Program-made: the position numbers and the translations under genes
In this document: piece by piece, positions 1 through 64,000 of the stretch
How the letters are laid out: each line of letters starts with the position of its first letter
Numbering within the stretch: the stretch's first letter is position 1
Assembly: GCF_032594935.1 (NCBI RefSeq)
Contig: NZ_CP118734.1
Coordinates: 276,001 to 340,000, forward strand
DNA length: 64,000 bases
Direction: 5' to 3'
DNA from: Streptococcus sp. 29892
Lineage (GTDB): Bacteria; Bacillota; Bacilli; Lactobacillales; Streptococcaceae
Notes under the pieces: model-generated
What the model was told of the DNA's origin: nothing
The model's database searches: none
The model's input: only the letters and a program-made list of their open reading frames with translations

Positions 1-1203
1 CGAGTCAGGTATCGACACGCCAATCCCTTACGTTCAAAATGGTAACGTTGTGGTGAACTATGTGACTGAAGATGGTACAGTCATTAAGGCACCTGTTCAA
101 GACGAAACAAACGCTCCAGCAGGTAAGTCTTATGACACAACTGACAACAAGCCAGCTGAGATTGTTACAGAAGATGGTTCACGTTATGTCTTGATCCCAT
201 CTAAGACAGTTGGTTCTGAAACAGGTACAGTTGAAGGTGGTAAGACAACTGAGATCACTTATGTGTATAAGAAAGTCGCTAACTGGATCCCACAACTTCC
301 TGTAACTCCAGAGAATCCAACTCCAGTTAACCCAGTAATCCCTTACCCATTCGATCCAACTAACCCAGATAAGCCAATTGATCCAACAACACCTTACCCA
401 GATGGTGAAGTTCCATCAATTCCACATGTTCCAGGCTACACACCAGTAGATCCTAAGACCAACGAACCATTGAAACCAGTTGATCCAACAGATCCAAGCA
501 AGGGTTATGTGCCACCAACTCCAGACGAGTCAGGTATCGACACGCCAATCCCTTACGTTCAAAATGGTAACGTTGTGGTGAACTATGTGACTGAAGATGG
601 TACAGTCATTAAGGCACCTGTTCAAGACGAAACAAACGCTCCAGCAGGTAAGTCTTATGACACAACTGATAACAAGCCAGCTGAGATTGTTACAGAAGAT
701 GGTTCACGTTATGTCTTGATCCCATCTAAGACAGTTGGTTCTGAAACAGGTACAGTTGAAGGTGGTAAGACAACTGAGATCACTTATGTGTATAAGAAAG
801 TCGCTAACTGGATCCCACAACTTCCTGTAACTCCAGAGAATCCAACTCCAGTTAACCCAGTAATCCCTTACCCATTCGATCCAACTAACCCAGATAAGCC
901 AATTGATCCAACAACACCTTACCCAGATGGTGAAGTTCCATCAATTCCACATGTTCCAGGCTACACACCAGTAGATCCTAAGACCAACGAGCCATTGAAA
1001 CCAGTTGATCCAACAGATCCAAGCAAGGGTTATGTGCCACCAACTCCAGACGAGTCAGGTATCGACACACCAATCCCTTACGTTCAAAATGGTAACGTTG
1101 TGGTGAATTATGTGACTGAAGATGGTACAGTCATTAAGGCACCTGTTCAAGACGAAACAAACGCTCCAGCAGGTAAGTCTTATGACACAACTGACAACAA
1201 GCC
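1..1203 (+). repeat. 525-bp tandem coding repeats in the surface protein gene
   Basis: Copies begin at 1, 526 and 1051, exactly 525 bp (175 codons) apart. The first two are complete and differ by only a few mostly silent substitutions (for example near 549, 668 and 991). The third is intact to about 1203 and then diverges into the last MucBP-type module. Such similarity suggests recent amplification or gene conversion, so copy number probably varies between strains. Confidence 0.93.
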
Positions 1204-1837
1204 AAACACTATCACTACAGAAGATGGTACAACTTATGAGCTTGTTCGTGTGGAAGGTTCAGAAACTGGTACTGTTGTAGGTGGTAAGACTACTGAAGTA
1301 ACTTATGTTTACCGTAAAGTAGGAACACCTGCTAAGAAGGTTGTAACAAACCACGTTGACGAAGACGGTAACCCAATTGCACCGCAAGAAGAGGGAACAA
1401 CACCTAACAAGTCAATCCCAGGATACGAGTTCACAGGTAAGACTGTAACAGATCCAGACGGTAACACAACTCACATCTACCGTAAGAAACCAACGACGCC
1501 AGTAACACCAGTTCTACCAGGTGAGCCAGTAACATCACCTGTAGCACCAGTTGTACCAGGTGAGCCAGTAACATCACCTGTAGCACCAGTTGTACCAGGT
1601 GAGCCAGTAACATCACCTGTAGCACCAGTTGTACCAGGTGAGCCAGTAGCGCCTGCAACACCAGTTGCACCTGCAGTATCTGCTAAACCAGCGGCACCAG
1701 CTACATCTGCTAAGTCAGGTGCGGCACAGTTGCCAAATACAGGTGAGTCAAGTACAGTAGCAGCTTCTGCCTTTGGTGTGGGTATGCTGGTTGCAGCACT
1801 TGCTTTGGCAGGTAAACGTCGTCGTAACGAAGACTAA
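2..1837 (+). CDS. LPXTG-anchored surface protein with MucBP-type repeats (5' truncated by window edge)
   Basis: The frame is open from base 2, so the window holds only the C-terminal 611 residues and the true start lies to the left. Each long repeat has a MucBP-like module ([16 protein letters not shown] to [11 protein letters not shown], about 80 residues) and a proline-rich linker. A divergent fourth module ([13 protein letters not shown] to HIYRKK) follows. Then comes a P/V/A-rich wall-spanning stretch built from 13-residue [13 protein letters not shown] units, the sortase motif LPNTGE, a hydrophobic segment and the tail KRRRNED. Known for the family: sortase A links it to peptidoglycan; MucBP modules are often glycan- or mucin-binding. 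The ligand is unknown here. A terminator follows the stop. Confidence 0.9.
1521..1649 (+). repeat. 39-bp tandem repeats encoding the wall-spanning [13 protein letters not shown] units
   Basis: A 39-bp unit starting GTGAGCCAGTAACATCACC begins at 1521, 1560 and 1599, with a partial copy at 1638. Each encodes 13 residues. This is typical of the extended Pro/Val/Ala region that carries a sortase substrate through the wall. Confidence 0.9.
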
Positions 1838-1890
1838 TTCAGATTTTTTCAAGAGGAATCTTTCTTGATAAAAAGAATATGAATGAAATA

Positions 1891-1917
1891 AGCAAGGGTT
1901 TAGGCCCTTGCTTTTTT
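1891..1917 (+). terminator. Rho-independent terminator of the surface protein gene
   Basis: Stem AGCAAGGG / CCCTTGCT with a 6-nt loop, running into TTTTTT, 54 bases after the stop codon. The IS end abuts the T-run. Confidence 0.85.
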
Positions 1918-2442
1918 GGCTCTTTGTCAACTGTAGTGGGAAGATGTCAGCTAACATTAAGAGAGAACGAAGTCCGTTTTCTCATTTTTGATGTTTAAGG
2001 CAATCAAAATCAGTTTTTTAAAGTTTTCATCTTCCTAAAACAAAGGCATTTCGTTTAATGACTTTGATGAGATTATTAGTAGATTCCAATTTTGCGTTGG
2101 AATAAGGCAATTCCAATGCGTTTAAACCTTGTCCTTATCTTTTAGAAACGTCTTGAATACCGTCTGGAAAATAGGGTTAATTGAGGAATTTTCCTGTTTG
2201 ATGAGGTTAAAGAAATAGTCTAAGTTTTTTTCTTGGAAATGGGAAAGAAGGATTTGGTAGACTTGATGCTAGAATTTCAGTTCTTCTGAGAAATTCAGTG
2301 TCTTCTGAACCACCTCATTCTGTGCAAGGTTTGCCCAAAGGTACGGGAATGAAAGTGATTCTGGGACAGTTTACAGCTGTCTTTTAGGAGAGTGCGCCAG
2401 TGCTTTTTCATGGATCGATAAGGTATAGACCGCGTATCAAAA
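1918..2442 (-). mobile_element. Decayed ISL3-family insertion sequence remnant (right end plus transposase 3' part)
   Basis: The edge GGCTCTTTGTCAACTG at 1918 resembles the terminal inverted repeats I associate with streptococcal ISL3 elements (IS1167 type; from memory). It is followed inward, on the minus strand, by the C-terminal half of an ISL3 transposase. No left inverted repeat or N-terminal transposase part is recognisable before the next gene at 2698, so the element is truncated. The 255 bases from 2443 to 2697 hold nothing I can assign beyond a promoter. Confidence 0.75.
1957..2442 (-). pseudogene. ISL3-family transposase, C-terminal fragment with stops and frameshifts
   Basis: On the minus strand, from 2442 down, one reads FDTRSIPYRSMKKHWR, a frame change, LNFSEELKF and an in-frame stop. 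Then come YQILLSHFQEKNLDYFFNL and NPIFQTVFKTFLKDKDKV, a further stop, LPYSNAKLESTNNLIKVIKR, another frame change, NFKKLILIALNIKNE and a stop at 1957-1959. These are the conserved C-terminal blocks of ISL3 (IS1167-like) transposases. At least two stops and two frameshifts make it inactive. The N-terminal zinc-binding region is absent. Confidence 0.85.
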
Positions 2443-2638
2443 GTTTCACTTTACTATTTCTAGGCTCAGGAGTCTTAGTTACCTCCCTTACTCTTGCTTT
2501 ATCCGATATAAACTCTTTTTGTGTGAGTTCGGTTGCTTTTCATTATTGGTCATATGGACTTTTTCTACATTCAAAAAGGCTCTTATAATCTTCTTTGTGT
2601 ATTTTACTCACAGCAGTTTTATTGATCCGTATTTTTTC

Positions 2639-2667
2639 TTAACTTTCTTGTTAGAATTTGCTATAAT
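2639..2667 (+). promoter_or_regulatory. Putative promoter of the PPOX-family gene
   Basis: TATAAT at 2662-2667, preceded by GC; only a weak -35 (TTAACT at 2639). The start codon at 2698 has a good AGGAGGTG ribosome site. Confidence 0.45.
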
Positions 2668-2697
2668 CAAGGTAGAAAGAAGTCTAGGAGGTGTGCT

Positions 2698-3150
2698 ATG
2701 GAATTGAAAGATATCATGGACATTTTGGAAGGAATGAAGGTAGGGATTTTTGCGACGGTTGATGAGGCGGGTAATCCTCATTCCAGACCGATTCATATCA
2801 CAGCAGCGACGGAGGATGGCGTGTTCTTTATGACAGGTTCGGAAACTCATTTTTACCATCAATTGATGGGGGATGAGCGCCTAGCTATCACGGCCTTGTC
2901 TGAGGAAGATTATCTTATTCAAGTCATCCGAATTGAAGGAAAGGCTAGACCAGCAAGTCAAGATCTCTTGGAAAAGGTCTTTGCGGACAATCCTTATGTT
3001 CAACATGTTTACAAGGACGAGGAAAGTCGCAAGATCATGCAGATTTTCCAAGTTTATGAAGGAGAGGGATTCTATCATAGTCTGACACAAGGGCATAAGT
3101 ATGTGTTCCAGATTGGAGAAGGTCAGTCGAAGGAGATGAGAGTGATCTAA
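2698..3150 (+). CDS. Pyridoxamine 5'-phosphate oxidase-like (PPOX split-barrel) protein
   Basis: 150 residues, start supported by AGGAGGTG a few bases upstream. The N-terminus MELKDIMDILEGMKVGIFATVD followed by GNPHSRPIHI and GVFFMTGSETHFYHQL is the pattern of the PPOX/FMN-binding split-barrel family, whose members bind flavin or related cofactors. The substrate cannot be read from the sequence. It stands alone, with its own promoter and a terminator after the stop. It is not a full PdxH, which is longer and has additional substrate-binding segments. Confidence 0.75.
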   Translation: MELKDIMDILEGMKVGIFATVDEAGNPHSRPIHITAATEDGVFFMTGSETHFYHQLMGDERLAITALSEEDYLIQVIRIEGKARPASQDLLEKVFADNPYVQHVYKDEESRKIMQIFQVYEGEGFYHSLTQGHKYVFQIGEGQSKEMRVI

Positions 3151-3171
3151 TTCTCTAGACAGAAAACTTCA

Positions 3172-3196
3172 AGAAGCTCTTTGGAGCTTCTTTTTG
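3172..3196 (+). terminator. Terminator after the PPOX-family gene
   Basis: Stem AGAAGCTC / GAGCTTCT with loop TTTG and a T-run, 21 bases after the stop. Confidence 0.85.
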
Positions 3197-3281
3197 AATA
3201 TTCAGACAATTAAGCTACATTTTCTTGAAAAATTATGAAAAATATGAGAAAATGATAAAAACAAGAAAGTTGAGAATTCCA

Positions 3282-3623
3282 ATGAGAGATGATATAAAAA
3301 TCAATGATCGAGCAGCTGCACTTTCAAGTCAATTGATCGAAGTCCTGGAGAATATTTATGATCCGGAAATTGAATTGGATATCTATAATTTAGGCTTGGT
3401 CTATGAAATTGATTTGGATGAGAATGGATTTTGTAAGGTCATTATGACCTTTACCGATGCTGGTTGTTCTTGTGCGGATACCATGCCAGGAGAATTGGTA
3501 GCAGCCTTGAAAACCATTGAGGGAATTGAGGATGCCCAGGTCGAAATCGTCTGGTCACCAGCTTGGAAAATGACCCGTATCAGCCGACTTGGACGGATTA
3601 CGCTAGGTATCAGTCCAAAATAA
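3282..3623 (+). CDS. MIP18 (DUF59) family Fe-S assembly factor, SufT/PaaD-like
   Basis: 113 residues from ATG 3282. An upstream in-frame ATG at 3225 would give 132 residues, but the bases around it (TTGAAA and GATAAAA) look like a promoter, so I prefer the internal start; neither has a strong ribosome site. The motif YDPEIELDIYNLGLVYEI and the cysteine pair in DAGCSCADTMPGEL are the hallmarks of MIP18/PaaD/SufT proteins, which take part in Fe-S cluster assembly or delivery. It is separated from the suf operon at 20.4 kb but probably serves the same pathway (inference). Confidence 0.8.
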   Translation: MRDDIKINDRAAALSSQLIEVLENIYDPEIELDIYNLGLVYEIDLDENGFCKVIMTFTDAGCSCADTMPGELVAALKTIEGIEDAQVEIVWSPAWKMTRISRLGRITLGISPK

Positions 3624-3626
3624 AAA

Positions 3627-3657
3627 GAAAATGAGTTGCATAGAGCAGCTCATTTTT
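3627..3657. terminator. Bidirectional terminator between convergent genes
   Basis: A 10-bp stem (AATGAGTTGC / GCAGCTCATT, one G-U pair) with A-rich left and T-rich right flanks. It serves the MIP18 gene on plus and the gene ending at 3650 on minus, whose stop lies inside it. Confidence 0.8.
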
Positions 3658-4036
3658 TAAATGTTTCATCGTATTGTTTATTTAGTTCTTCCATGGTTTC
3701 ATAAATCGGCTTGGGAATCATGACAACCTGAGGTTCAAGATCCACCATATCGTAGCTGGAATCAATGCATTCATTCCAGTATTCTAGGTGTTTTTTGTCA
3801 ATATAGGATTGGGAATGTTCTACCTCAATCCCGCCTTCTGCTTGGACGGAGTACCAGTAGAGGTATTCACGACCGTCCAGCACTTCACGGAAGATGGTTT
3901 CGACATACATTTTCTCTCCTTCAAGAGTGAGAAGGGTGTCTTCCATGCGGTCATTGAGAAAGGTCATCCACTGGTCAACGACAGCTGACTTCCCTTCTTT
4001 GACACGGAAACGGGATAGTTCGACGTTTAGTTTCAT
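3650..4036 (-). CDS. DUF6176-like conserved hypothetical protein
   Basis: 128 residues beginning MKLNVELSRFRVKEGKSAVV, then a WMTFLNDR segment, a YVETIFREVLDGREYLYWYS segment and a PKPIYETM tail. I associate this layout with the uncharacterised DUF6176 family, a small alpha/beta protein without known catalytic residues. It lies downstream of ilvD on the same strand, separated by a strong hairpin, and has its own TCTCCTT (minus-strand AAGGAGA) ribosome site. No signal peptide or membrane segment is visible. Function unknown. Confidence 0.65.
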   Translation of the reverse strand: MKLNVELSRFRVKEGKSAVVDQWMTFLNDRMEDTLLTLEGEKMYVETIFREVLDGREYLYWYSVQAEGGIEVEHSQSYIDKKHLEYWNECIDSSYDMVDLEPQVVMIPKPIYETMEELNKQYDETFKK

Positions 4037-4050
4037 TTTTTCTCCTTGTG

Positions 4051-4076
4051 AAAACCCTGTCGCAGTGCCAGGGTTT
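4051..4076 (-). terminator. Hairpin terminator after ilvD
   Basis: Stem AAAACCCTG / CAGGGTTTT with a 9-nt loop, just downstream of the ilvD stop on the minus strand. The U-run is short, so some readthrough into the gene at 4036 is possible. Confidence 0.65.
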
Positions 4077-4083
4077 TGTAATG

Positions 4084-5802
4084 TTATGATTGTTTCCCAC
4101 TGCGTTCTGGTCTCCAGAAGTCGGTAACAGCTCCTTTAGAGGCAGAAGATACAGTGTGGGCATATTTGCCGAGAACGCCACGAGAGTAAAGCGGTGGAAT
4201 GACCGTCGTTTTCTTGCGTTCTTCAATTTCTTGGTCAGAAACGTGCATGGTGATTTCTTTGGTATCCTGGTCAACCGTCACCAAATCTCCTGTGCGGAGG
4301 TAGGCGATTGGACCGCCGTCCTGGGCTTCAGGAGCGATGTGACCAACAACCAGACCATAAGTACCACCAGAGAATCGACCGTCTGTCAGAAGGGCTACCT
4401 TGTCGCCTTGGCCTTTGCCGACAATCATAGAAGAAAGGGACAGCATTTCAGGCATACCTGGACCACCTTTTGGTCCAACATAGCGGACAACAACCACATC
4501 GCCATCGACGATATTGTCAGAAAGAACAGCCTCGATAGCCTCTTCTTCAGAATCAAAGACTTTGGCTGGACCAGTATGGTTACGGACTTTCACACCGGAA
4601 ACCTTGGCAACGGCACCTTCAGGAGCAAGGTTACCTTTGAGGATGATGAGTGGGCCATCTGCACGTTTTGGATTTTCAAGTGGCATGATGACATCTTGAC
4701 CTGGTGTTAAATCTGCAAAGTTTTCCAAGTTTTCAGCAACGGTTTTACCTGTACAGGTGATGCGGTCACCATGGAGGAAGCCGTTTTTGAGCAAGTATTT
4801 CATAACCGCAGGGACACCGCCGACATTGTAGAGATCTTGGAAAACATATTTTCCAGATGGTTTTAAGTCTGCCAAGTGGGGCACGCGTTCTTGGAAATCA
4901 TTGAAATCTTCCAAGGTCAAGTCAACGTTGGCAGCATGGGCAATGGCTAGTAAGTGCAGAGTAGCGTTGGTTGAGCCACCGAGTGCCATGGTAACAGTGA
5001 TAGCATCTTCAAAGGCTTCGCGAGTCATAATGTCAGACGGCTTGATGCCCAGTTCTAACATGCGGACAACGGCACGACCAGCTTCTTCAATGTCCGCTTT
5101 TTTCTCGGGAGATTCAGCAGGGTGAGAGGAAGAGCCAGGAATAGACATACCCATTACCTCAATGGCAGTAGCCATGGTATTGGCAGTGTACATACCGCCG
5201 CAGCCACCAGGTCCAGGGCAAGCGTTACACTCGATTTGACGGACTTCTTCGGCCGTCAAGTCGCCATTGTTCCATTTTCCGATTCCCTCAAAGACTGAAA
5301 CAAGGTCGATATCTTTACCGTTGAGATTTCCTGGTGCAATGGTTCCGCCATAGGCAAATACAGCAGGGATGTCCATGTTGGCGATGGCAATCATGGAACC
5401 AGGCATGTTCTTATCACAGCCTCCGATAGCAACAAAGGCATCGACGTTATGACCGCCCATAGCCGCTTCAATAGAGTCAGCGATAATATCACGGGAAGTC
5501 AAGGAGAAACGCATACCAGGAGTTCCCATGGCAATCCCGTCTGCAACGGTGATGGTGCCGTATTGAACAGGCCAGCCCCCTGCCTCTTTGACGCCTTCTT
5601 TGGCTAGTTTTCCAAAGTCATGCAGGTGGATGTTACAGGGTGTATTTTCTGCCCAGGTCGAAATAACCCCGACAATCGGTTTTTCAAAACTGTCGTCGGT
5701 CATGCCTGTGGCACGCAACATAGCACGGTTGGGTGATTTGACCATCGAATCGTAAACAGAGCTACGGTGACGGAGGTTTTTGAGTGTATCTTTATCTGTC
5801 AT
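4084..5802 (-). CDS. ilvD: Dihydroxy-acid dehydratase
   Basis: 572 residues, the normal family length. It dehydrates 2,3-dihydroxy-isovalerate and 2,3-dihydroxy-3-methylvalerate to the 2-keto acid precursors of valine and isoleucine. Cluster-ligand motifs are visible: [18 protein letters not shown] and [16 protein letters not shown], with the C-terminal GRFSGGTYG segment. It needs an Fe-S cluster, which links it to the suf operon in this window. It is detached from the ilvBNCA genes at 8.5-13.7 kb and transcribed in the opposite direction. A TGGTATAAT promoter (5840-5845) and an upstream CodY-like box suggest co-regulation. Confidence 0.97.
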
Positions 5803-5839
5803 TTCTCTTCTCCCTATCTTTCTGGTGATTAGTTTCCTT

Positions 5840-5845
5840 ATTATA
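5840..5845 (-). promoter_or_regulatory. Extended -10 of ilvD
   Basis: On the minus strand the sequence reads TATGGTATAATAAGG, an extended -10 (TGG-TATAAT) 38 bases before the ilvD ATG. No good -35 is present, as is common for extended -10 promoters. Confidence 0.7.
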
Positions 5846-5889
5846 CCATAGTTATGAGGGATATGAAAAAGGATTTGTTAAATGATGTG

Positions 5890-5904
5890 AAATTTCTGAA
5901 TTTT
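5890..5904. promoter_or_regulatory. CodY-like box upstream of ilvD
   Basis: AAATTTCTGAATTTT matches the CodY consensus AATTTTCWGAAAATT at 12 of 15 positions and sits about 45 bases upstream of the ilvD -10. CodY represses BCAA synthesis genes in Firmicutes; the site itself is an inference. Confidence 0.5.
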
Positions 5905-5909
5905 ACAAA

Positions 5910-5950
5910 AAATAAAACAAAACAGCCTTGGATGTTTTAAAGGCTGTTCT
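5910..5950 (-). terminator. Terminator of the GT2/phosphodiester glycosidase operon
   Basis: On the minus strand AACAGCC / GGCTGTT enclose a 14-nt loop and are followed by TTTTGTTTTATTTTTT. It lies just past the stop of the 140-residue membrane protein and also close to the ilvD promoter region. Confidence 0.75.
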
Positions 5951-5962
5951 AGTTTGTTCTTG

Positions 5963-6385
5963 TTACTGAGTAGTTGCTCGGAGCTGTGCTTTCTTATTTC
6001 CGGTAAAGAAGAGGCTAACCAAGGCAAGAACTAAGAATCCTGCACCGATAAACCAATAGGGTTGGTCCAAGGTGGTTGAACGACCAGACAGGTTGATGAT
6101 ACCACGGAGCAGGAAGCCTGCTGTAATGGTGGCAACACCTGAATTCCAGAGATTAAAAGTCAGTCGTGATAAGTTTGGCTTTAGAGTGAGCATACCAAGT
6201 AGCAAGGCTCCGCCAATCAGGGTCACACAGAACATATAATGCATGAAGAATGAAACCTCGCCATAACTAAGGCTTTCGTAGATACGGCTGAAGATAAAGA
6301 GGAAGGCTGTTGTAGCCAAGTAGGTAATGAAGGTGCGTGCAGTACGCGTAGATGTTTGATTAGTAACCGATGTAGACAATGTCAC
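5963..6385 (-). CDS. Small four-TM membrane protein of unknown function
   Basis: 140 residues starting at a GTG with AAAGGGCGG upstream. It overlaps the preceding glycosidase gene by 26 bases, which implies translational coupling. After a polar N-terminus come four hydrophobic segments: about 20-40 (FITYLATTAFLFIFSRIY), 48-66, 78-97 (GVATITAGFLLRGIINL) and 110-127 (WFIGAGFLVLALVSLFF), and a basic tail. I do not recognise the family. Its position as last gene of the GT2-GtrA / phosphodiester glycosidase operon suggests an envelope role, possibly as a membrane partner of one of those proteins. Confidence 0.75.
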   Translation of the reverse strand: MTLSTSVTNQTSTRTARTFITYLATTAFLFIFSRIYESLSYGEVSFFMHYMFCVTLIGGALLLGMLTLKPNLSRLTFNLWNSGVATITAGFLLRGIINLSGRSTTLDQPYWFIGAGFLVLALVSLFFTGNKKAQLRATTQ

Positions 6386-7301
6386 TTACCGCCCTTTCTG
6401 AGATAGTATTTCCGTTTGTTGTTGGATTGTTGATGACTTGGCCGTTGAAGTAGAGGGTTGATGAACCGCCACCGTCAAGGTTATAGGCTGTTTTGGCACC
6501 ATACTGCTTCATAACCTCGGCCATTTGATAGAGAGAAAGTCCTTGACTTTCAGAGGTACGTCCGTCTGCGACTACGATGATGTAGTGGTTTTCATCAATA
6601 ATTCCGATAGCAGAACGAGGATTGGATGACTTGGCACGACCAACTTCTGTTGATGTATCAACGACAATTTCACCATTCTCTACCAATGATGGACCGAATG
6701 CTAAGAGGTTGACGACACCCTTGTCAATCAATTCTTGAGCAGTAATTTCATTTTCATAGATGATTTCAAATGAGCCGTCGGCGTAGATAGCCAAGTCGCC
6801 GTAAGCTGCATTGTCACGAACAGTGTCACGGTAGAGGACTCCGTTTTTAATGACATAACCAGTTGAGTTGGCGCCGTAATAGTCACCGTTGACTGCTAGG
6901 ATAGCATTGTTTGCAGCGGCGGTTTCAGAAGTTTTGGCCGTTACGTTGGTACCGTAGGTATTTTGAGCTAGAGCTGTCTTTAGATACTCTGGAGAGTTGA
7001 CCTGGATATCAGCCACATAGACAGTTGTGTTGTTGGTAGTGATAGTTTCTAAGTTAACTTGGATATTATCATCAGAGTAAGATGTATCTGTTGTCGTCAC
7101 GTTGGTAGCTGTTGAGGCAGTGGTGGCTGATGAAGTGGTCGTTTCTGCTGTCGGTTGACTACTTGTAGTAGTGCTGTTTGCCGCGACGGTGGAAATAGCT
7201 TCAGACAGGACAAAGGTTTTCAACATAGAGTAGGAAAATCCACTCGTTAGCAGCATTCCAAAGATGGTGGCGTAGGCAAAGGGTTTTTTAAGCAATTTCA
7301 T
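6360..7301 (-). CDS. Phosphodiester glycosidase (NAGPA/YceG-like domain) exported protein
   Basis: 313 residues. An N-terminal signal-anchor (KPFAYATIFGMLLTSGFSYSM) precedes a Thr/Ser-rich linker to about residue 75. The catalytic domain shows the family's signature blocks: AVNGDYYG, AFGPSLVENGEI, NPRSAIGI, YIIVVADGR, YNLDGGGSSTLYFNG and a terminal VSDIVYIGY. Family members (related to human NAGPA, the 'uncovering enzyme') cleave sugar-1-phosphate diesters. In bacteria they are linked to exopolysaccharide or teichoic-type polymers. It overlaps both neighbours, so it is co-expressed with the GT2-GtrA protein. The actual substrate is unknown. Confidence 0.85.
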   Translation of the reverse strand: MKLLKKPFAYATIFGMLLTSGFSYSMLKTFVLSEAISTVAANSTTTSSQPTAETTTSSATTASTATNVTTTDTSYSDDNIQVNLETITTNNTTVYVADIQVNSPEYLKTALAQNTYGTNVTAKTSETAAANNAILAVNGDYYGANSTGYVIKNGVLYRDTVRDNAAYGDLAIYADGSFEIIYENEITAQELIDKGVVNLLAFGPSLVENGEIVVDTSTEVGRAKSSNPRSAIGIIDENHYIIVVADGRTSESQGLSLYQMAEVMKQYGAKTAYNLDGGGSSTLYFNGQVINNPTTNGNTISERAVSDIVYIGY

Positions 7302-8340
7302 GGGAAAATGATTTCCTTTCTTTAAAGATGATATTTTTTTGAATGAGCCAAGAGGCTAGGAAGAGGAAGACTCCGACCACAAGTTTGACAAGGTAGAGGT
7401 TAAGTCCAAGAATTTGATGGAAAAGATAAAGAAGAGCTGTATCAGCTAGGAAGAGAATGAGAGCTAGAGTAAAGTAGCCAGCACCTGTTCGTGCGACGCT
7501 TTCTTTGTTTTTAAAGACTAATTTCTTATTGAGGACAAAATTACAGCTAGCACTGCAGATGCGAGCAATGGTGTTAGCAGCTAACAAGCGTGCAGCAGTT
7601 GGTAGTCCGGTCAGCACTAACAATACTAAGGCGTAGATACCATAGTCGACTAGGAAACCACCGAAGGAAGCCAAGGCAAATTTGAAGAGATTTTTGTAAA
7701 TGAGTAGTCCATCTTTTATGGGACGAAAGTGCGAACTGGCATTATCATCGATATAAATAGTTTGAATGGGAACTTCCGTGATTTTATAGCGTTGACATGC
7801 CTGAGTTAACATGTTCATCTCGTACTCATAGCGGTCGCCGTCAATTTCTAACATGAATGGAATTAAGTCGGTATGAAAACCACGCAAGCCTGTTTGTGTA
7901 TCGGATACATTGACACCGGTTTGTAGTCGGAACAAGACTCTGGTTAGTTTGTTTCCGAAACGGCTACGGAGCGGAATATCTTTGGTAAATTGACGAACAC
8001 CAAGGATGAGGCGACTGGGTAGGTTCATGGCTGCGCGTGCGACACGGTCTATATCATTCACAGCATGTTGACCATCTGCATCAGCGGTAACAACGACACC
8101 AGGCTTTCTCAAATCTTGGATAAAGCTAAAGGCTGTCCGCAAGGCTTGTCCTTTTCCTTTGTTGATATCATGGTGGAGAACAATGGCATAGGTTTTGGCG
8201 ATTTCAAGAATATTTCTTGCTTGGTCTGTACTACCATCATCTACAACAATGACCTGGCAGTTTAGTCTATTTTTCATAACTTCTAAGAGTTGAATCAATT
8301 TTTCATCTGGCTGATAAGCCGGTATCACTACATAATACAT
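7288..8340 (-). CDS. GT2 glycosyltransferase fused to a GtrA-type membrane domain
   Basis: 350 residues from ATG 8340, preceded by GAGG at good spacing; an upstream in-frame ATG at 8400 has none and overlaps the promoter. Residues 1-225 are a family-2 glycosyltransferase: VVIPAYQP, VIVVDDGSTD, NKGKGQALR, TADADGQH and a QTGLRGF segment, as in polyprenyl-phosphate sugar synthases. Residues 230-350 have four membrane segments of the GtrA family (FGGFLVDYGIYALVLLVL onward). Known: GtrB-type enzymes charge undecaprenyl phosphate with a sugar and GtrA proteins are proposed flippases; here both are in one chain. With the downstream phosphodiester glycosidase it probably decorates or trims a wall polymer (inference). 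Confidence 0.88.
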   Translation of the reverse strand: MYYVVIPAYQPDEKLIQLLEVMKNRLNCQVIVVDDGSTDQARNILEIAKTYAIVLHHDINKGKGQALRTAFSFIQDLRKPGVVVTADADGQHAVNDIDRVARAAMNLPSRLILGVRQFTKDIPLRSRFGNKLTRVLFRLQTGVNVSDTQTGLRGFHTDLIPFMLEIDGDRYEYEMNMLTQACQRYKITEVPIQTIYIDDNASSHFRPIKDGLLIYKNLFKFALASFGGFLVDYGIYALVLLVLTGLPTAARLLAANTIARICSASCNFVLNKKLVFKNKESVARTGAGYFTLALILFLADTALLYLFHQILGLNLYLVKLVVGVFLFLASWLIQKNIIFKERKSFSHEIA

Positions 8341-8374
8341 ATCATAAACCTCGTCTGTTTTTCTTGATGAGTCT

Positions 8375-8402
8375 ACTATACGGGACTTTCCTAAAAGCAA
8401 GC
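8375..8402 (-). promoter_or_regulatory. Putative promoter of the GT2-GtrA operon
   Basis: Minus-strand TATAGT (plus 8375-8380) with a weak GCTTGC 16 bases upstream. It diverges from the ilvB promoter. Confidence 0.4.
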
Positions 8403-8485
8403 TAAAACCAGAGGGGGCTTGCGATTAGCTTAAGTTTGCTTTAAGAATTTTTTTGGGAATTTTTAAGAATCCGAACAAATGTAGG

Positions 8486-8500
8486 AATTTTCAGAAAGTT
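8486..8500. promoter_or_regulatory. CodY box at the ilvB promoter
   Basis: AATTTTCAGAAAGTT matches the CodY consensus at 14 of 15 positions and ends 3 bases before the -35 hexamer. This is the expected position for repression of ilv genes when BCAA and GTP are plentiful. Confidence 0.75.
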
Positions 8501-8503
8501 TTC

Positions 8504-8532
8504 TTGACATTCCAATTCCTTGTGATATTATA
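8504..8532 (+). promoter_or_regulatory. ilvB promoter
   Basis: TTGACA at 8504-8509, then TATTAT at 8526-8531 (16-nt spacer). The start codon is 36 bases further, leaving no room for a classical attenuator. Confidence 0.8.
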
Positions 8533-8566
8533 GTAGATAACACACTTGCAGAGAGGAGGAATATTC

Positions 8567-10270
8567 GTGCAAGAATTCCAATTAGACCAACCACGTTCAG
8601 GGTCTTATCTAATCTTAGACACCTTGCATCAACTGGGGGTTGACCTAATTTTTGGTTATCCAGGTGGCGCAGTTTTGCCGTTATACGATGCTATTTATCA
8701 GTATGAGGGTATCCAACATATTTTGGCGCGACATGAACAAGGGGCAGTTCACGAGGCAGAAGGTTATGCCAAATCATCAGGAAAGGTGGGCGTAGCCATT
8801 GTCACATCTGGTCCAGGCGCAACGAATGCCATTACAGGTATTGCGGATGCTATGGGTGATAGCGTACCCTTGTTGGTCTTTACAGGTCAAGTAGCTACAC
8901 GGGGGATTGGTAAAGATGCCTTCCAAGAGGCCGATGTCTTGGGTATGACCATGCCCATTACTAAATATAATTATCAGATTCGAGATACTGCCGATATTCC
9001 TCGTGTCATTACAGAGGCACTTCATATCGCGACGACTGGCCGCCCTGGTCCGGTTGTCATTGACGTTCCAAAAGATATTCAAGAGAGAATAGTTGATTTT
9101 TATCACGATCCAACTGTTCAACTCCCAAGTTATCAACCGACAGTTGAGCCAAATGGTTTACAGGTCAAGAAAGTATTGAAACAGCTTAGTCAGTCCAAGC
9201 AGCCAGTTATCCTTGCTGGTGGAGGAGTTAACTACGCGGATGCTAATCAGGAACTGATTGCCTTTGCAGAACGCTATCGGGTCCCTGTTGTGTCTACCTT
9301 ACTTGGTTTGGGAGCTATGCCTATCCATCATGAATTAGCATTAGGTATGGGTGGCATGCATGGTTCCTACGCAGCCAATATGGCCATGAATGATGCAGAT
9401 TACATTATCAATATCGGTGCCCGTTTTGACGACCGATTGACAGGTAATCCTCTCACCTATGCACCCAATGCCTTAGTTGCCCATATTGATATCGACCCAG
9501 CTGAAATTGGTAAGGTTAAGAAAACAGCCATTCCTGTCGTGGGAGATGCCAAGGCAACTCTGCAAGCTCTTCTCAAGCTGGACCCAGTAGAAACAGATTA
9601 CGCTGACTGGACTGCTCAGGTCTTAGAAAATAAACGCAGAGCACCGTTCTGGTATGAGGAAGATAAAACTGTCATCAAACCGCAACAAGCGATTGAGATA
9701 ATTGGTCAGTTGACAAAGGGTGACGCCATCGTCGTAACGGATGTTGGTCAACACCAGATGTGGGCTGCTCAATTCTATCCATATAAGCATGCCCGCCAGT
9801 TGGTGACATCAGGTGGCATGGGAACCATGGGCTTCGGTATTCCAGCAGCTATTGGTGCCAAGTTAGCCAATCCAGACAGGGAAGTTGTCTGCTTTGTTGG
9901 GGACGGTGGTTTCCAGATGACCAACCAGGAATTAGCCATTCTCAACGGCTATGGTGTACCGATTAAGGTGGTTCTGATTAACAACCACTCGCTCGGCATG
10001 GTCCGTCAGTGGCAGGAGTCCTTCTATGACAAACGTCGTAGCCAGTCTGTCTTTGATGCGGAGCCAAATTTCCAGCTGCTAGCGGAAGCCTACGGAATTG
10101 CCCATTACAGTTTTGACAATCCAGTCACCCTGGCTGAAGATATGAAAGTTATTTTGGAAGACAAGCCTATGTTGATTGAAGTGCATATTTCCAAAGCAGA
10201 ACACGTTCAACCAATGGTGCCAGCTGGCAAGAGCAATGCAGAGATGTTGGGGGTGAAGTTCAATGCGTAG
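8567..10270 (+). CDS. ilvB: Acetolactate synthase large (catalytic) subunit
   Basis: 567 residues from GTG 8567, 7 bases after a strong AGGAGG; a TTG at 8546 lies upstream of that site and is rejected. It condenses two pyruvates, or pyruvate with 2-oxobutyrate, in the first common BCAA step, using ThDP, FAD and Mg2+. Visible motifs are the N-terminal GYPGGAVLPLYDA with RHEQGAVHEAEGYA (activating glutamate), IGARFDDRLTG in the FAD region, and GDGGFQMTNQELAI to INNHSLGMVRQWQ (ThDP/metal motif, GDG to NN). First gene of ilvBN(C), with an 8-base overlap to ilvN. Confidence 0.97.
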   Translation: MQEFQLDQPRSGSYLILDTLHQLGVDLIFGYPGGAVLPLYDAIYQYEGIQHILARHEQGAVHEAEGYAKSSGKVGVAIVTSGPGATNAITGIADAMGDSVPLLVFTGQVATRGIGKDAFQEADVLGMTMPITKYNYQIRDTADIPRVITEALHIATTGRPGPVVIDVPKDIQERIVDFYHDPTVQLPSYQPTVEPNGLQVKKVLKQLSQSKQPVILAGGGVNYADANQELIAFAERYRVPVVSTLLGLGAMPIHHELALGMGGMHGSYAANMAMNDADYIINIGARFDDRLTGNPLTYAPNALVAHIDIDPAEIGKVKKTAIPVVGDAKATLQALLKLDPVETDYADWTAQVLENKRRAPFWYEEDKTVIKPQQAIEIIGQLTKGDAIVVTDVGQHQMWAAQFYPYKHARQLVTSGGMGTMGFGIPAAIGAKLANPDREVVCFVGDGGFQMTNQELAILNGYGVPIKVVLINNHSLGMVRQWQESFYDKRRSQSVFDAEPNFQLLAEAYGIAHYSFDNPVTLAEDMKVILEDKPMLIEVHISKAEHVQPMVPAGKSNAEMLGVKFNA

Positions 10271-10739
10271 AATGTTAACAGCAAAATTACGAAATTCATC
10301 AGGCGTCCTCAACCGCTTTACAGGTGTCCTATCTCGTAGGCAAATCAATATTGAGTCCATATCTGTTGGTCCGACAGAAGTAGATGGCATTTCCCGAGTT
10401 ACAGTGATTGTCGATGTGGCAACCATGGACGAAGTGGAGCAAATCATCAAGCAACTCAATCGCTTGATTGATGTGGTCCGTGTCCGCGATTTGACGGATA
10501 TTCCACACTTGGAACGGGAAGTGATCTTGGTTAAGATTGTTGCTCCACCAGCTAAACGGGCAGAAATTTTAGCCATTATCCAACCTTTCCGGGCCAGCGT
10601 TGTTGATGTGGCCCCCCATTCCATTACCATTCAGATGACCGGTGACGGAGATAAGATTGATGCCCTCCTGCGCGTCATTCAGCCTTATGGTATCAAGAAT
10701 ATCGCTAGGACGGGAGCAACTGGTTTCAGTAGAGATTAA
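10263..10739 (+). CDS. ilvN: Acetolactate synthase small (regulatory) subunit
   Basis: 158 residues, sometimes called ilvH. The N-terminal ACT domain reads MLTAKLRNSSGVLNRFTGVL, SRRQINIESISVGPTE and ISRVTVIV; a C-terminal domain follows (LVKIVAPPAKRAEILAI, then IEPYG-like VIQPYGIKNI). It binds valine and confers feedback inhibition and full activity on IlvB. The start overlaps the ilvB stop by 8 bases, so translation is coupled and stoichiometry probably balanced. Confidence 0.96.
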   Translation: MRRMLTAKLRNSSGVLNRFTGVLSRRQINIESISVGPTEVDGISRVTVIVDVATMDEVEQIIKQLNRLIDVVRVRDLTDIPHLEREVILVKIVAPPAKRAEILAIIQPFRASVVDVAPHSITIQMTGDGDKIDALLRVIQPYGIKNIARTGATGFSRD

Positions 10740-10845
10740 TGCTCTTCGAAAACAAACACTATACTGCGTTGAGCTGGCTTGATGAACTCTAGTTCTATCC
10801 TCGCCTTCCTCGCCCAGTCTAGCGTTCAATTTCTTTGAGTATCCA
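10740..10845 (+). repeat. Possible degenerate interspersed repeat between ilvN and ilvC
   Basis: The 140-base gap begins CTCTTCGAAAACAAAC and later has AACTCTAGTTCTATCC. The order CTCTTCGAAAAxx to AGTTCTATC is reminiscent of short interspersed repeats common in pneumococcal-type genomes. I cannot align it to a consensus here. No terminator is evident, so ilvC is probably read through from ilvBN. Confidence 0.35.
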
Positions 10846-10870
10846 AACTACAAATAAAAAATAGAAATGA

Positions 10871-11900
<1,030 letters not shown>

Positions 11901-11902
<2 letters not shown>

Positions 11903-11923
11903 AACAGTCCAGTGGACTGTTTT
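11901..11923 (+). terminator. Terminator after ilvC
   Basis: Perfect stem AAAACAGTCC / GGACTGTTTT with a 3-nt loop, overlapping the ilvC stop codon. Its A/T flanks could work in either direction. Confidence 0.75.
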
Positions 11924-11926
11924 AGC

Positions 11927-11952
11927 CCTCGCCTAAAAACGAGAAAGCGAGG
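11927..11952. repeat. Conserved-loop hairpin, copy 1
   Basis: Stem CCTCGC / GCGAGG around the 14-nt loop CTAAAAACGAGAAA. Same loop pattern as copies at 11997, 12030 and 58586. Confidence 0.75.
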
Positions 11953-11996
11953 CAGTTGAAGTGGAGTGAAAGAGTCTGGGGATAGACTCTTTCAGC

Positions 11997-12024
11997 TGGT
12001 CGCCTAGAAATGTGAGAGCGACCA
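11997..12024. repeat. Conserved-loop hairpin, copy 2
   Basis: Stem TGGTCGC / GCGACCA around loop CTAGAAATGTGAGA. The outer stem bases differ from copies 1 and 3 but remain fully paired. Confidence 0.75.
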
Positions 12025-12029
12025 TACGC

Positions 12030-12055
12030 CCTCGCCTGAAAACGAGAAAGCGAGG
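12030..12055. repeat. Conserved-loop hairpin, copy 3
   Basis: Stem CCTCGC / GCGAGG around loop CTGAAAACGAGAAA. With its flanks it is a near-duplicate of copy 1, about 103 bases away. Confidence 0.75.
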
Positions 12056-12208
12056 CAAGTCCGGGGGTCTAATTGACACTTGTTGTCGCAAGCTTTATCT
12101 CCAATCTATAGCAGTTCCCCTAGAAATAGGTGGTTGGAAAAGCTTTTGCTTCCCTATCCTATTTTGAAGTTAGGGAGTTTTGGAAAAGTTTAGTAGACAA
12201 GACATATT

Positions 12209-12235
12209 AAAGAGCTGGTGGGGCCAGCTCTTTTG
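12209..12235 (+). terminator. Terminator in the ilvC-ilvA interval
   Basis: Perfect 10-bp stem AAAGAGCTGG / CCAGCTCTTT with loop TGGGG, then T and G. No gene ends near it on plus, which suggests a non-coding transcript or a second safeguard for ilvC. From 12236 to 12411 I see no further gene or structure. Confidence 0.7.
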
Positions 12236-12411
12236 ACCGTCTATTTATGTTATAGTCCTTCAATAGATAATATTTGCTTTCTTCGGATCCCTGTGTCTAA
12301 GTGTAACTCGATCCATCATTAGAGAGGTTACTTTGACCCACTCAAGGAAGAATACTATAGCTAAAAAGTTCGGCATTTGACCTAAATATATAATATTATT
12401 TTAAATATGCG

Positions 12412-12449
12412 TATAATTGTTAGTATTATTTTGAAAATACTGGTACAAT
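12412..12449 (+). promoter_or_regulatory. Putative ilvA promoter region with weak CodY-like sequence
   Basis: Two candidate -10 hexamers: TATAAT at 12412-12417 and TACAAT at 12444-12449 (preceded by TGG). ATTATTTTGAAAATA between them matches the CodY consensus at about 11 of 15 positions, which is marginal. Confidence 0.4.
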
Positions 12450-12477
12450 ATGATTATAGAAAGAAATTAGTGCAAAT

Positions 12478-13728
12478 ATGATTACAGCAAAAAATGTAGA
12501 GCAGGCCTACGAAGTCTTAAAAAGAGTTGTCGTTCGAACGCCATTAGATTACAGTCGCTACTTATCAGAAAAGTACGGAGCCACCATCTATATCAAGCGT
12601 GAGAATGAGCAACGCGTTCGTTCATTTAAAATACGAGGAGCCTACTATGCCATTTCTCAATTATCCGATGAAAAAAAGGCGCTAGGTGTGGTCTGTGCTT
12701 CTGCCGGCAACCATGCCCAAGGTGTTGCCTATACTTGTCAAGAAATGCAGATACCAGCAACCATCTTTATGCCTATTACAACACCACAGCAAAAGATTGG
12801 ACAGGTTCGTTTCTTTGGCGGTGACTATGTAGATATTCGTTTAGTGGGTGATACTTTTGATGAATCTGCTCAGGCAGCACAGGATTATACTACGGAGAGT
12901 GGCAAGACCTTTATCGATCCCTTTGACGATGACCATGTTCAGGCGGGTCAAGGAACGGTTGCTTATGAAATAATAGAAGAAGCCCAGGAACAGACCATTA
13001 GTTTTGATCAAATCCTCGTGCCAGTGGGAGGCGGCGGTTTGATTGCAGGTGTGTCTGCCTACCTCAAAGAACACGCGCCTGAAATCAAGATTATCGGCGT
13101 TGAAGCTAACGGGGCTCGTTCTATGAAGGCAGCCTTTGATAAGGGACGTCCTATCAAATTGGCGAGCATTGATAAGTTTGCGGATGGGATTGCCGTTCAA
13201 AAGGTTGGTGCTAGAACTTATGAAGTGGCTCGCAAGCATGTCGATAAGTTGGTTGGTGTTGATGAGGGTTGGATTTCAGGTACCATTTTGGACCTCTATT
13301 CAAAACTCGGGATTGTAGCTGAGCCAGCAGGTGCAGCGACTGTGGCAGCTTTAGAAGTCATCAAAGATAAGATTAAGGGGCAGACTATCTGCTGTATTAT
13401 TTCAGGTGGCAATAATGACATTAACCGTATGCCGGAGATGGAAGAGCGTGCCCTTATTTATGAAGGGATTAAACATTACTTTGTAGTGAATTTCCCGCAA
13501 CGACCGGGTGCCTTGCGTGAATTTGTAAATGATATTTTAGGTCCAAATGATGATATTACTCGCTTTGAGTACATCAAACGTGCCAATAAAGGTACAGGTC
13601 CAGTCTTGATCGGGATCGCCCTGGGCAATAAGGAAGACTACGTCCAATTCCTTTCTCGCTTAGAAGATTTCGATCCTCAGTATATCAATCTTCATGAGAA
13701 TGATTCTCTCTATAAGATGCTTGTTTAG
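12478..13728 (+). CDS. ilvA: Threonine deaminase (biosynthetic)
   Basis: 416 residues, the shorter Gram-positive form with a single C-terminal regulatory domain. It converts threonine to 2-oxobutyrate with PLP, the committed step to isoleucine. The PLP lysine lies in RSFKIRGAYY, the asparagine loop in SAGNHAQGVA, and the phosphate-binding glycines in VPVGGGGLIAGV. The ACT-like domain begins about residue 330 (YFVVNFPQRPGALREFV). The ribosome site is weak (AGAAAG). It has its own promoter and lies 575 bases from ilvC. Confidence 0.95.
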   Translation: MITAKNVEQAYEVLKRVVVRTPLDYSRYLSEKYGATIYIKRENEQRVRSFKIRGAYYAISQLSDEKKALGVVCASAGNHAQGVAYTCQEMQIPATIFMPITTPQQKIGQVRFFGGDYVDIRLVGDTFDESAQAAQDYTTESGKTFIDPFDDDHVQAGQGTVAYEIIEEAQEQTISFDQILVPVGGGGLIAGVSAYLKEHAPEIKIIGVEANGARSMKAAFDKGRPIKLASIDKFADGIAVQKVGARTYEVARKHVDKLVGVDEGWISGTILDLYSKLGIVAEPAGAATVAALEVIKDKIKGQTICCIISGGNNDINRMPEMEERALIYEGIKHYFVVNFPQRPGALREFVNDILGPNDDITRFEYIKRANKGTGPVLIGIALGNKEDYVQFLSRLEDFDPQYINLHENDSLYKMLV

Positions 13729-13737
13729 GAGGAAATG

Positions 13738-14643
13738 ATGGCTCTTGGTTCAATTATTTTTATCATTAGTTTCTTATTTGTTGTATTGCTTACCTTGGTT
13801 TTGGTTGTGTCGGGGCTATATGTGGTCAAACAGCAGACAGTTGCCATTGTAGAGCGGTTTGGGAAGTACCAAAAGACTTCTACCTCTGGTATTAACTTTA
13901 AAATCCCCTTTGGTGTAGATGTGATTGCGGCCCGTATCCAATTACGGATGCTACAGAGTGAGATTGTGGTAGAAACCAAAACACAGGACAATGTCTTCGT
14001 GACTATGAATGTGGCTACGCAGTATCGTGTCAATGAAAATAATGTCACAGATGCCTACTACAAACTCATGCATCCAGAGGCTCAGATTAAATCCTATATT
14101 GAAGATGCCTTGCGGTCATCAGTTCCGAAGTTGACCTTGGATGAACTCTTCGAGAAGAAAGATGAAATAGCCCTTGAAGTACAAAAGCAGGTGGCGGAAG
14201 AAATGTCGACCTACGGTTATGTTATTGTCAAGACCTTGATTACCAAGGTTGAGCCAGATGCCGAGGTTAAGCAATCAATGAATGAAATCAACGCAGCTCA
14301 GCGGAAACGGGTTGCGGCCCAAGAATTGGCAGAAGCCGATAAGATTAAAATAGTCACTGCTGCTGAAGCAGAAGCTGAAAAAGACCGCCTACACGGTGTG
14401 GGGATTGCCCAACAAAGGAAGGCAATTGTAGACGGACTAGCAGACTCTATTCGTGAACTGAAAGAGTCTAACATCAGCATGACAGAAGAGCAGATTATGT
14501 CTATCTTATTGACCAACCAATACTTGGATACATTAAATAATTTTGCGCAAGGAGGTAATCAAACAATCTTTTTACCAGCTAATGCTGGCGGAGTGGAGGA
14601 TGTACGTACACAAATATTGTCTGCTCTCCAGGTTAAAAATTGA
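13738..14643 (+). CDS. SPFH/Band 7 (stomatin-prohibitin) membrane protein, HflC/QmcA-like
   Basis: 301 residues from the second of two adjacent ATGs. AGGAGG at 13727-13732 is only 2 bases from the first ATG and 5 from the second. It has one N-terminal membrane helix (IIFIISFLFVVLLTLVLVV), the SPFH domain (VVKQQTVAIVERFGKYQKT to VKTLITKVEPD), then a coiled-coil with EAEAEKDRLHGVGIAQQRKA. Family members form oligomeric membrane rings and organise microdomains or modulate FtsH-type proteolysis. The ribosome site overlaps the ilvA stop, so it may be partly co-transcribed with ilvA. Confidence 0.85.
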   Translation: MALGSIIFIISFLFVVLLTLVLVVSGLYVVKQQTVAIVERFGKYQKTSTSGINFKIPFGVDVIAARIQLRMLQSEIVVETKTQDNVFVTMNVATQYRVNENNVTDAYYKLMHPEAQIKSYIEDALRSSVPKLTLDELFEKKDEIALEVQKQVAEEMSTYGYVIVKTLITKVEPDAEVKQSMNEINAAQRKRVAAQELAEADKIKIVTAAEAEAEKDRLHGVGIAQQRKAIVDGLADSIRELKESNISMTEEQIMSILLTNQYLDTLNNFAQGGNQTIFLPANAGGVEDVRTQILSALQVKN

Positions 14644-14663
14644 GTAAAATCCGAACATTTTAC

Positions 14664-14692
14664 TTGACAATTCAAGGCAATTTGTATTATAC
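14664..14692 (+). promoter_or_regulatory. Promoter of the 69-residue HTH-like gene
   Basis: TTGACA at 14664-14669 followed by TATTATACT; the best -10 is TTATAC at 14687-14692 with a 17-nt spacer. A strong, near-consensus promoter. Confidence 0.75.
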
Positions 14693-14726
14693 TAAATTGC
14701 ACGAATAAATTGGAAAGGGGTTCCTA

Positions 14727-14936
14727 ATGACTAGTTACGAAAAAGTTGCCGCTGTTGTCGGCTGGGTACGCGAAAAGAAAATCACTGGCTACCGTATCAG
14801 CAAGGAAACAAATGCTCGTGAGATGTCAGTTATCGCTCTTGCACAAGGACGCGCTAAAATTGACAACATTTCATTTGCGACTGCCTTGGGGTTGATTGAC
14901 TTTTACGACAAAAACCACAAGAAATTTGAAAACTAA
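14727..14936 (+). CDS. Small putative helix-turn-helix protein
   Basis: 69 residues with an AAAGGGG ribosome site, a near-consensus promoter and its own terminator, so it is a real independent gene. The middle reads GYRISKETNAREMSVIALAQ then IDNISFATALGLIDFYD. It resembles the scanning and recognition helices of Cro/C1-type small regulators, but the family is not certain. No membrane segment. A small DNA-binding regulator is my best guess; function unknown. Confidence 0.7.
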   Translation: MTSYEKVAAVVGWVREKKITGYRISKETNAREMSVIALAQGRAKIDNISFATALGLIDFYDKNHKKFEN

Positions 14937-14965
14937 TCTAAATCTTAGTATTTAGACAATTTGAT

Positions 14966-14992
14966 GAGAAGACGTCAGGTCTTCTCTTTTTT
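14966..14992 (+). terminator. Terminator after the HTH-like gene
   Basis: Perfect stem GAGAAGAC / GTCTTCTC, loop GTCAG, then TTTTTTG. Confidence 0.9.
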
Positions 14993-14994
14993 GT

Positions 14995-15031
14995 TACAAA
15001 AAAACTTACCAGCAGGTGAATGCTGGTAAGT
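14995..15031 (-). terminator. Terminator of the amino-acid ABC operon (minus strand)
   Basis: Read on minus: ACTTACCAGC / GCTGGTAAGT with an 8-nt loop and then TTTTTTTG, just beyond the ATPase stop. Confidence 0.85.
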
Positions 15032-15038
15032 GAGGTGT

Positions 15039-15782
15039 TTATCCAAGGAAACGTTGCAGGAATTCGCGGGTGCGTTCTTCTTGTGGGTTTTCAAAGATTT
15101 GTTGAGGTGTGCCTTCTTCGGCGATGACACCCTTATCCATGAAGATAACACGATCAGAAACATCGCGGGCAAATTCCATTTCGTGAGTAACAATCACCAT
15201 GGTTAGACCAGACTTGGCCAAATCCTGCATGGTTTTGAGTACTTCACCGACCATTTCTGGGTCTAGAGCAGAAGTTGGTTCATCAAAGAGAATAACTTCG
15301 GGATCTACAGACAGAGCACGGGCAATGGCAACACGCTGTTTTTGACCACCAGAGAGTTGGCTTGGTTTGGCCTGCCAGTATTGCTCAGTCATACCGACCT
15401 TGTTGAGGTTTTCTTTGGCGATTTTCTCAGCCTCTGCACGATCGCGTTTCAATACAGTGGTTTGTGCTACGATGGCATTTTCCAAGACATTGAGGTTGTT
15501 AAAGAGGTTGAAGGACTGGAAAACCATGCCTAGTTTTTCGCGATAGGTGGTCAAATCATAGCCTTTGGCCAAGACGTCTTGACCGTGGTAGAGGATTTGT
15601 CCTTCGGTTGGTGTTTCCAAGAGGTTGATGGAACGGAGGAAGGTTGATTTTCCAGACCCCGAAGAACCGATGATGGAAATCACTTCCCCTTTTTCAACTG
15701 TCACAGAAATGTCCTTTAGGACCTGGTTTTGTCCATAGGATTTCTTTAGGTTTTTAATTTCAAGAATTACATTATTAGTCAT
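15039..15782 (-). CDS. Polar amino-acid ABC transporter ATPase (GlnQ-like)
   Basis: 247 residues from ATG 15782, preceded by GAGGTG; the longer frame to 15848 lies inside the permease gene and is rejected. Motifs: Walker [11 protein letters not shown]-loop, signature [15 protein letters not shown], Walker [15 protein letters not shown] and the H-loop IVTHEM. This is the PAAT (polar amino acid) subfamily. It overlaps the SBP-permease gene by 8 bases and is its energising subunit. Confidence 0.93.
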
Positions 15783-17340
15783 GAGGCACCTCGATTTGCA
15801 TTTGGTTGGCACCAGTTGTATAGGTGTCTGTGTCAAAGCGTTTTTCAACTGCGCGCAAGATGCGGGTCACAGTGAAGGTCAAGATAAAGTAAATGATGGC
15901 AATGACGGTAAAGGTTTGGAAGTACTGGTAGGTTTGTGTCGCCACAGTATTTCCTGAGAAGTACAATTCCACAACGGAGATAACGTTCAATACAGATGTA
16001 TCCTTGATGTTGATGACAAACTCGTTACCAGTTGCTGGCAAGATATTGCGGATAACCTGCGGAAGAACAATCTTGCGCATGGTTTGGTTGTGGGTAAAGC
16101 CAAGAGCTGTTGCAGCTTCAAATTGTCCCTTATCAACGGCGAAGATACCACCGCGGACAATTTCACTCATGTAGGCACCGGTATTGATGGATACGATGAA
16201 GATGGCAGCCAGGGTGCGGTCAAGGTTAAGACCGAAGGCTTGGGCAGTACCGTAGTAGATAACCATAGATTGTACAATCATTGGCGTGCCACGGAACACT
16301 TCGATATAGATATTGATCAACCAACCGAGAACTTTTTGACCGATAGCAAGAGCCTTGTTGGCTGCTTTTGGAGCGGTACGGAAGACACCAATTAGAAGAC
16401 CAATAAGGGTACCGATGACAGTTCCTAAGATAGAAATCAGCAAGGTCATTCCAGTGCCACGAAGTAATTGTTGCCAGTTGTTAACGATGATATTCCACAC
16501 TTGTGCAAAGAAGCTTGGTGTTTCCCCTTCGCTGGCTTCTTCAACAGGCTGGTTTTCAATCATATTGTCCATAAGTGCAATTTGGTCGTTCTCCGAAAGA
16601 GTAGCTAGTACTTCATTGACCTGGCTGATGCGAGCATCGTCTTTACGCATACCGACAGCAATAGTCACGTCCTCAGCATTGGTTTCAAAATTATCCGTTA
16701 ATTCGACCATCTTGAATGCCTTGTTGGCTGCTTCGGCTGTACGACCTTCTGGACGCTCCGAAACGTAGGCATCAATAATACCAGCTTCTAGTGCTTGACG
16801 GATTTGAGAGAAATCTCCCATGGCAGTTTGTTTGTCTGCTCCTTGGATTTGGTCGATTAAGTCGTAGAGGTAGACACCTTGCTGGGCAGTGATTTTTGCC
16901 CCAGCAAATTCAGCCAAACTAGTCGCCTTAGCATACTGGCTGTCTGAGCGAACAACCAAGGTTGGAATAGATGTATAGTAGCTGTCTGAGAAAGCAATTT
17001 CTTTCTTACGTTCTTCGGTTGGGCTCATACCAGCGATAATCATGTCAATCTTGCCAGAAGTAAGGGCAGGAACCAGACCTTCCCACTTGGTTTTAACAAC
17101 TAGCAACTCTTTATCCATAGATGCTGCGATTTTTTTTGCAATCTGGACATCGTAACCGTTGGCAAATTGGTTGGTTCCTTCAATCGGAACTGCTCCGTTA
17201 CTGTTATCCTCTTGGGTCCAGTTAAATGGAGCGTAGGCTGCTTCCATTCCTACCCGGAGGTATTCATCTGCTTTAACACCGGTTGCCATGGAAAAAACAG
17301 CAATCAGTGTTAGCAGAAATATACTAAGTTTATGTTTCAT
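15775..17340 (-). CDS. Amino-acid ABC transporter substrate-binding protein fused to permease
   Basis: 521 residues starting 7 bases after AAGGAG. Residues 1-24 are a signal peptide ([16 protein letters not shown]). About 25-255 form a family-3 solute-binding domain ([42 protein letters not shown]-like). About 290-510 are a PAAT permease ([52 protein letters not shown]). The fusion tethers the receptor to the channel, as in several streptococcal glutamine/glutamate or arginine importers. Substrate not determinable. The operon is this gene plus the ATPase. Confidence 0.93.
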
Positions 17341-17361
17341 AATGTCTCCTTAATAAATAAT

Positions 17362-17391
17362 ATTATTCCATTTTATTAAAAATTCTGACAA
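17362..17391 (-). promoter_or_regulatory. Putative promoter of the amino-acid ABC operon
   Basis: Minus-strand TTGTCA (plus 17386-17391) and AATAAT (plus 17362-17367) with an 18-nt spacer. The -35 sits in ATTTGTCAGAATTTT, which matches the CodY consensus at 11 of 15, a marginal score. Confidence 0.45.
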
Positions 17392-17433
17392 ATTTCAATC
17401 TCCTTGTACCATGAAAGGAAGTTTTTTTTATGG

Positions 17434-17439
17434 TATAAT
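17434..17439 (+). promoter_or_regulatory. Extended -10 of uppP
   Basis: TGGTATAAT immediately upstream; ATG at 17468 with AAAGGAG before it. Confidence 0.65.
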
Positions 17440-17467
17440 AATAAGACTTGATATAAAGGAGTGTAGT

Positions 17468-18304
17468 ATGTTACTCGAATTATTAAAAGCTGTTTTTTTA
17501 GGGATTGTTGAAGGGGTGACAGAGTGGTTGCCTGTTTCTTCAACAGGGCATTTGATTTTGGTTCAAGAGTTTATGAAGCTCAACCAAAGTGCTAGTTTTG
17601 TAGAAATGTTCAATATCGTCATCCAGTTGGGAGCCATCCTTGCTGTTATGACCATCTATTTCAAAAAATTAAACCCCTTCCAGCCGGGTAAAACCAAGCG
17701 TGAGATTCAGTTGACCTGGCAATTGTGGGCAAAGGTTGTCATAGCCTGCCTGCCTTCTATTCTAATAGCTGTTCCATTGGATAGTTGGTTTGAAGCCCAT
17801 TTTAACTTTATGGTGCCCATTGCCATTGCCTTGATTGTTTATGGTATTGCCTTTATCTGGATTGAAAATCGTAATCGGGATGTAGAGCCACAGGTGACAG
17901 ATTTGGCTAAAATGTCTTATAAGACGGCCTTCTTAATCGGTTGCTTTCAGGTTTTGAGTATTGTTCCAGGAACTAGTCGTTCTGGTGCGACTATTCTAGG
18001 TGCGATTATCCTGGGGACTAGTCGGACAGTTGCTGCTGACTTTACCTTTTTCCTTGGAATCCCGACCATGTTTGGTTATAGTGGTCTAAAGGCGGTCAAG
18101 TATTTCTTGGATGGAAACAGTTTAAACCTGGAGCAAGGTCTCATTCTCTTGGTTGCCAGTCTGACAGCCTATCTTGTTTCCTTGGTGGTGATTCGCTTCT
18201 TGACGGACTTTGTTAAGAAAAATGATTTCACCGTATTTGGCTACTATCGCATTATCTTGGGAGCGATTCTGCTAGTCTATTCCTTTATCACATTTTTATT
18301 TTAA
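17468..18304 (+). CDS. uppP: Undecaprenyl-diphosphatase (BacA/UppP)
   Basis: 278 residues from ATG 17468 with a good ribosome site; the longer frame to 17411 runs through the promoter. An integral membrane enzyme that dephosphorylates undecaprenyl diphosphate to recycle the lipid carrier for peptidoglycan and wall polymers; overexpression gives bacitracin resistance. Signature blocks: [20 protein letters not shown] near the N-terminus and [15 protein letters not shown] in the middle, with about seven or eight hydrophobic segments. Single-gene unit ending in a terminator. It shares the undecaprenyl carrier with tagO downstream. Confidence 0.96.
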
Positions 18305-18328
18305 GAGCAGGGGGACCTGCTTTTCTTT
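18305..18328 (+). terminator. Terminator after uppP
   Basis: Stem AGCAGG / CCTGCT with a GGGA-type loop followed by TTTCTTTTG. Confidence 0.75.
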
Positions 18329-18350
18329 TGTCTTTCAAGCGGTCATTTAG

Positions 18351-18356
18351 TATAAT
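18351..18356 (+). promoter_or_regulatory. -10 of the mecA-tagO operon
   Basis: TATAAT at 18351-18356, about 74 bases before the mecA ATG; no strong -35. Confidence 0.5.
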
Positions 18357-18429
18357 GGAAAGAGATATGTATGAGAATTGAAAATGAATGGTAAATTTTT
18401 CGAGAGCTGTTCATCAATAAGAGGTAAGT

Positions 18430-19152
18430 ATGAAAGTAAAACAAATTAGTGATTCAACCTTGAAAATCACTATTCAAATGGATGATTTGGAAGAGAGAGG
18501 GATGGAATTGGCCGACTTCTTAATTCCACAAGAAAAGACAGAGGATTTTTTCTATACAGTTTTGGATGAATTAGAGTTGCCCTTAACCTTCCGTGAAAGT
18601 GGTATGCTTAGTTTTCGTGTGACTCCTAAGCCAGATCGGGTGGATATTTTTGTGACCAAGTCGGACTTGGATCAGAATTTGAATTTTGACGAGTTCGCAG
18701 ATTTGTCTGATTTAGGGGATGTTTCAAGCATGAGTCCAGATGAGTTTTTTAAGAGCTTGGAGCAGACAGTTCGGGAAAGAAGTAGCAAAGATATGGATGC
18801 GGTTCGTCATTTGGAAGAAGTTGAAAAAGCTGAAGAAGCTGAGGAGAGCGAGTCAGAAGGCTACATCTACTATATCCTTGATTTTCCTAACATGGATGAA
18901 CTGATGGCTTTTGTAGGAACAGTAGATTACCCTATCGAAGAGTCAGAGCTCTATAAGATGGACGGTCATTACTATATGACTGTCTTGATCAATATCGAGG
19001 AACGTTCTAAGCGTTACCCGGACTATCTTTTGGCGCGTATGTTGGAATTTGCCAATGATACTAAGTTGACTAGACCTGTCTTACAGGAACATGGGGTGAC
19101 CCTCTTGCCAGTTGCAGCCCTAGAGGAACTTAGGAAGGTTTCCTTGCTATGA
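18430..19152 (+). CDS. mecA: Adaptor protein MecA
   Basis: 240 residues. MecA hands substrates, including the competence factor ComK or ComX/ComW in other species, to the ClpCP protease. An N-terminal substrate-binding region (MKVKQISDSTLKITIQMDDL) is joined by an acidic linker (about residues 95-140, rich in E and D) to a C-terminal ClpC-binding domain (YIYYILDFPNMDELMAF, LYKMDGHYYM). The ribosome site is GAGGTAAG. The tagO start overlaps its stop, so the two are co-translated. Confidence 0.93.
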   Translation: MKVKQISDSTLKITIQMDDLEERGMELADFLIPQEKTEDFFYTVLDELELPLTFRESGMLSFRVTPKPDRVDIFVTKSDLDQNLNFDEFADLSDLGDVSSMSPDEFFKSLEQTVRERSSKDMDAVRHLEEVEKAEEAEESESEGYIYYILDFPNMDELMAFVGTVDYPIEESELYKMDGHYYMTVLINIEERSKRYPDYLLARMLEFANDTKLTRPVLQEHGVTLLPVAALEELRKVSLL

Positions 19153-20336
19153 TGCCTTTTGCTTTAAAATATATAATGGTCATCATTTCGACCATGGTTG
19201 TAGCAGCGATAGCAACTCCTTTGGTGCGTTTTCTATCCTTCAAGGTTGGAGCAGTGGATAATCCAAACGCGCGTAGAATCAACAAGGTGCCCATGCCATC
19301 GGCTGGAGGCTTGGCTATCTTCATAGCTTTTGCCTTGGCTGCCCTGGTCTTTTTGCCGAGAATTGTCACCCATGTTAATTATCATGGAACCTACCTGCAC
19401 TATATTTTGCCCTTGATTGTATCCTCGCTTATTATCATCATTACAGGCTATATTGATGATGTGAAGGAGTTGGGTCCAGCTCCAAAGATGTTTGGAATTG
19501 TTCTTGCAGCAACCCTGATCTGGTTTTTTACGGAATTCCATTTTGATAGCTTCAAGATCCCATTCGGTGGGCCCTTACTCATTTTTCCAAGCTGGTTATC
19601 CTTCTTTTTAACTGTCTTGTGGATTGTGGCTATTACTAATGCGGTCAACTTGATTGATGGTCTGGATGGTTTGGTGTCAGGCGTGTCTATCATTTCATTG
19701 ACGACTATGGGAATTGTTTCCTACTTTTTCTTACATGATAGCAATATCTTTTTGACCCTGACTATTTTTATTCTGGTAGCGGCTATTATAGGCTTTCTAC
19801 CTTATAATTATAATCCAGCTATTATTTATCTGGGAGATACCGGAGCTCTCTTTATTGGTTTCATGATTGGAGTTTTGTCACTCCAAGGATTGAAAAATTC
19901 AACAGCAGTTGCGGTAGTTACCCCCATGATTATCTTGGGGGTTCCAATTACAGATACGGTTGTAGCCATCATCCGTCGAAAATTGTCTGGAAAAAAAATT
20001 TCAGAGGCGGATAAGATGCATCTACACCATCGTTTGCTATCTTTGGGCTTGACTCATCGTGGTACAGTTTTAGTTATCTATGCCATTTCCTTCCTATTTT
20101 CTTTAACCTCGCTCTTGCTCAATGTTTCCAGTCGTCTAGGCGGTGTTCTCTTGGTTCTAACCATGGGTCTGGGTGTAGAGGTCTTATGTGAGTTGATAGG
20201 TATTTTTGGTGAAAATCGCATGCCCCTACTCAATCTCCTTCGATTCATTGGAAATAGTAGTTATCGCCAAGAACGCATAGCGGATTGCAAGGAAAAGCGC
20301 TGTCTTCGTAAGCAACAAGCCAAGAAAAGAAAATAA
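19149..20336 (+). CDS. tagO: UDP-GlcNAc:undecaprenyl-phosphate GlcNAc-1-P transferase (TagO/WecA-type)
   Basis: 395 residues, MraY/WecA superfamily, with about ten or eleven membrane helices. It starts wall polymer synthesis by moving GlcNAc-1-phosphate to undecaprenyl phosphate. Catalytic motifs: GYIDDVKEL (aspartate pair), NAVNLIDGLDGL and the cytoplasmic KMHLHHRLLSLGLTHR histidine motif. The ATG overlaps the mecA stop. A basic C-terminal tail (CLRKQQAKKRK) ends the protein and a terminator follows. Confidence 0.92.
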   Translation: MMPFALKYIMVIISTMVVAAIATPLVRFLSFKVGAVDNPNARRINKVPMPSAGGLAIFIAFALAALVFLPRIVTHVNYHGTYLHYILPLIVSSLIIIITGYIDDVKELGPAPKMFGIVLAATLIWFFTEFHFDSFKIPFGGPLLIFPSWLSFFLTVLWIVAITNAVNLIDGLDGLVSGVSIISLTTMGIVSYFFLHDSNIFLTLTIFILVAAIIGFLPYNYNPAIIYLGDTGALFIGFMIGVLSLQGLKNSTAVAVVTPMIILGVPITDTVVAIIRRKLSGKKISEADKMHLHHRLLSLGLTHRGTVLVIYAISFLFSLTSLLLNVSSRLGGVLLVLTMGLGVEVLCELIGIFGENRMPLLNLLRFIGNSSYRQERIADCKEKRCLRKQQAKKRK

Positions 20337-20354
20337 GAATCTTTCTAAACAAGA

Positions 20355-20379
20355 AGAGAGCCCTTAGGCTCTTTTTTTG
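20355..20379 (+). terminator. Terminator after tagO
   Basis: Stem GAGCC / GGCTC extended by A-T and G-U pairs, loop CTTA, then TTTTTTT. The T-run touches the sufC -10. Confidence 0.85.
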
Positions 20380-20380
20380 A

Positions 20381-20386
20381 TATAAT
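20381..20386 (+). promoter_or_regulatory. -10 of the suf operon
   Basis: TGATATAAT immediately after the tagO terminator, 30 bases before the sufC ATG. The -35 would lie within the terminator stem and is weak. Confidence 0.55.
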
Positions 20387-20415
20387 GAGAAAGATAATAA
20401 ATAAAGGAGTATACG

Positions 20416-21189
20416 ATGTCAGTATTAGAAATCAAAGACCTTCATGTTGAAATCGAAGGTAAAGAAATCCTCAAAGGTGTCAATTTGACCCTCAAAACAG
20501 GTGAAATTGCAGCCATCATGGGACCAAACGGAACAGGCAAGTCCACCCTTTCCGCAGCTATCATGGGTAATCCAAGCTACGAAGTAACACAAGGGGAAGT
20601 TCTCTTTGACGGTGTTAATATTTTGGAGTTGGAAGTGGACGAGCGTGCTCGTATGGGACTCTTCTTGGCCATGCAATATCCATCAGAAATCCCGGGTATT
20701 ACTAATGCAGAGTTCCTCCGTGCTGCTATGAATGCTGGCAAGGAAGATGAAGACAAGATTTCTGTCCGCGATTTCATCACCAAGTTGGATGAAAAGATGG
20801 AACTCCTCAACATGAAAGAGGAAATGGCAGAGCGTTACCTCAACGAAGGCTTCTCAGGTGGTGAGAAAAAACGCAATGAAATTCTCCAGTTGCTCATGTT
20901 AGAGCCAACTTTCGCTCTTCTTGACGAGATTGACTCAGGTTTGGATATTGATGCCCTTAAAGTTGTATCAAAAGGTATCAATGCTATGCGTGGTGAAGGT
21001 TTTGGTGCCATGATTATCACCCACTACCAACGCTTGCTCAACTACATCACTCCTGATGTTGTCCATGTCATGATGGAAGGCCGTGTCGTGCTTTCAGGCG
21101 GACCAGAATTGGCACAACGCTTGGAAAAAGAAGGTTATGTCCAAGTCGCAGCTGAGCTTGGCATCGACTACAAAGAAGATGACATTTAA
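20416..21189 (+). CDS. sufC: Fe-S assembly ATPase SufC
   Basis: 257 residues. SufC is the ABC-type ATPase of the SufBCD scaffold that builds Fe-S clusters in the cytoplasm. Motifs: Walker A GPNGTGKST, signature GFSGGEKKRNEILQ (the SufC variant) and Walker B ALLDEIDSGLDID, then MIITHYQRLLNY. First gene of sufCDSUB. SD AAAGGAG. Confidence 0.97.
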   Translation: MSVLEIKDLHVEIEGKEILKGVNLTLKTGEIAAIMGPNGTGKSTLSAAIMGNPSYEVTQGEVLFDGVNILELEVDERARMGLFLAMQYPSEIPGITNAEFLRAAMNAGKEDEDKISVRDFITKLDEKMELLNMKEEMAERYLNEGFSGGEKKRNEILQLLMLEPTFALLDEIDSGLDIDALKVVSKGINAMRGEGFGAMIITHYQRLLNYITPDVVHVMMEGRVVLSGGPELAQRLEKEGYVQVAAELGIDYKEDDI

Positions 21190-21205
21190 GTCTTTGGAGG
21201 AAGCT

Positions 21206-22468
21206 ATGACCAAAGAAAAGATTAAAGAATTTTCAGCCTTGCAGGCAGAACCAACTTGGTTGACAGACCTGCGTCTTAAGGCTTTTGACAAAATAGCAGA
21301 GCTGGACTTGCCAGTTATCGAGCGGGTCAAGTTTCACCGTTGGAATCTAGGTGATGGAAGCCTTGCTACAAATGATGAAATCGGAGCTGTTCCAGATTTT
21401 ACAGCTATCGGTGACAATCCTATGTTGGTCCAGGTTGGCAGCCAAACTGTTCTAGAACAACTGCCCGCTGACCTAGTAGAAAAAGGTGTAGTCTTTACGG
21501 ACTTTGCTTCAGCTCTAGATGTCATTCCTGATGTCATTGAGAAATACCTCGGTGTAGCAGTTCCATTTGATGAACACAAATTGGCAGCCTACAATACAGC
21601 CTATTTCAACGCAACCGCGGTTCTCTATGTTCCTGACAACGTTGAAATTGACCAGCCAGTTGAGGCACTTTTCTACCAAGATAGCACTAGCCCGATTGCC
21701 TTTAACAAACGTGTTCTAATCATCGCTGGGAAAAATGCCAAGTTTAATTACCTAGAACGTTTTGAAAGTCTTGGTGATGGAGCAGAAGCGACTTCAGCCA
21801 ATATTATGGTGGAAGTGATTGCTCTTGCTGGTAGCCAAATCAAGTTTGCAGCCATTGACCGCCTTGGCAAGCACTTGGATACCTACCTCAACCGCCGTGG
21901 TTATCTTGGAAACGATGCAACGATTGATTGGGCGATTGGTCTTCTCAACGAAGGAAATGTGATTGCCGATTTGGACAGCGAATTAAAAGGAAATGGTAGC
22001 CATGCCAACCTCAAGGTTGTTGGTCTTTCATCAGGCCGTCAGGTCCAAGGTGTGGATACGCGCGTGACTAACTACGGTCATAATTCTGTCGGTCACATCC
22101 TGCAACATGGGGTTATCCTCGAAAGTGGAACACTGACCTTTAACGGTATCGGTCACATTGTCCGTGGTGCCAAGGGTGCAGATGCCCAGCAGGAAAGCCG
22201 TGTTCTCATGCTATCCGATAAGGCACGTTCGGATGCCAATCCAATCCTCCTCATCGATGAGAATGAGGTTACAGCTGGTCACGCAGCCTCTATCGGACAG
22301 GTTGACCCAGAGGATATGTACTATCTCATGAGTCGCGGTTTGGACCGTGCAACAGCTGAACGCTTGGTTGTTCGTGGCTTCCTTGGTGCCGTCATCACAG
22401 AAATCCCTGTCAAGGAAGTCCGTGACGAGCTGATTGCCGTCATTGAAGAAAAACTAACAAAGAGATAA
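21206..22468 (+). CDS. sufD: Fe-S assembly scaffold protein SufD
   Basis: 420 residues from ATG 21206, 5 bases after TGGAGGA; the longer frame runs inside sufC and is rejected. It is a beta-helical scaffold subunit homologous to SufB that pairs with SufB and SufC. The conserved core (GRQVQGVDTRVTNYGHNS, GHILQHGVILESGTLTFNGI) and the C-terminal [20 protein letters not shown] are seen. Spacing to sufC is 16 bases and to sufS 3 bases. Confidence 0.95.
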   Translation: MTKEKIKEFSALQAEPTWLTDLRLKAFDKIAELDLPVIERVKFHRWNLGDGSLATNDEIGAVPDFTAIGDNPMLVQVGSQTVLEQLPADLVEKGVVFTDFASALDVIPDVIEKYLGVAVPFDEHKLAAYNTAYFNATAVLYVPDNVEIDQPVEALFYQDSTSPIAFNKRVLIIAGKNAKFNYLERFESLGDGAEATSANIMVEVIALAGSQIKFAAIDRLGKHLDTYLNRRGYLGNDATIDWAIGLLNEGNVIADLDSELKGNGSHANLKVVGLSSGRQVQGVDTRVTNYGHNSVGHILQHGVILESGTLTFNGIGHIVRGAKGADAQQESRVLMLSDKARSDANPILLIDENEVTAGHAASIGQVDPEDMYYLMSRGLDRATAERLVVRGFLGAVITEIPVKEVRDELIAVIEEKLTKR

Positions 22469-24122
<1,654 letters not shown>

Positions 24123-24156
24123 GCATGAACAAATAAATAAAATGAAAATCATACAG

Positions 24157-24256
24157 AAAGGATTGTTCAGTTTCTGATTGGAATTGAACAGGCCCAGCAA
24201 GCTTTGAGGAAAGCGTAACAGCATTCTCATACTTTTTGGGCTTAGTATCTTATATT
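24157..24256 (+). promoter_or_regulatory. Structured leader of sufB (SD-hairpin-AUG element)
   Basis: sufB has no Shine-Dalgarno close to its ATG. An SD-like AAAGGA is at 24157-24162, 94 bases away. The interval can fold into TGTTCA / TGAACA (24164-24190 region) and an arm AGGCCCA (24190-24196) pairing with TGGGCTT (24237-24243), enclosing a small GCTTT / AAAGC hairpin. The tail CTTAGTATCTTA before the ATG and the 5' GGAATTGAAC match the leaders of pdhC and pdhD. Confidence 0.55.
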
Positions 24257-25672
24257 ATGTCAGAAGAAAGAATTGAACCAACCCCGATTGATCTTGGGGA
24301 ATACAAATTCGGTTTCCATGATGAAAATGTGGAACTGGTGGCTTCGACTGGTAAGGGTTTGAGCGAAGATGTCATTCGTCAAATGTCCCGTATCAAAGGC
24401 GAGCCTGAATGGATGTTGGAATTCCGTTTGAAATCCTACGAAACCTTCAAGAAAATGCCGATGCAGACTTGGGGAGCTGACCTGTCTGAACTGGATTTTG
24501 ATGACATTGTTTACTATCAAAAACCGTCGGATAAGCCAGCGCGTAGCTGGGATGATGTACCGGACAAAATCAAGGAAACCTTTGAACGCATCGGTATTCC
24601 AGAAGCTGAGCGTGCTTACCTGGCAGGAGCCTCTGCCCAGTACGAATCAGAAGTGGTCTACCACAACATGAAGGAAGAGTACGATAAGCACGGCATTATC
24701 TTTACAGATACCGACACGGCCCTCAAGGAACATCCAGAACTCTTCAAAAAATACTTTGGAAAACTTGTTCCGCCATCAGACAATAAACTAGCTGCCCTCA
24801 ACTCAGCGGTTTGGTCAGGTGGAACCTTCATCTACGTACCAAAAGGTGTTAAATTAGATATTCCGCTTCAGACCTATTTCCGTATCAACAACGAAGGAAC
24901 AGGTCAGTTTGAACGCACCCTCATCATCGTGGATGAAGGAGCAAGTGTTCACTATGTAGAAGGCTGTACCGCTCCGACCTATTCAACGGCCAGCCTCCAC
25001 GCAGCGATTGTAGAAATCATTGCCCACGAGGGTGCTTATATGCGTTATACGACCATTCAAAACTGGTCCGATAACGTCTACAACTTGGTAACCAAGCGTG
25101 CCCGTGCCGAGAAAAATGCCACAGTTGAGTGGATTGACGGCAACCTTGGTGCCAAAACGACCATGAAATATCCAGCGGTTTACCTAGAAGGCGAAGGGGC
25201 ACGTGGAACCATGTTGTCCATTGCCTTTGCCAATAAAGGTCAAGTCCAGGATACCGGTGCTAAGATGATTCACAACGCCCCACGCACTTCATCTTCTATC
25301 GTATCCAAATCTATAGCCCGTGGCGGTGGGGAAGTCAACTACCGTGGACAAGTGACCTTTGCCAAAAACTCAGCCAAGTCAATCAGCCACATTGAATGTG
25401 ACACCATTATCATGGATGATATTTCCAAATCAGATACCATTCCATTTAATGAAATCCACAACTCGCAGGTGGCCCTCGAACACGAAGCTAAAGTATCAAA
25501 AATCTCAGAAGAACAACTCTACTACCTCATGAGCCGTGGCTTATCCGAATCCGAAGCTACAGAGATGATTGTCATGGGCTTTGTTGAACCATTCACCAAA
25601 GAACTCCCAATGGAATACGCAGTCGAACTCAACAGACTGATTGCCTATGAGATGGAGGGGAGCGTGGGTTAA
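24257..25672 (+). CDS. sufB: Fe-S assembly scaffold protein SufB
   Basis: 471 residues from ATG 24257; a TTG at 24236 in frame has no better support. SufB is the subunit on which the nascent cluster forms. Visible features: N-terminal [20 protein letters not shown], central [16 protein letters not shown] (conserved cysteine), and C-terminal [19 protein letters not shown] with the conserved cysteine and glutamate, then [17 protein letters not shown]. Last gene of sufCDSUB; a terminator follows. Confidence 0.96.
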
Positions 25673-25699
25673 GGTAACAATTCGGGGAATTGTTACCTT
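25671..25699 (+). terminator. Terminator of the suf operon
   Basis: Perfect 13-bp stem AAGGTAACAATTC / GAATTGTTACCTT with loop GGG, overlapping the sufB stop. The T-run is poor (TTCC), so it may pause rather than stop fully. Confidence 0.7.
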
Positions 25700-25970
25700 C
25701 CACGCTCGTCGTTTTCTGTAAGAAAATGATGTGTAGTGAGGAGTTCCACAGGAACTCTCTCCAACCGAGGTGGGTGATGAGAAGTAGGGAATACTACAAA
25801 TGCCAACGCTCATTGGAAATAGAGAGCGACGGTAGTCGCTCTTCTTTATGCTCTTATAAAAATCCTATTCCTTCCACGCTCGTCATTTTCTGTCAGGAAC
25901 TTTCACCAACTCCCACCAACTCACTCTCCAACCGAGGTTGGAAATAGGGAGTGATGGCAGTCGTTCTACT
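25697..25970. repeat. Two degenerate direct repeats downstream of sufB
   Basis: No gene is supported between 25700 and 26053. CTTCCACGCTCGTC(G/A)TTTTC occurs at 25697 and 25871. In both copies it is followed by AGGAACT-like and CTCTCCAACCGAGGT sequences, then GGAAATAG(A/G)GAG. The units are about 174 bases apart. A third partial similarity (GCAGGAACTCT) lies near 26031. Origin unknown; possibly decayed duplicated intergenic DNA. Confidence 0.6.
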
Positions 25971-26053
25971 ATGTAAATTTAGTAAACTAGTCTGGGAGAT
26001 TAGATTACCTCACTGATTTCGCTCCTTGCAGGAACTCTACAAGCCTATAACAT

Positions 26054-26093
26054 AAAAATACTATGCCGAGTGCTTATCCGGCATAGTATTTTT
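26054..26093. terminator. Strong bidirectional terminator downstream of dacA
   Basis: Perfect 15-bp stem AAAAATACTATGCCG / CGGCATAGTATTTTT with a 10-nt loop. It ends dacA on minus and can stop plus-strand readthrough. Confidence 0.9.
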
Positions 26094-26096
26094 GTA

Positions 26097-27338
26097 TTAT
26101 AATTTCTCGTTCACATATCGAACGAAGTTATTCCACCAGGAAACTGGCCAAGGAGCTTTTTTCATATCATTCGGGAGGACCATTTCCACACTGGCTTGCT
26201 CTCCAATATAACCTTTTCCAATCAAGTCTTGGTCTTTTAATTGTAGTTTTCCAACAATGCTACCAGCAGTTAAGGGTGCATCGATTTCATTTGTAGTAGG
26301 GCTAAAGTTTGCAGACGCAGTCAATTCTGTCTGGTTGCGCTGAACGACGTATAAGTCTGCAGCAGCAACGACGGGACTGGTTTCCTTTTCCCCGTTAAAG
26401 ACCTTAATTTTACTATTGTTGTAGGCTTTTCCTTTTTCGGCAATTGCAACCCGTGAAAAATTGGCATAGACATAGTTCATCAAATCATTGGTTGCAACAA
26501 AACGATTATCAGGCATAGCCAAACCGTCCGTGGCATTGAGGACTACTGTAATGATACGCATACCAGCTTGTTGGGTTGTGGCCAAGAAACCTGAACCAGC
26601 AGAGTTTGAAGTCCCTGTTTTTAAACCATCCACTCCCCCACGAGCATGGGTTCCGTCACTCAGCATTTGGTTGGTGCTATAGTAGGTATAGCCACCAAAG
26701 TCATAGGCGTTGAGTGAGGTAATCTCTAGGACTTGCGGATAGTCAAGGATGAGCCGACGTGCAATAATAGCCATATCGAGTGCTGAAAAGTGATTGGCAT
26801 CTTCAGGACTGGAACCAGGATAGATATTCCCTCCTAAATCAGCATTATCTAATCCAGAAACGTTAACGATTTTAGCATCTGTAATGCCCCATTCCTGGAC
26901 CTTTGTTTTCATTCGGTCCACAAATGCAGCTTCGCTACCCGCTATTTTTTCAGCCAGAGCAATGATGGCGCTGTTAGATGAAGTGATGAGAGAGGCATTC
27001 AATAGATCACGGACAGAATAAGTGCGCTCATCCAAATTCACGTTACTGAGTTCGATATTGGCAGTCAAGCTATAGGAGTAGTCTGAAATGTCCACCATGG
27101 TATCCAAGTTGATTTCTCCTTTTTCCAAGGCTTCGTAGACCATATAGACACTTAAGAGCTTACTGATGGAGGCGACACTGGCTTTGGTTTCAGCATCTTG
27201 TTGAAAAAGGATTTTTCCTGAATCAACCTCAACCGCGATAGCGTGTTTAGCTGCTACCGAGAAATCGTCCGCTAGGACAGCGGGGCCTCCGATAAGAAAA
27301 CTAAAGGTTGCCAATAATAGAAGTATTAACTTACGCAT
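26097..27338 (-). CDS. dacA: D-alanyl-D-alanine carboxypeptidase (PBP3/DacA type)
   Basis: 413 residues from ATG 27338, 6 bases after AAAGGA; upstream in-frame ATGs lack a site. Signal peptide about 1-23 (LILLLLATFSFLIGGPAVLA). Penicillin-binding motifs are present in order: SISK (Ser57 to Lys60), SSNSA (SxN) and KTGTSNSAG. A C-terminal beta domain and an amphipathic end (WWNNFVRYVNEKL) follow, consistent with peripheral membrane anchoring. It trims the terminal D-Ala of pentapeptides and so limits crosslinking. Single gene with its own promoter (minus TGATATAAT) and terminator. Confidence 0.95.
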   Translation of the reverse strand: MRKLILLLLATFSFLIGGPAVLADDFSVAAKHAIAVEVDSGKILFQQDAETKASVASISKLLSVYMVYEALEKGEINLDTMVDISDYSYSLTANIELSNVNLDERTYSVRDLLNASLITSSNSAIIALAEKIAGSEAAFVDRMKTKVQEWGITDAKIVNVSGLDNADLGGNIYPGSSPEDANHFSALDMAIIARRLILDYPQVLEITSLNAYDFGGYTYYSTNQMLSDGTHARGGVDGLKTGTSNSAGSGFLATTQQAGMRIITVVLNATDGLAMPDNRFVATNDLMNYVYANFSRVAIAEKGKAYNNSKIKVFNGEKETSPVVAAADLYVVQRNQTELTASANFSPTTNEIDAPLTAGSIVGKLQLKDQDLIGKGYIGEQASVEMVLPNDMKKAPWPVSWWNNFVRYVNEKL

Positions 27339-27366
27339 AAACATTCCTTTATCTGATATTTCTTCC

Positions 27367-27372
27367 ATTATA
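27367..27372 (-). promoter_or_regulatory. Extended -10 of dacA
   Basis: Minus-strand TGATATAATGG, 29 bases before the dacA start. Confidence 0.6.
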
Positions 27373-27447
27373 TCACATGGATTGTAAGAAAAATAAGGAA
27401 AAAACATGAAAAATGATAGAAAATAATGAAAATTTATGTTTTTACAA

Positions 27448-27462
27448 AATTTTCTGACAAAA
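27448..27462. promoter_or_regulatory. CodY-like box upstream of oppA
   Basis: AATTTTCTGACAAAA matches the CodY consensus at 12 of 15, with the AATTTTCTGA half perfect. It lies 27 bases upstream of the oppA -10. Opp systems are classical CodY targets. Confidence 0.55.
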
Positions 27463-27488
27463 AGACTTTATTTAAGAAAATTTTATGA

Positions 27489-27494
27489 TATAAT
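27489..27494 (+). promoter_or_regulatory. Extended -10 of oppA
   Basis: ATGATATAATG with no clear -35; ATG at 27550 has AGAGGTG upstream. Confidence 0.65.
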
Positions 27495-27549
27495 GAATTT
27501 TATAAGGCATACAATTATGTGTCAAACAAAAAGAAAACAGAGGTGTTTT

Positions 27550-29340
27550 ATGAAAAAGACAACAAAACTCTTTGCACTTGCAGGTGTAACTCTTCTTTCT
27601 GCATCTGTACTTGCTGCTTGTGGTTCTAAATCATCAAGCTCAACAGAACAAAACTTGTCATTCCCGTCAGAAGTGAAACAAGACGGAACTGCTGTGGCTG
27701 ATGCACAGTTGAAATACGCTTGGGTGTCGCCGACAACTTCATCAGGTCTTTTGATTGATGAATTGACTGAGAATACAACAGACTCAACTTTTGGTGGAAT
27801 GGTCGATATCTCAATGTTCGGTTATGATGGAAATCGTAAATTGGACGATTCAGGTCTTGCTAAGGCTGAATTTGATATCGAAAACAAAAAAATCACTGTT
27901 AGCTTGACAGGTAAAGACTACAAGTGGTCTGATGGTCAGCCATTCACAATCAATGATTACATCTTCACAATCAAGTCATTGGCAAGCAAAGACTACACAG
28001 GTGTGCGTTTTGATGATAAATTCTTGAACATCGTGGGTATGGAAGAATTTGTGGCTGGAACAGCATCAGATATTTCTGGTATCAAGAAAGTTGACGACTA
28101 CACAGTAGAATTGACAGTGAAAGAAATGTCACCTTCTATGATGTATGCTGGCGGTGATGTACCTGCCTATATCCAACCAGAACACATCTACAAAGATATT
28201 CCTGTGGCTGATTGGGAAAAGAGCGAGTACTCACGTACTGCTAAACTTGTAGGTATGGGTCCATGGAAGATTAAAGAAATTGTTAACGGTGAGTCTATCA
28301 CTTACGTTCCAAACGAACACTTCTTCAAGGGAACAACTCCAAAAACAAGCTCATTGAAGATTGATATCGTTTCACCTGATACAATCGTTTCTGAGATGAA
28401 GGCTGGTAACTACGATATCGCTGATATGCCAGTTGACCAATTGGATTCATACAAAGACTTGTCTAACTTGAACATCGTTGGTTCACTTAACTCATCTTAC
28501 GAATACATCTCATTTAACTTTGGTAAATATGACGAGGCTGCTGAGAAGAACGTCATGAATGAAAATGCTAAGATGAATGATGTGAAACTTCGTCAAGCGA
28601 TTGCCTATGCAATTGATACCAAGACTGCTGGTGAGAAATTGTATAACGGCTTGTACCACCCAGCAAACTCATTGATTATCTCATTCTTTGGCGAACTTCA
28701 TGATTCTGAATTGGCAGGCTATACATACGATCCAGAAAAAGCTAAGAAACTCTTGGATGAAGCTGGCTACAAGGATACAAACGGTGACGGCATTCGTGAA
28801 GGTAAAGACGGTAAAGAATTCAAAATCACTTTCGCAGCTCGTAAACGTACAGAAGCGAACGAAGCACTCGTACAACAATACATTGCTTGGTGGAAAGAAG
28901 TTGGCTTGAATGTTGAATTGTACACTGGCCGTACTGTTGAAGTAAATACTTTCTACGATGCAATTCAAGCAAATGACCCTGCAATTGATATGTATGCTGG
29001 TGGATGGTCAACAGGTTACGATCCAAATCCTAACGGACTTTGGGGAGAACTTGCTCCATTCAACATGTCACGTTTCGTATCTGAAGAAAACACTAAATTG
29101 TTGGATGCAATCGGCTCAGTAGAATCATTTGATGAGAAGAAAAACCTTGAAAGCTACAAGGCATGGCAAAAGTATGCTGCTGAACAAGCATTTGCTATCC
29201 CAACATTTGAATCTGAAGAAATTACAGCACTTAACAAACGTGTGAAGAACTACGATTCTAACTACGGTTCAGCTTCAGGCAAAGGTATTGCGCTTGAAAA
29301 TATCGAATTGACAGCTGACAAAGGTGTAGCAGCAGAATAA
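27550..29340 (+). CDS. oppA: Oligopeptide ABC transporter substrate-binding lipoprotein
   Basis: 596 residues from ATG 27550; the in-frame extension upstream covers the promoter. Lipoprotein signal with lipobox LAAC (Cys24). Family 5 extracellular solute-binding features: DYKWSDGQPFTINDYIFT, VGMGPWKIKEIVNGESITY, YDIADMPVDQLDSY and LRQAIAYAIDT. It captures peptides at the cell surface for the OppBCDF channel encoded downstream. A very strong terminator between oppA and oppD, plus separate promoters, lets the receptor be made in excess of the channel. Confidence 0.94.
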   Translation: MKKTTKLFALAGVTLLSASVLAACGSKSSSSTEQNLSFPSEVKQDGTAVADAQLKYAWVSPTTSSGLLIDELTENTTDSTFGGMVDISMFGYDGNRKLDDSGLAKAEFDIENKKITVSLTGKDYKWSDGQPFTINDYIFTIKSLASKDYTGVRFDDKFLNIVGMEEFVAGTASDISGIKKVDDYTVELTVKEMSPSMMYAGGDVPAYIQPEHIYKDIPVADWEKSEYSRTAKLVGMGPWKIKEIVNGESITYVPNEHFFKGTTPKTSSLKIDIVSPDTIVSEMKAGNYDIADMPVDQLDSYKDLSNLNIVGSLNSSYEYISFNFGKYDEAAEKNVMNENAKMNDVKLRQAIAYAIDTKTAGEKLYNGLYHPANSLIISFFGELHDSELAGYTYDPEKAKKLLDEAGYKDTNGDGIREGKDGKEFKITFAARKRTEANEALVQQYIAWWKEVGLNVELYTGRTVEVNTFYDAIQANDPAIDMYAGGWSTGYDPNPNGLWGELAPFNMSRFVSEENTKLLDAIGSVESFDEKKNLESYKAWQKYAAEQAFAIPTFESEEITALNKRVKNYDSNYGSASGKGIALENIELTADKGVAAE

Positions 29341-29360
29341 TCCTATTTCATCCAAATAGT

Positions 29361-29396
29361 ATCTGAAAAAGCCAACTTGGTTGGCTTTTTTCAGAT
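29361..29396 (+). terminator. Strong terminator between oppA and oppD
   Basis: Stem GCCAAC / GTTGGC continued by AAAAA / TTTTT and ATCTG / CAGAT with one bulged T; the uridine tract lies in the 3' arm. Confidence 0.9.
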
Positions 29397-29405
29397 GGCT
29401 ATTGG

Positions 29406-29420
29406 AATTTTCAGATAATT
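29406..29420. promoter_or_regulatory. CodY box at the oppDFBC promoter
   Basis: AATTTTCAGATAATT matches the CodY consensus at 14 of 15 and lies 4 bases upstream of the -10, over the -35 position, where bound CodY would block RNA polymerase. Confidence 0.75.
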
Positions 29421-29424
29421 ATGG

Positions 29425-29430
29425 TATAGT
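29425..29430 (+). promoter_or_regulatory. Extended -10 of oppDFBC
   Basis: ATGGTATAGTAG gives TGG-TATAGT; a leader of about 130 bases follows before the GTG start at 29564. I see no riboswitch in it. Confidence 0.65.
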
Positions 29431-29563
29431 AGAACCAGTACACAAAAAAAGAGTAATTTACTTTTTAATATATGAATTGGTTAGTCAAAGACTGGATGAT
29501 GTTGATATTATAGAGTTCGAAATGATTGAGCTTGATTAGCCGATAGACAAAGGAGGACGAAGC

Positions 29564-30562
29564 GTGGCTACTGAAAAACCGCTTTTAGATATTAAAGATT
29601 TACACGTCGGATTCCGTATTGCTGATGATTATTTTGATGCTGTTGATGGCGTTGATATTTCATTGCAGAAGAATGAGATTCTTGCAATCGTTGGAGAATC
29701 AGGATGTGGTAAATCTACTTTGGCAACGACCATTATGGGCTTGCACAATCCATTAAATACCAAAATCACAGGAAGTATCCAGTACAATGATATGGAGTTA
29801 ATTGGGATGGATGAAACCAAGTACAATACTGTACGCGGAAATGACATTGGGATGATTTTTCAAGATCCCTTGGCTTCCCTCAACCCCTTGATGACCATTG
29901 GAGCGCAGATTGATGAAGCCCTCTTCTATCACACGGACTTGGATGCGACTGCTCGTACGGAGCGTGTTTTGGAGTTGTTGGCTCAGGTTGGTATTCCAAA
30001 TCCTAAGCGGACTTTTAAACAGTATCCACATGAATTGTCAGGTGGTATGCGTCAGCGTATCGTTATTGCCATGGCCCTTTCTTGTAAGCCACCAATCATT
30101 ATTGCCGATGAGCCTACAACAGCCTTGGATGTGACCATCCAGGCACAGATTTTGGACCTCTTGAATGATATTCAGGCGGAAACGGGTTCTGGTATTATTT
30201 TGATTACCCACGACTTGGGTGTAGTGGCAGAAACGGCTGATCGTGTAGCCGTTATGTATGGTGGTCAGTTTGTTGAGGTGGCTCCTGTTGAGGAACTCTT
30301 TACCAATCCAAAACATCCATATACACGTTCGCTCTTGAAGTCAAATCCGCAATCAGGTGGCGAAGGTGGGGATCTTCACGTTATCGAAGGTATCGTACCA
30401 CCGATTACCAAAATGTTGCGTCAAGGTTGCCGTTTTGCACCACGTATTCCTTGGATTGAAGCAAGTGCTCACGAGGAAAATCCAGGTATGCACGAAGTAG
30501 GACCAAATCACTTTGTGCGTTGTACTTGTCACGAAACATTCTATTTTGAAGAGGAGGCCTAA
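29564..30562 (+). CDS. oppD: Oligopeptide ABC transporter ATPase OppD
   Basis: 332 residues from GTG 29564 after AAAGGAGGA. Motifs: Walker [10 protein letters not shown], signature [15 protein letters not shown], Walker [14 protein letters not shown] and [16 protein letters not shown]-terminal oligopeptide-transporter extension carries four cysteines ([17 protein letters not shown]), typical of the cluster-binding region in Opp/Dpp ATPases. It pairs with OppF. 3 bases separate it from oppF. Confidence 0.94.
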
Positions 30563-30565
30563 ATA

Positions 30566-31507
30566 GTGGGATTTATTGAAGTAAAAGATTTAAAAGTCCA
30601 TTATCCAATTCGAAGTGGCTTCTTTAACCGTGTCACAGACCATGTTTATGCCGTGGATGGTGTCAATCTCGAGTTTGAAGAGGGAAAAACCTATGGTTTG
30701 GTAGGCGAGTCAGGTTCTGGTAAGTCAACAATTGGTAAGGCAATTATTGGTTTGGAGCGGGCTACATCTGGTCAAATCATCTATGAGGGTCAGGATGTGA
30801 CCAACAAATCACGCAGTAAAAAAGGTAACTTTAATCGTGATGTCCAAATGATTTTCCAAGATTCGCTTTCTAGTTTCAACCCTAAAAAACGTATTTTAGA
30901 CATTATTGCTGAGCCTATTCGTAACTTTGACCGTCTTTCTCCAGATGAGGAGAAGAAAAAGGTTCTTCAACTCTTGGATACCATCGGTCTCAACGAAGAA
31001 GCCTTGATCAAGTATCCACATGAATTTTCAGGTGGTCAGCGTCAGCGTATCGGTGTTGCCCGTGCCCTAGCAAGTAATCCGCGTCTGATTATTGCTGATG
31101 AGCCTGTTTCTGCCTTGGACTTGTCTGTTCAAGCTCAGGTTTTGAACTATATGAAACGTATCCAAGATGAGTTTAAACTCAGCTACCTCTTTATTTCTCA
31201 TGATCTTGGTGTTGTGCAACATATGTGTGACGAATTGTTTATCATGTACCGTGGTCGCTTCGTAGAAACGGGTAACAAGCAGGACATCTATAACAATCCA
31301 CAGCATATCTATACCAAACGTCTTTTGTCAGCTATTCCATCGATTGATCCAGTTAATCGTTTGAAGAACAAGGAAAAACGCTTGGTTGCTGAAAAAGAGT
31401 ATCAAGAAAAACAAGGTCAATACTATGATGAAAAGGGTCGAGTTTACGATTTACAAACCTTCTCAGCAACTCATCAGGTAGCCCTTCCAAAAGGAGGTCA
31501 GAACTAA
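30566..31507 (+). CDS. oppF: Oligopeptide ABC transporter ATPase OppF
   Basis: 313 residues from GTG 30566 with GAGGAGG in the end of oppD. Motifs: Walker A GESGSGKST, signature FSGGQRQRIGVARAL, Walker B LIIADEPVSALDLS and LFISHDLGVVQHMCD. The C-terminal part ends with a charged stretch (KEKRLVAEKEYQEKQ). Second nucleotide-binding subunit of the Opp importer. Confidence 0.94.
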   Translation: MGFIEVKDLKVHYPIRSGFFNRVTDHVYAVDGVNLEFEEGKTYGLVGESGSGKSTIGKAIIGLERATSGQIIYEGQDVTNKSRSKKGNFNRDVQMIFQDSLSSFNPKKRILDIIAEPIRNFDRLSPDEEKKKVLQLLDTIGLNEEALIKYPHEFSGGQRQRIGVARALASNPRLIIADEPVSALDLSVQAQVLNYMKRIQDEFKLSYLFISHDLGVVQHMCDELFIMYRGRFVETGNKQDIYNNPQHIYTKRLLSAIPSIDPVNRLKNKEKRLVAEKEYQEKQGQYYDEKGRVYDLQTFSATHQVALPKGGQN

Positions 31508-31508
31508 G

Positions 31509-32465
31509 ATGTGGAAAACAGTTTTACGTCGTTTGCTCATGATGATTCCTCAAATTATCATTTTGAGTGTCATCGCTTTCTTCGTGGCTAAGATGATGCC
31601 AGGGGATCCTTTTACGGGTATGATTGATCCCAATATCGACCCAGCCATTATCGAACAAAAACGGATTGCAGCAGGGTACTATGACCCAATTCATATTCAA
31701 TACTTCCGCTGGGTTGGTAATCTCTTGCAGGGTGATTTTGGTCAGAGTTTCCTCTTTAAGCAACCAGTTTTGGATGTTATCATGCAACGCTTGAACAATA
31801 CTATTTGGTTGTCGCTCTTGACTATGATTTTGACCTATGCCATCGCTCTTCCTTTGGGGATGATTGCTGGTCGCTACCAAAACTCCCTAGCTGATAAGGT
31901 GATTGGGGTTTATAACTTCCTGACCTTCTCAACACCAACCTTCGTTTTTGCCATTCTTATGTTGTGGTTGTTTGGTTTTAGCTTGGGCTGGTTCCCAACT
32001 CGTGGTTCAATCGGGGGTGGCGTTGAAGGTTTTGCAGCAGTACTCAGCCGTCTTCATCATATGATTTTACCGGCGATTACCATGGCTATCTTATCTACAA
32101 CAGTAACCATCCAGTACCTCCGTACAGGGATTATTGATGCTAAGAGCCAAGATTATGTCCGTACGGCGCGTGCTAAGGGTGTTCCTGAGCGTGTGGTTTA
32201 CAACCGTCATATCTTCCGTAACTCAATTTTGCCAATTGCATCCTTCTTGGGTTATGAATTGACAGGTTTGATTGGTGGTTCTATTTTCATCGAAAATATT
32301 TTCACCTATCCAGGTATTGGTCAATTGTTCTATAATTCCATTTCTAGTCGTGATTATAGTGTTATCTTGGCCCTCTTGTTGATATTTGGTATGGGAACTC
32401 TCTTGGGAACCTTGATTTCAGATATTATCATGAGTATTGTAGATCCACGTATCCGTGTGAAATAG
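31509..32465 (+). CDS. oppB: Oligopeptide ABC transporter permease OppB
   Basis: 318 residues, about six membrane segments. An N-terminal helix LLMMIPQIIILSVIAFFVAK and MMPGDPF precede the binding-protein-dependent transport domain, with the EAA loop YVRTARAKGVPERVVYNRH. This order (D, F, B, C) matches lactococcal-type opp operons. One base separates it from oppF. Confidence 0.93.
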   Translation: MWKTVLRRLLMMIPQIIILSVIAFFVAKMMPGDPFTGMIDPNIDPAIIEQKRIAAGYYDPIHIQYFRWVGNLLQGDFGQSFLFKQPVLDVIMQRLNNTIWLSLLTMILTYAIALPLGMIAGRYQNSLADKVIGVYNFLTFSTPTFVFAILMLWLFGFSLGWFPTRGSIGGGVEGFAAVLSRLHHMILPAITMAILSTTVTIQYLRTGIIDAKSQDYVRTARAKGVPERVVYNRHIFRNSILPIASFLGYELTGLIGGSIFIENIFTYPGIGQLFYNSISSRDYSVILALLLIFGMGTLLGTLISDIIMSIVDPRIRVK

Positions 32466-32478
32466 AAGGAGGAGTAAG

Positions 32479-33381
32479 GTGAGTAAAGAAAATAAAAAAC
32501 AAGTACAATCAACTTCAACTCCTCCAGGTGGTTTTCGCGTCATCGCGCGGGAGTTCTTGAAGGATAGATTAGCTTTAGCTTCCTTGGTCATTTTGGTGAC
32601 AGTTCTTTTGACTGTTTTCATCGGTGCCCTGGTCTTGGATCAAGAGCAAGTGATGAAAGTCAATCTTTTGGGACGTTACTTGGAACCTGGAGTTGATGGT
32701 TATATCTTGGGAACGGATGAAGGTGGTAAAGACATCTTTGGTCAGTTGATTATTGGTGCTCGAAACTCCATTGTTATCGGTTTTACTATTACCATTATTA
32801 CAAGTATTGTTGGTATCTCGGTCGGATTGATTTCAGGCTATTATGGAGGTCGTTTGGATGGTTTCTTGATGCGGATTGTAGACTTCATTATGATTCTACC
32901 TGTTACGATGCTCATTATCGTTTTCGTAACGGTTATCAAAAACTATACCATTTATCACTTTATCCTAATCATGAGTGCCTTCTATTGGACAGCTAAGGCC
33001 CGCCTTTTCCGTACAAGAACCTTGTCAGAGGCGAGCTTGGATTATGTCAATGCATCCAAAACACTTGGAACAAGTGACTTTATGATCATGTTCCGTGAGA
33101 TTTTGCCTAACTTGAGTTCTTTGATTATTGTCAACTTGACCCTCAACTTTGCAGGGAATATTGGTATCGAAACATCATTGACCTATCTTGGGTTTGGTCT
33201 CCCATCGACGGTTCCAAGTTTGGGTACCTTGATTTCAAATGCCCGTAACGCAGACATCTTAGAGAACAAGACCTGGATTTGGTTGCCAGCAGCCATCTTC
33301 ATCCTTGTCATGATGCTTTGTATTAACTATGTCGGTCAAGCCTTCCAACGTGCTGCCGATGCCAAACAACGTCTAGGGTAA
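32479..33381 (+). CDS. oppC: Oligopeptide ABC transporter permease OppC
   Basis: 300 residues from GTG 32479 after AGGAGGAG. A cytoplasmic N-terminus (FRVIAREFLKDRLALASLV) leads into the first helix; LGTDEGGKDIFGQLIIGAR and the EAA loop YVNASKTLGTSDFMIMFREI are the OppC/DppC hallmarks. It forms the membrane channel with OppB. A terminator follows. Confidence 0.93.
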   Translation: MSKENKKQVQSTSTPPGGFRVIAREFLKDRLALASLVILVTVLLTVFIGALVLDQEQVMKVNLLGRYLEPGVDGYILGTDEGGKDIFGQLIIGARNSIVIGFTITIITSIVGISVGLISGYYGGRLDGFLMRIVDFIMILPVTMLIIVFVTVIKNYTIYHFILIMSAFYWTAKARLFRTRTLSEASLDYVNASKTLGTSDFMIMFREILPNLSSLIIVNLTLNFAGNIGIETSLTYLGFGLPSTVPSLGTLISNARNADILENKTWIWLPAAIFILVMMLCINYVGQAFQRAADAKQRLG

Positions 33382-33390
33382 GCAACCTAT

Positions 33391-33418
33391 AAGAGTTCCT
33401 TCGGGAGCTCTTTTTTTC
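33391..33418 (+). terminator. Terminator of oppDFBC
   Basis: Stem GAGTTCC / GGAGCTC (one G-U) with a short loop, then TTTTTTTTT. Confidence 0.85.
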
Positions 33419-33444
33419 TTCTTTCAGTTGTCACAGGCTTGTTT

Positions 33445-33473
33445 TTTACAGAATTTGGAAAATATGGTAAAAT
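33445..33473 (+). promoter_or_regulatory. Promoter of the Asp23-DAK2 operon
   Basis: TTTACA at 33445-33450 and TAAAAT at 33468-33473 with a 17-nt spacer and TGG before the -10. Confidence 0.75.
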
Positions 33474-33504
33474 GGAGTGATAAAACTATTTGAGGTAAGG
33501 AATT

Positions 33505-33870
33505 ATGACTGTTAAAATCAATACAAAAGACGGCCAAATTGAATTGACTGATGACGTGATTGCCACAGTTGTCGGTGGTGCTACGACTGAGATTTTCGGT
33601 GTTGTTGGTATGGCTAGTAAGTCTGCGATTAAGGATAATTTTCAGGCACTTTTACGCAAGGAAAATTACTCCAAAGGTGTTGTTATTAAGACCTTGGAAG
33701 ATGGTCGCATTGCAGTCGATGTTTACACTGTTATGAGTTACGGTGTGAAAATCAGTGAAGTATCTCGCAATATCCAAGAACGTGTGAAATTCAACTTGGA
33801 AAATCAATTAGGTATCTCTGTTGATGCCGTTAATGTTTTTATCCAGAATATTAAAGTCGTAGGAGAATAA
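33505..33870 (+). CDS. Asp23/Gls24 family protein (YloU-like)
   Basis: 121 residues. Conserved family pattern: IELTDDVIATVVGGATTEIFGV near the N-terminus, MASKS, then VYTVMSYGVKISEVSRNIQE and a C-terminal VNVFIQNIKVV. Asp23-like proteins lie at the membrane and are linked to envelope stress. It has AGGTAAGG before its ATG and is 2 bases from the DAK2 gene, the usual pairing in Firmicutes. Confidence 0.9.
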   Translation: MTVKINTKDGQIELTDDVIATVVGGATTEIFGVVGMASKSAIKDNFQALLRKENYSKGVVIKTLEDGRIAVDVYTVMSYGVKISEVSRNIQERVKFNLENQLGISVDAVNVFIQNIKVVGE

Positions 33871-33872
33871 TT

Positions 33873-35537
33873 GTGTCTAAAATTACAACAAGTTTATTTC
33901 AAGAAATGGTGCAGGCAGCATCCACTCGTCTAAATAAACAGGCCGAATATGTGAACTCGCTCAATGTCTTCCCAGTTCCTGATGGAGATACGGGCACCAA
34001 TATGGGGATGACCATTACAAATGGTGCCAAAGAAGTGGCGGATAAGCCGGCAAATACAGTTGGTGAAGTCGCTCAAATCTTGTCAAAAGGTTTGCTCATG
34101 GGAGCTCGCGGAAACTCTGGCGTTATTACGTCACAATTGTTCCGTGGTTTTGGTCAGTCTGTCAAAGGCAAGGTTGAGTTAGACGGTAAAGATTTGGCGC
34201 AAGCCTTCCAACATGGTGTTGAAGTGGCTTATAAGGCTGTAATGAAACCAGTTGAAGGTACCATTTTGACGGTTTCTCGTGGTGCGGCGACGGCTGCCCT
34301 TAAAAAAGCAGAAGAAACTGATGATGCGGTTGAGGTCATGCGTGCAACTCTGGAAGGTGCCAACCGTGCCCTCAAGAAAACCCCTGACATGCTTCCAGTC
34401 TTGAAAGAGGTTGGGGTTGTCGATTCAGGTGGTCAAGGTCTGGTTTATATTTACGAAGGCTTCTTGTCAGCATTGACAGGTGAGTACATTGCGTCAGAGG
34501 ATTTTGAAGCGACACCAGCTGTTATGTCAGAAATGATCAATGCAGAGCACCACAAGTCAGTTGCCGGTCATGTGGCGACAGAAGACATTACCTTCGGTTA
34601 TTGTACAGAAATCATGGTAGCTCTTCGTCAAGGTCCTACTTATGTCAAGGACTTTGATTATGAAGAATTCCGCAACTATCTCAACGACCTTGGGGATTCC
34701 CTCCTAGTGGTCAACGATGATGAAATTGTTAAAGTCCACGTCCATACAGAAGATCCAGGTTTGGTCATGCAAGCTGGTCTCCAATATGGTAGCTTGGTCA
34801 AGGTAAAAGTGGACAATATGCGTGAGCAACATGAAGCGCAGGTTGAAAAAGAAGAAGCCTACCAAAAACCAGCTGAGCAAAAAGAATACGGAATTATTGC
34901 TGTTGCGGCAGGTGAGGGATTGACAGAAATCTTCAAATCACAAGGAGTTGACTATGTGATTTCAGGTGGTCAGACCATGAACCCATCAACAGAAGATTTT
35001 GTCAATGCCATTGAATTGGTCAATGCCCGAAATGTCATCTTGTTGCCAAACAACAAGAACATCTTGATGGCTGCTCAGACGGCTGCTGAGGTGGCAGAAG
35101 TTGCGGTTAAGGTTGTGGAAACTAAGACCCTACCACAAGGTTTTACTAGCTTACTTGCCTTTGATCCAAGTCGTGATTTGGAAAGTAACTTTGAGGCTAT
35201 GACGGCATCTCTTACAGAGGTGAAAAGTGGTAGTGTAACAACTGCAGTCCGTGACACAACCATCGATGGTCTTGAAATTCATGAGAATGATAACCTTGGT
35301 ATGGTTGATGGCAAGATTGTGGTGTCCAATCCAGATATGATGGAAACACTTGTTGCTACCTTTGAGAAAATGCTGGACGAAGATAGCGAAATCGTAACGA
35401 TCTATATCGGTGAAGATGGAGATGAGGAATTGGCTCAGACACTTGCAGACCAATTAGAAGAACAATTTGAAGATATCGAGGTGGAAATCCATCAAGGAAA
35501 TCAACCGGTTTATCCATATCTTTTCAGTGTAGAATAA
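33873..35537 (+). CDS. DAK2-domain kinase, FakA-like fatty acid kinase
   Basis: 554 residues from GTG 33873. An N-terminal DAK2 (DhaL-like) ATP-binding domain has VFPVPDGDTGTNMGMT and LLMGARGNSGVI. A central region follows, then a C-terminal domain (GIIAVAAGEGLTEIFKSQG, ISGGQTMNPSTEDFV, LLPNNKNILMAA) like that of FakA/YloV. Known: FakA phosphorylates fatty acids carried by FakB, feeding exogenous fatty acid into phospholipid. No fakB is in this window. Coupled to the Asp23-like gene. Confidence 0.88.
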   Translation: MSKITTSLFQEMVQAASTRLNKQAEYVNSLNVFPVPDGDTGTNMGMTITNGAKEVADKPANTVGEVAQILSKGLLMGARGNSGVITSQLFRGFGQSVKGKVELDGKDLAQAFQHGVEVAYKAVMKPVEGTILTVSRGAATAALKKAEETDDAVEVMRATLEGANRALKKTPDMLPVLKEVGVVDSGGQGLVYIYEGFLSALTGEYIASEDFEATPAVMSEMINAEHHKSVAGHVATEDITFGYCTEIMVALRQGPTYVKDFDYEEFRNYLNDLGDSLLVVNDDEIVKVHVHTEDPGLVMQAGLQYGSLVKVKVDNMREQHEAQVEKEEAYQKPAEQKEYGIIAVAAGEGLTEIFKSQGVDYVISGGQTMNPSTEDFVNAIELVNARNVILLPNNKNILMAAQTAAEVAEVAVKVVETKTLPQGFTSLLAFDPSRDLESNFEAMTASLTEVKSGSVTTAVRDTTIDGLEIHENDNLGMVDGKIVVSNPDMMETLVATFEKMLDEDSEIVTIYIGEDGDEELAQTLADQLEEQFEDIEVEIHQGNQPVYPYLFSVE

Positions 35538-35539
35538 GT

Positions 35540-35569
35540 AAACTCGCAGGCCTAGGCTTGCGAGTTTTT
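35540..35569 (+). terminator. Terminator after the DAK2 gene
   Basis: Stem AACTCGCA / TGCGAGTT with an inner palindromic GGCCTAGGC-type loop, then TTTG. Confidence 0.8.
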
Positions 35570-35624
35570 GTGTCGATTTGTCTACAATTTCCAGTAGACC
35601 TATGACAAAGCCGAATGGCTATGG

Positions 35625-35630
35625 TATAAT
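35625..35630 (+). promoter_or_regulatory. Extended -10 immediately before tsaE (probable leaderless transcript)
   Basis: ATGGTATAAT ends only 7 bases before the tsaE ATG at 35638. The expected transcription start (about 7 bases after the -10) coincides with the A of the start codon, and there is no ribosome site. Confidence 0.6.
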
Positions 35631-35637
35631 AACAAGT

Positions 35638-36078
35638 ATGTATAGTCAAAATGAAAATGAATTGATTGCCATTGGCGAGCGAATTGGTAGGGCTTGTAAG
35701 GCCAATCAAGTGCTAGTCCTGTCGGGCGATTTAGGTGCAGGCAAGACAACATTGACCAAGGGGTTGGCTATGGGTTTGGATATTGACCAGATGATTAAAA
35801 GTCCGACTTATACCATTGTCCGTGAGTATGAAGGTCGAATGCCTCTCTATCACTTGGATGTCTATCGGATTGGTGACGATCCGGATTCTATTGATTTAGA
35901 TGATTTTCTCTATGGTTGTGGTGTGACGGTTATCGAATGGGGAGAATTGTTGGATGCTAGTCTTTTGGATGACTATTTGCTCATTCGTATCGAGAAGGAA
36001 GAAGACGGTCGTCGTCTGACTTTTAAGGCTCATGGGGCTAAAAGTCAAGTATTGGCTGAGGAAATACAGAATGACTGA
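35638..36078 (+). CDS. tsaE: tRNA threonylcarbamoyladenosine biosynthesis ATPase TsaE
   Basis: 146 residues from ATG 35638 (MYSQNENELIAIGERIG). The frame is open back to 35578, but that extension spans the promoter. TsaE works with TsaB, TsaD and TsaC to make t6A37 on ANN-decoding tRNAs. Walker A GDLGAGKTTLTKGLA, switch region KSPTYTIVREYEG, YHLDVYRI and the IEWGELLD motif are present. It is first of a tsaE-GNAT-LCP unit (8-base and 4-base overlaps). Confidence 0.94.
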   Translation: MYSQNENELIAIGERIGRACKANQVLVLSGDLGAGKTTLTKGLAMGLDIDQMIKSPTYTIVREYEGRMPLYHLDVYRIGDDPDSIDLDDFLYGCGVTVIEWGELLDASLLDDYLLIRIEKEEDGRRLTFKAHGAKSQVLAEEIQND

Positions 36079-36595
36079 AAAAGAAGTATATTTTAGCGAG
36101 GCTGAGCCAGCTGATGCGGTGGCCTTTATTGATTTTATGAACCAAGTGGCTAGAGAATCGGATTATCTGGTCATGGATGAATCAGGCTTTCGGTTTAGTC
36201 CTGAAGAGATGGAAAGGATTTTTGAAGCTGGCATTGAAAATCCTAGTGAACTGTGTTTGCTAGCAAAAGTTGGTTCAGAGGTTATCGGCGCCATCTCAGT
36301 CAAGTCTTCTAAGCAGTTTCGGATCAGCCATATCGGGAATATTTTCATTGCGATAAAAAAAGATTACTGGGGACATGGTTTGGGGACCATTTTACTGGAT
36401 GAGGTCATCGAGTGGGCTCAGGAAATGGACCTCCTCAAGCGTCTGGAATTAACTGTTCAGGTGCGCAATCAAGCGGCAGTCCACCTCTATCAGAAGATGG
36501 GCTTTGTGATTGAAGGGACCCAAGTGAGAGGGGCTAGAACAGATGAAGGGGAATGGCTTGACCTCTATTACATGGGCAGGCTGATTGGTGAATGA
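36071..36595 (+). CDS. GNAT-family N-acetyltransferase
   Basis: 174 residues from ATG 36071 with GAGGAAA in the end of tsaE; the longer frame lies inside tsaE. Acetyl-CoA binding motif A is HIGNIFIAIKKDYWGHGLGT, followed by LELTVQVRNQAAVHLYQKMGF and a C-terminal LDLYYMGRLI, as in RimL/YkwB-type acetyltransferases. The substrate is unknown. Translationally coupled on both sides. Confidence 0.87.
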   Translation: MTEKEVYFSEAEPADAVAFIDFMNQVARESDYLVMDESGFRFSPEEMERIFEAGIENPSELCLLAKVGSEVIGAISVKSSKQFRISHIGNIFIAIKKDYWGHGLGTILLDEVIEWAQEMDLLKRLELTVQVRNQAAVHLYQKMGFVIEGTQVRGARTDEGEWLDLYYMGRLIGE

Positions 36596-37836
36596 TGACA
36601 ATTGGAAAAAAAATAGTCTTAATGTCTTTGGCGATTATAGTTCTGACACTTGGAGCTGGATTTGCCTATGGGATTAGTTTGTTAAACTTTTCGACAGATG
36701 CGATTTCAAAAACCTTTAGGCGGTTAGGTGGCGAAGAGGAAATTACGCCTATTGATGCAACGGAGCCTCTTACCATTCTCTTGATGGGGGTGGATATGGA
36801 CCAGGCTACTCGTGGTGGCGTTTGGGAGGAAGGTCGAAGTGACTCCATGATTTTGGTGACGGTCAATCCCAAAACTAAGGAAACCACTATGATGAGTTTG
36901 ACGCGTGATATCATGGTGGAGATTGCTGAAGCCAATGGAGAATCAACAGGAACAGTGGAGAAACTCAATCATTCCTATAGCTACGGTCAGGCTCCTATGG
37001 CGATTGCGACTATTGAAAAGATGATGGATATTGATATTGATCGCTATATTGAAATCAATATGGATGGTCTAGTCGAGCTAGTTGATGCAGTAGGTGGGAT
37101 TGAAGTCAATAATACACTAGGTTTCCCGATTTCCATTTCAGAGTATGAACCAGCCTATACGGCAATTGTTCCAACAGGTAAACGTCTGGTAAATGGTGAT
37201 CAGGCTCTGGTCTATGCTCGCATGCGTTATGATGATCCGGAAGGAGATATCGGTCGCCAACGTCGTCAGCGTGAGGTTATTACTGCTATTGTCAAGAAAC
37301 TTCTACAACTAGATGGCTTTACCCAGTATAAGAAAATTTTAACAGCTATTTCCAACAACATGCGGACGGATATTGAAATCAGTACGGCAACGATACCAGA
37401 ACTTTTAGGATACAAGGACTCAATTAGGAATTTACATTCCTACCAATTGAGAGGAATTGATGAGCTTGTTGATGAAATCTATTACCAGCTACCTCCTACC
37501 CAGCATTTGCTAGAGATGCAAAATATCTTGAAGACTTCTATTGGTTTAGAAGCAAAGACGGATCTCCTAACAAATGTTAAGGTTTATGAGGGGCAGATGG
37601 GCTTGTCTAGTCCAATCAACGTCTATAATGCTTATACAGATTTACTAGAACTTGAGGCCAGTCCTTGGGCGGAAGTGATTGATTTGGAGACGATGACGGG
37701 GACGGTCGCTACTGATGCAAGTGACTTACAAGTCAGTGAAGAGCAGTTTGATTCTGTTGTAGTTGAGACTACAGAAACAGAAATATCTGGAACAACCGAG
37801 GTTGGAACAGAAATACAAACAGAAGAAGGACAATAA
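36592..37836 (+). CDS. LytR-CpsA-Psr (LCP) family wall polymer ligase, BrpA/LytR-like
   Basis: 414 residues. N-terminal membrane helix (IVLMSLAIIVLTLGAGFAYG), then the extracellular LCP domain: LLMGVDM, GRSDSMILVTVNPKTKETTM, SLTRDIMVEI and the arginine-rich YARMRYDDPEGDIGRQRRQ, the pyrophosphate-binding residues. The C-terminal 50 residues are acidic and threonine-rich. LCP enzymes attach undecaprenyl-linked teichoic acids or capsule to peptidoglycan, functionally downstream of TagO at 19 kb. The start overlaps the GNAT stop by 4 bases. Confidence 0.92.
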   Translation: MMTIGKKIVLMSLAIIVLTLGAGFAYGISLLNFSTDAISKTFRRLGGEEEITPIDATEPLTILLMGVDMDQATRGGVWEEGRSDSMILVTVNPKTKETTMMSLTRDIMVEIAEANGESTGTVEKLNHSYSYGQAPMAIATIEKMMDIDIDRYIEINMDGLVELVDAVGGIEVNNTLGFPISISEYEPAYTAIVPTGKRLVNGDQALVYARMRYDDPEGDIGRQRRQREVITAIVKKLLQLDGFTQYKKILTAISNNMRTDIEISTATIPELLGYKDSIRNLHSYQLRGIDELVDEIYYQLPPTQHLLEMQNILKTSIGLEAKTDLLTNVKVYEGQMGLSSPINVYNAYTDLLELEASPWAEVIDLETMTGTVATDASDLQVSEEQFDSVVVETTETEISGTTEVGTEIQTEEGQ

Positions 37837-37867
37837 AAAATGAGGTTGGATTTCCAATCTCATTTTC
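37837..37867. terminator. Bidirectional terminator between LCP gene and the 99-residue gene
   Basis: 13-bp stem AAAATGAGGTTGG / CCAATCTCATTTT (one G-U pair), loop ATTT; A-rich left, T-rich right. Confidence 0.85.
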
Positions 37868-37873
37868 TTTGTC

Positions 37874-38173
37874 CTATTTTTCGTCTTCTTTTTTATATTT
37901 TGCCATTACTTTTTGGATTTCTTCTAGATTTCCTGTAATACTTTGCTGATAGACACGGCTTTTGTACTGTAAATCATTTGCTAGACTTTCTAGTGGCTCT
38001 TTGAAATTTTGGATGATGGCAAGTTGTTCCTGGATATTGGCTTTGCTTGTTTCCATATCAGTCATAATTTGCTTGGTATCCTTGACTTCTTTGGCAATTT
38101 TTTCTCGGTTGGAGATAGCCAGATAGGTAGCACTAGCAGCAGATAGGGCTAAGAGGAGGTTGCGAAGTTTCAT
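37874..38173 (-). CDS. Small membrane-anchored coiled-coil protein, unknown function
   Basis: 99 residues. A short N-terminal hydrophobic stretch (LRNLLLALSAASATYLAI) is followed by a lysine/glutamate-rich helical region (NREKIAKEVKDTKQIMTDME) with heptad-like spacing and a charged tail. It resembles YtxH-type small proteins in layout, but I cannot assign a family. It starts 1 base after the hit stop on the same strand, so it belongs to a hit operon. Conserved in this synteny block in streptococci (from memory). Confidence 0.75.
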   Translation of the reverse strand: MKLRNLLLALSAASATYLAISNREKIAKEVKDTKQIMTDMETSKANIQEQLAIIQNFKEPLESLANDLQYKSRVYQQSITGNLEEIQKVMAKYKKEDEK

Positions 38174-38174
38174 C

Positions 38175-38588
38175 TTATTCTCCTAAATAGAGTTCTTGAG
38201 CCAGATTGGCTAGGGCAGGAAAATCAGGTTCATTGACCGTAAATTGAATGTCCAGACCATCGTTCTGGTCAAAGCGAGGCAGGAGATGGATATGGGTGTG
38301 GAAGACGGTTTGTCCAGCTGCTTCTTCATTGTTGTTGACAATATTTAAACCGCTTGCCCCTAATTTTTCCTTCAGTTGACGAGCAATTGCTGGAACAGCT
38401 GCAAAGACTTGACCAGCTGCCTCGGCGTCCATATCTAAGACATTACGATAGTGTTTTTTGGGAATGACTAGGGTATGTCCCTTGGTGACCTGAGTAATGT
38501 CTAAAAAGGCAAGAACTTGGTCATCTTCATAGACCTTGGAGGCTGGGATTTCCCCAGCTACAATTTTACAAAAAATACAATCTGACAT
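38175..38588 (-). CDS. hit: HIT-family nucleotide-binding protein
   Basis: 137 residues. N-terminal DCIFCKIVAGEIPASKVYED, LAFLDITQVTKGHTLVIPKKH and the histidine triad HTHIHLLPRF near residue 99. HIT hydrolases act on adenosine phosphoramidates and related nucleotides; this HinT-like form has the CxxC pair that often binds zinc. Divergent from ecsA with 61 bases between starts, the usual hit/ecsA arrangement. Confidence 0.93.
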   Translation of the reverse strand: MSDCIFCKIVAGEIPASKVYEDDQVLAFLDITQVTKGHTLVIPKKHYRNVLDMDAEAAGQVFAAVPAIARQLKEKLGASGLNIVNNNEEAAGQTVFHTHIHLLPRFDQNDGLDIQFTVNEPDFPALANLAQELYLGE

Positions 38589-38615
38589 AATACGCCCTCT
38601 TTCTCGGATTTCTGT

Positions 38616-38621
38616 TATAAT
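38616..38621 (+). promoter_or_regulatory. -10 of the ecsAB operon
   Basis: TATAAT 29 bases before the ecsA ATG, in the divergent hit-ecsA gap. Confidence 0.6.
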
Positions 38622-38649
38622 AATTATATCAAATTATAGGAATAAATGT

Positions 38650-39384
38650 ATGTTAGAAGTTAAAAATGTAACAGGGGGCTATGTCAATATCCCTGTCTTG
38701 AAAGATGTGTCTTTTTCTGTTAAAGACGGAGAACTCGTCGGCTTAATTGGTCTAAATGGTGCGGGGAAATCAACGACTATCAAGGAAATCATCGGCCTCT
38801 TGACGCCTTATCAGGGGCAAATTTTGATCGATGGCCAAGGGCTAGCTCAGGCTCCTGAAATTTATCGGAAGAAGATTGGTTTTATCCCTGAGACACCTAG
38901 TTTATACGAGGAGTTGACGCTAAAAGAGCACTTGGAAGTGGTGGCAATGGCTTACGATTTGCCATGGGAAGCTGCTTGGGAGATAGCAGAGAGATTGCTG
39001 AAAATCTTTCGTTTGAATGAGAAATTAGATTGGTATCCGGTTAATTTCTCTAAGGGCATGAAACAAAAGGTCATGATTATCTGTGCCTTCCTGGTAGAGC
39101 CAAGTTTGCTAATCGTTGATGAGCCATTTTTGGGTTTGGACCCAGTTGCCATTGCAGATTTGATTGCTCTCTTGGAAGAGGAAAAGGTAAAGGGGACTTC
39201 TATCCTCATGTCCACTCACGTTTTGGACTCGGCTGAAAAGATGTGTGATTCCTTTGTGATTTTGCATCAAGGACAGGTGAGGGCAATTGGAAACTTAGCA
39301 GATTTGCAGTCCCAATTTGGTATGGAAGGGTCTAGTTTAAATGATATTTATCTGGCCTTGACCCAAGAAGGAGCGGTCGGATGA
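38650..39384 (+). CDS. ecsA: ABC transporter ATPase EcsA
   Basis: 244 residues from ATG 38650 after AGGAATA; the longer frame overlaps hit antisense and is rejected. Walker A GLNGAGKST, signature NFSKGMKQKVMIICAF and Walker B LLIVDEPFLGLDP, then LMSTHVLD. Ecs transporters are linked to regulated intramembrane proteolysis and secretion in Bacillus. It overlaps ecsB by 4 bases. Confidence 0.9.
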   Translation: MLEVKNVTGGYVNIPVLKDVSFSVKDGELVGLIGLNGAGKSTTIKEIIGLLTPYQGQILIDGQGLAQAPEIYRKKIGFIPETPSLYEELTLKEHLEVVAMAYDLPWEAAWEIAERLLKIFRLNEKLDWYPVNFSKGMKQKVMIICAFLVEPSLLIVDEPFLGLDPVAIADLIALLEEEKVKGTSILMSTHVLDSAEKMCDSFVILHQGQVRAIGNLADLQSQFGMEGSSLNDIYLALTQEGAVG

Positions 39385-40418
39385 AAGCTTTGTTTCAAAA
39401 ACGCAGACGAGGTTTTCTAGGACGTTGTTCCAAGTATCTGCGCTATGTCTTGAATGATCATTTTGTCTTGGTTCTCATGGTTTTTCTGGGATTTTTGAGT
39501 TTGCAGTATCGACAACTCTTGATAGCTTTTCCTGAAAATACTTGGCCCCTTATTCTGATTGTTCTTGCCATCAGTTTCTTGATTTTGTTTTCAGGTAGAA
39601 TGGCGACTTATTTGGAAGAAGCTGACCAGATTTTCCTATTAACTAGGGAGAAGGAAGTCTTAGAAGAATTTGAAGCTGCAAGCCGTCGTTCATTCGTGCT
39701 TTGGTCTGGATTGCAGGTCTTGCTCCAGCTTCTGCTCTTACCCATTTATCTGAAGCTGGGTTTGGAAATCTGGATGGTGGTTGTTTATATAGTGGTCTTG
39801 CTTGTTGCCAAGTATTTTCTAGTAAAATACCAGCTAGCAACCTACCAGCAACAAGGTGTTTTGAACTGGTCAACAGCCATTCAGGATGAGCAGAAGAGAA
39901 AGCAAACTATCCTGCGCTTCTTTGCTCTCTTTACGACCGTTAAAGGAATTAGTGCGACCGTCAAGCCAAGAAGGTATTTGGATGGCATCTTGCGTTTGCT
40001 ACATTCTCGCCAAACCTGGTTCTATCTCTACTTGAGGGCATTTTTACGGGCTGGAGATTATTTTGGTCTCAGCTTGCGCCTGTTCTTGCTAATCCTTCTG
40101 TCCTTGGTAGCCATTGACGAGGCATGGCTCTCTCTTGGTTTGGTATTGGTCTTTCATTATCTGCTCCTCTTTCAGCTGTTGGGGCTCTATAAGCACTATG
40201 ATTACCAGTACCTAACTCAGCTTTATCCTTTGGATAAAAAAAGGAAGATGAAAGATTTTCAGCACTTGCTTCGGGTTATTTTATATGGGCTCTTAGTCGT
40301 GGAAACGGTAGTCGCTCAGCTATTTATCCAAGAAAAAATCATGGTAGCCATTTTACCAATCGTATGTATTTTTCTACATGAAGTTTATTTACCGATAAAA
40401 TTGAAAAAAATTGATTGA
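39381..40418 (+). CDS. ecsB: ABC transporter permease EcsB
   Basis: 345 residues with roughly eight hydrophobic segments (for example FVLVLMVFLGFLSL, LILIVLAISFLILFSGRMAT, IWMVVVYIVVLLVAKYFLV). Basic N-terminus (LFQKRRRGFLGRCSKYLR). The ATYLEEADQIFLLTREKE segment is typical of EcsB. Membrane partner of EcsA; start overlaps the ecsA stop. The ccrZ promoter lies over its last codons. Confidence 0.88.
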   Translation: MKALFQKRRRGFLGRCSKYLRYVLNDHFVLVLMVFLGFLSLQYRQLLIAFPENTWPLILIVLAISFLILFSGRMATYLEEADQIFLLTREKEVLEEFEAASRRSFVLWSGLQVLLQLLLLPIYLKLGLEIWMVVVYIVVLLVAKYFLVKYQLATYQQQGVLNWSTAIQDEQKRKQTILRFFALFTTVKGISATVKPRRYLDGILRLLHSRQTWFYLYLRAFLRAGDYFGLSLRLFLLILLSLVAIDEAWLSLGLVLVFHYLLLFQLLGLYKHYDYQYLTQLYPLDKKRKMKDFQHLLRVILYGLLVVETVVAQLFIQEKIMVAILPIVCIFLHEVYLPIKLKKID

Positions 40419-40443
40419 CTAAATAGCTGAAAATTAGTAAAAT
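40415..40443 (+). promoter_or_regulatory. Promoter of ccrZ-trmB
   Basis: TTGACT at 40415-40420 and TAAAAT at 40438-40443, spacer 17. It overlaps the ecsB stop codon. Confidence 0.75.
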
Positions 40444-40471
40444 AGTAGGGAATTTTTAAAGGAGGTAAGGC

Positions 40472-41266
40472 ATGCAGTTTGATACCAGTGGGCTACAGTT
40501 ACAGTCTATTGCAGGAAATAGTGGCAAAGCGTTTAAGGGCCTACGGTCAGACGGAACGCAAGTCTTTGTAAAGTATGAAATGCCTCCTATCGTGTCTGCA
40601 CTGGCTCGCGAACAAATTACACCGCCTGTTTTGTCGGCAAATCGGGAGGTAGGAATGGGTCACCGTGTGGAGCAAGAATGGCTCAATGGTCGTACCTTGG
40701 AACGTCAGGATATGATTAGCAAGCAGGTTCGCCAAATTTTAGTGCGGATGCATTTTTCGCGCATCTTGCTCAATCAGGCCTTGCAAATGAATTATACCTA
40801 TCTAGAGCCTAAGGATTTGGTCCGTCGTTGGCAGGATGAAGTACCACCTATTTTACTTCAAAATTCTTACTTACAATCGGTTTGTCAGGATTTGTTGAAC
40901 AATCTGCCGAGGTTCCGTCAGGAGCTAGCAACCTTTGTACATGGTGATTTGCACCATAGCAACTGGGTTGAAACAACTTCAGGTTTCATTTATTTGACGG
41001 ACTGGGAAACAGCCTGTGTGACCGATCGTATGGTTGATGTGGCCTATATTTTGACCCACTACATTCCACGTCAGGCTTGGGAAGAGTGGCTTCGTGCTTA
41101 TGGCTACAAGTATAATCAAACCGTCTTGAATAAGATTTATTGGTATGGTCAATTGGCCTACCTCAATCAAATTGCCAAGCATGTTGAAAGTTACAACACC
41201 TTGGCAGCTAATAGAGAAATTTACGCTCTGCGTCAATTCCGTCAGAGTTTTTATAGGGAAGTATGA
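40472..41266 (+). CDS. ccrZ: Cell cycle regulator CcrZ (aminoglycoside phosphotransferase-like kinase)
   Basis: 264 residues, AGGAGGTAAG before the ATG. Kinase-fold landmarks: VFVKYEMPP (lysine), [10 protein letters not shown] (catalytic loop) and [21 protein letters not shown] (metal-binding DWE). In pneumococcus the orthologue, encoded next to trmB, is a DnaA-linked cell cycle regulator that phosphorylates ribosides; assignment rests on similarity and synteny. It overlaps trmB by 4 bases. Confidence 0.88.
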
Positions 41267-41898
41267 GAGTTAGAAATCGTAAGGGGGCCAGTGATCTCCT
41301 AGCAAATAATCCCCAGTATGTTATCTCCAATCCAGAGGAGTGTAAGGGGAAATGGGCAGAAATTTTCGGGAATGATAATCCCATTCATATTGAGGTTGGG
41401 TCTGGTAAAGGTCGATTTGTGACAGGCATGGCAGCACAAAATCCGGATATTAACTACATCGGTATTGATATTCAGATGACGGTCTTGAGCTATGCCTTGG
41501 ACCGAGTGCTTGAAGCAGGTCTACCAAACATTAAACTCTTGCAGGTTGATGGATCTAGCTTGACCAACTATTTTGCCCCAGCGGAAATTGATCAGCTCTA
41601 TCTAAACTTTTCTGATCCATGGCCAAAGAAACGCCATGAAAAACGTCGGTTGACTTATAAGTCTTTCTTGGATACCTACAAGGAAATCTTGCCTGAGAAT
41701 GGGGAAATTCATTTTAAGACAGACAACCGTGGTTTATTTGAATATAGTTTGGCTAGCTTTTCCCAATACGGTATGGTCTTGAAACAGGTCTGGTTAGACC
41801 TTCATGCGGATGGCTTGGAAGGTAATGTCATGACGGAGTACGAGGAGAAATTCTCAAACAAGGGTCAGGTCATCTATCGTGTGGAAGCAAGATTTTAA
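41263..41898 (+). CDS. trmB: tRNA (guanine-N7-)-methyltransferase
   Basis: 211 residues. SAM-dependent enzyme that makes m7G46 in tRNA. The SAM motif is [30 protein letters not shown] and the signature [19 protein letters not shown] are diagnostic, as is [13 protein letters not shown]. Coupled to ccrZ. A terminator follows. Confidence 0.97.
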
Positions 41899-41908
41899 TA
41901 AGATAAGC

Positions 41909-41940
41909 AAATAAGGAATCCATTTGGGCTCCTTATTTTT
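41909..41940 (+). terminator. Terminator after trmB
   Basis: Stem AAATAAGGA / TCCTTATTT with a 12-nt loop and a T-run. Confidence 0.85.
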
Positions 41941-42011
41941 ATGTGGTGAGGTAGGTAACGTTTACAATTTCTATCCTTATCGTTTTCCTTTACAGGTGTT
42001 CGAAATTATGA

Positions 42012-42065
42012 TAGAATACAGAGTAGAAATAAAGAGAAAAGGGGGTTGACGTCAGTCAACCCTTT
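42012..42065 (+). promoter_or_regulatory. Promoter and leader hairpin of the rimP-nusA-infB operon
   Basis: TAGAAT at 42012-42017 is a likely -10. The leader then has a perfect 8-bp hairpin GGGTTGAC / GTCAACCC (42043-42062, loop GTCA) followed by TTTCCC. It could act as an attenuator ahead of a long operon; NusA itself acts on such hairpins. Inference only. Confidence 0.5.
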
Positions 42066-42112
42066 CCCTGTATGCAGATTGCAGCAGGTTAGAATTGTAA
42101 AAGGAGGTGCCT

Positions 42113-42583
42113 ATGTCATCAATTGTTGATTTAGTCACGGCTACCATTGCACCAGCTATCCAGGCTCCCTATGAGTTGGTAGATGTGGAATATGGCAAAA
42201 TGGGTGGTGACTATGTCCTGTCTATTTTCATTGATAAGGAAGGGGGGATTTCCCTTCAGGATACGGCAGATTTATCAGAAGTCATTAGTCCACTCTTGGA
42301 CACCATTCATCCGGATCCTTTCCCAGAGCAGTATATGCTTGAGGTAACAAGTCCAGGTTTGGAACGTCCCTTGAAGTCAGCGGATGCAGTTGCCCAGGCT
42401 GTTGGGAAATACATCCATGTCAAGCTCTATCAGGCCATCGACAAGATTAAGGTTTTTGAAGGAACTCTAATGTCCTTTGATGGAACAGACTTGGTTATGG
42501 AGTACATGGATAAGACCCGTAAAAAAGAAGTGACCATTCCATATTCAACAGTAGCTAAGGCACGTTTGGCCGTTAAAATTTAA
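42113..42583 (+). CDS. rimP: Ribosome maturation factor RimP
   Basis: 156 residues from ATG 42113 after AAAGGAGG; a GTG at 42107 lies inside that site. RimP helps 30S subunit maturation. [43 protein letters not shown] and [15 protein letters not shown] are the family's signature. First gene of rimP-nusA-ylxR-ylxQ-infB-rbfA. Confidence 0.96.
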
Positions 42584-42622
42584 GTGTAAGAAAGGACCTT
42601 TTGACATCAAAAGGAAATCAAA

Positions 42623-43765
42623 ATGAGTAGAGAAATGCTAGAAGCCTTCCGTATTTTAGAGGAAGACATGGGTATTAACAAGGCGGATATTATTGATGCA
42701 GTGACAGAATCACTTCGTTCTGCTTATAAGCGCCGCTATGGACAAGCTGAGTCAGCAGTTATCGAGTTTGACGAGAAGAAGGCTGATTTCCACGTATATA
42801 CTGTCCGTGAAGTAGTGGATGAGGTCTTTGATAGCCGTTTGGAAATCAGCCTCAAGGATGCCTTGGCCATCTCAACTGCTTATGAAATGGGTGATAAAAT
42901 CAAATTCCCAGAAGATCCAGCAGAATTTGGTCGCGTAGCTGCTCAATCAGCTAAACAGACCATCATGGAAAAAATGCGCAAGCAAAAGCGTGCCATTACC
43001 TTTAATACCTACAAGCAACATGAGAATGAAATCATGTCTGGTACGGTAGAGCGTTTTGATAATCGCTTTATCTATGTCAACCTTGGTACCATTGAAGCAC
43101 AGTTGTCAAAACAAGATCAAATTCCAGGTGAGGTTTTCCAATCACATGACCGTATTGAAGTCTATGTTTACAAGGTAGAAGACAATGGTCGTGGGGTGAA
43201 CGTATTTGTCAGCCGTAGCCATCCAGAGATGATCAAACGCCTCATGGAACAGGAAATTCCTGAAGTATATGATGGAACTGTTGAAATCATGAGTGTTGCC
43301 CGTGAAGCTGGTGACCGTACGAAAGTGGCTGTCCGTAGTCACAATCCAAACGTGGATGCTATCGGGACTATCGTTGGTCGCGGTGGTTCAAATATCAAGA
43401 AAATCACCAGCAAATTCCACCCAGCTCGCTACGATGCTAAAAATGACCGCATGATTCCGACTGAGGAAAATATCGATGTCATCGAGTGGGTAGCAGATGA
43501 AGCGGAATTTATCTACAATGCTCTCGCACCTGCAGAGGTTGACCAAGTATTGTTTGATACAGAAGATGGCAAGCATGCTACGGTTGTTGTGCCAGATGAT
43601 AAATTGTCACTAGCAATTGGTCGTCGTGGTCAGAACGTTCGCTTAGCAGCCCATTTGACAGGATTCCGTATCGACATCAAGTCTGCTTCCGAATATGAGG
43701 CATTTGAGGCGGCTCAATATGCAACAGATGAGCTTGTAGAAGAAGTCACAGAAGAACTAGAATAA
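42623..43765 (+). CDS. nusA: Transcription termination/antitermination factor NusA
   Basis: 380 residues, the compact Gram-positive form without the C-terminal acidic repeats. N-terminal RNA-polymerase-binding domain (LEAFRILEEDMGINKADII), S1 domain (IMSGTVERFDNRFIYVNLG), then KH domains (DAIGTIVGRGGSNIKKI, LSLAIGRRGQNVRLAAHLTG). It modulates pausing and termination. Confidence 0.97.
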   Translation: MSREMLEAFRILEEDMGINKADIIDAVTESLRSAYKRRYGQAESAVIEFDEKKADFHVYTVREVVDEVFDSRLEISLKDALAISTAYEMGDKIKFPEDPAEFGRVAAQSAKQTIMEKMRKQKRAITFNTYKQHENEIMSGTVERFDNRFIYVNLGTIEAQLSKQDQIPGEVFQSHDRIEVYVYKVEDNGRGVNVFVSRSHPEMIKRLMEQEIPEVYDGTVEIMSVAREAGDRTKVAVRSHNPNVDAIGTIVGRGGSNIKKITSKFHPARYDAKNDRMIPTEENIDVIEWVADEAEFIYNALAPAEVDQVLFDTEDGKHATVVVPDDKLSLAIGRRGQNVRLAAHLTGFRIDIKSASEYEAFEAAQYATDELVEEVTEELE

Positions 43766-43781
43766 GACAAAAGGAGCAACC

Positions 43782-44078
43782 ATGGCAAAAGCTAGAAAAA
43801 TACCCTTGCGCAAGTCTGTGGTGTCCGGTGAAATCATCGACAAACGGGATTTGCTCCGTATTGTAAAAAATAAAGAAGGTCAAGTATTTATCGATCCAAC
43901 AGGCAAGGCAAATGGTCGCGGAGCTTATATCAAACTAGATAATGTTGAAGCTGCTCAAGCTAAAAAGCGTCGTGTCTTTGACCGTTCATTTAGCATGGAA
44001 GTAGCTGAAGAGTTCTACGATGAATTGATTGCCTATGTTGATCACAAGGTCAAAAGGAGAGAGCTTGGACTGGAATAA
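43782..44078 (+). CDS. ylxR: YlxR/RnpM family RNA-binding protein
   Basis: 98 residues. N-terminal KIPLRKSVVSGEIIDKRDLLRIV and KEGQVFIDPTGKANGRGAYI are the DUF448 pattern. Bacillus RnpM is reported to bind RNase P RNA and modulate its activity. The usual N-terminal cysteine of the C-x-x-C-type variants is replaced here by KARKIPLRK. Overlaps the next gene by 14 bases. Confidence 0.92.
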   Translation: MAKARKIPLRKSVVSGEIIDKRDLLRIVKNKEGQVFIDPTGKANGRGAYIKLDNVEAAQAKKRRVFDRSFSMEVAEEFYDELIAYVDHKVKRRELGLE

Positions 44079-44373
44079 GAAACAGAAAATCTTAAATTTA
44101 TTGGGGTTGGCTCAACGGGCAGGTCGCTTGGTTTCAGGTGAGGATCTGGTTGTTGAAGCTATTCAAAAAGGGCAGGCGAAATTGGTTTTTTTGGCTGATG
44201 ACGCTGCTGGAAATTTAAGTAAAAAAGTAACAGATAAAAGTCATACCTATCAAGTAGAAGTTGTAACAGTGTTTTCAACACTGGAATTGAGTGCAGCTGT
44301 CGGCAAGGCTAGGAAGGTTCTTGCAGTGACAGACGCTGGATTTACAAAGAAGATGAGGTCTATTATGGAATAG
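44065..44373 (+). CDS. ylxQ: L7Ae-family ribosomal-like protein YlxQ
   Basis: 102 residues from a TTG at 44065 placed 5 bases after AAGGAG; ATGs further upstream lie inside ylxR without a site. [37 protein letters not shown] and [13 protein letters not shown] match the L7Ae/L30e kink-turn-binding fold. Its exact RNA target is not known. Confidence 0.9.
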
Positions 44374-44390
44374 AACAGGAGGACAAGGCA

Positions 44391-47189
44391 TTGTCTAAGA
44401 AGAGATTGAATGAAATTGCCCGAGAATTAGGCGTAAGTAGCAAGGAAGTTGTTGCTAAGGCTCAAGAATTGGGTTTTGAAGTCAAAAGCCATGCTTCAAG
44501 TGTAGATGAAGCAAGTGCCAAACGTTTGGCTGACAGCTTTACTAAGAAAGCAGAAGTTCCAAAAACAGTAGAGAAGGTTCAGTCTGTTGAGAAACCGACT
44601 GAAAGCAAGGCTCCAGTAGCAAAGCAAGAAGCACCCGCTCCAGCTACCAAGGAAGAACCGAAGGCAGTTGCTCCAGCAGCACCTCACCGCCCTCAGAGCC
44701 GTAACTTTAAGGCGGAACGTGAAGCGCGTGCCAAGGAACAAGCAGCTAAGCGAGCTCAGGGCAGAGGCGGTCAAGGCAAACAAGGTCAAGATCGTCGTGA
44801 CAACCGTCAGCAAGGCCAAGGCCGTCCAAGTAATGAACGCAATGAGCGTCGTGATAACAGACGTGAGCAGGGTTCAGACAAGCGTAGGGACAATCGTTTT
44901 GGTGACCGTTACGATAATCGTGACAATCGTCGTCAAGACAACCGTTCTACTCAATCAGCACGTTTTGAGCAAAAAGAGGTTGCAAAACCAGCAGCTCCTA
45001 AGATTGACTTCAAAGCGCGTGCAGCAGCCTTAAAAGCAGAGCAAAATGCAGAATACGCTCGTACCAGCGAAGAACGGTTCCGTCAGGCGCAGGAGGCTAA
45101 AAAGCAACCGAAAAAGCCTAAGGAAATCAAGTTCGAAGAACCGGTGATTGAAAGCAAGCCATTTGTCAAACCAACACCAGTCGCAGCGGTGCCTGAGAAG
45201 GTTGCAGAAAGTGCTCTAGATACCCGTCGTAAAAAACAAGCTCGACCAGACAAGAAACGTGACTTTAATAGTGACGAAGAAGATGGTCCACGGAAACAAC
45301 AAAGAAATCGAAATAGTCAAAATCAAGTGAGAAATCAAAGAAATAGTAACTGGAATAACAACAAGAAAAACAAAAAAGGCAAGAGTAACCAACCTGTCAA
45401 GCCAGCAACTGAACGCAAGTTCCATGAATTGCCAACAGAATTTGAATACACAGCTGGCATGACCGTTGCAGAAATTGCAAAACGGATCAAGCGTGAGCCT
45501 GCTGAAATCGTCAAGAAACTCTTCCTCATGGGAGTTATGGCAACTCAGAACCAATCTCTAGATGGCGACACCATCGAACTCCTTATGGTAGATTATGGAA
45601 TTGAGGCCAAGGAAAAGGTTGAGGTCGATAACGCTGACATTGAACGTTTCTTCGTCGAAGAAGGTTACCTCAATGAAGAGGAAATGGTTGAGCGTCCACC
45701 TGTTGTGACCATCATGGGACACGTTGACCACGGTAAGACAACCCTTTTGGATACCCTTCGTAATTCTCGTGTGGCTACAGGGGAAGCTGGTGGTATCACC
45801 CAGCATATTGGTGCCTACCAAATCGAAGAAAATGGCAAGAAAATTACCTTCTTGGATACGCCTGGACACGCGGCCTTTACATCTATGCGTGCTCGTGGTG
45901 CCTCTGTTACCGACTTGACCATCTTGGTCGTTGCAGCAGATGATGGTGTTATGCCACAGACCATTGAGGCCATCAACCACTCCAAAGCTGCCAATGTTCC
46001 AATCATTGTTGCCATCAACAAGATTGACAAGCCAGGTGCCAACCCAGAACGTGTCATCGGTGAATTAGCTGAACACGGTGTTATCTCAACTGCCTGGGGC
46101 GGTGAGTCTGAATTTGTAGAAATCTCAGCTAAGTTCAACCAAAATATTGATGAGTTGTTGGAAACAGTCCTTCTTGTAGCTGAGATCCAAGAACTGAAGG
46201 CAGACCCAACTGTACGTGCTATTGGTACGGTTATCGAAGCGCATTTGGATAAAGGAAAAGGTGCCGTTGCAACCCTTCTTGTTCAACAGGGAACTCTTAA
46301 TGTTCAAGACCCAATCGTTGTCGGAAATACCTTCGGTCGTGTTCGTGCCATGACCAATGACCTTGGCCGTCGTGTCAAGGTAGCTGGTCCATCTACACCG
46401 GTTTCGATCACTGGTTTGAACGAAACGCCAATGGCTGGCGATCACTTCGCTGTCTATGAAGATGAGAAATCTGCGCGTGCAGCTGGTGAAGAGCGTGCCA
46501 AGCGTGCCCTTCTCAAACAACGTCAGGCAACCCAACGTGTCAGCCTTGAAAACCTCTTTGATACCCTTAAAGCAGGTGAAGTTAAGTCTGTCAACGTCAT
46601 TATCAAGGCCGATGTACAAGGTTCTGTAGAGGCCCTTGCAACCTCTCTTCAGAAAATCGAAGTGGAAGGCGTGCGCGTCAATATCGTTCACTCTGCAGTA
46701 GGTGCCATCAACGAATCGGATATTACCCTTGCGGAAGCATCGAACGCACTCGTTATCGGTTTCAACGTTCGTCCAACTGCTGAAGCTCGTAGTCAAGCAG
46801 AAGCAGATGATGTAGAAGTACGTCTCCATAGCATCATCTATAAGGTGATTGAAGAGATGGAAGATGCCATGAAAGGGATGTTGGATCCTGAGTTTGAAGA
46901 AAAAATCATCGGTGAAGCTATCATCCGTGAAACCTTTAAAGTTTCTAAAGTCGGAACGATCGGTGGTTTCATGGTTGTACGTGGTAAGGTTACCCGTGAT
47001 TCAAGTGTTCGTGTTATCCGAGATGGCGTTGTTATCTTCGACGGTAAATTGGGCAGCTTGAAGCGTTACAAGGATGATGTGAAAGAAGTTGGTAACGCCC
47101 AAGAAGGTGGTTTGATGATTGAAAACTACAACGACATCCGTGTAGATGATACCATCGAAGCCTACATCATGGAAGAAATTAAGAAATAA
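44391..47189 (+). CDS. infB: Translation initiation factor IF-2
   Basis: 932 residues from TTG 44391, 8 bases after AGGAGG. N-terminal IF2N domain ([19 protein letters not shown]), a long disordered basic region about residues 50-330 rich in Asn, Arg, Lys, Asp and Gln, and a second IF2N ([20 protein letters not shown]). The GTPase domain has [12 protein letters not shown] (G1), DTPGH (G3) and NKIDKP (G4). Domains II-IV bind ribosome and fMet-tRNA. It delivers initiator tRNA to the 30S subunit. Confidence 0.97.
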
Positions 47190-47264
47190 GAGCTTTTAAA
47201 AAAGCAAGGGTATCAAGGGAACTGAGATATTTGTTTTACCGATGCCCTCTTATGAAACAATGTT

Positions 47265-47288
47265 AAGCTGAGGAAACTCAGCTTTTCT
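47265..47288 (+). terminator. Terminator-like hairpin between infB and rbfA
   Basis: Stem AAGCTGAG / CTCAGCTT with tetraloop GAAA, then TTCTATC. It is 14 bases from the rbfA ribosome site, so it may attenuate or stabilise rather than end the transcript. Confidence 0.6.
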
Positions 47289-47310
47289 ATCATCTAAGAA
47301 AGGAATGACT

Positions 47311-47664
47311 ATGGCAAACCATTTTCGAACAGACCGTGTTGGGATGGAAATCAAGCGCGAAGTCAATGAGATTTTGCAGAAGAAAGTCCGGGATCCTCGT
47401 GTGCAAGGTGTGACCATCACTGATGTGCAGATGGTCGGAGATTTGTCTATGGCCAAGGTTTACTATACCATTATGAGTGACCTGGCTTCTGACAATCAAA
47501 AAGCCCAAACAGGTCTTGAAAAAGCAACAGGAACCATTAAGAGAGAACTAGGTCGCAAGCTGACCCTCTATAAAATTCCTGATTTGGTCTTTGAAAAAGA
47601 CCAATCCATTGAGTACGGCAACAAGATCGATCAGATGTTGCGTGCCCTTGAGCAAAAAGATTAA
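47311..47664 (+). CDS. rbfA: Ribosome-binding factor A
   Basis: 117 residues from ATG 47311, 6 bases after AAAGGA; the ATG at 47305 directly abuts the site. KH-like fold: [44 protein letters not shown] and [20 protein letters not shown]. RbfA acts in late 30S maturation and cold adaptation, in line with RimP and IF-2 in the same operon. Confidence 0.96.
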
Positions 47665-47670
47665 GCTAGG

Positions 47671-47699
47671 AAAGTCGGATGGCAACATTCGGCTTTTTA
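47671..47699 (+). terminator. Terminator of the rimP-rbfA operon
   Basis: 11-bp stem AAAGTCGGATG / CATTCGGCTTT (G-U pairs included), loop GCAA, then TT. The following 200 bases to the next gene show no other structure. Confidence 0.75.
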
Positions 47700-47907
47700 A
47701 CTTCTGAATGGGCTATATGTGCAAAGACCAATCAATTGAATGTATTAATTCAGGTTTGGTTGACATGCTGGTGAGTTAGAAAGCATTGCGGTCTATTTTA
47801 AGTTTTCTTTTGGCTATCTTTAATCTTTCTTTTAGGAATGAGGAGTAAACTAAGAGCATATCAGGAAGGCAAGCGAACTTCCTAAAGAAAGAAAAGGAAT
47901 TTACATT

Positions 47908-49053
47908 ATGAAAACAAATCTTAAAAAACTTCTTTACTCTGGCGTCACTCTTATGAGTTTAGGTGTCTTGGCCGCTTGTTCGACAGCTTCCAGTTCGACA
48001 ACGACCTCAAGTTCTGTAACAACTAGTCAAACGAATGTCGCTTCAACCACAAGCAACGGAACCTCATCGACTTCGAATACTTCTTCAATTGACTGGTCAG
48101 CCCTTCCAACAAAAGAAGTAACACTCTCAAATGATGGTTTGAACATTACAGAAGGTGGTACATATATCCTGACCGGGTCAACCACCGCAGGTGTGACAGT
48201 TGAAACAGATGCCAATGTCCGTATTGTTTTAGCAGGTGCAGAAATCTCAAGTTCAGATACTGCTGCTATCAATGTCATTCAGGCTGGTAATGTTGAATTG
48301 GAAATCAAAGATGGAACTAGTAATACTGTAAAAGATACTAGCAACCACTCAGATACAAACATTGAAGGTGCTATCCATGTTGAAGCAGATTTGACTATTA
48401 CTGGTAATGGAAATCTAACAGTTGAGGCAAACTTCCAAGACGGTATTGTTTCAACGGATGACATGGTTGTCAATGCTGGCAATATCAAAGTAACAGCAGT
48501 TGATGATGGTATTCGAGGGAAAGATTCGATGACTGTCAATGGTGGAGCCATTGATGTAACTGCAGGTGGTGATGGTATCAAGTCAACAAATGACACGGAT
48601 ACAACAAAAGGTTATACAACGATTACTGGTGGTGCTATCACTGTGAAGGCAGGTGATGATGCCATCAAGGCAGAAACCGCACTGACAATTGATGGAGGCA
48701 CGATTACTGTTCCAGAATCAGCAGAAGCTATGGAAGGAACGAATATTACCATCAATGGTGGTACATTAGATGTCTACGGTTCAGATGATGCTATCAACGC
48801 GGCAAGTACAATTTCATCAGACATCTTTATCAAAGTGACTGGTGGTGATTTGAAAGTTGCAGTAGGTAGTGGAGATACTGATGCTTTTGATGCCAATGGT
48901 GATATCTATGTATCAGGTGGTACTATTGATGTGACAGCTCCAACCTCAGCCTTTGACTTTGATGGAACTGCTGAATTGACAGGTGGTACAGTAACTGTTA
49001 ATGGCCAACAAATTAGCCAGATTGTAGCAACTGGTCCTGGCGGTGGCTGGTAA
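47908..49053 (+). CDS. Carbohydrate-binding-domain (DUF4353-type) beta-solenoid lipoprotein
   Basis: 381 residues. Lipobox LAAC (Cys24), then a Ser/Thr-rich linker to about residue 65. The rest consists of repeated strands such as ADLTITGNGNLTV, DDMVVNAGNIKVT, DSMTVNGGAIDVT, TALTIDGGTITVP and NITINGGTLDVYG, forming a right-handed parallel beta-helix pattern of roughly 20-23 residues per turn. I associate this with the DUF4353 carbohydrate-binding family. It ends GPGGGW. Surface-anchored, ligand unknown. Single gene with AAAGGAA ribosome site. Confidence 0.85.
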   Translation: MKTNLKKLLYSGVTLMSLGVLAACSTASSSTTTSSSVTTSQTNVASTTSNGTSSTSNTSSIDWSALPTKEVTLSNDGLNITEGGTYILTGSTTAGVTVETDANVRIVLAGAEISSSDTAAINVIQAGNVELEIKDGTSNTVKDTSNHSDTNIEGAIHVEADLTITGNGNLTVEANFQDGIVSTDDMVVNAGNIKVTAVDDGIRGKDSMTVNGGAIDVTAGGDGIKSTNDTDTTKGYTTITGGAITVKAGDDAIKAETALTIDGGTITVPESAEAMEGTNITINGGTLDVYGSDDAINAASTISSDIFIKVTGGDLKVAVGSGDTDAFDANGDIYVSGGTIDVTAPTSAFDFDGTAELTGGTVTVNGQQISQIVATGPGGGW

Positions 49054-49074
49054 AAACTGAATATTAGCTAAGAA

Positions 49075-49104
49075 AAAGGTCTGAGTTGAGTAACTCAGAC
49101 CTTT
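49075..49104. terminator. Bidirectional terminator between lipoprotein and YadS-like gene
   Basis: Perfect 13-bp stem AAAGGTCTGAGTT / AACTCAGACCTTT, loop GAGT. The minus-strand gene ends inside it. Confidence 0.9.
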
Positions 49105-49754
49105 CGTTTTCTATCCATATTTGGGAGGTTAATCTTATACTTGATGACCAAGAGTCGAATAATCAGACTGATGGAAAAAATACTAATGAAAATGGGAATT
49201 TGTGGTAATTGCCAATCGACAATACAAAGGTGGTAGAGAAGACCGGAAAAGAAGGCTAGCACAGCATAAACATCTTCTTTCAGAACGATGGGTGTTTCAT
49301 TAACCAGTAAATCGCGGGCAATACCGCCACCAACACCTGTTAGAGCGGCCAAGATGCCAGTTGTCATGGCGTTTAGTTGAAGGTCAACTCCAGTATTGGC
49401 ACCGATAAGGGCAAAGATGGCTAGTCCGATGGCATCAAAGACCAGATTGGTCTGGGAAAGTAAAATAATCATTTTTTTATCCAGTGGCTGGTCTTGCTTC
49501 ATATTGATGACAATCACATACATGATAATGGCTACACAGATAGAAAGGTAGATGGCCTTGGGGTCTGTTAAGGCAGCTGGGATATGATTGGCCATGGTAT
49601 CACGAATGATACCGCCGCCCACAGCTGTGATGATACTGAGTAGACAGATACCAAAAATATCTAGCTTCTTATTGAATCCCTTGACAGCACCTGAAACAGC
49701 GAAAGCGATTGTACCGATATAGTTGCAAATGATAAGAAATAAATCAAATTCCAT
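49095..49754 (-). CDS. Trimeric intracellular cation (TRIC)-like channel, UPF0126/YadS family
   Basis: 219 residues from ATG 49754 after GGAGGTG; the ATG at 49766 overlaps that site. Seven hydrophobic segments in two homologous halves, each with a glycine-rich motif: FAVSGAVKGFNKKLDIFG and ITAVGGGIIRDTM, then AIFALIGANTG and LTGVGGGIARDLLVNE. Bacterial TRIC homologues form cation channels. Single gene. Confidence 0.88.
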   Translation of the reverse strand: MEFDLFLIICNYIGTIAFAVSGAVKGFNKKLDIFGICLLSIITAVGGGIIRDTMANHIPAALTDPKAIYLSICVAIIMYVIVINMKQDQPLDKKMIILLSQTNLVFDAIGLAIFALIGANTGVDLQLNAMTTGILAALTGVGGGIARDLLVNETPIVLKEDVYAVLAFFSGLLYHLCIVDWQLPQIPIFISIFSISLIIRLLVIKYKINLPNMDRKRKV

Positions 49755-49891
49755 AGGCACCTCCATCTATATAATAACAAAAAGAAAAAAGGCTGACAAG
49801 TCTGTCCGAAAGTTTGTGAAATAAAAAACAAATGAAAAAATAAAAAGTGAAGCAGTAGTAAAAAATAGCAGGGAAATCAGTGTTTTCACGA

Positions 49892-49906
49892 AATTTTCAG
49901 TAAATA
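49892..49906. promoter_or_regulatory. CodY-like box upstream of the pdh promoter
   Basis: AATTTTCAGTAAATA matches the CodY consensus at 13 of 15. It lies 19 bases upstream of the -35. An imperfect cre-like sequence (AGAAAACGGTTCAA, 49907-49920; consensus TGWNANCGNTNWCA, about 11 of 14) follows it directly, so CcpA control is also conceivable. Confidence 0.5.
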
Positions 49907-49924
49907 AGAAAACGGTTCAAATAC

Positions 49925-49953
49925 TTGCCATTTGTGAAATATTGGTCTATCAT
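49925..49953 (+). promoter_or_regulatory. Promoter of the pdhABCD operon
   Basis: TTGCCA at 49925-49930 and TATCAT at 49948-49953 with a 17-nt spacer, 35 bases before pdhA. Confidence 0.65.
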
Positions 49954-49987
49954 AGTACAGAAAGAGAAAAAACCTTTGGAGGAAATT

Positions 49988-50956
49988 ATGGTATCTATCT
50001 CAAAAGAACAACACTTGGATATGTTCCTAAAAATGCAACAAATCCGCGATGTTGACATGAAATTGAACAAATTGGTGCGTCGTGGCTTCGTACAAGGTAT
50101 GACTCACTTCTCAGTTGGTGAAGAAGCGGCAGCTGTCGGACCAATCGCTGGTTTGACAGAGCAAGACATTATCTTCTCACACCACCGTGGTCACGGTCAC
50201 GTTATCGCAAAAGGGATTGACATCAACGGTATGATGGCTGAGCTTGCTGGTAAGGCAACAGGTACATCTAAAGGCCGTGGTGGTTCTATGCACTTGGCTA
50301 ACGTTGAAAAAGGAAACTTTGGTTCAAACGGTATCGTAGGTGGTGGTTATGCCCTTGCAGTAGGTGCAGCCCTTACGCAACAATACCTCGGTACTGATAA
50401 TATCGTTATTGCCTTCTCAGGTGACTCAGCGACAAACGAAGGTTCCTTCCACGAATCAATGAACTTGGCAGCTGTTTGGAATTTGCCAGTTATCTTCTTT
50501 ATCACTAACAACCGTTACGGTATCTCAACAGACATTTCTTATTCTACTAAGATTCCTCACCTCTACCAACGTGCTGCTGCATACGGTATGCCAGGTCACT
50601 ATGTTGAAGATGGAAACGACGTGATTGCCGTTTATGAGAAAATGCAAGAAGTTATCGAATACGTTCGTGCAGGTAACGGTCCAGCCATGGTCGAAGTTGA
50701 ATCATACCGCTGGTTTGGTCACTCAACTGCTGACGCAGGTGTTTACCGTACAAAAGAAGAGGTAAACGAGTGGAAAGCAAAAGACCCACTTAAGAAATAC
50801 CGCAAATACTTGACAGAGAACAAGATTGCGACTGACGAAGAATTGGATGCCATCGAAGCACAAGTTGCAGAACAAGTAGAAGCATCTGTGAAATTCGCAC
50901 AAGAAAGCCCAGATCCAGACATCTCAGTAGCTTACGAAGACGTGTTTGTAGATTAG
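49988..50956 (+). CDS. pdhA: Pyruvate (acetoin-type) dehydrogenase E1 component, alpha subunit
   Basis: 322 residues from ATG 49988 after TTGGAGGAAA; the longer frame covers the promoter. ThDP-dependent E1-alpha: FSVGEEAAAVGPIAGL, RGHGHVIAKG, GGSMHLANVEKGNFGSNGIV and the ThDP/metal motif GDSATNEGSFHESMN to FITNN (GDS in place of the usual GDG). With E1-beta it decarboxylates the 2-oxo acid and reduces the lipoyl group. In streptococci this four-gene set is annotated either as acetoin or pyruvate dehydrogenase (also acoA). The sequence alone does not decide; a lack of other PDH genes would favour pyruvate. Confidence 0.92.
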   Translation: MVSISKEQHLDMFLKMQQIRDVDMKLNKLVRRGFVQGMTHFSVGEEAAAVGPIAGLTEQDIIFSHHRGHGHVIAKGIDINGMMAELAGKATGTSKGRGGSMHLANVEKGNFGSNGIVGGGYALAVGAALTQQYLGTDNIVIAFSGDSATNEGSFHESMNLAAVWNLPVIFFITNNRYGISTDISYSTKIPHLYQRAAAYGMPGHYVEDGNDVIAVYEKMQEVIEYVRAGNGPAMVEVESYRWFGHSTADAGVYRTKEEVNEWKAKDPLKKYRKYLTENKIATDEELDAIEAQVAEQVEASVKFAQESPDPDISVAYEDVFVD

Positions 50957-51007
50957 TCTACTGTCCAGATTGAAGAAAATTTTTGATATAGTAGGAGAAA
51001 TTTTAAA

Positions 51008-52003
51008 ATGGCTGAAACAAAAGTAATGGCCTTGCGTGAAGCGATTAACTTGGCTCAAAGCGAAGAAATGCGTAAGGATGAAAAAGTATTCTTGATGGGT
51101 GAAGACGTCGGTATCTACGGCGGTGACTTCGGTACATCTGTTGGTATGTTGGACGAATTTGGTCCAAAACGCGTTCGCGACACGCCTATCTCTGAGGCTG
51201 CAATCGCTGGTTCTGCGGTTGGTGCGGCTCAAACCGGTCTTCGTCCAATCGTTGACTTGACTTTCATGGACTTCGTGACAATTGCACTTGACGCGATTGT
51301 TAACCAAGCTGCCAAAACTAACTACATGTTTGGTGGCGGCTTGAAGACACCTGTAACCTTCCGTGTGGCTTCAGGTTCTGGTATCGGTTCTGCAGCACAG
51401 CACTCACAATCTCTTGAAGCATGGTTGACTCACATCCCAGGTATCAAGGTGGTCGCACCTGGTACAGCTAACGATGCAAAAGGTCTTTTGAAATCATCTA
51501 TCCTTGATAACAACCCAGTTATCTTCTTGGAGCCAAAAGCTCTTTACGGTAAAAAAGAAGAAGTTAACTTAGACCCAGATTTCTACATTCCACTTGGTAA
51601 GGGTGAAATCAAACGTGAAGGTACTGATGTAACCATTATTTCATACGGTCGTATGTTGGAACGTGCCTTGAAAGCGGCTGAAGAAGTAGCTGCAGAAGGC
51701 ATCAGCGTAGAAGTGGTTGACCCACGTACCCTTATTCCATTGGATAAAGAATTGATCATCGAATCTGTGAAGAAAACTGGTAAGGTTATCTTGGTTAACG
51801 ATGCTTACAAAACAGGTGGTTTCATCGGTGAGATCGCATCAATCATCACAGAAAGCGAAGCCTTTGACTACTTGGATGCCCCAATCATCCGTATCGCTTC
51901 AGATGATGTACCAGTTCCTTACGCAAACATTCTTGAAAACGCAGTATTGCCAAACGTAGAGAAAATCAAATCGGCAATCTACAAGCAAGTAAACAAGGGT
52001 TAA
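51008..52003 (+). CDS. pdhB: Pyruvate (acetoin-type) dehydrogenase E1 component, beta subunit
   Basis: 331 residues, AGGAGAAA before the ATG. EDVGIYGGDFGTSVGMLDEF, DTPISEAAIAGSAVGAA, LTFMDFVTIALDAIVNQAAK and the C-terminal transketolase domain (ISYGRMLERALKAAEEVA, VVDPRTLIPLDKELI) are the family's blocks. Forms the alpha2beta2 E1 with PdhA. 51 bases separate it from pdhA and 217 structured bases from pdhC. Confidence 0.94.
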   Translation: MAETKVMALREAINLAQSEEMRKDEKVFLMGEDVGIYGGDFGTSVGMLDEFGPKRVRDTPISEAAIAGSAVGAAQTGLRPIVDLTFMDFVTIALDAIVNQAAKTNYMFGGGLKTPVTFRVASGSGIGSAAQHSQSLEAWLTHIPGIKVVAPGTANDAKGLLKSSILDNNPVIFLEPKALYGKKEEVNLDPDFYIPLGKGEIKREGTDVTIISYGRMLERALKAAEEVAAEGISVEVVDPRTLIPLDKELIIESVKKTGKVILVNDAYKTGGFIGEIASIITESEAFDYLDAPIIRIASDDVPVPYANILENAVLPNVEKIKSAIYKQVNKG

Positions 52004-52112
52004 GAAAGAATGGAAGGACGGGCAACCGTCCTAGCCCTGTTTGAAAGAATGTAACCTAGAATTGAGCCGACTTAGTGAATAAGTCTGGTTTAGTGGTTAT
52101 GTAAGAAACTGA

Positions 52113-52220
52113 AAGAAAGGAATTGATCCCGTCCGGAAAACTAGGAGAAAAGATAAGTCGCTAAGAAATCAAGATTTTCTATTTTTCAATCGTTTTCTGT
52201 TCGGACTTGGTATCTTAAAA
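52113..52220 (+). promoter_or_regulatory. Structured leader of pdhC (SD-hairpin-AUG element)
   Basis: No Shine-Dalgarno lies in the 20 bases before the pdhC ATG. AAAGGA is at 52116-52121, followed by AATTGATCCC. The 5' arm GTCCG (52131-52135) pairs with CGGAC (52202-52206), and GATCCC can pair with GGTATC (one mismatch). The arms enclose AGAAATC / GATTTTCT (52164-52180). Folded, AAAGGA and the ATG are about 9 unpaired bases apart. The 52004-52112 stretch upstream has no gene and only a GGACGG / CCGTCC hairpin near 52016. Confidence 0.6.
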
Positions 52221-53606
52221 ATGGCTATTGAAATCATTATGCCTAAGCTCGGTGTGGACATGCAAGAAGGTGAAATCATCGAGTGGAAAAAACAAGAGGG
52301 CGATTTCGTCAACGAAGGCGATGTCATCTTGGAAATGATGTCTGACAAGACCAGCATGGAGTTGGAAGCAGAAGAGTCAGGCGTCCTATTAAAAATTGTT
52401 CATGGAAACGGTGCTACTGTCCCTGTTACCGAAGTTATTGCCTACTTGGGTGCTGAAGGCGAAACGGTTGAAGCAGGAGCTTCATCTGCTCCAGTTGCCC
52501 CAGCTGCAGCCATCGAAGAAGTACCTGCAGGTCGCACGCCTGTTATTGTTGCTCCGGCAGCTGCTGCCAAACCACAAGGTGGTGGCAAGGTTCGTGCTAC
52601 TCCAGCAGCACGTAAATTGGCGCGTGAGCTTGGAATTGACTTAGGTCTTGTACCAGGAACTGGTGCAAATGGCCGTGTCCACAAGGCTGACGTTGAAGAC
52701 TTCAAGGGAGCAGCTCCAAAAGCAACTCCGCTTGCAGCCCGTATTGCAGCAGACCAAGGTGTTGATTTGTCAACCCTTACTGGTTCAGGTGTCAATGGTA
52801 AGATTGTTAAGGACGACGTTCTTGCAGTACTTGCTCCTGCAACTGTAGAAACTGTTGCTCCAGCACCGAAAGCTGAAGAGAAACCAGCTAAAGAATTGCC
52901 AGAAGGCGTTGAAATCATCAAGATGAGCCCAATGCGTAAGGCAATTTCAAAAGGTATGGTCAACTCTTACTTGACAGCTCCAACCTTTACGCTTAACTAC
53001 GATATCGACATGACCAACCTCATGGCATTGCGTAAGCAAGTCCTTGAGCCAATCATGAACAAGACTGGTTTGAAAGTAACATTTACTGACTTGATCGGTC
53101 TTGCAGTGGTTCGTACATTGATGAAGGAAGAACACCGCTATATGAATGCATCTTTGATTAACGATGCTCAAGAAATCGAGTTGCACAAGTTTGTCAACCT
53201 TGGTATCGCGGTAGGTTTGGATGAAGGCTTGGTGGTGCCAGTTGTTCACGGTGCAGATAAGATGAGCTTGTCTGACTTCGTGGTGGCTTCAAAAGATGTC
53301 ATCAAGAAGGCTCAATCTGGTAAGTTGAAGGGTGCGGAAATGTCAGGTTCTACCTTCTCTATCACCAACTTGGGTATGTTCGGTACTAAGACCTTCAACC
53401 CGATCATCAACCAACCAAACTCAGCCATCCTTGGTGTTGCAGCAACTGTTCAAACACCAGTTGTTATCGACGGCGAAATCAAAATCCGTCCAATCATGGC
53501 ACTCTGCTTGACCATTGACCACCGTATCGTTGACGGTATGAATGGTGCTAAGTTCATGGTTGACTTGAAGAACTTGTTGGAAAACCCATTGGAATTGTTG
53601 ATTTGA
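52221..53606 (+). CDS. pdhC: Dihydrolipoamide acetyltransferase E2 of the dehydrogenase complex
   Basis: 461 residues. Lipoyl domain 1-80 with the lipoylated lysine in SDKTSM (Lys43). Then come an Ala/Pro linker and two peripheral-subunit-binding domains: about 125-161 (ATPAARKLARELGIDL, GANGRVHKADVEDF) and 168-204 (ATPLAARIAADQGVDL, GVNGKIVKDDVLAVL). The catalytic domain is about 230-461, ending with the DHRIVDGMNG active-site motif. It transfers the acetyl group from lipoamide to CoA and forms the complex core. Two binding domains are unusual; most E2 chains have one. The lipoyl domain is identical to that of PdhD. Confidence 0.94.
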   Translation: MAIEIIMPKLGVDMQEGEIIEWKKQEGDFVNEGDVILEMMSDKTSMELEAEESGVLLKIVHGNGATVPVTEVIAYLGAEGETVEAGASSAPVAPAAAIEEVPAGRTPVIVAPAAAAKPQGGGKVRATPAARKLARELGIDLGLVPGTGANGRVHKADVEDFKGAAPKATPLAARIAADQGVDLSTLTGSGVNGKIVKDDVLAVLAPATVETVAPAPKAEEKPAKELPEGVEIIKMSPMRKAISKGMVNSYLTAPTFTLNYDIDMTNLMALRKQVLEPIMNKTGLKVTFTDLIGLAVVRTLMKEEHRYMNASLINDAQEIELHKFVNLGIAVGLDEGLVVPVVHGADKMSLSDFVVASKDVIKKAQSGKLKGAEMSGSTFSITNLGMFGTKTFNPIINQPNSAILGVAATVQTPVVIDGEIKIRPIMALCLTIDHRIVDGMNGAKFMVDLKNLLENPLELLI

Positions 53607-53660
53607 TAAGGTTTCCATTGGTTTAAACTAGAGAATTAGATTTCTGAATAGAAAATAAAG

Positions 53661-53802
53661 AAAGGGAATAAGAGCGAGAGAGTTTTAGCAATTGAACCCG
53701 AGCGGAAAGCTCGGAAAAATAGATAAATCGTTTAGAAAATCAGGATTTTCTACGATTTCCTAATTTTTCAGTCGCTTTCTCTTCGCTCTTGGTATCTTAA
53801 TC
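53661..53802 (+). promoter_or_regulatory. Structured leader of pdhD (SD-hairpin-AUG element)
   Basis: Again no SD near the ATG at 53803. AAAGGGA is at 53661-53667. AATTGAACCC (53690-53699) is followed by GAGCG (53700-53704), which pairs with CGCTC (53784-53788); an alternative longer pairing is AAGAGCGA (53670-53677) with TCGCTCTT (53783-53790). Inner stems: CCGAGC / GCTCGG, and TAGAAAATC / GATTTTCTA (53733-53752). The tail TTGGTATCTTA is identical to that of pdhC. Confidence 0.6.
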
Positions 53803-55563
53803 ATGGCAATTGAAATTATTATGCCTAAACTTGGTGTAGATATGCAGGAAGGCGAAATCATCGAGTGGAAAAAACAAGAGGGTGATTTTGTCAACGAAGG
53901 CGATGTTATCTTGGAGATGATGTCAGACAAGACAAGCATGGAATTGGAAGCGGAAGAGTCAGGTGTACTCTTGAAAATCGTTCACGGTAACGGTGCAACA
54001 GTTCCTGTAACAGAAGTCATTGCTTACCTTGGTGCAGAAGGTGAAACCGTTGAAGTTGGCAGCGCACCTGCTCCAGCTGAGGTTGCTCAAGCAACTGCTG
54101 ACTTGAAAGCAGCTGGTTTGGAAGTACCTGCAGCTCCTGCAGCAGCTCCACAAGCTCCTAAGGCTGAATTGGCAGCTGACGAGTATGACATGGTTGTTGT
54201 CGGTGGTGGTCCTGCTGGTTACTACGCAGCTATTCGTGGTGCTCAATTGGGCGGTAAAATCGCTATCGTTGAGAAATCAGAATTTGGTGGTACCTGCTTG
54301 AACAAGGGCTGTATCCCAACTAAGACCTACCTCAAAAATGCTGAAATCCTTGACGGCTTGAAGATTGCGGCTGAGCGTGGAATCAACCTTGCTTCAACCA
54401 ACTACACAGTTGATATGGACAAGACAGTTGACTTCAAGAACAAGGTTGTGAAGACCTTGACAGGCGGTGTAGCAGGTCTCTTGAAAGCCAATAAGGTAAC
54501 CATCTTCAACGGTCTTGGTCAAGTAAACCCTGACAAGACTGTTGTCATCGGAGACAAGGTTATCAAAGGTCGTAGCATCGTTCTTGCAACAGGTTCTAAG
54601 GTATCCCGCATCAATATCCCAGGTATCGATTCTAAGTTGGTATTGACGTCTGATGATATCCTTGACTTGCGTGAAATTCCTAAGTCACTCACTGTTATGG
54701 GTGGCGGCGTAGTCGGTGTAGAACTTGGTTTGGTTTATGCATCATACGGTACAGAAGTAACAGTTGTTGAGATGGCAGACCGTATCATTCCAGGTATGGA
54801 CCGCGAAGTGTCTGTAGAATTGCAAAAAGTCCTTTCTAAGAAAGGTATGAAATTCTTGACATCAGTTGGTGTATCTGAAATCGTTGAAGCTAATAACCAA
54901 TTGACCATCAAGTTGAACGACGGCTCAGAAATCGTTTCTGAAAAAGCCCTTCTTTCAATCGGTCGTGTACCACAATTGGCTGGTCTTGAAAATCTTAACC
55001 TTGAACTAGACCGCGGTCGTATCAAGGTCAACGAATACCAAGAAACATCTATCCCAGGTATCTACGCACCAGGTGATGTTAACGGTACTAAGATGTTGGC
55101 TCACGCTGCTTACCGCATGGGTGAAGTGGCAGCTGAAAATGCCATCCACGGTAACCACCACAAGGCTAAATTGGACTTCACACCAGCAGCGGTTTACACA
55201 CACCCAGAAATCGCTATGGTTGGTTTGACAGAAGACCAAGCTATCGAGAAATATGGTAAAGAAAACATCCTTATCGGTCGCAACAGCTTTACTGGTAATG
55301 GTCGTGCCATCGCTTCTAACGAAGCACATGGTTTCGTAAAAGTTATCGCTGATAAGAAATACCATGAAATCCTTGGTGTTCACATCATCGGTCCAGTTGC
55401 GGCTGAAATGATCAACGAAGCAGCAACCATCATGGAATCTGAGTTGACAGTTGACGACGTGGCAGCATCAATCCACGGTCACCCAACCTTCTCAGAAGTG
55501 ATGTACGAAGCCTTCCTTGATGTGCTTGGTGTTGCGATCCACAACCCACCAAAGCGGAAATAA
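53803..55563 (+). CDS. pdhD: Dihydrolipoamide dehydrogenase E3 with N-terminal lipoyl domain
   Basis: 586 residues. Residues 1-80 are a lipoyl domain (Lys43 in SDKTSM); an Ala/Pro linker to about 125 leads into the flavoprotein: FAD site VVVGGGPAGYYAAIRGAQ, redox disulfide GGTCLNKGCIPTK, NAD site TVMGGGVVGVELGLVYASYG, and the C-terminal HGHPTFSE base. It re-oxidises dihydrolipoamide with NAD+. Lipoylated E3 enzymes occur in several streptococci. Identity of its first 84 residues to PdhC, with many silent differences, points to an older duplication under strong selection. Confidence 0.95.
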   Translation: MAIEIIMPKLGVDMQEGEIIEWKKQEGDFVNEGDVILEMMSDKTSMELEAEESGVLLKIVHGNGATVPVTEVIAYLGAEGETVEVGSAPAPAEVAQATADLKAAGLEVPAAPAAAPQAPKAELAADEYDMVVVGGGPAGYYAAIRGAQLGGKIAIVEKSEFGGTCLNKGCIPTKTYLKNAEILDGLKIAAERGINLASTNYTVDMDKTVDFKNKVVKTLTGGVAGLLKANKVTIFNGLGQVNPDKTVVIGDKVIKGRSIVLATGSKVSRINIPGIDSKLVLTSDDILDLREIPKSLTVMGGGVVGVELGLVYASYGTEVTVVEMADRIIPGMDREVSVELQKVLSKKGMKFLTSVGVSEIVEANNQLTIKLNDGSEIVSEKALLSIGRVPQLAGLENLNLELDRGRIKVNEYQETSIPGIYAPGDVNGTKMLAHAAYRMGEVAAENAIHGNHHKAKLDFTPAAVYTHPEIAMVGLTEDQAIEKYGKENILIGRNSFTGNGRAIASNEAHGFVKVIADKKYHEILGVHIIGPVAAEMINEAATIMESELTVDDVAASIHGHPTFSEVMYEAFLDVLGVAIHNPPKRK

Positions 55564-55613
55564 TCGGATGAATAAAACAGTCATCGCCAGCAATGGTAAA
55601 GACGTAGAATAAG

Positions 55614-55640
55614 AAAAACGGCAGTGTGCCGTTTTTCTTT
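55614..55640 (+). terminator. Terminator of the pdhABCD operon
   Basis: Stem AAAAACGGCA / TGCCGTTTTT, loop GTG, followed by CTTT. Confidence 0.88.
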
Positions 55641-55658
55641 AAGGGAGGATAAAATCGA

Positions 55659-56042
55659 ATGAAAATTGAACATCTTGCTATCTATGCTCAAGACCTAGAA
55701 GGAATGCGGAATTTCTTTGAAACTTATTTCGGTGCAAAGTCCAATCAACTCTATCACAATACAAAAACAAGTTTTAAATCCTATTTCCTGACTTTTGAAG
55801 ATGGAGCTCGTCTTGAAATTATGACTAGAGATGATGTGGTGGACAAGCCTAGCCAGCTCAATCACTTGGGGCTGATTCATCTAGCCTTTAGTTTGGGAAG
55901 TGAAGAAGCGGTGAATGAATTGACTGAGCAATTGGTCGCAGCGGGTTATCAGCTTCTCAGTGGCCCACGAGTTACTGGAGATGGTTACTATGAATCTTGT
56001 ATTCTAGGTTTTGAGGATATCCAAATTGAATTAACAGTGTGA
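55659..56042 (+). CDS. VOC-superfamily (glyoxalase/bleomycin-resistance fold) protein
   Basis: 127 residues, GGGAGGA before the ATG. MKIEHLAIYAQDLEGMRNFF, FLTFEDGARLEIMTR, LGLIHLAFSLGSEEAVNELT and RVTGDGYYESCILGFEDIQIELT show the paired beta-alpha-beta-beta-beta modules. His5 and Glu near residue 53 resemble metal ligands. It could be a glyoxalase or dioxygenase-like enzyme; the substrate is not evident. Confidence 0.83.
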   Translation: MKIEHLAIYAQDLEGMRNFFETYFGAKSNQLYHNTKTSFKSYFLTFEDGARLEIMTRDDVVDKPSQLNHLGLIHLAFSLGSEEAVNELTEQLVAAGYQLLSGPRVTGDGYYESCILGFEDIQIELTV

Positions 56043-56251
56043 AACAGGGAGATAGGATAGCGAAACAATTTACTTATTGTTTCACGGTGAAGCCTTCTTT
56101 GATACTCAAAAACGAGTACAAGGGAGGGTCGATTCTCCTTTGAGTGAAAAAAGAACAGAGCAGGCGTATGTATATAAACTACGCCAAGAACCTCATTCCT
56201 TTGTTATAAAACAGCTATCGCTACAAACGGAGCGGATGTCGAATAATGTAG

Positions 56252-56278
56252 AAAGACAAGCCTTGGGGCTTGTCTTTT
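56252..56278 (+). terminator. Terminator upstream of lplA
   Basis: 11-bp stem AAAGACAAGCC / GGCTTGTCTTT, loop TTGG, then TG. Confidence 0.85.
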
Positions 56279-56292
56279 GTTATCGTTTCCAC

Positions 56293-56298
56293 TATAAT
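56293..56298 (+). promoter_or_regulatory. -10 of lplA
   Basis: TATAAT 31 bases before the lplA ATG, which is preceded by AAAGGAG. Confidence 0.6.
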
Positions 56299-56328
56299 AA
56301 AAATTAGTTAACAATAAAGGAGTTTTGC

Positions 56329-57318
56329 ATGAAATACATCGTAAACAACAGCAATGACCCAGCTTATAACATTGCCCTCGAAGCCTATGCCTTCAAGGAA
56401 TTAACAGATATTGACGAAATTTTTATTCTCTGGATCAATGAGCCTGCCATCATTATCGGTAAGCACCAGAATGCCATTGAAGAAATCAACAAGGAATTCA
56501 CAGACGAAAAGGGCATCCATGTGGTTCGCCGTCTGTCAGGTGGTGGCGCTGTCTATCATGACCTCAACAACCTCAACTATACCATTATTTCAAACAAGGC
56601 AGACGAGGGAGCTTTTGACTTCAAGACCTTCTCTAAACCTGTGATTGATACCCTTGCAACACTGGGTGTAGAAGCTAACTTCACTGGTCGTAATGACCTG
56701 GAAATCGACGGCAAGAAAATCTGTGGAAATGCGCAAGCCTATGCCAAAGGCCGTATGATGCACCACGGATGCTTGCTCTTTGATGTGGATATGTCTGTCC
56801 TCGCAAGTGCCCTCAAGGTCAGCAAGGACAAGATTGAGTCCAAAGGTGTCAAGTCCGTTCGTGCCCGCGTGACCAATATCAACAACGAATTGCCAGAGAA
56901 GATGACCGTTCTGGAGTTTAAGGATGCCATCCTCAACCAAATGAAGCAAGAATACCCAGACATGGACGAGTATGTCTTGTCTGAAGATGATTTGGCTCGT
57001 ATCCAAGAAATCCGTGACAGCCAGTTTGCGACTTGGGACTGGACCTATGGTCAAACACCAGAATACACTGTGGAGCGCAGCGTTCGTTACCCAGCAGGTA
57101 AAATCACGACCTACATCAAGGCTGAAAAATCAGTCATCGAATCTATCAAGATTTACGGAGATTTCTTCGGAATTGGTGATGTATCGGACATCGAAGACTT
57201 GTTGGTCGGTACTCGTTACGAGTATGCAGATGTGCTGGCCAAATTGCATGAAATCGACACAGCTCACTATTTCTCTCGCATGACAACAGAAGAAGTAGCA
57301 AAAGCCATTGTGGCATAA
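56329..57318 (+). CDS. lplA: Lipoate--protein ligase
   Basis: 329 residues. It activates lipoate with ATP and attaches it to lipoyl-domain lysines, here most likely those of PdhC and PdhD. Motifs: NIALEAYAF, GKHQNAIEEIN, VVRRLSGGGAVYHDLNNLNY, GRNDLEIDGKKICGNAQAYA and HHGCLLFDVDMSVLASAL; a C-terminal accessory domain from about residue 245. It sits two genes after pdhD with its own promoter. Confidence 0.95.
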   Translation: MKYIVNNSNDPAYNIALEAYAFKELTDIDEIFILWINEPAIIIGKHQNAIEEINKEFTDEKGIHVVRRLSGGGAVYHDLNNLNYTIISNKADEGAFDFKTFSKPVIDTLATLGVEANFTGRNDLEIDGKKICGNAQAYAKGRMMHHGCLLFDVDMSVLASALKVSKDKIESKGVKSVRARVTNINNELPEKMTVLEFKDAILNQMKQEYPDMDEYVLSEDDLARIQEIRDSQFATWDWTYGQTPEYTVERSVRYPAGKITTYIKAEKSVIESIKIYGDFFGIGDVSDIEDLLVGTRYEYADVLAKLHEIDTAHYFSRMTTEEVAKAIVA

Positions 57319-57324
57319 TCTATC

Positions 57325-57357
57325 AGACTATCCATGCACTTGGATAGTCTTTTCTTT
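57325..57357 (+). terminator. Terminator after lplA
   Basis: Stem AGACTATCC / GGATAGTCT with an 8-nt loop, then TTTCTTTC. Confidence 0.88.
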
Positions 57358-57388
57358 CGTGAAATTGTTTTCAGCAAGCCCTTTTCAC

Positions 57389-57416
57389 TTGCACATTTTC
57401 TATATTATGGTATAAT
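57389..57416 (+). promoter_or_regulatory. Promoter of rpsF-ssb-rpsR
   Basis: TTGCAC at 57389-57394, 16-nt spacer with TGG, TATAAT at 57411-57416. Confidence 0.8.
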
Positions 57417-57424
57417 TATTTTCT

Positions 57425-57462
57425 GTGAGTATCCCTCACTTACTCGTGGCTAGACCATGAGT
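57425..57462 (+). promoter_or_regulatory. Candidate S6:S18 autoregulatory leader
   Basis: Two hairpins between the promoter and rpsF: GTGAG / CTCAC (57425-57439) and ACTCGTGG / CCATGAGT (57442-57462, one G-U). Ribosomal protein leaders that bind the S6:S18 heterodimer are known before rpsF in Firmicutes. I did not match the full conserved motif, so this is tentative. Confidence 0.5.
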
Positions 57463-57489
57463 CATTAGACCAAAAGGAGGAACATATCA

Positions 57490-57780
57490 ATGGCTAAATA
57501 CGAAATTCTTTATATTATTCGTCCAAACATTGAAGAAGAAGCTAAAAACGCTTTGGTAGCACGCTTTGACTCTATCTTGACTGACAACGGTGCAACAATC
57601 GTTGAATCAAAAGCATGGGAAAAACGTCGCCTTGCATACGAAATCAAAGATTTCCGCGAAGGTTTGTACCACATCGTTAACGTTGAAGCAAGCAACGATG
57701 AAGCTCTTAAAGAGTTTGACCGTTTGTCAAAAATCAACGGCGACATTCTTCGTCACATGATTGTCAAACTTGACGCGTAA
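57490..57780 (+). CDS. rpsF: 30S ribosomal protein S6
   Basis: 96 residues after [49 protein letters not shown] and [18 protein letters not shown] are diagnostic. S6 binds S18 and 16S rRNA in the platform. First gene of rpsF-ssb-rpsR. Confidence 0.98.
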
Positions 57781-57791
57781 GAAGGTAGATT

Positions 57792-58286
57792 ATGATAAAT
57801 AATGTAGTATTGGTTGGTCGTATGACCCGTGATGCAGAACTTCGTTATACTCCGTCTAACCAGGCTGTTGCGACTTTTACTCTAGCAGTTAACCGCAATT
57901 TTAAAAATCAAAACGGTGAGCGTGAAGCGGACTTTATCAACGTAGTCATTTGGCGTCAACAAGCTGAGAATTTGGCGAATTGGGCTAAGAAAGGTGCTCT
58001 GATTGGTGTTACTGGTCGTATTCAGACTCGTAGCTATGATAACCAGCAGGGACAACGTGTCTACGTGACTGAGGTGCTTGCGGATAGTTTCCAACTCTTG
58101 GAAAGCCGTACTGCTCGTGAAGGTCAAGGTGGTGCTTATTCAGCTGGTAATTCATTTGCCGCTGGGAATGACTATAACTCACCTTATCAAGCACCTGCAC
58201 AATCTACACCTAACTTCGCTAGAGAAGAAAGTCCATTTGGAGCTAGTAATCCAATGGATATATCAGACGATGACCTACCATTCTAG
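57792..58286 (+). CDS. ssb: Single-stranded DNA-binding protein
   Basis: 164 residues. OB-fold N-terminus ([56 protein letters not shown]), a Gly/Ser/Asn-rich linker, and the acidic tip [10 protein letters not shown] that recruits repair and replication proteins. Between rpsF and rpsR, as usual in Firmicutes. Confidence 0.98.
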
Positions 58287-58317
58287 GTCTGAAATAATAA
58301 TATAAAGGAGAACACAC

Positions 58318-58557
58318 ATGGCTCAACAACGTCGTGGCGGTTTCAAACGCCGTAAAAAAGTTGACTATATCGCAGCTAACAAAATTGAATATGTTGATTA
58401 CAAAGATACTGAGCTTCTTAGCCGTTTCATTTCTGAACGTGGAAAAATCCTTCCACGCCGTGTAACTGGAACTTCAGCTAAAAACCAACGTAAAGTAACA
58501 ACAGCTATCAAACGTGCTCGCGTAATGGCATTGCTACCATTCGTAAACGAAGATTAG
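58318..58557 (+). CDS. rpsR: 30S ribosomal protein S18
   Basis: 79 residues. Basic N-terminus ([19 protein letters not shown]), [40 protein letters not shown]. No zinc cysteines (C-minus type). Terminator follows at once. Confidence 0.98.
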
Positions 58558-58558
58558 T

Positions 58559-58583
58559 AAAAAGACCCTGACGGGTCTTTTTA
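58559..58583 (+). terminator. Terminator of rpsF-ssb-rpsR
   Basis: Stem AAAGACCC / GGGTCTTT, loop TGAC, then TT. The 3' part CCCTGACGGGTCTTTTT recurs at 58667 without the left arm. Confidence 0.85.
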
Positions 58584-58585
58584 GC

Positions 58586-58613
58586 TTGCGCTCTAGAAAT
58601 GCGAAAAGCGCAA
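58586..58613. repeat. Conserved-loop hairpin, copy 4
   Basis: Stem TTGCGCT / AGCGCAA around loop CTAGAAATGCGAAA. The loop matches the three copies in the ilvC-ilvA gap while the stem differs by compensated changes. It lies directly after the rpsR terminator. Confidence 0.75.
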
Positions 58614-58666
58614 TAACAGTATGGGTCATTTTTTCATGAGCTCGGAAATTAGAAGGCGAATTGAGC

Positions 58667-58697
58667 CCCTGACGGGTCTTTTTCGCTTGCTCTAAGT
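58667..58697 (+). repeat. Partial duplicate of the rpsR terminator region
   Basis: CCCTGACGGGTCTTTTT followed by CGCTTGCTCTA repeats the sequence at 58566-58596 (CCCTGACGGGTCTTTTT then AGCTTGCGCTCTA), 101 bases away. Confidence 0.65.
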
Positions 58698-58731
58698 AGA
58701 CTGGGGGAAGCCAGTATCCATGGATAAAAAC

Positions 58732-58763
58732 AAGGCGACTGGATAGACCAATCGCCTTTTGTT
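58732..58763. terminator. Terminator between the rpsR region and the DUF1129 gene
   Basis: AAGGCGA / TCGCCTT with a 13-nt loop, then TTGTTTATT; usable from both sides. Confidence 0.7.
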
Positions 58764-58765
58764 TA

Positions 58766-59422
58766 TTATTGAACTGGTGACATTGCGTTACGGATATTGT
58801 ATTTCTTTTTCAAGAGGTAGCGAGCACCAAAAGCTGCAGCTCCAATAAGAATGGTAACAAGTGGAGGCAAGACAGGGTTTAGGCTAGCAGGGATTAGTGC
58901 TGCCAAGAGGAAAACAAGTGACCATGCCAGCGTAGCAAGTCCTAGGAAGAGGATTGCTTTTAATAATTTAGGACGTTGGCCAGTTTTGATTTGTTCTCTG
59001 TAAACGAAGTGGTACATGAAATACATACCTGCGCCGACACCAAAACCAATGACCAATAGAGTGAACAAGCCGTACTGGGCACCTTGTCCCAATAAGTTCA
59101 TCAATCCATTGATACCTGCAATAATAGCCAGCATGAAGAGACTAGAATCCAGCCACATCAACCAAGGATTTTCGTTGTATTCAACTTGGTCTTTCTTTTC
59201 TTGTTCAGAACCAGTTTTGCTGGCCGCCCATTCACTCGGTGCTCCATAGAGATTGCGAGCTGTTACGCCAGTTTTTTGTTTCTCGATAATAGTCGGCAAG
59301 ATTTCTTCCAACAGTTCCTTAATTTCGCTATCAGACTTACCATCTTTGATGAGCTGGTTGGTGGCAATGTGGATGAATTCCTGGTTTTTTTTGGTTAATT
59401 CTTTAAATTCTGTAAATGACAT
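58766..59422 (-). CDS. DUF1129-family membrane protein
   Basis: 218 residues. A cytoplasmic N-terminal helical part (FKELTKKNQEFIHIATNQLI, KSDSEIKELLEEILPTIIEK) with RNLYGAPSEWA is followed by about five membrane segments from residue 92 (WLDSSLFMLAIIAGINGLMN, FTLLVIGFGVGAGMYFMYHF, LLKAILFLGLATLAWSLVFL). This matches DUF1129, widespread in lactic acid bacteria and of unknown function. It is 15 bases downstream of corA on the same strand and may be co-transcribed. Confidence 0.83.
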   Translation of the reverse strand: MSFTEFKELTKKNQEFIHIATNQLIKDGKSDSEIKELLEEILPTIIEKQKTGVTARNLYGAPSEWAASKTGSEQEKKDQVEYNENPWLMWLDSSLFMLAIIAGINGLMNLLGQGAQYGLFTLLVIGFGVGAGMYFMYHFVYREQIKTGQRPKLLKAILFLGLATLAWSLVFLLAALIPASLNPVLPPLVTILIGAAAFGARYLLKKKYNIRNAMSPVQ

Positions 59423-59437
59423 TGTAATCTCCTAATG

Positions 59438-60382
59438 TTAGAACCATCTCTTACGAATGAAGTAGAAGGTTAATGATAAGCTGATGGCAAAGGCGAAGAG
59501 GATAATCCACCAAAATGCATAGGGAATATCGTTGAAGGGAATAATGTTATCCTTAAAGTTCATACCATAGGCAGAGAAGACCATGGTTGGAATGGACATG
59601 ACAATGGTCATGAGTGCCAAGGTTTTCATGATGGTATTCTGGTTGTTGGAAATGATTGAGGCAAAGGCGTGGGTCATGGAGTTCAGGATGGAACCATAGA
59701 TGTCTGCCATCTCAATAGCCTGCTGGGTTTCGACCAGGGTGTCTTCCAACAAATCTTCGTCTTCTTCGTATTTTCGTAATAGGCGAGAAGAAGAAGCCAG
59801 CTTTTTGACCAAACGTTCGTTGGTTTTGAGGGAGGCCTTGAAGTAGACGATGGTTTTTTCCAATTCCATGAGAACAATCAATTCTTCGTTACGAGTGGCT
59901 TCGTGGAGTTGTTTCTCAATCTCCTCGCTCTTTCTGTCAATGGTCCGTAGGGCAGACAGATAGAGTTGGGCATTGCGGTAGAGGATTTGGAAAACGAAGC
60001 GAGATTTCATAAAGGTGAAGAAATTCCGCAAACGACGATGGATAAATTGGTCAAAGAGTGGTAAAGGCTCTAAACAAGTTGTAATAATGGCATCCTCGGT
60101 CAAGACAATACCAAGCGGAATGGTGATATAGTAGGTCTTGTTATTTCGCTCCTCAAGAATAGGAACGTCAACCAGGATTAGTGTGTAATCATCTTCGACG
60201 GTGATACGAGAAGATTCTTCCGCATCGAGCGGTGCTCGTAGGTCAGCGATGTCAATCTTATAGTGTTCAGCCACTTCCATTGACTCGCTCTGGGAGGGGT
60301 TAACCAAATTAATCCAAGCCCCAGGTTCAAAGGTTTGGATTTCTTCTAAATCAGTCATGGTTGATAGAAAAATCTGTTTCAT
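59438..60382 (-). CDS. corA: CorA-family magnesium transporter
   Basis: 314 residues. A large N-terminal cytoplasmic domain (EPGAWINLVNPSQSE onward), a long helical stalk, and two C-terminal membrane helices. The diagnostic YGMNFKD (GMN) loop joins them (TIVMSIPTMVFSAYGMN, then FWWIILFAFAISLSLTFYFI). Basic end IRKRWF. Homopentameric Mg2+ (or Co2+) channel. Divergent from uvrA; promoter on minus at 60425-60430. Confidence 0.92.
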   Translation of the reverse strand: MKQIFLSTMTDLEEIQTFEPGAWINLVNPSQSESMEVAEHYKIDIADLRAPLDAEESSRITVEDDYTLILVDVPILEERNNKTYYITIPLGIVLTEDAIITTCLEPLPLFDQFIHRRLRNFFTFMKSRFVFQILYRNAQLYLSALRTIDRKSEEIEKQLHEATRNEELIVLMELEKTIVYFKASLKTNERLVKKLASSSRLLRKYEEDEDLLEDTLVETQQAIEMADIYGSILNSMTHAFASIISNNQNTIMKTLALMTIVMSIPTMVFSAYGMNFKDNIIPFNDIPYAFWWIILFAFAISLSLTFYFIRKRWF

Positions 60383-60424
60383 ATGACGCCCTCCTTTTGC
60401 AATTGTTTCGTTAACGCAACCTCT

Positions 60425-60430
60425 ATTATA
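60425..60430 (-). promoter_or_regulatory. Extended -10 of corA
   Basis: Minus-strand TTTGGTATAATAG; the ATG is 43 bases on, with GGAGGGCG before it. Confidence 0.65.
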
Positions 60431-60474
60431 CCAAAAAATGTGTCGTTACGGAAAGCTTTTATGCAGAATTGTGA

Positions 60475-60480
60475 TATAAT
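60475..60480 (+). promoter_or_regulatory. -10 of the long uvrA leader
   Basis: TGATATAAT at 60472-60480 begins a leader of about 470 bases, far longer than any other in this window. A TTAAGGGAG follows at 60489 with no ORF after it. Confidence 0.6.
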
Positions 60481-60552
60481 ATGAAGACATTTAAGGGAGT
60501 AGGTTGTACGAACTTTTTCTAATCTCTCATGGTACAGCTAGAGCCTCTTAAG

Positions 60553-60956
60553 AAAGGAATTGAACACGGGCTAAATGCAGTGTCAAAAAGTACTAGTTTC
60601 TTTATGGAATAATTATGGGAACTGGTTTCTACGTCGTAGACATCTGTACTTTCTTCGGTTTTCGACCTGTGAAAGCACTAGTTGTCTTGACGGGGTGCGT
60701 CTTCGAAATCACAGATTTCGGGCTTACCGCCTATTTTGACTGTGCGTTTTACGGTCTTTGTATCTTTAGAAAGGATTTGAATGCGTGCTAAAAGCGTCGA
60801 GTTTTATACGGTTTCTTGACGTGAGATTTTCAAAACGATATTTTTTGAAAATCGAGCTAATACAAGATATAGAAATTGCCCATAGGCAGTTTCGTCTGAT
60901 GATGCGGAGCTAGTTGACCGTCACCAGTTATCTTGTGAACGCACTTATATCATGTT
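60553..60956 (+). promoter_or_regulatory. Long structured uvrA leader with two tandem SD-hairpin elements
   Basis: Two copies of AAAGGA(A/T)TTGAA occur at 60553 and 60770; the first copy's region ends in TTTGTATCTTTAG (60757-60769), resembling the TTGGTATCTTA tail of the pdhC/pdhD leaders. In the second, TGCGT (60782-60786) can pair with ACGCA (60939-60943) just before CTTATATC and the uvrA start, which has no adjacent SD. Inner hairpins: CGAAATC / GATTTCG (60703-60720) and GATTTTCA / TGAAAATC (60831-60860). GTCAAAA (60582-60588) can pair with TTTTGAC (60734-60740). Confidence 0.45.
60781..60819 (+). CDS. Possible 12-residue leader ORF upstream of uvrA
   Basis: ATG at 60781 lies 5 bases after AAAGGA and opens a short frame MRAKSVEFYTVS ending in TGA at 60817-60819. 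It is the only start in the uvrA leader with a well-spaced ribosome site. It may be a regulatory leader peptide or chance. Confidence 0.25.
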   Translation: MRAKSVEFYTVS

Positions 60957-63785
60957 ATGCAAGAAAATATTGTGATTCATGGGGCGCGTGCCCATAATTT
61001 GAAAAATATTGATGTGACCATTCCGCGTGAGAAGTTGGTGGTGGTGACTGGTTTGTCGGGGTCTGGTAAGTCGAGTTTGGCTTTTGATACTCTGTATGCC
61101 GAAGGCCAACGTCGCTATGTGGAGTCCTTGTCTGCCTATGCTCGTCAGTTCTTGGGCAACATGGACAAGCCTGATGTGGATTCCATAGAGGGTCTCAGCC
61201 CTGCTATTTCCATTGACCAAAAAACCACATCGCGGAATCCGCGTTCGACAGTCGGGACGGCAACGGAAATCAATGACTATCTCCGCCTGCTCTATGCTCG
61301 GGTCGGGGTGCCGTACTGTATCAATGGGCATGGGGCGATCGCAGCTTCTTCGGTGGAGCAAATCGTTGATGAAGTTTTGGAATTGCCGGAGCGTCAGCGA
61401 CTGCAGATTTTAGCACCGATTGTGCGGAAGAAAAAGGGGCAACACAAGACCATTTTTGAGAAAATCCAGAAGGACGGCTATGTTCGGGTACGTGTCAATG
61501 GTGATGTCTATGATGTGTCGGAAGTGCCTGAATTGTCCAAGAGCAAGGCGCACAATATTGAAGTCGTAGTCGACCGGATTGTGATCAAAGAGGGCATTCG
61601 TTCGCGGCTCTTTGACTCGATTGAAGCGGCCCTGCGGATTGCGGACGGTTATGTCATCATCGATACAATGGATGAGAAGGAACTGCTCTTCTCTGAGTAC
61701 TATGCCTGCCCAGTTTGTGGTTTTACGGTACCAGAGTTGGAGCCTCGTCTTTTCTCTTTCAATGCGCCTTTTGGGTCTTGTAGCGACTGTGACGGTTTGG
61801 GCATGAAGCTGGAAGTGGATACGGATTTGATTGTCCCAGATGCCAGCAAGACCTTGCGTGACGGTGCCTTGGCTCCTTGGAATCCAATTTCATCCAACTA
61901 CTATCCTCAGATGTTGGAGCAGGCCATGAACCACTTTGGTGTGGATATGGACAAGCCTTTCGAGGAATTGACGGAAGAAGAGAAGAATCTGATTTTCAAT
62001 GGATCGGACGGCAAAGAATTCCATTTCCATTATGAAAATGAGTTCGGTGGGGTGCGTGATATTGACATTCCCTTTGAAGGCCTAATTACCAATATCAATC
62101 GCCGCTACCGTGAAACCAACAGTGACTATACGCGGACGGTTATGAAGGCCTATATGAATGAGTTGACCTGTGGAACCTGCCACGGCTACCGCCTCAATGA
62201 CCAAGCCCTGTCTGTCAAAGTCGGAGGCGAGCAGGGACTTCATATTGGGCAGTTATCTGACTTGTCTGTAGCGGATCATTTGCAAGTCATTGAAAATCTG
62301 ACCTTGTCTGAAAATGAAGCCACCATTGCGACGCCCATTGTCAAGGAAATCAAGGATCGCCTGTCCTTCCTAAATAACGTTGGACTAAATTACCTAACCC
62401 TTTCACGAGCAGCGGGGACGCTTTCTGGTGGTGAAAGCCAGCGGATTCGTTTGGCGACCCAGATTGGCTCCAACCTATCTGGTGTTCTCTATATTTTGGA
62501 TGAGCCGTCGATTGGACTGCACCAGCGGGACAATGACCGCCTGATCGCTAGTCTTAAGAAAATGCGGGATTTGGGCAATACCTTGATTGTGGTGGAACAT
62601 GATGAGGACACCATGCGGGAGGCGGACTGGCTGATTGACATCGGTCCGGGTGCGGGTGTGTTTGGCGGAGAAATCGTGGCCTCTGGGACACCTGCCCAGG
62701 TGGCTAAAAATAAAAAATCCATTACAGGCCAGTACCTGTCTGGCAAACGTGAAATTCCTGTACCTCTAGACCGTCGTGTTGGCAATGGTCGATTTCTAGA
62801 GGTGACCGGTGCCAAGGAAAACAACCTGCAAGATGTGACGGTTCGTTTCCCGCTCGGAAAATTTGTGGCGGTGACAGGGGTGTCTGGCTCAGGTAAATCA
62901 ACTCTGGTCAACTCCATTTTGAAAAAAGCCATTGCCCAGAAACTCAATCGTAATTCGGACAAGCCAGGTAAATTCAAGTCTATTTCAGGAATCGAACACT
63001 TGGATCGCTTGATTGATATTGACCAAAGTCCGATTGGACGGACACCGCGTTCCAACCCAGCTACCTACACAGGTGTTTTTGACGATATTCGGGACCTCTT
63101 TGCCCAGACCAATGAAGCCAAAATCCGTGGCTACAAGAAGGGACGGTTCTCTTTTAACGTCAAAGGTGGTCGTTGTGAAGCCTGCTCTGGTGACGGGATT
63201 ATCAAGATTGAAATGCACTTCTTGCCCGATGTCTTTGTACCTTGTGAAGTCTGTCATGGCCATCGCTACAACTCGGAAACCTTGGAAGTACACTACAAGG
63301 AGAAAAATATCGCCCAAGTCCTTGATATGACGGTCAATGACGCGGTCGAGTTCTTCAAACACATTCCGAAAATTGAGCGCAAACTCCGTACCATTCAAGA
63401 TGTAGGCTTGGGCTACGTTACTCTAGGTCAGCCAGCGACCACTCTGTCAGGTGGTGAGGCCCAGCGGATGAAGTTGGCATCGGAACTTCACAAGCGGTCA
63501 ACTGGTAAGTCCCTCTATATCTTGGATGAGCCGACGACAGGTCTTCACACAGAGGACATTGCCCAGTTGCTCAAGGTCTTGGCCCGCTTTGTCGATGACG
63601 GCAACACTGTGCTGGTCATCGAGCACAATCTTGATGTGATCAAGACAGCTGACCACATTATCGACATGGGACCAGAAGGCGGTGTCGGCGGTGGTACCGT
63701 TGTTGCGACAGGAACGCCAGAAGAAGTGGCTAGCAACCCAGCCAGCTTTACAGGCCAGTATTTGAAAACCAAGTTGAAGTTATAA
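60957..63785 (+). CDS. uvrA: Excinuclease ABC subunit A
   Basis: 942 residues, full length. UvrA scans DNA for bulky lesions and loads UvrB. Two ABC ATPase modules: Walker [10 protein letters not shown] and GVSGSGKST; signatures [12 protein letters not shown] and [12 protein letters not shown]; Walker [16 protein letters not shown] and [15 protein letters not shown]. Zinc modules CPVCGF/CSDCDG and [16 protein letters not shown]. Start 60957 is chosen because the protein begins [20 protein letters not shown] as in orthologues; another ATG is 5 bases upstream out of frame. No SD is adjacent. Confidence 0.97.
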
Positions 63786-63790
63786 GTTAC

Positions 63791-63816
63791 AAAAGTCGCT
63801 CTAGCGACTTTTTTGT
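63791..63816 (+). terminator. Terminator after uvrA
   Basis: Perfect 10-bp stem AAAAGTCGCT / AGCGACTTTT, loop CT, then TTGT. Confidence 0.9.
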
Positions 63817-63852
63817 CTGCTTCAACTAATTGGTAAATCCTAGTATTTCTGC

Positions 63853-63858
63853 TATAAT
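63853..63858 (+). promoter_or_regulatory. -10 of the Xaa-Pro peptidase gene
   Basis: GCTATAAT, 27 bases before the start codon. Confidence 0.6.
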
Positions 63859-63884
63859 AGTTACAAAATCTTTGGAGGTAGCTT

Positions 63885-64000
63885 ATGCAAGCGCGTGTGG
63901 AAAAATTTGAAGCAAAATTAGCCCAATCAGATGTGGATGGGATTTTGGTAACAGGACAGAACAATATCTACTATCTGACAGGTTTTTGGGGAACAGAGGC
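63885..64000 (+). CDS. Xaa-Pro peptidase (M24 family), N-terminal fragment at window edge
   Basis: Only the first 38 residues are present, beginning MQARVEKFEAKLAQSDVDG and then ILVTGQNNIYYLTGFWGT. This is the creatinase-like N-terminal domain of M24B aminopeptidases P or prolidases. TTGGAGGT precedes the ATG. The catalytic metal-binding domain lies beyond the window. It usually follows uvrA in streptococci (from memory). Confidence 0.85.
   Translation, partial: MQARVEKFEAKLAQSDVDGILVTGQNNIYYLTGFWGTE

Follow-up and report, generated by a model that had tools for sequence, protein, structure and literature searches.

How do ribosomes find the start codons of two genes whose Shine-Dalgarno (SD) sequences lie more than 100 bases upstream? 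The question is raised by pdhC (E2, 461 aa; 52221..53606) and pdhD (E3 with a lipoyl domain, 586 aa; 53803..55563), two open reading frames named by the earlier reader and from the sequence. They lie in a stretch of 64,000 nucleotides from Streptococcus sp. 29892 (hereafter the window; all features located in it below are on the forward strand). The earlier note on this DNA had described, at both genes, a distant AAAGG(A/G) followed by a stem-loop with paired arms, and the sequence bears out this layout. At pdhC, AAAGGA (52116..52121) precedes the ATG at 52221 by 105 bases. It is followed by a hairpin (52125..52214), recognized from sequence, covariance-model match and alignment, in which GAUCC (52125-52129) and GGUAUC (52209-52214) form the base, GUCCG (52131-52135) stands opposite CGGAC (52202-52206; GUCC/GGAC in the family alignment), GAAAAC/GUUUUC follows, and the upper part is degenerate. 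A 6-nt tail, UUAAAA (52215..52220), leads from the hairpin to the AUG, and TTGGTATCTTA stops 3 bases short of the start codon. At pdhD, AAAGGG (53661..53666) lies 142 bases from the ATG at 53803, and the GAGCG/CGCTC arms are present. The hairpin (53694..53796; covariance-model match and alignment) comprises GAACC/GGUAUC, GAGC/GCUC, GAAAGC/GCUUUC and upper stems. The closing pairing of pdhD had to be corrected: GAGCG/CGCUC together with the base helix leaves 27 bases from the SD to the hairpin, and the gap is probably closed by a second 5′ arm, AAGAGCGA (53670..53677), pairing with UCGCUCUU (53783..53790), as the minimum-energy fold and the test on long-linker copies described below suggest. 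The 3′ arm is common to this proposed closing helix and to the P1 helix of the family.

When the leaders were folded singly, that of pdhC was as stable as its shuffles (z -0.10) and that of pdhD was more stable (z -4.01). The structural case for the pdh leaders stands on comparison across copies, not on single-sequence folding. The nearest copies to compare are the two leaders themselves, which are 75% identical over ∼100 bases (BLASTN within the same genome) and precede sequences encoding near-identical protein N-termini. Both facts would follow if the likeness of the leaders came only from a joint duplication of leader and lipoyl domain, the structure being incidental. However, when the pdh leaders served as BLASTN queries against their own genome (G000), mutM proved to have a third copy (E 5.7e-7) and proS gave a weak match (E 0.12), and a covariance model built from these four copies (R1) yielded 21 matches in G000 at E<0.01, the founding four among them. 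Twelve directly precede a start codon: those of pdhC, pdhD, mutM, proS, carA, carB, dnaJ, prfA, alaS, sufB, a thioredoxin-like gene and yhbY (names at family copies are those we presume from the protein ends). The remaining nine comprise two upstream of rpoB, which has a fresh SD before its own start, one or more after rpsJ and beside tRNA genes, two antisense behind rpsG, second tandem copies at prfA and dnaJ, and one more site. The copy at sufB is a shortened third copy within the window (24157..24256), with AAAGGA at 24157-24162, hairpins, a tail and the sufB ATG at 24257; R1 matches it at 24176-24258 (E 0.0045), and it is absent from the matches of R2, a covariance model that covers the complete structure.

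The pdhC and pdhD leaders are thus two copies of a dispersed, structured hairpin repeat that is found throughout Streptococcus. R1 had matches (E<=0.01) in 37 of 59 genomes, namely 33 of the 36 in the genus (own genome included) and four others. The covariance-model search of Streptococcus that the earlier note had proposed found the family in 115 of 118 same-genus genomes (R2, E<=1e-6; zero matches in three), with strong covariation. Of 118 genomes drawn from the order as a whole, 21 were matched at E<=1e-5, 16 of them in the genus and five, with weaker scores, in two other genera. Copy numbers per genome in the R1 and R2 surveys are lower bounds, because few candidates were scored per genome. 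By its PdhC, the genome of the window is close to Streptococcus suis. With the family at mutM, proS, dnaJ, carA, carB, alaS and other genes, and with several species showing a model match at one pdh gene only, the duplication of leader plus lipoyl domain invoked in the earlier note is unneeded; the existence of the family, together with its strong covariation, in effect refutes duplication as the sole source of the likeness and leaves it next to no credibility.

The six loci inspected among the other-genus matches hold arrays or adjacent copies of repeats that share the family core. In another genus, L163, L164, L168 and L174 (G044, G057) carry ∼120-base repeats, arrayed or adjacent to each other, which combine the same AAAAAAGATAA / TTTCCTATTTTT core with a GCATCTTATTTTAATTGAGC-like junction. 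Repeats in G058 have mainly the AAAAAAGATAAA / TTTCCTATTTTT core in common and were not counted as members. No copy was found on plasmids with the pdhD leader as query, or on plasmids and phages with the G044 repeat.

Across copies, the family folds as one long imperfect hairpin of ∼100 bases, with 28 pairs in seven helices. In 96 distinct rows from 107 R1 matches, 95.5% of 2527 cells were paired, compared with 74.2% after shuffling, and the covariation score was 0.542, compared with 0.178 for shuffled and at most 0.130 for slid alignments, the shuffles not preserving the relatedness of the copies. All helices covary, among them the arms that the earlier note had described as differing in sequence while staying paired. 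For P1, P1b and three P2 pairs the counts are biased, because R1 guided the alignment there; those of P1x, P3 and P4 are free of this bias. P1x is the base helix (GAAC-N with N-GU(A)UC), which covaries although it lies outside R1: its N-N pair is AU in 38, CG in 28, UA in nine and UG in three of 90 cells, and its other pairs occur as AU/GC and CG/UA. It generalizes the added GAUCCC/GGUAUC pairing that had been suggested for pdhC. A pseudoknot between GAUA and UAUC was rejected, because the covarying pairing partner of UAUC is GA(A)C, at the base.

Where the copies lie with respect to genes was determined in six single-contig genomes (G000, G007, G014, G022, G032 and G034), in which R2 gave 138 matches at E<=0.001, 130 of them aligned at E<=1e-4. 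Copies were assigned to the start-codon class when an ATG (TTG for mutM) opening an ORF of >=50 codons lay 2-8 nt past the hairpin; these explicit rules (53 and 77 copies) supersede a first classing into 51 start, 19 weak and 60 none. In the 53 start-codon copies the distance was 6 or 7 nt in 33 cases, and the tails mostly open with UUA or AUA. An SD-like hexamer was present no more than 50 nt upstream of the hairpin in all 53, compared with seven of the 77 others, and in none of the 53 was there an SD-like sequence in the tail. The hairpin contained an in-frame stop in 48. The 53 copies are not independent, because they represent ∼19 genes, and the models, having been grown from four start-codon copies, may favour this class. 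Placement between SD and AUG appears strongly enriched: by a rough estimate that assumes ∼2,000 genes with SD-AUG gaps of 8 nt, such sites would make up under 1% of a genome. Because start-codon copies precede ∼19 different genes in the six genomes, a switch specific to pdh that sets E2:E3 levels, as had been considered in the earlier note, is not supported.

The reading that we favour, with moderate confidence and on the strength of comparative sequence data, is that this is a mobile-type repeat whose fold, in the copies between SD and start codon, would keep the SD usable across the insert, as in genes 38 and 25 of phage T4. In these, according to the available part of PMC3014915, RNA structure cuts the SD-AUG distance from 22 to 5 nt and from 27 to 11 nt, respectively. 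That structure can shorten an overlong SD-AUG distance is, on that source, already established. The comparison with T4 gene 38, drawn in the earlier note, fits the comparative evidence, that is, the covarying base helix and the order of SD, hairpin and start: in both systems an SD too far from the AUG is separated from it by RNA structure. The T4 cases are short phage structures at single loci with mutational evidence, whereas the Streptococcus family is known from sequence and, unlike them, forms an insert of ∼100-150 nt that recurs, as a dispersed repeat of a bacterial genus, at numerous core genes. In the favoured reading, copies would spread or swap between sites, as suggested by their distribution alone, neither mobility machinery nor a target duplication having been noticed among the copies inspected; insertions between SD and AUG would be tolerated because the fold would bring the two near each other, and the 30S subunit would use them together across the stem.

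How short the remaining path might be depends on the layout. The SD lies 2-3 nt before the hairpin in 17 of the 53 start-codon copies and 8 nt before it in one (proS of G014). In this short-linker layout (median SD-AUG gap, 110.5 nt; 18 copies), a closed base helix would leave 4-11 unpaired nt from SD to AUG, and 3 + 6 = 9 in pdhC. In the long-linker layout, 14-37 nt follow the SD (35 of 53; median gap, 131 nt), and the 3′ end is often complementary to a second 5′ arm: besides AAGAGCGA/UCGCUCUU in pdhD, AGGGGUGUU/AACGCCCUU in carA and GAUACA/UGUAUC in carB. Such pairing would leave about 9-19 nt. The best-helix score of second arms with their own 3′ ends was 13.7, compared with 12.2 for swapped (p 7e-4) and 11.4 for shuffled arms (p 1e-4), among 30 distinct long-linker cases that include orthologs. 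No clear second arm was seen in the long-linker copies at alaS, parC, prmA, yhbY and sufB.

Thermodynamic folding gave a mixed picture. The sequences between SD and AUG were considerably more stable than shuffles (-31.5 vs -18.2 and -43.3 vs -26.3 kcal/mol), whereas the exterior unpaired length from SD to AUG was barely below that of shuffles (13.8 vs 14.9 and 13.1 vs 14.0). This length hardly separates real from shuffled sequence and was discarded as a test of bridging. On folding with flanks, all 18 short-linker copies had a gap-closing pair with a probability >0.5, as did 23 of the 35 long-linker copies but not the other 12. The length left by the outermost pair >0.5 had a median of 20.5 nt in the short-linker layout (<=15 nt in five of 18) and 16 nt in the long-linker layout (<=15 nt in 16 of 35); this measure takes a single helix into account and is misleading for copies that have two hairpins next to each other. 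The SD and the AUG were only about half unpaired when folded with flanking sequence. By the outermost-pair and exterior-length results, the base helix is often open in the energy models, despite its support from covariation.

That folding gives no clear short path from SD to AUG would suit a different explanation, namely that the repeat is selfish or neutral, that it keeps the hairpin for its own spreading, and that initiation is SD-independent, at a standby site or an open start, with the upstream SD a relic. It would also account for the 77 of 130 copies that lie away from start codons, in either orientation and also as tandem copies, with a largely unchanged hairpin. P1x is paired in 95.7% of cells in start-codon copies and in 91.8% in the 77 others; because these keep the hairpin, the covariation may serve the repeat itself and is no proof of a translational role. 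The ratio of GU to AC cells (44:28 in start-codon copies, 43:37 in others), tried as a mark of selection at the RNA level, proved weak, with 19 AC cells per class falling in P1b. The precedent of BOX, RUP and SPRITE, small structured repeats known in pneumococcus (in the part of PMC3049150 available), points the same way. A mere relic would, however, hardly be expected to retain an SD in 53 of 53 start-codon copies, so tight a distance from hairpin to start and an extra pairing arm in long-linker copies, and we consider this explanation rather unlikely.

The region upstream of the hairpin also bears on a regulatory switch, in which the GAAC segment would pair either in the base helix or in a competing upstream hairpin, P0, and translation would be set in this way according to a signal, a protein or temperature. 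The longest helix between upstream sequence and the GAAC arm averaged 7.9 bp, compared with 5.3 bp shuffled, in 49 distinct start-codon copies, and 5.9 bp, compared with 5.4 bp, in 68 others, which is what a switch would predict. On the other hand, the ∼19 genes are mostly housekeeping by name and share no obvious common signal, 17 copies have just 2-3 nt from SD to hairpin, and Rfam gave no match at gathering score in the 64-kb window and none at E<=1 for 52000-53850, which includes both pdh leaders. A switch thus seems quite improbable. Transcription starts or RNA cleavage within the leader, giving short mRNAs free of SD and hairpin, would leave unexplained why all 53 start-codon copies have an SD on the far side of the hairpin, and are very improbable.

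At orthologous loci the slot can be empty, and an SD then usually stands within a few bases of the AUG. In S. suis SSHP-D (L098), the pdhC slot reads GAAAGGAAAATCAAA-ATG, without the element. Among 80 named pdh loci surveyed, two per gene being unscorable, R2 matched 22 of the 78 scorable loci for pdhC and 30 of 78 for pdhD. Where it was lacking, an SD stood 3-14 nt from the start of pdhC in 52 of 56 loci and 1-12 nt from that of pdhD in 43 of 48. By eye, the four pdhC exceptions (L112, L134, L135 and L143) each contain a short or degenerate hairpin that separates AAAGG from ATG. Of the five for pdhD, L098 and L121 have a weak SD, L131 and L143 mini or degenerate hairpins (by eye), and L159 an SD outside the pattern used. 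Different subfamilies occupy the same pdhC or pdhD slot in different S. suis lineages (by eye). At proS, likewise by eye, the element is present in six of 25 same-genus genomes, where it belongs to several subfamilies; 17 show an SD-like sequence near the start, and the remaining two (G012 and G020) have short hairpins that end in a similar tail. These two hairpins (L322 and L316) are of other sequence and lie between SD and ATG, with GTATCTTA or TATCATT tails, and are perhaps relics or parallel cases.

Taken further, the distribution is compatible with a bolder reading, possible and put forward tentatively from sequence comparison: a mobile structured element may land between SD and AUG in core genes, genus-wide and nearly silently, because its RNA fold would let initiating ribosomes reach across. 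It would then be a translational counterpart of an intron, kept in the mRNA and skipped at initiation. With dozens of SD-hairpin-AUG leaders occurring naturally, and empty alleles to match, it can be tested directly whether a ribosome can use an SD that lies beyond a long structure in ordinary genes of bacteria. A genus-wide repeat without an Rfam match in the window also bears on the annotation of start sites and leaders, including those of the core genes pdh, carAB, dnaJ, proS and alaS.

The family resembles BOX, RUP and SPRITE of S. pneumoniae, and the BOX-type RepSU1 and boxE/boxF of S. suis, in being small, interspersed, predicted to form stem-loops and located near genes (available part of PMC3049150). 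That text gives their range as pneumococcus, S. mitis and, for the BOX type, S. suis, and calls them almost absent from other streptococci, whereas the present family, with 115 of 118 genomes of the genus, has a far wider range. SPRITE has an 18-bp duplex followed by a relatively U-rich, terminator-like tract, whereas in start-codon copies 2-8 nt follow before the start codon. The EFAR elements of E. faecalis, which Venditti is said to have described in 2007, are reportedly palindromic intergenic elements of ∼170 bp with two stem-loops. The Efa-1 repeat family of the same species is given as 163 bp in the accessible portion of PMC2267715. EFAR and Efa-1 were compared with the Streptococcus family by description only; repeats with the same core occur in other genera of the order. 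The literature searched, with subscription journals mostly outside it, held no description of the Streptococcus hairpin family, and the part of PMC2229807 available held nothing relevant beyond RUP.

Several further features of individual copies were seen. In several genomes, antisense copies (L044, L228, L236, L285 and L300) lie immediately behind the stop codon of a gene that we take to be rpsG. In G022, copies at L259, L261, L264 and L265 adjoin, in antisense, the start of what is presumably a 23S rRNA gene. G014 has repeated identical copies (L231, L232, L234, L235, L247, L248, L250 and L251). At L031, a weak second R1 match (1629-1710, E 0.0094) lies immediately upstream of the proS element, and at L049 a stretch that we take to be BOX-like (TATACTCAATGAAAAT) adjoins the element, past the 5′ end of the copy at yhbY.
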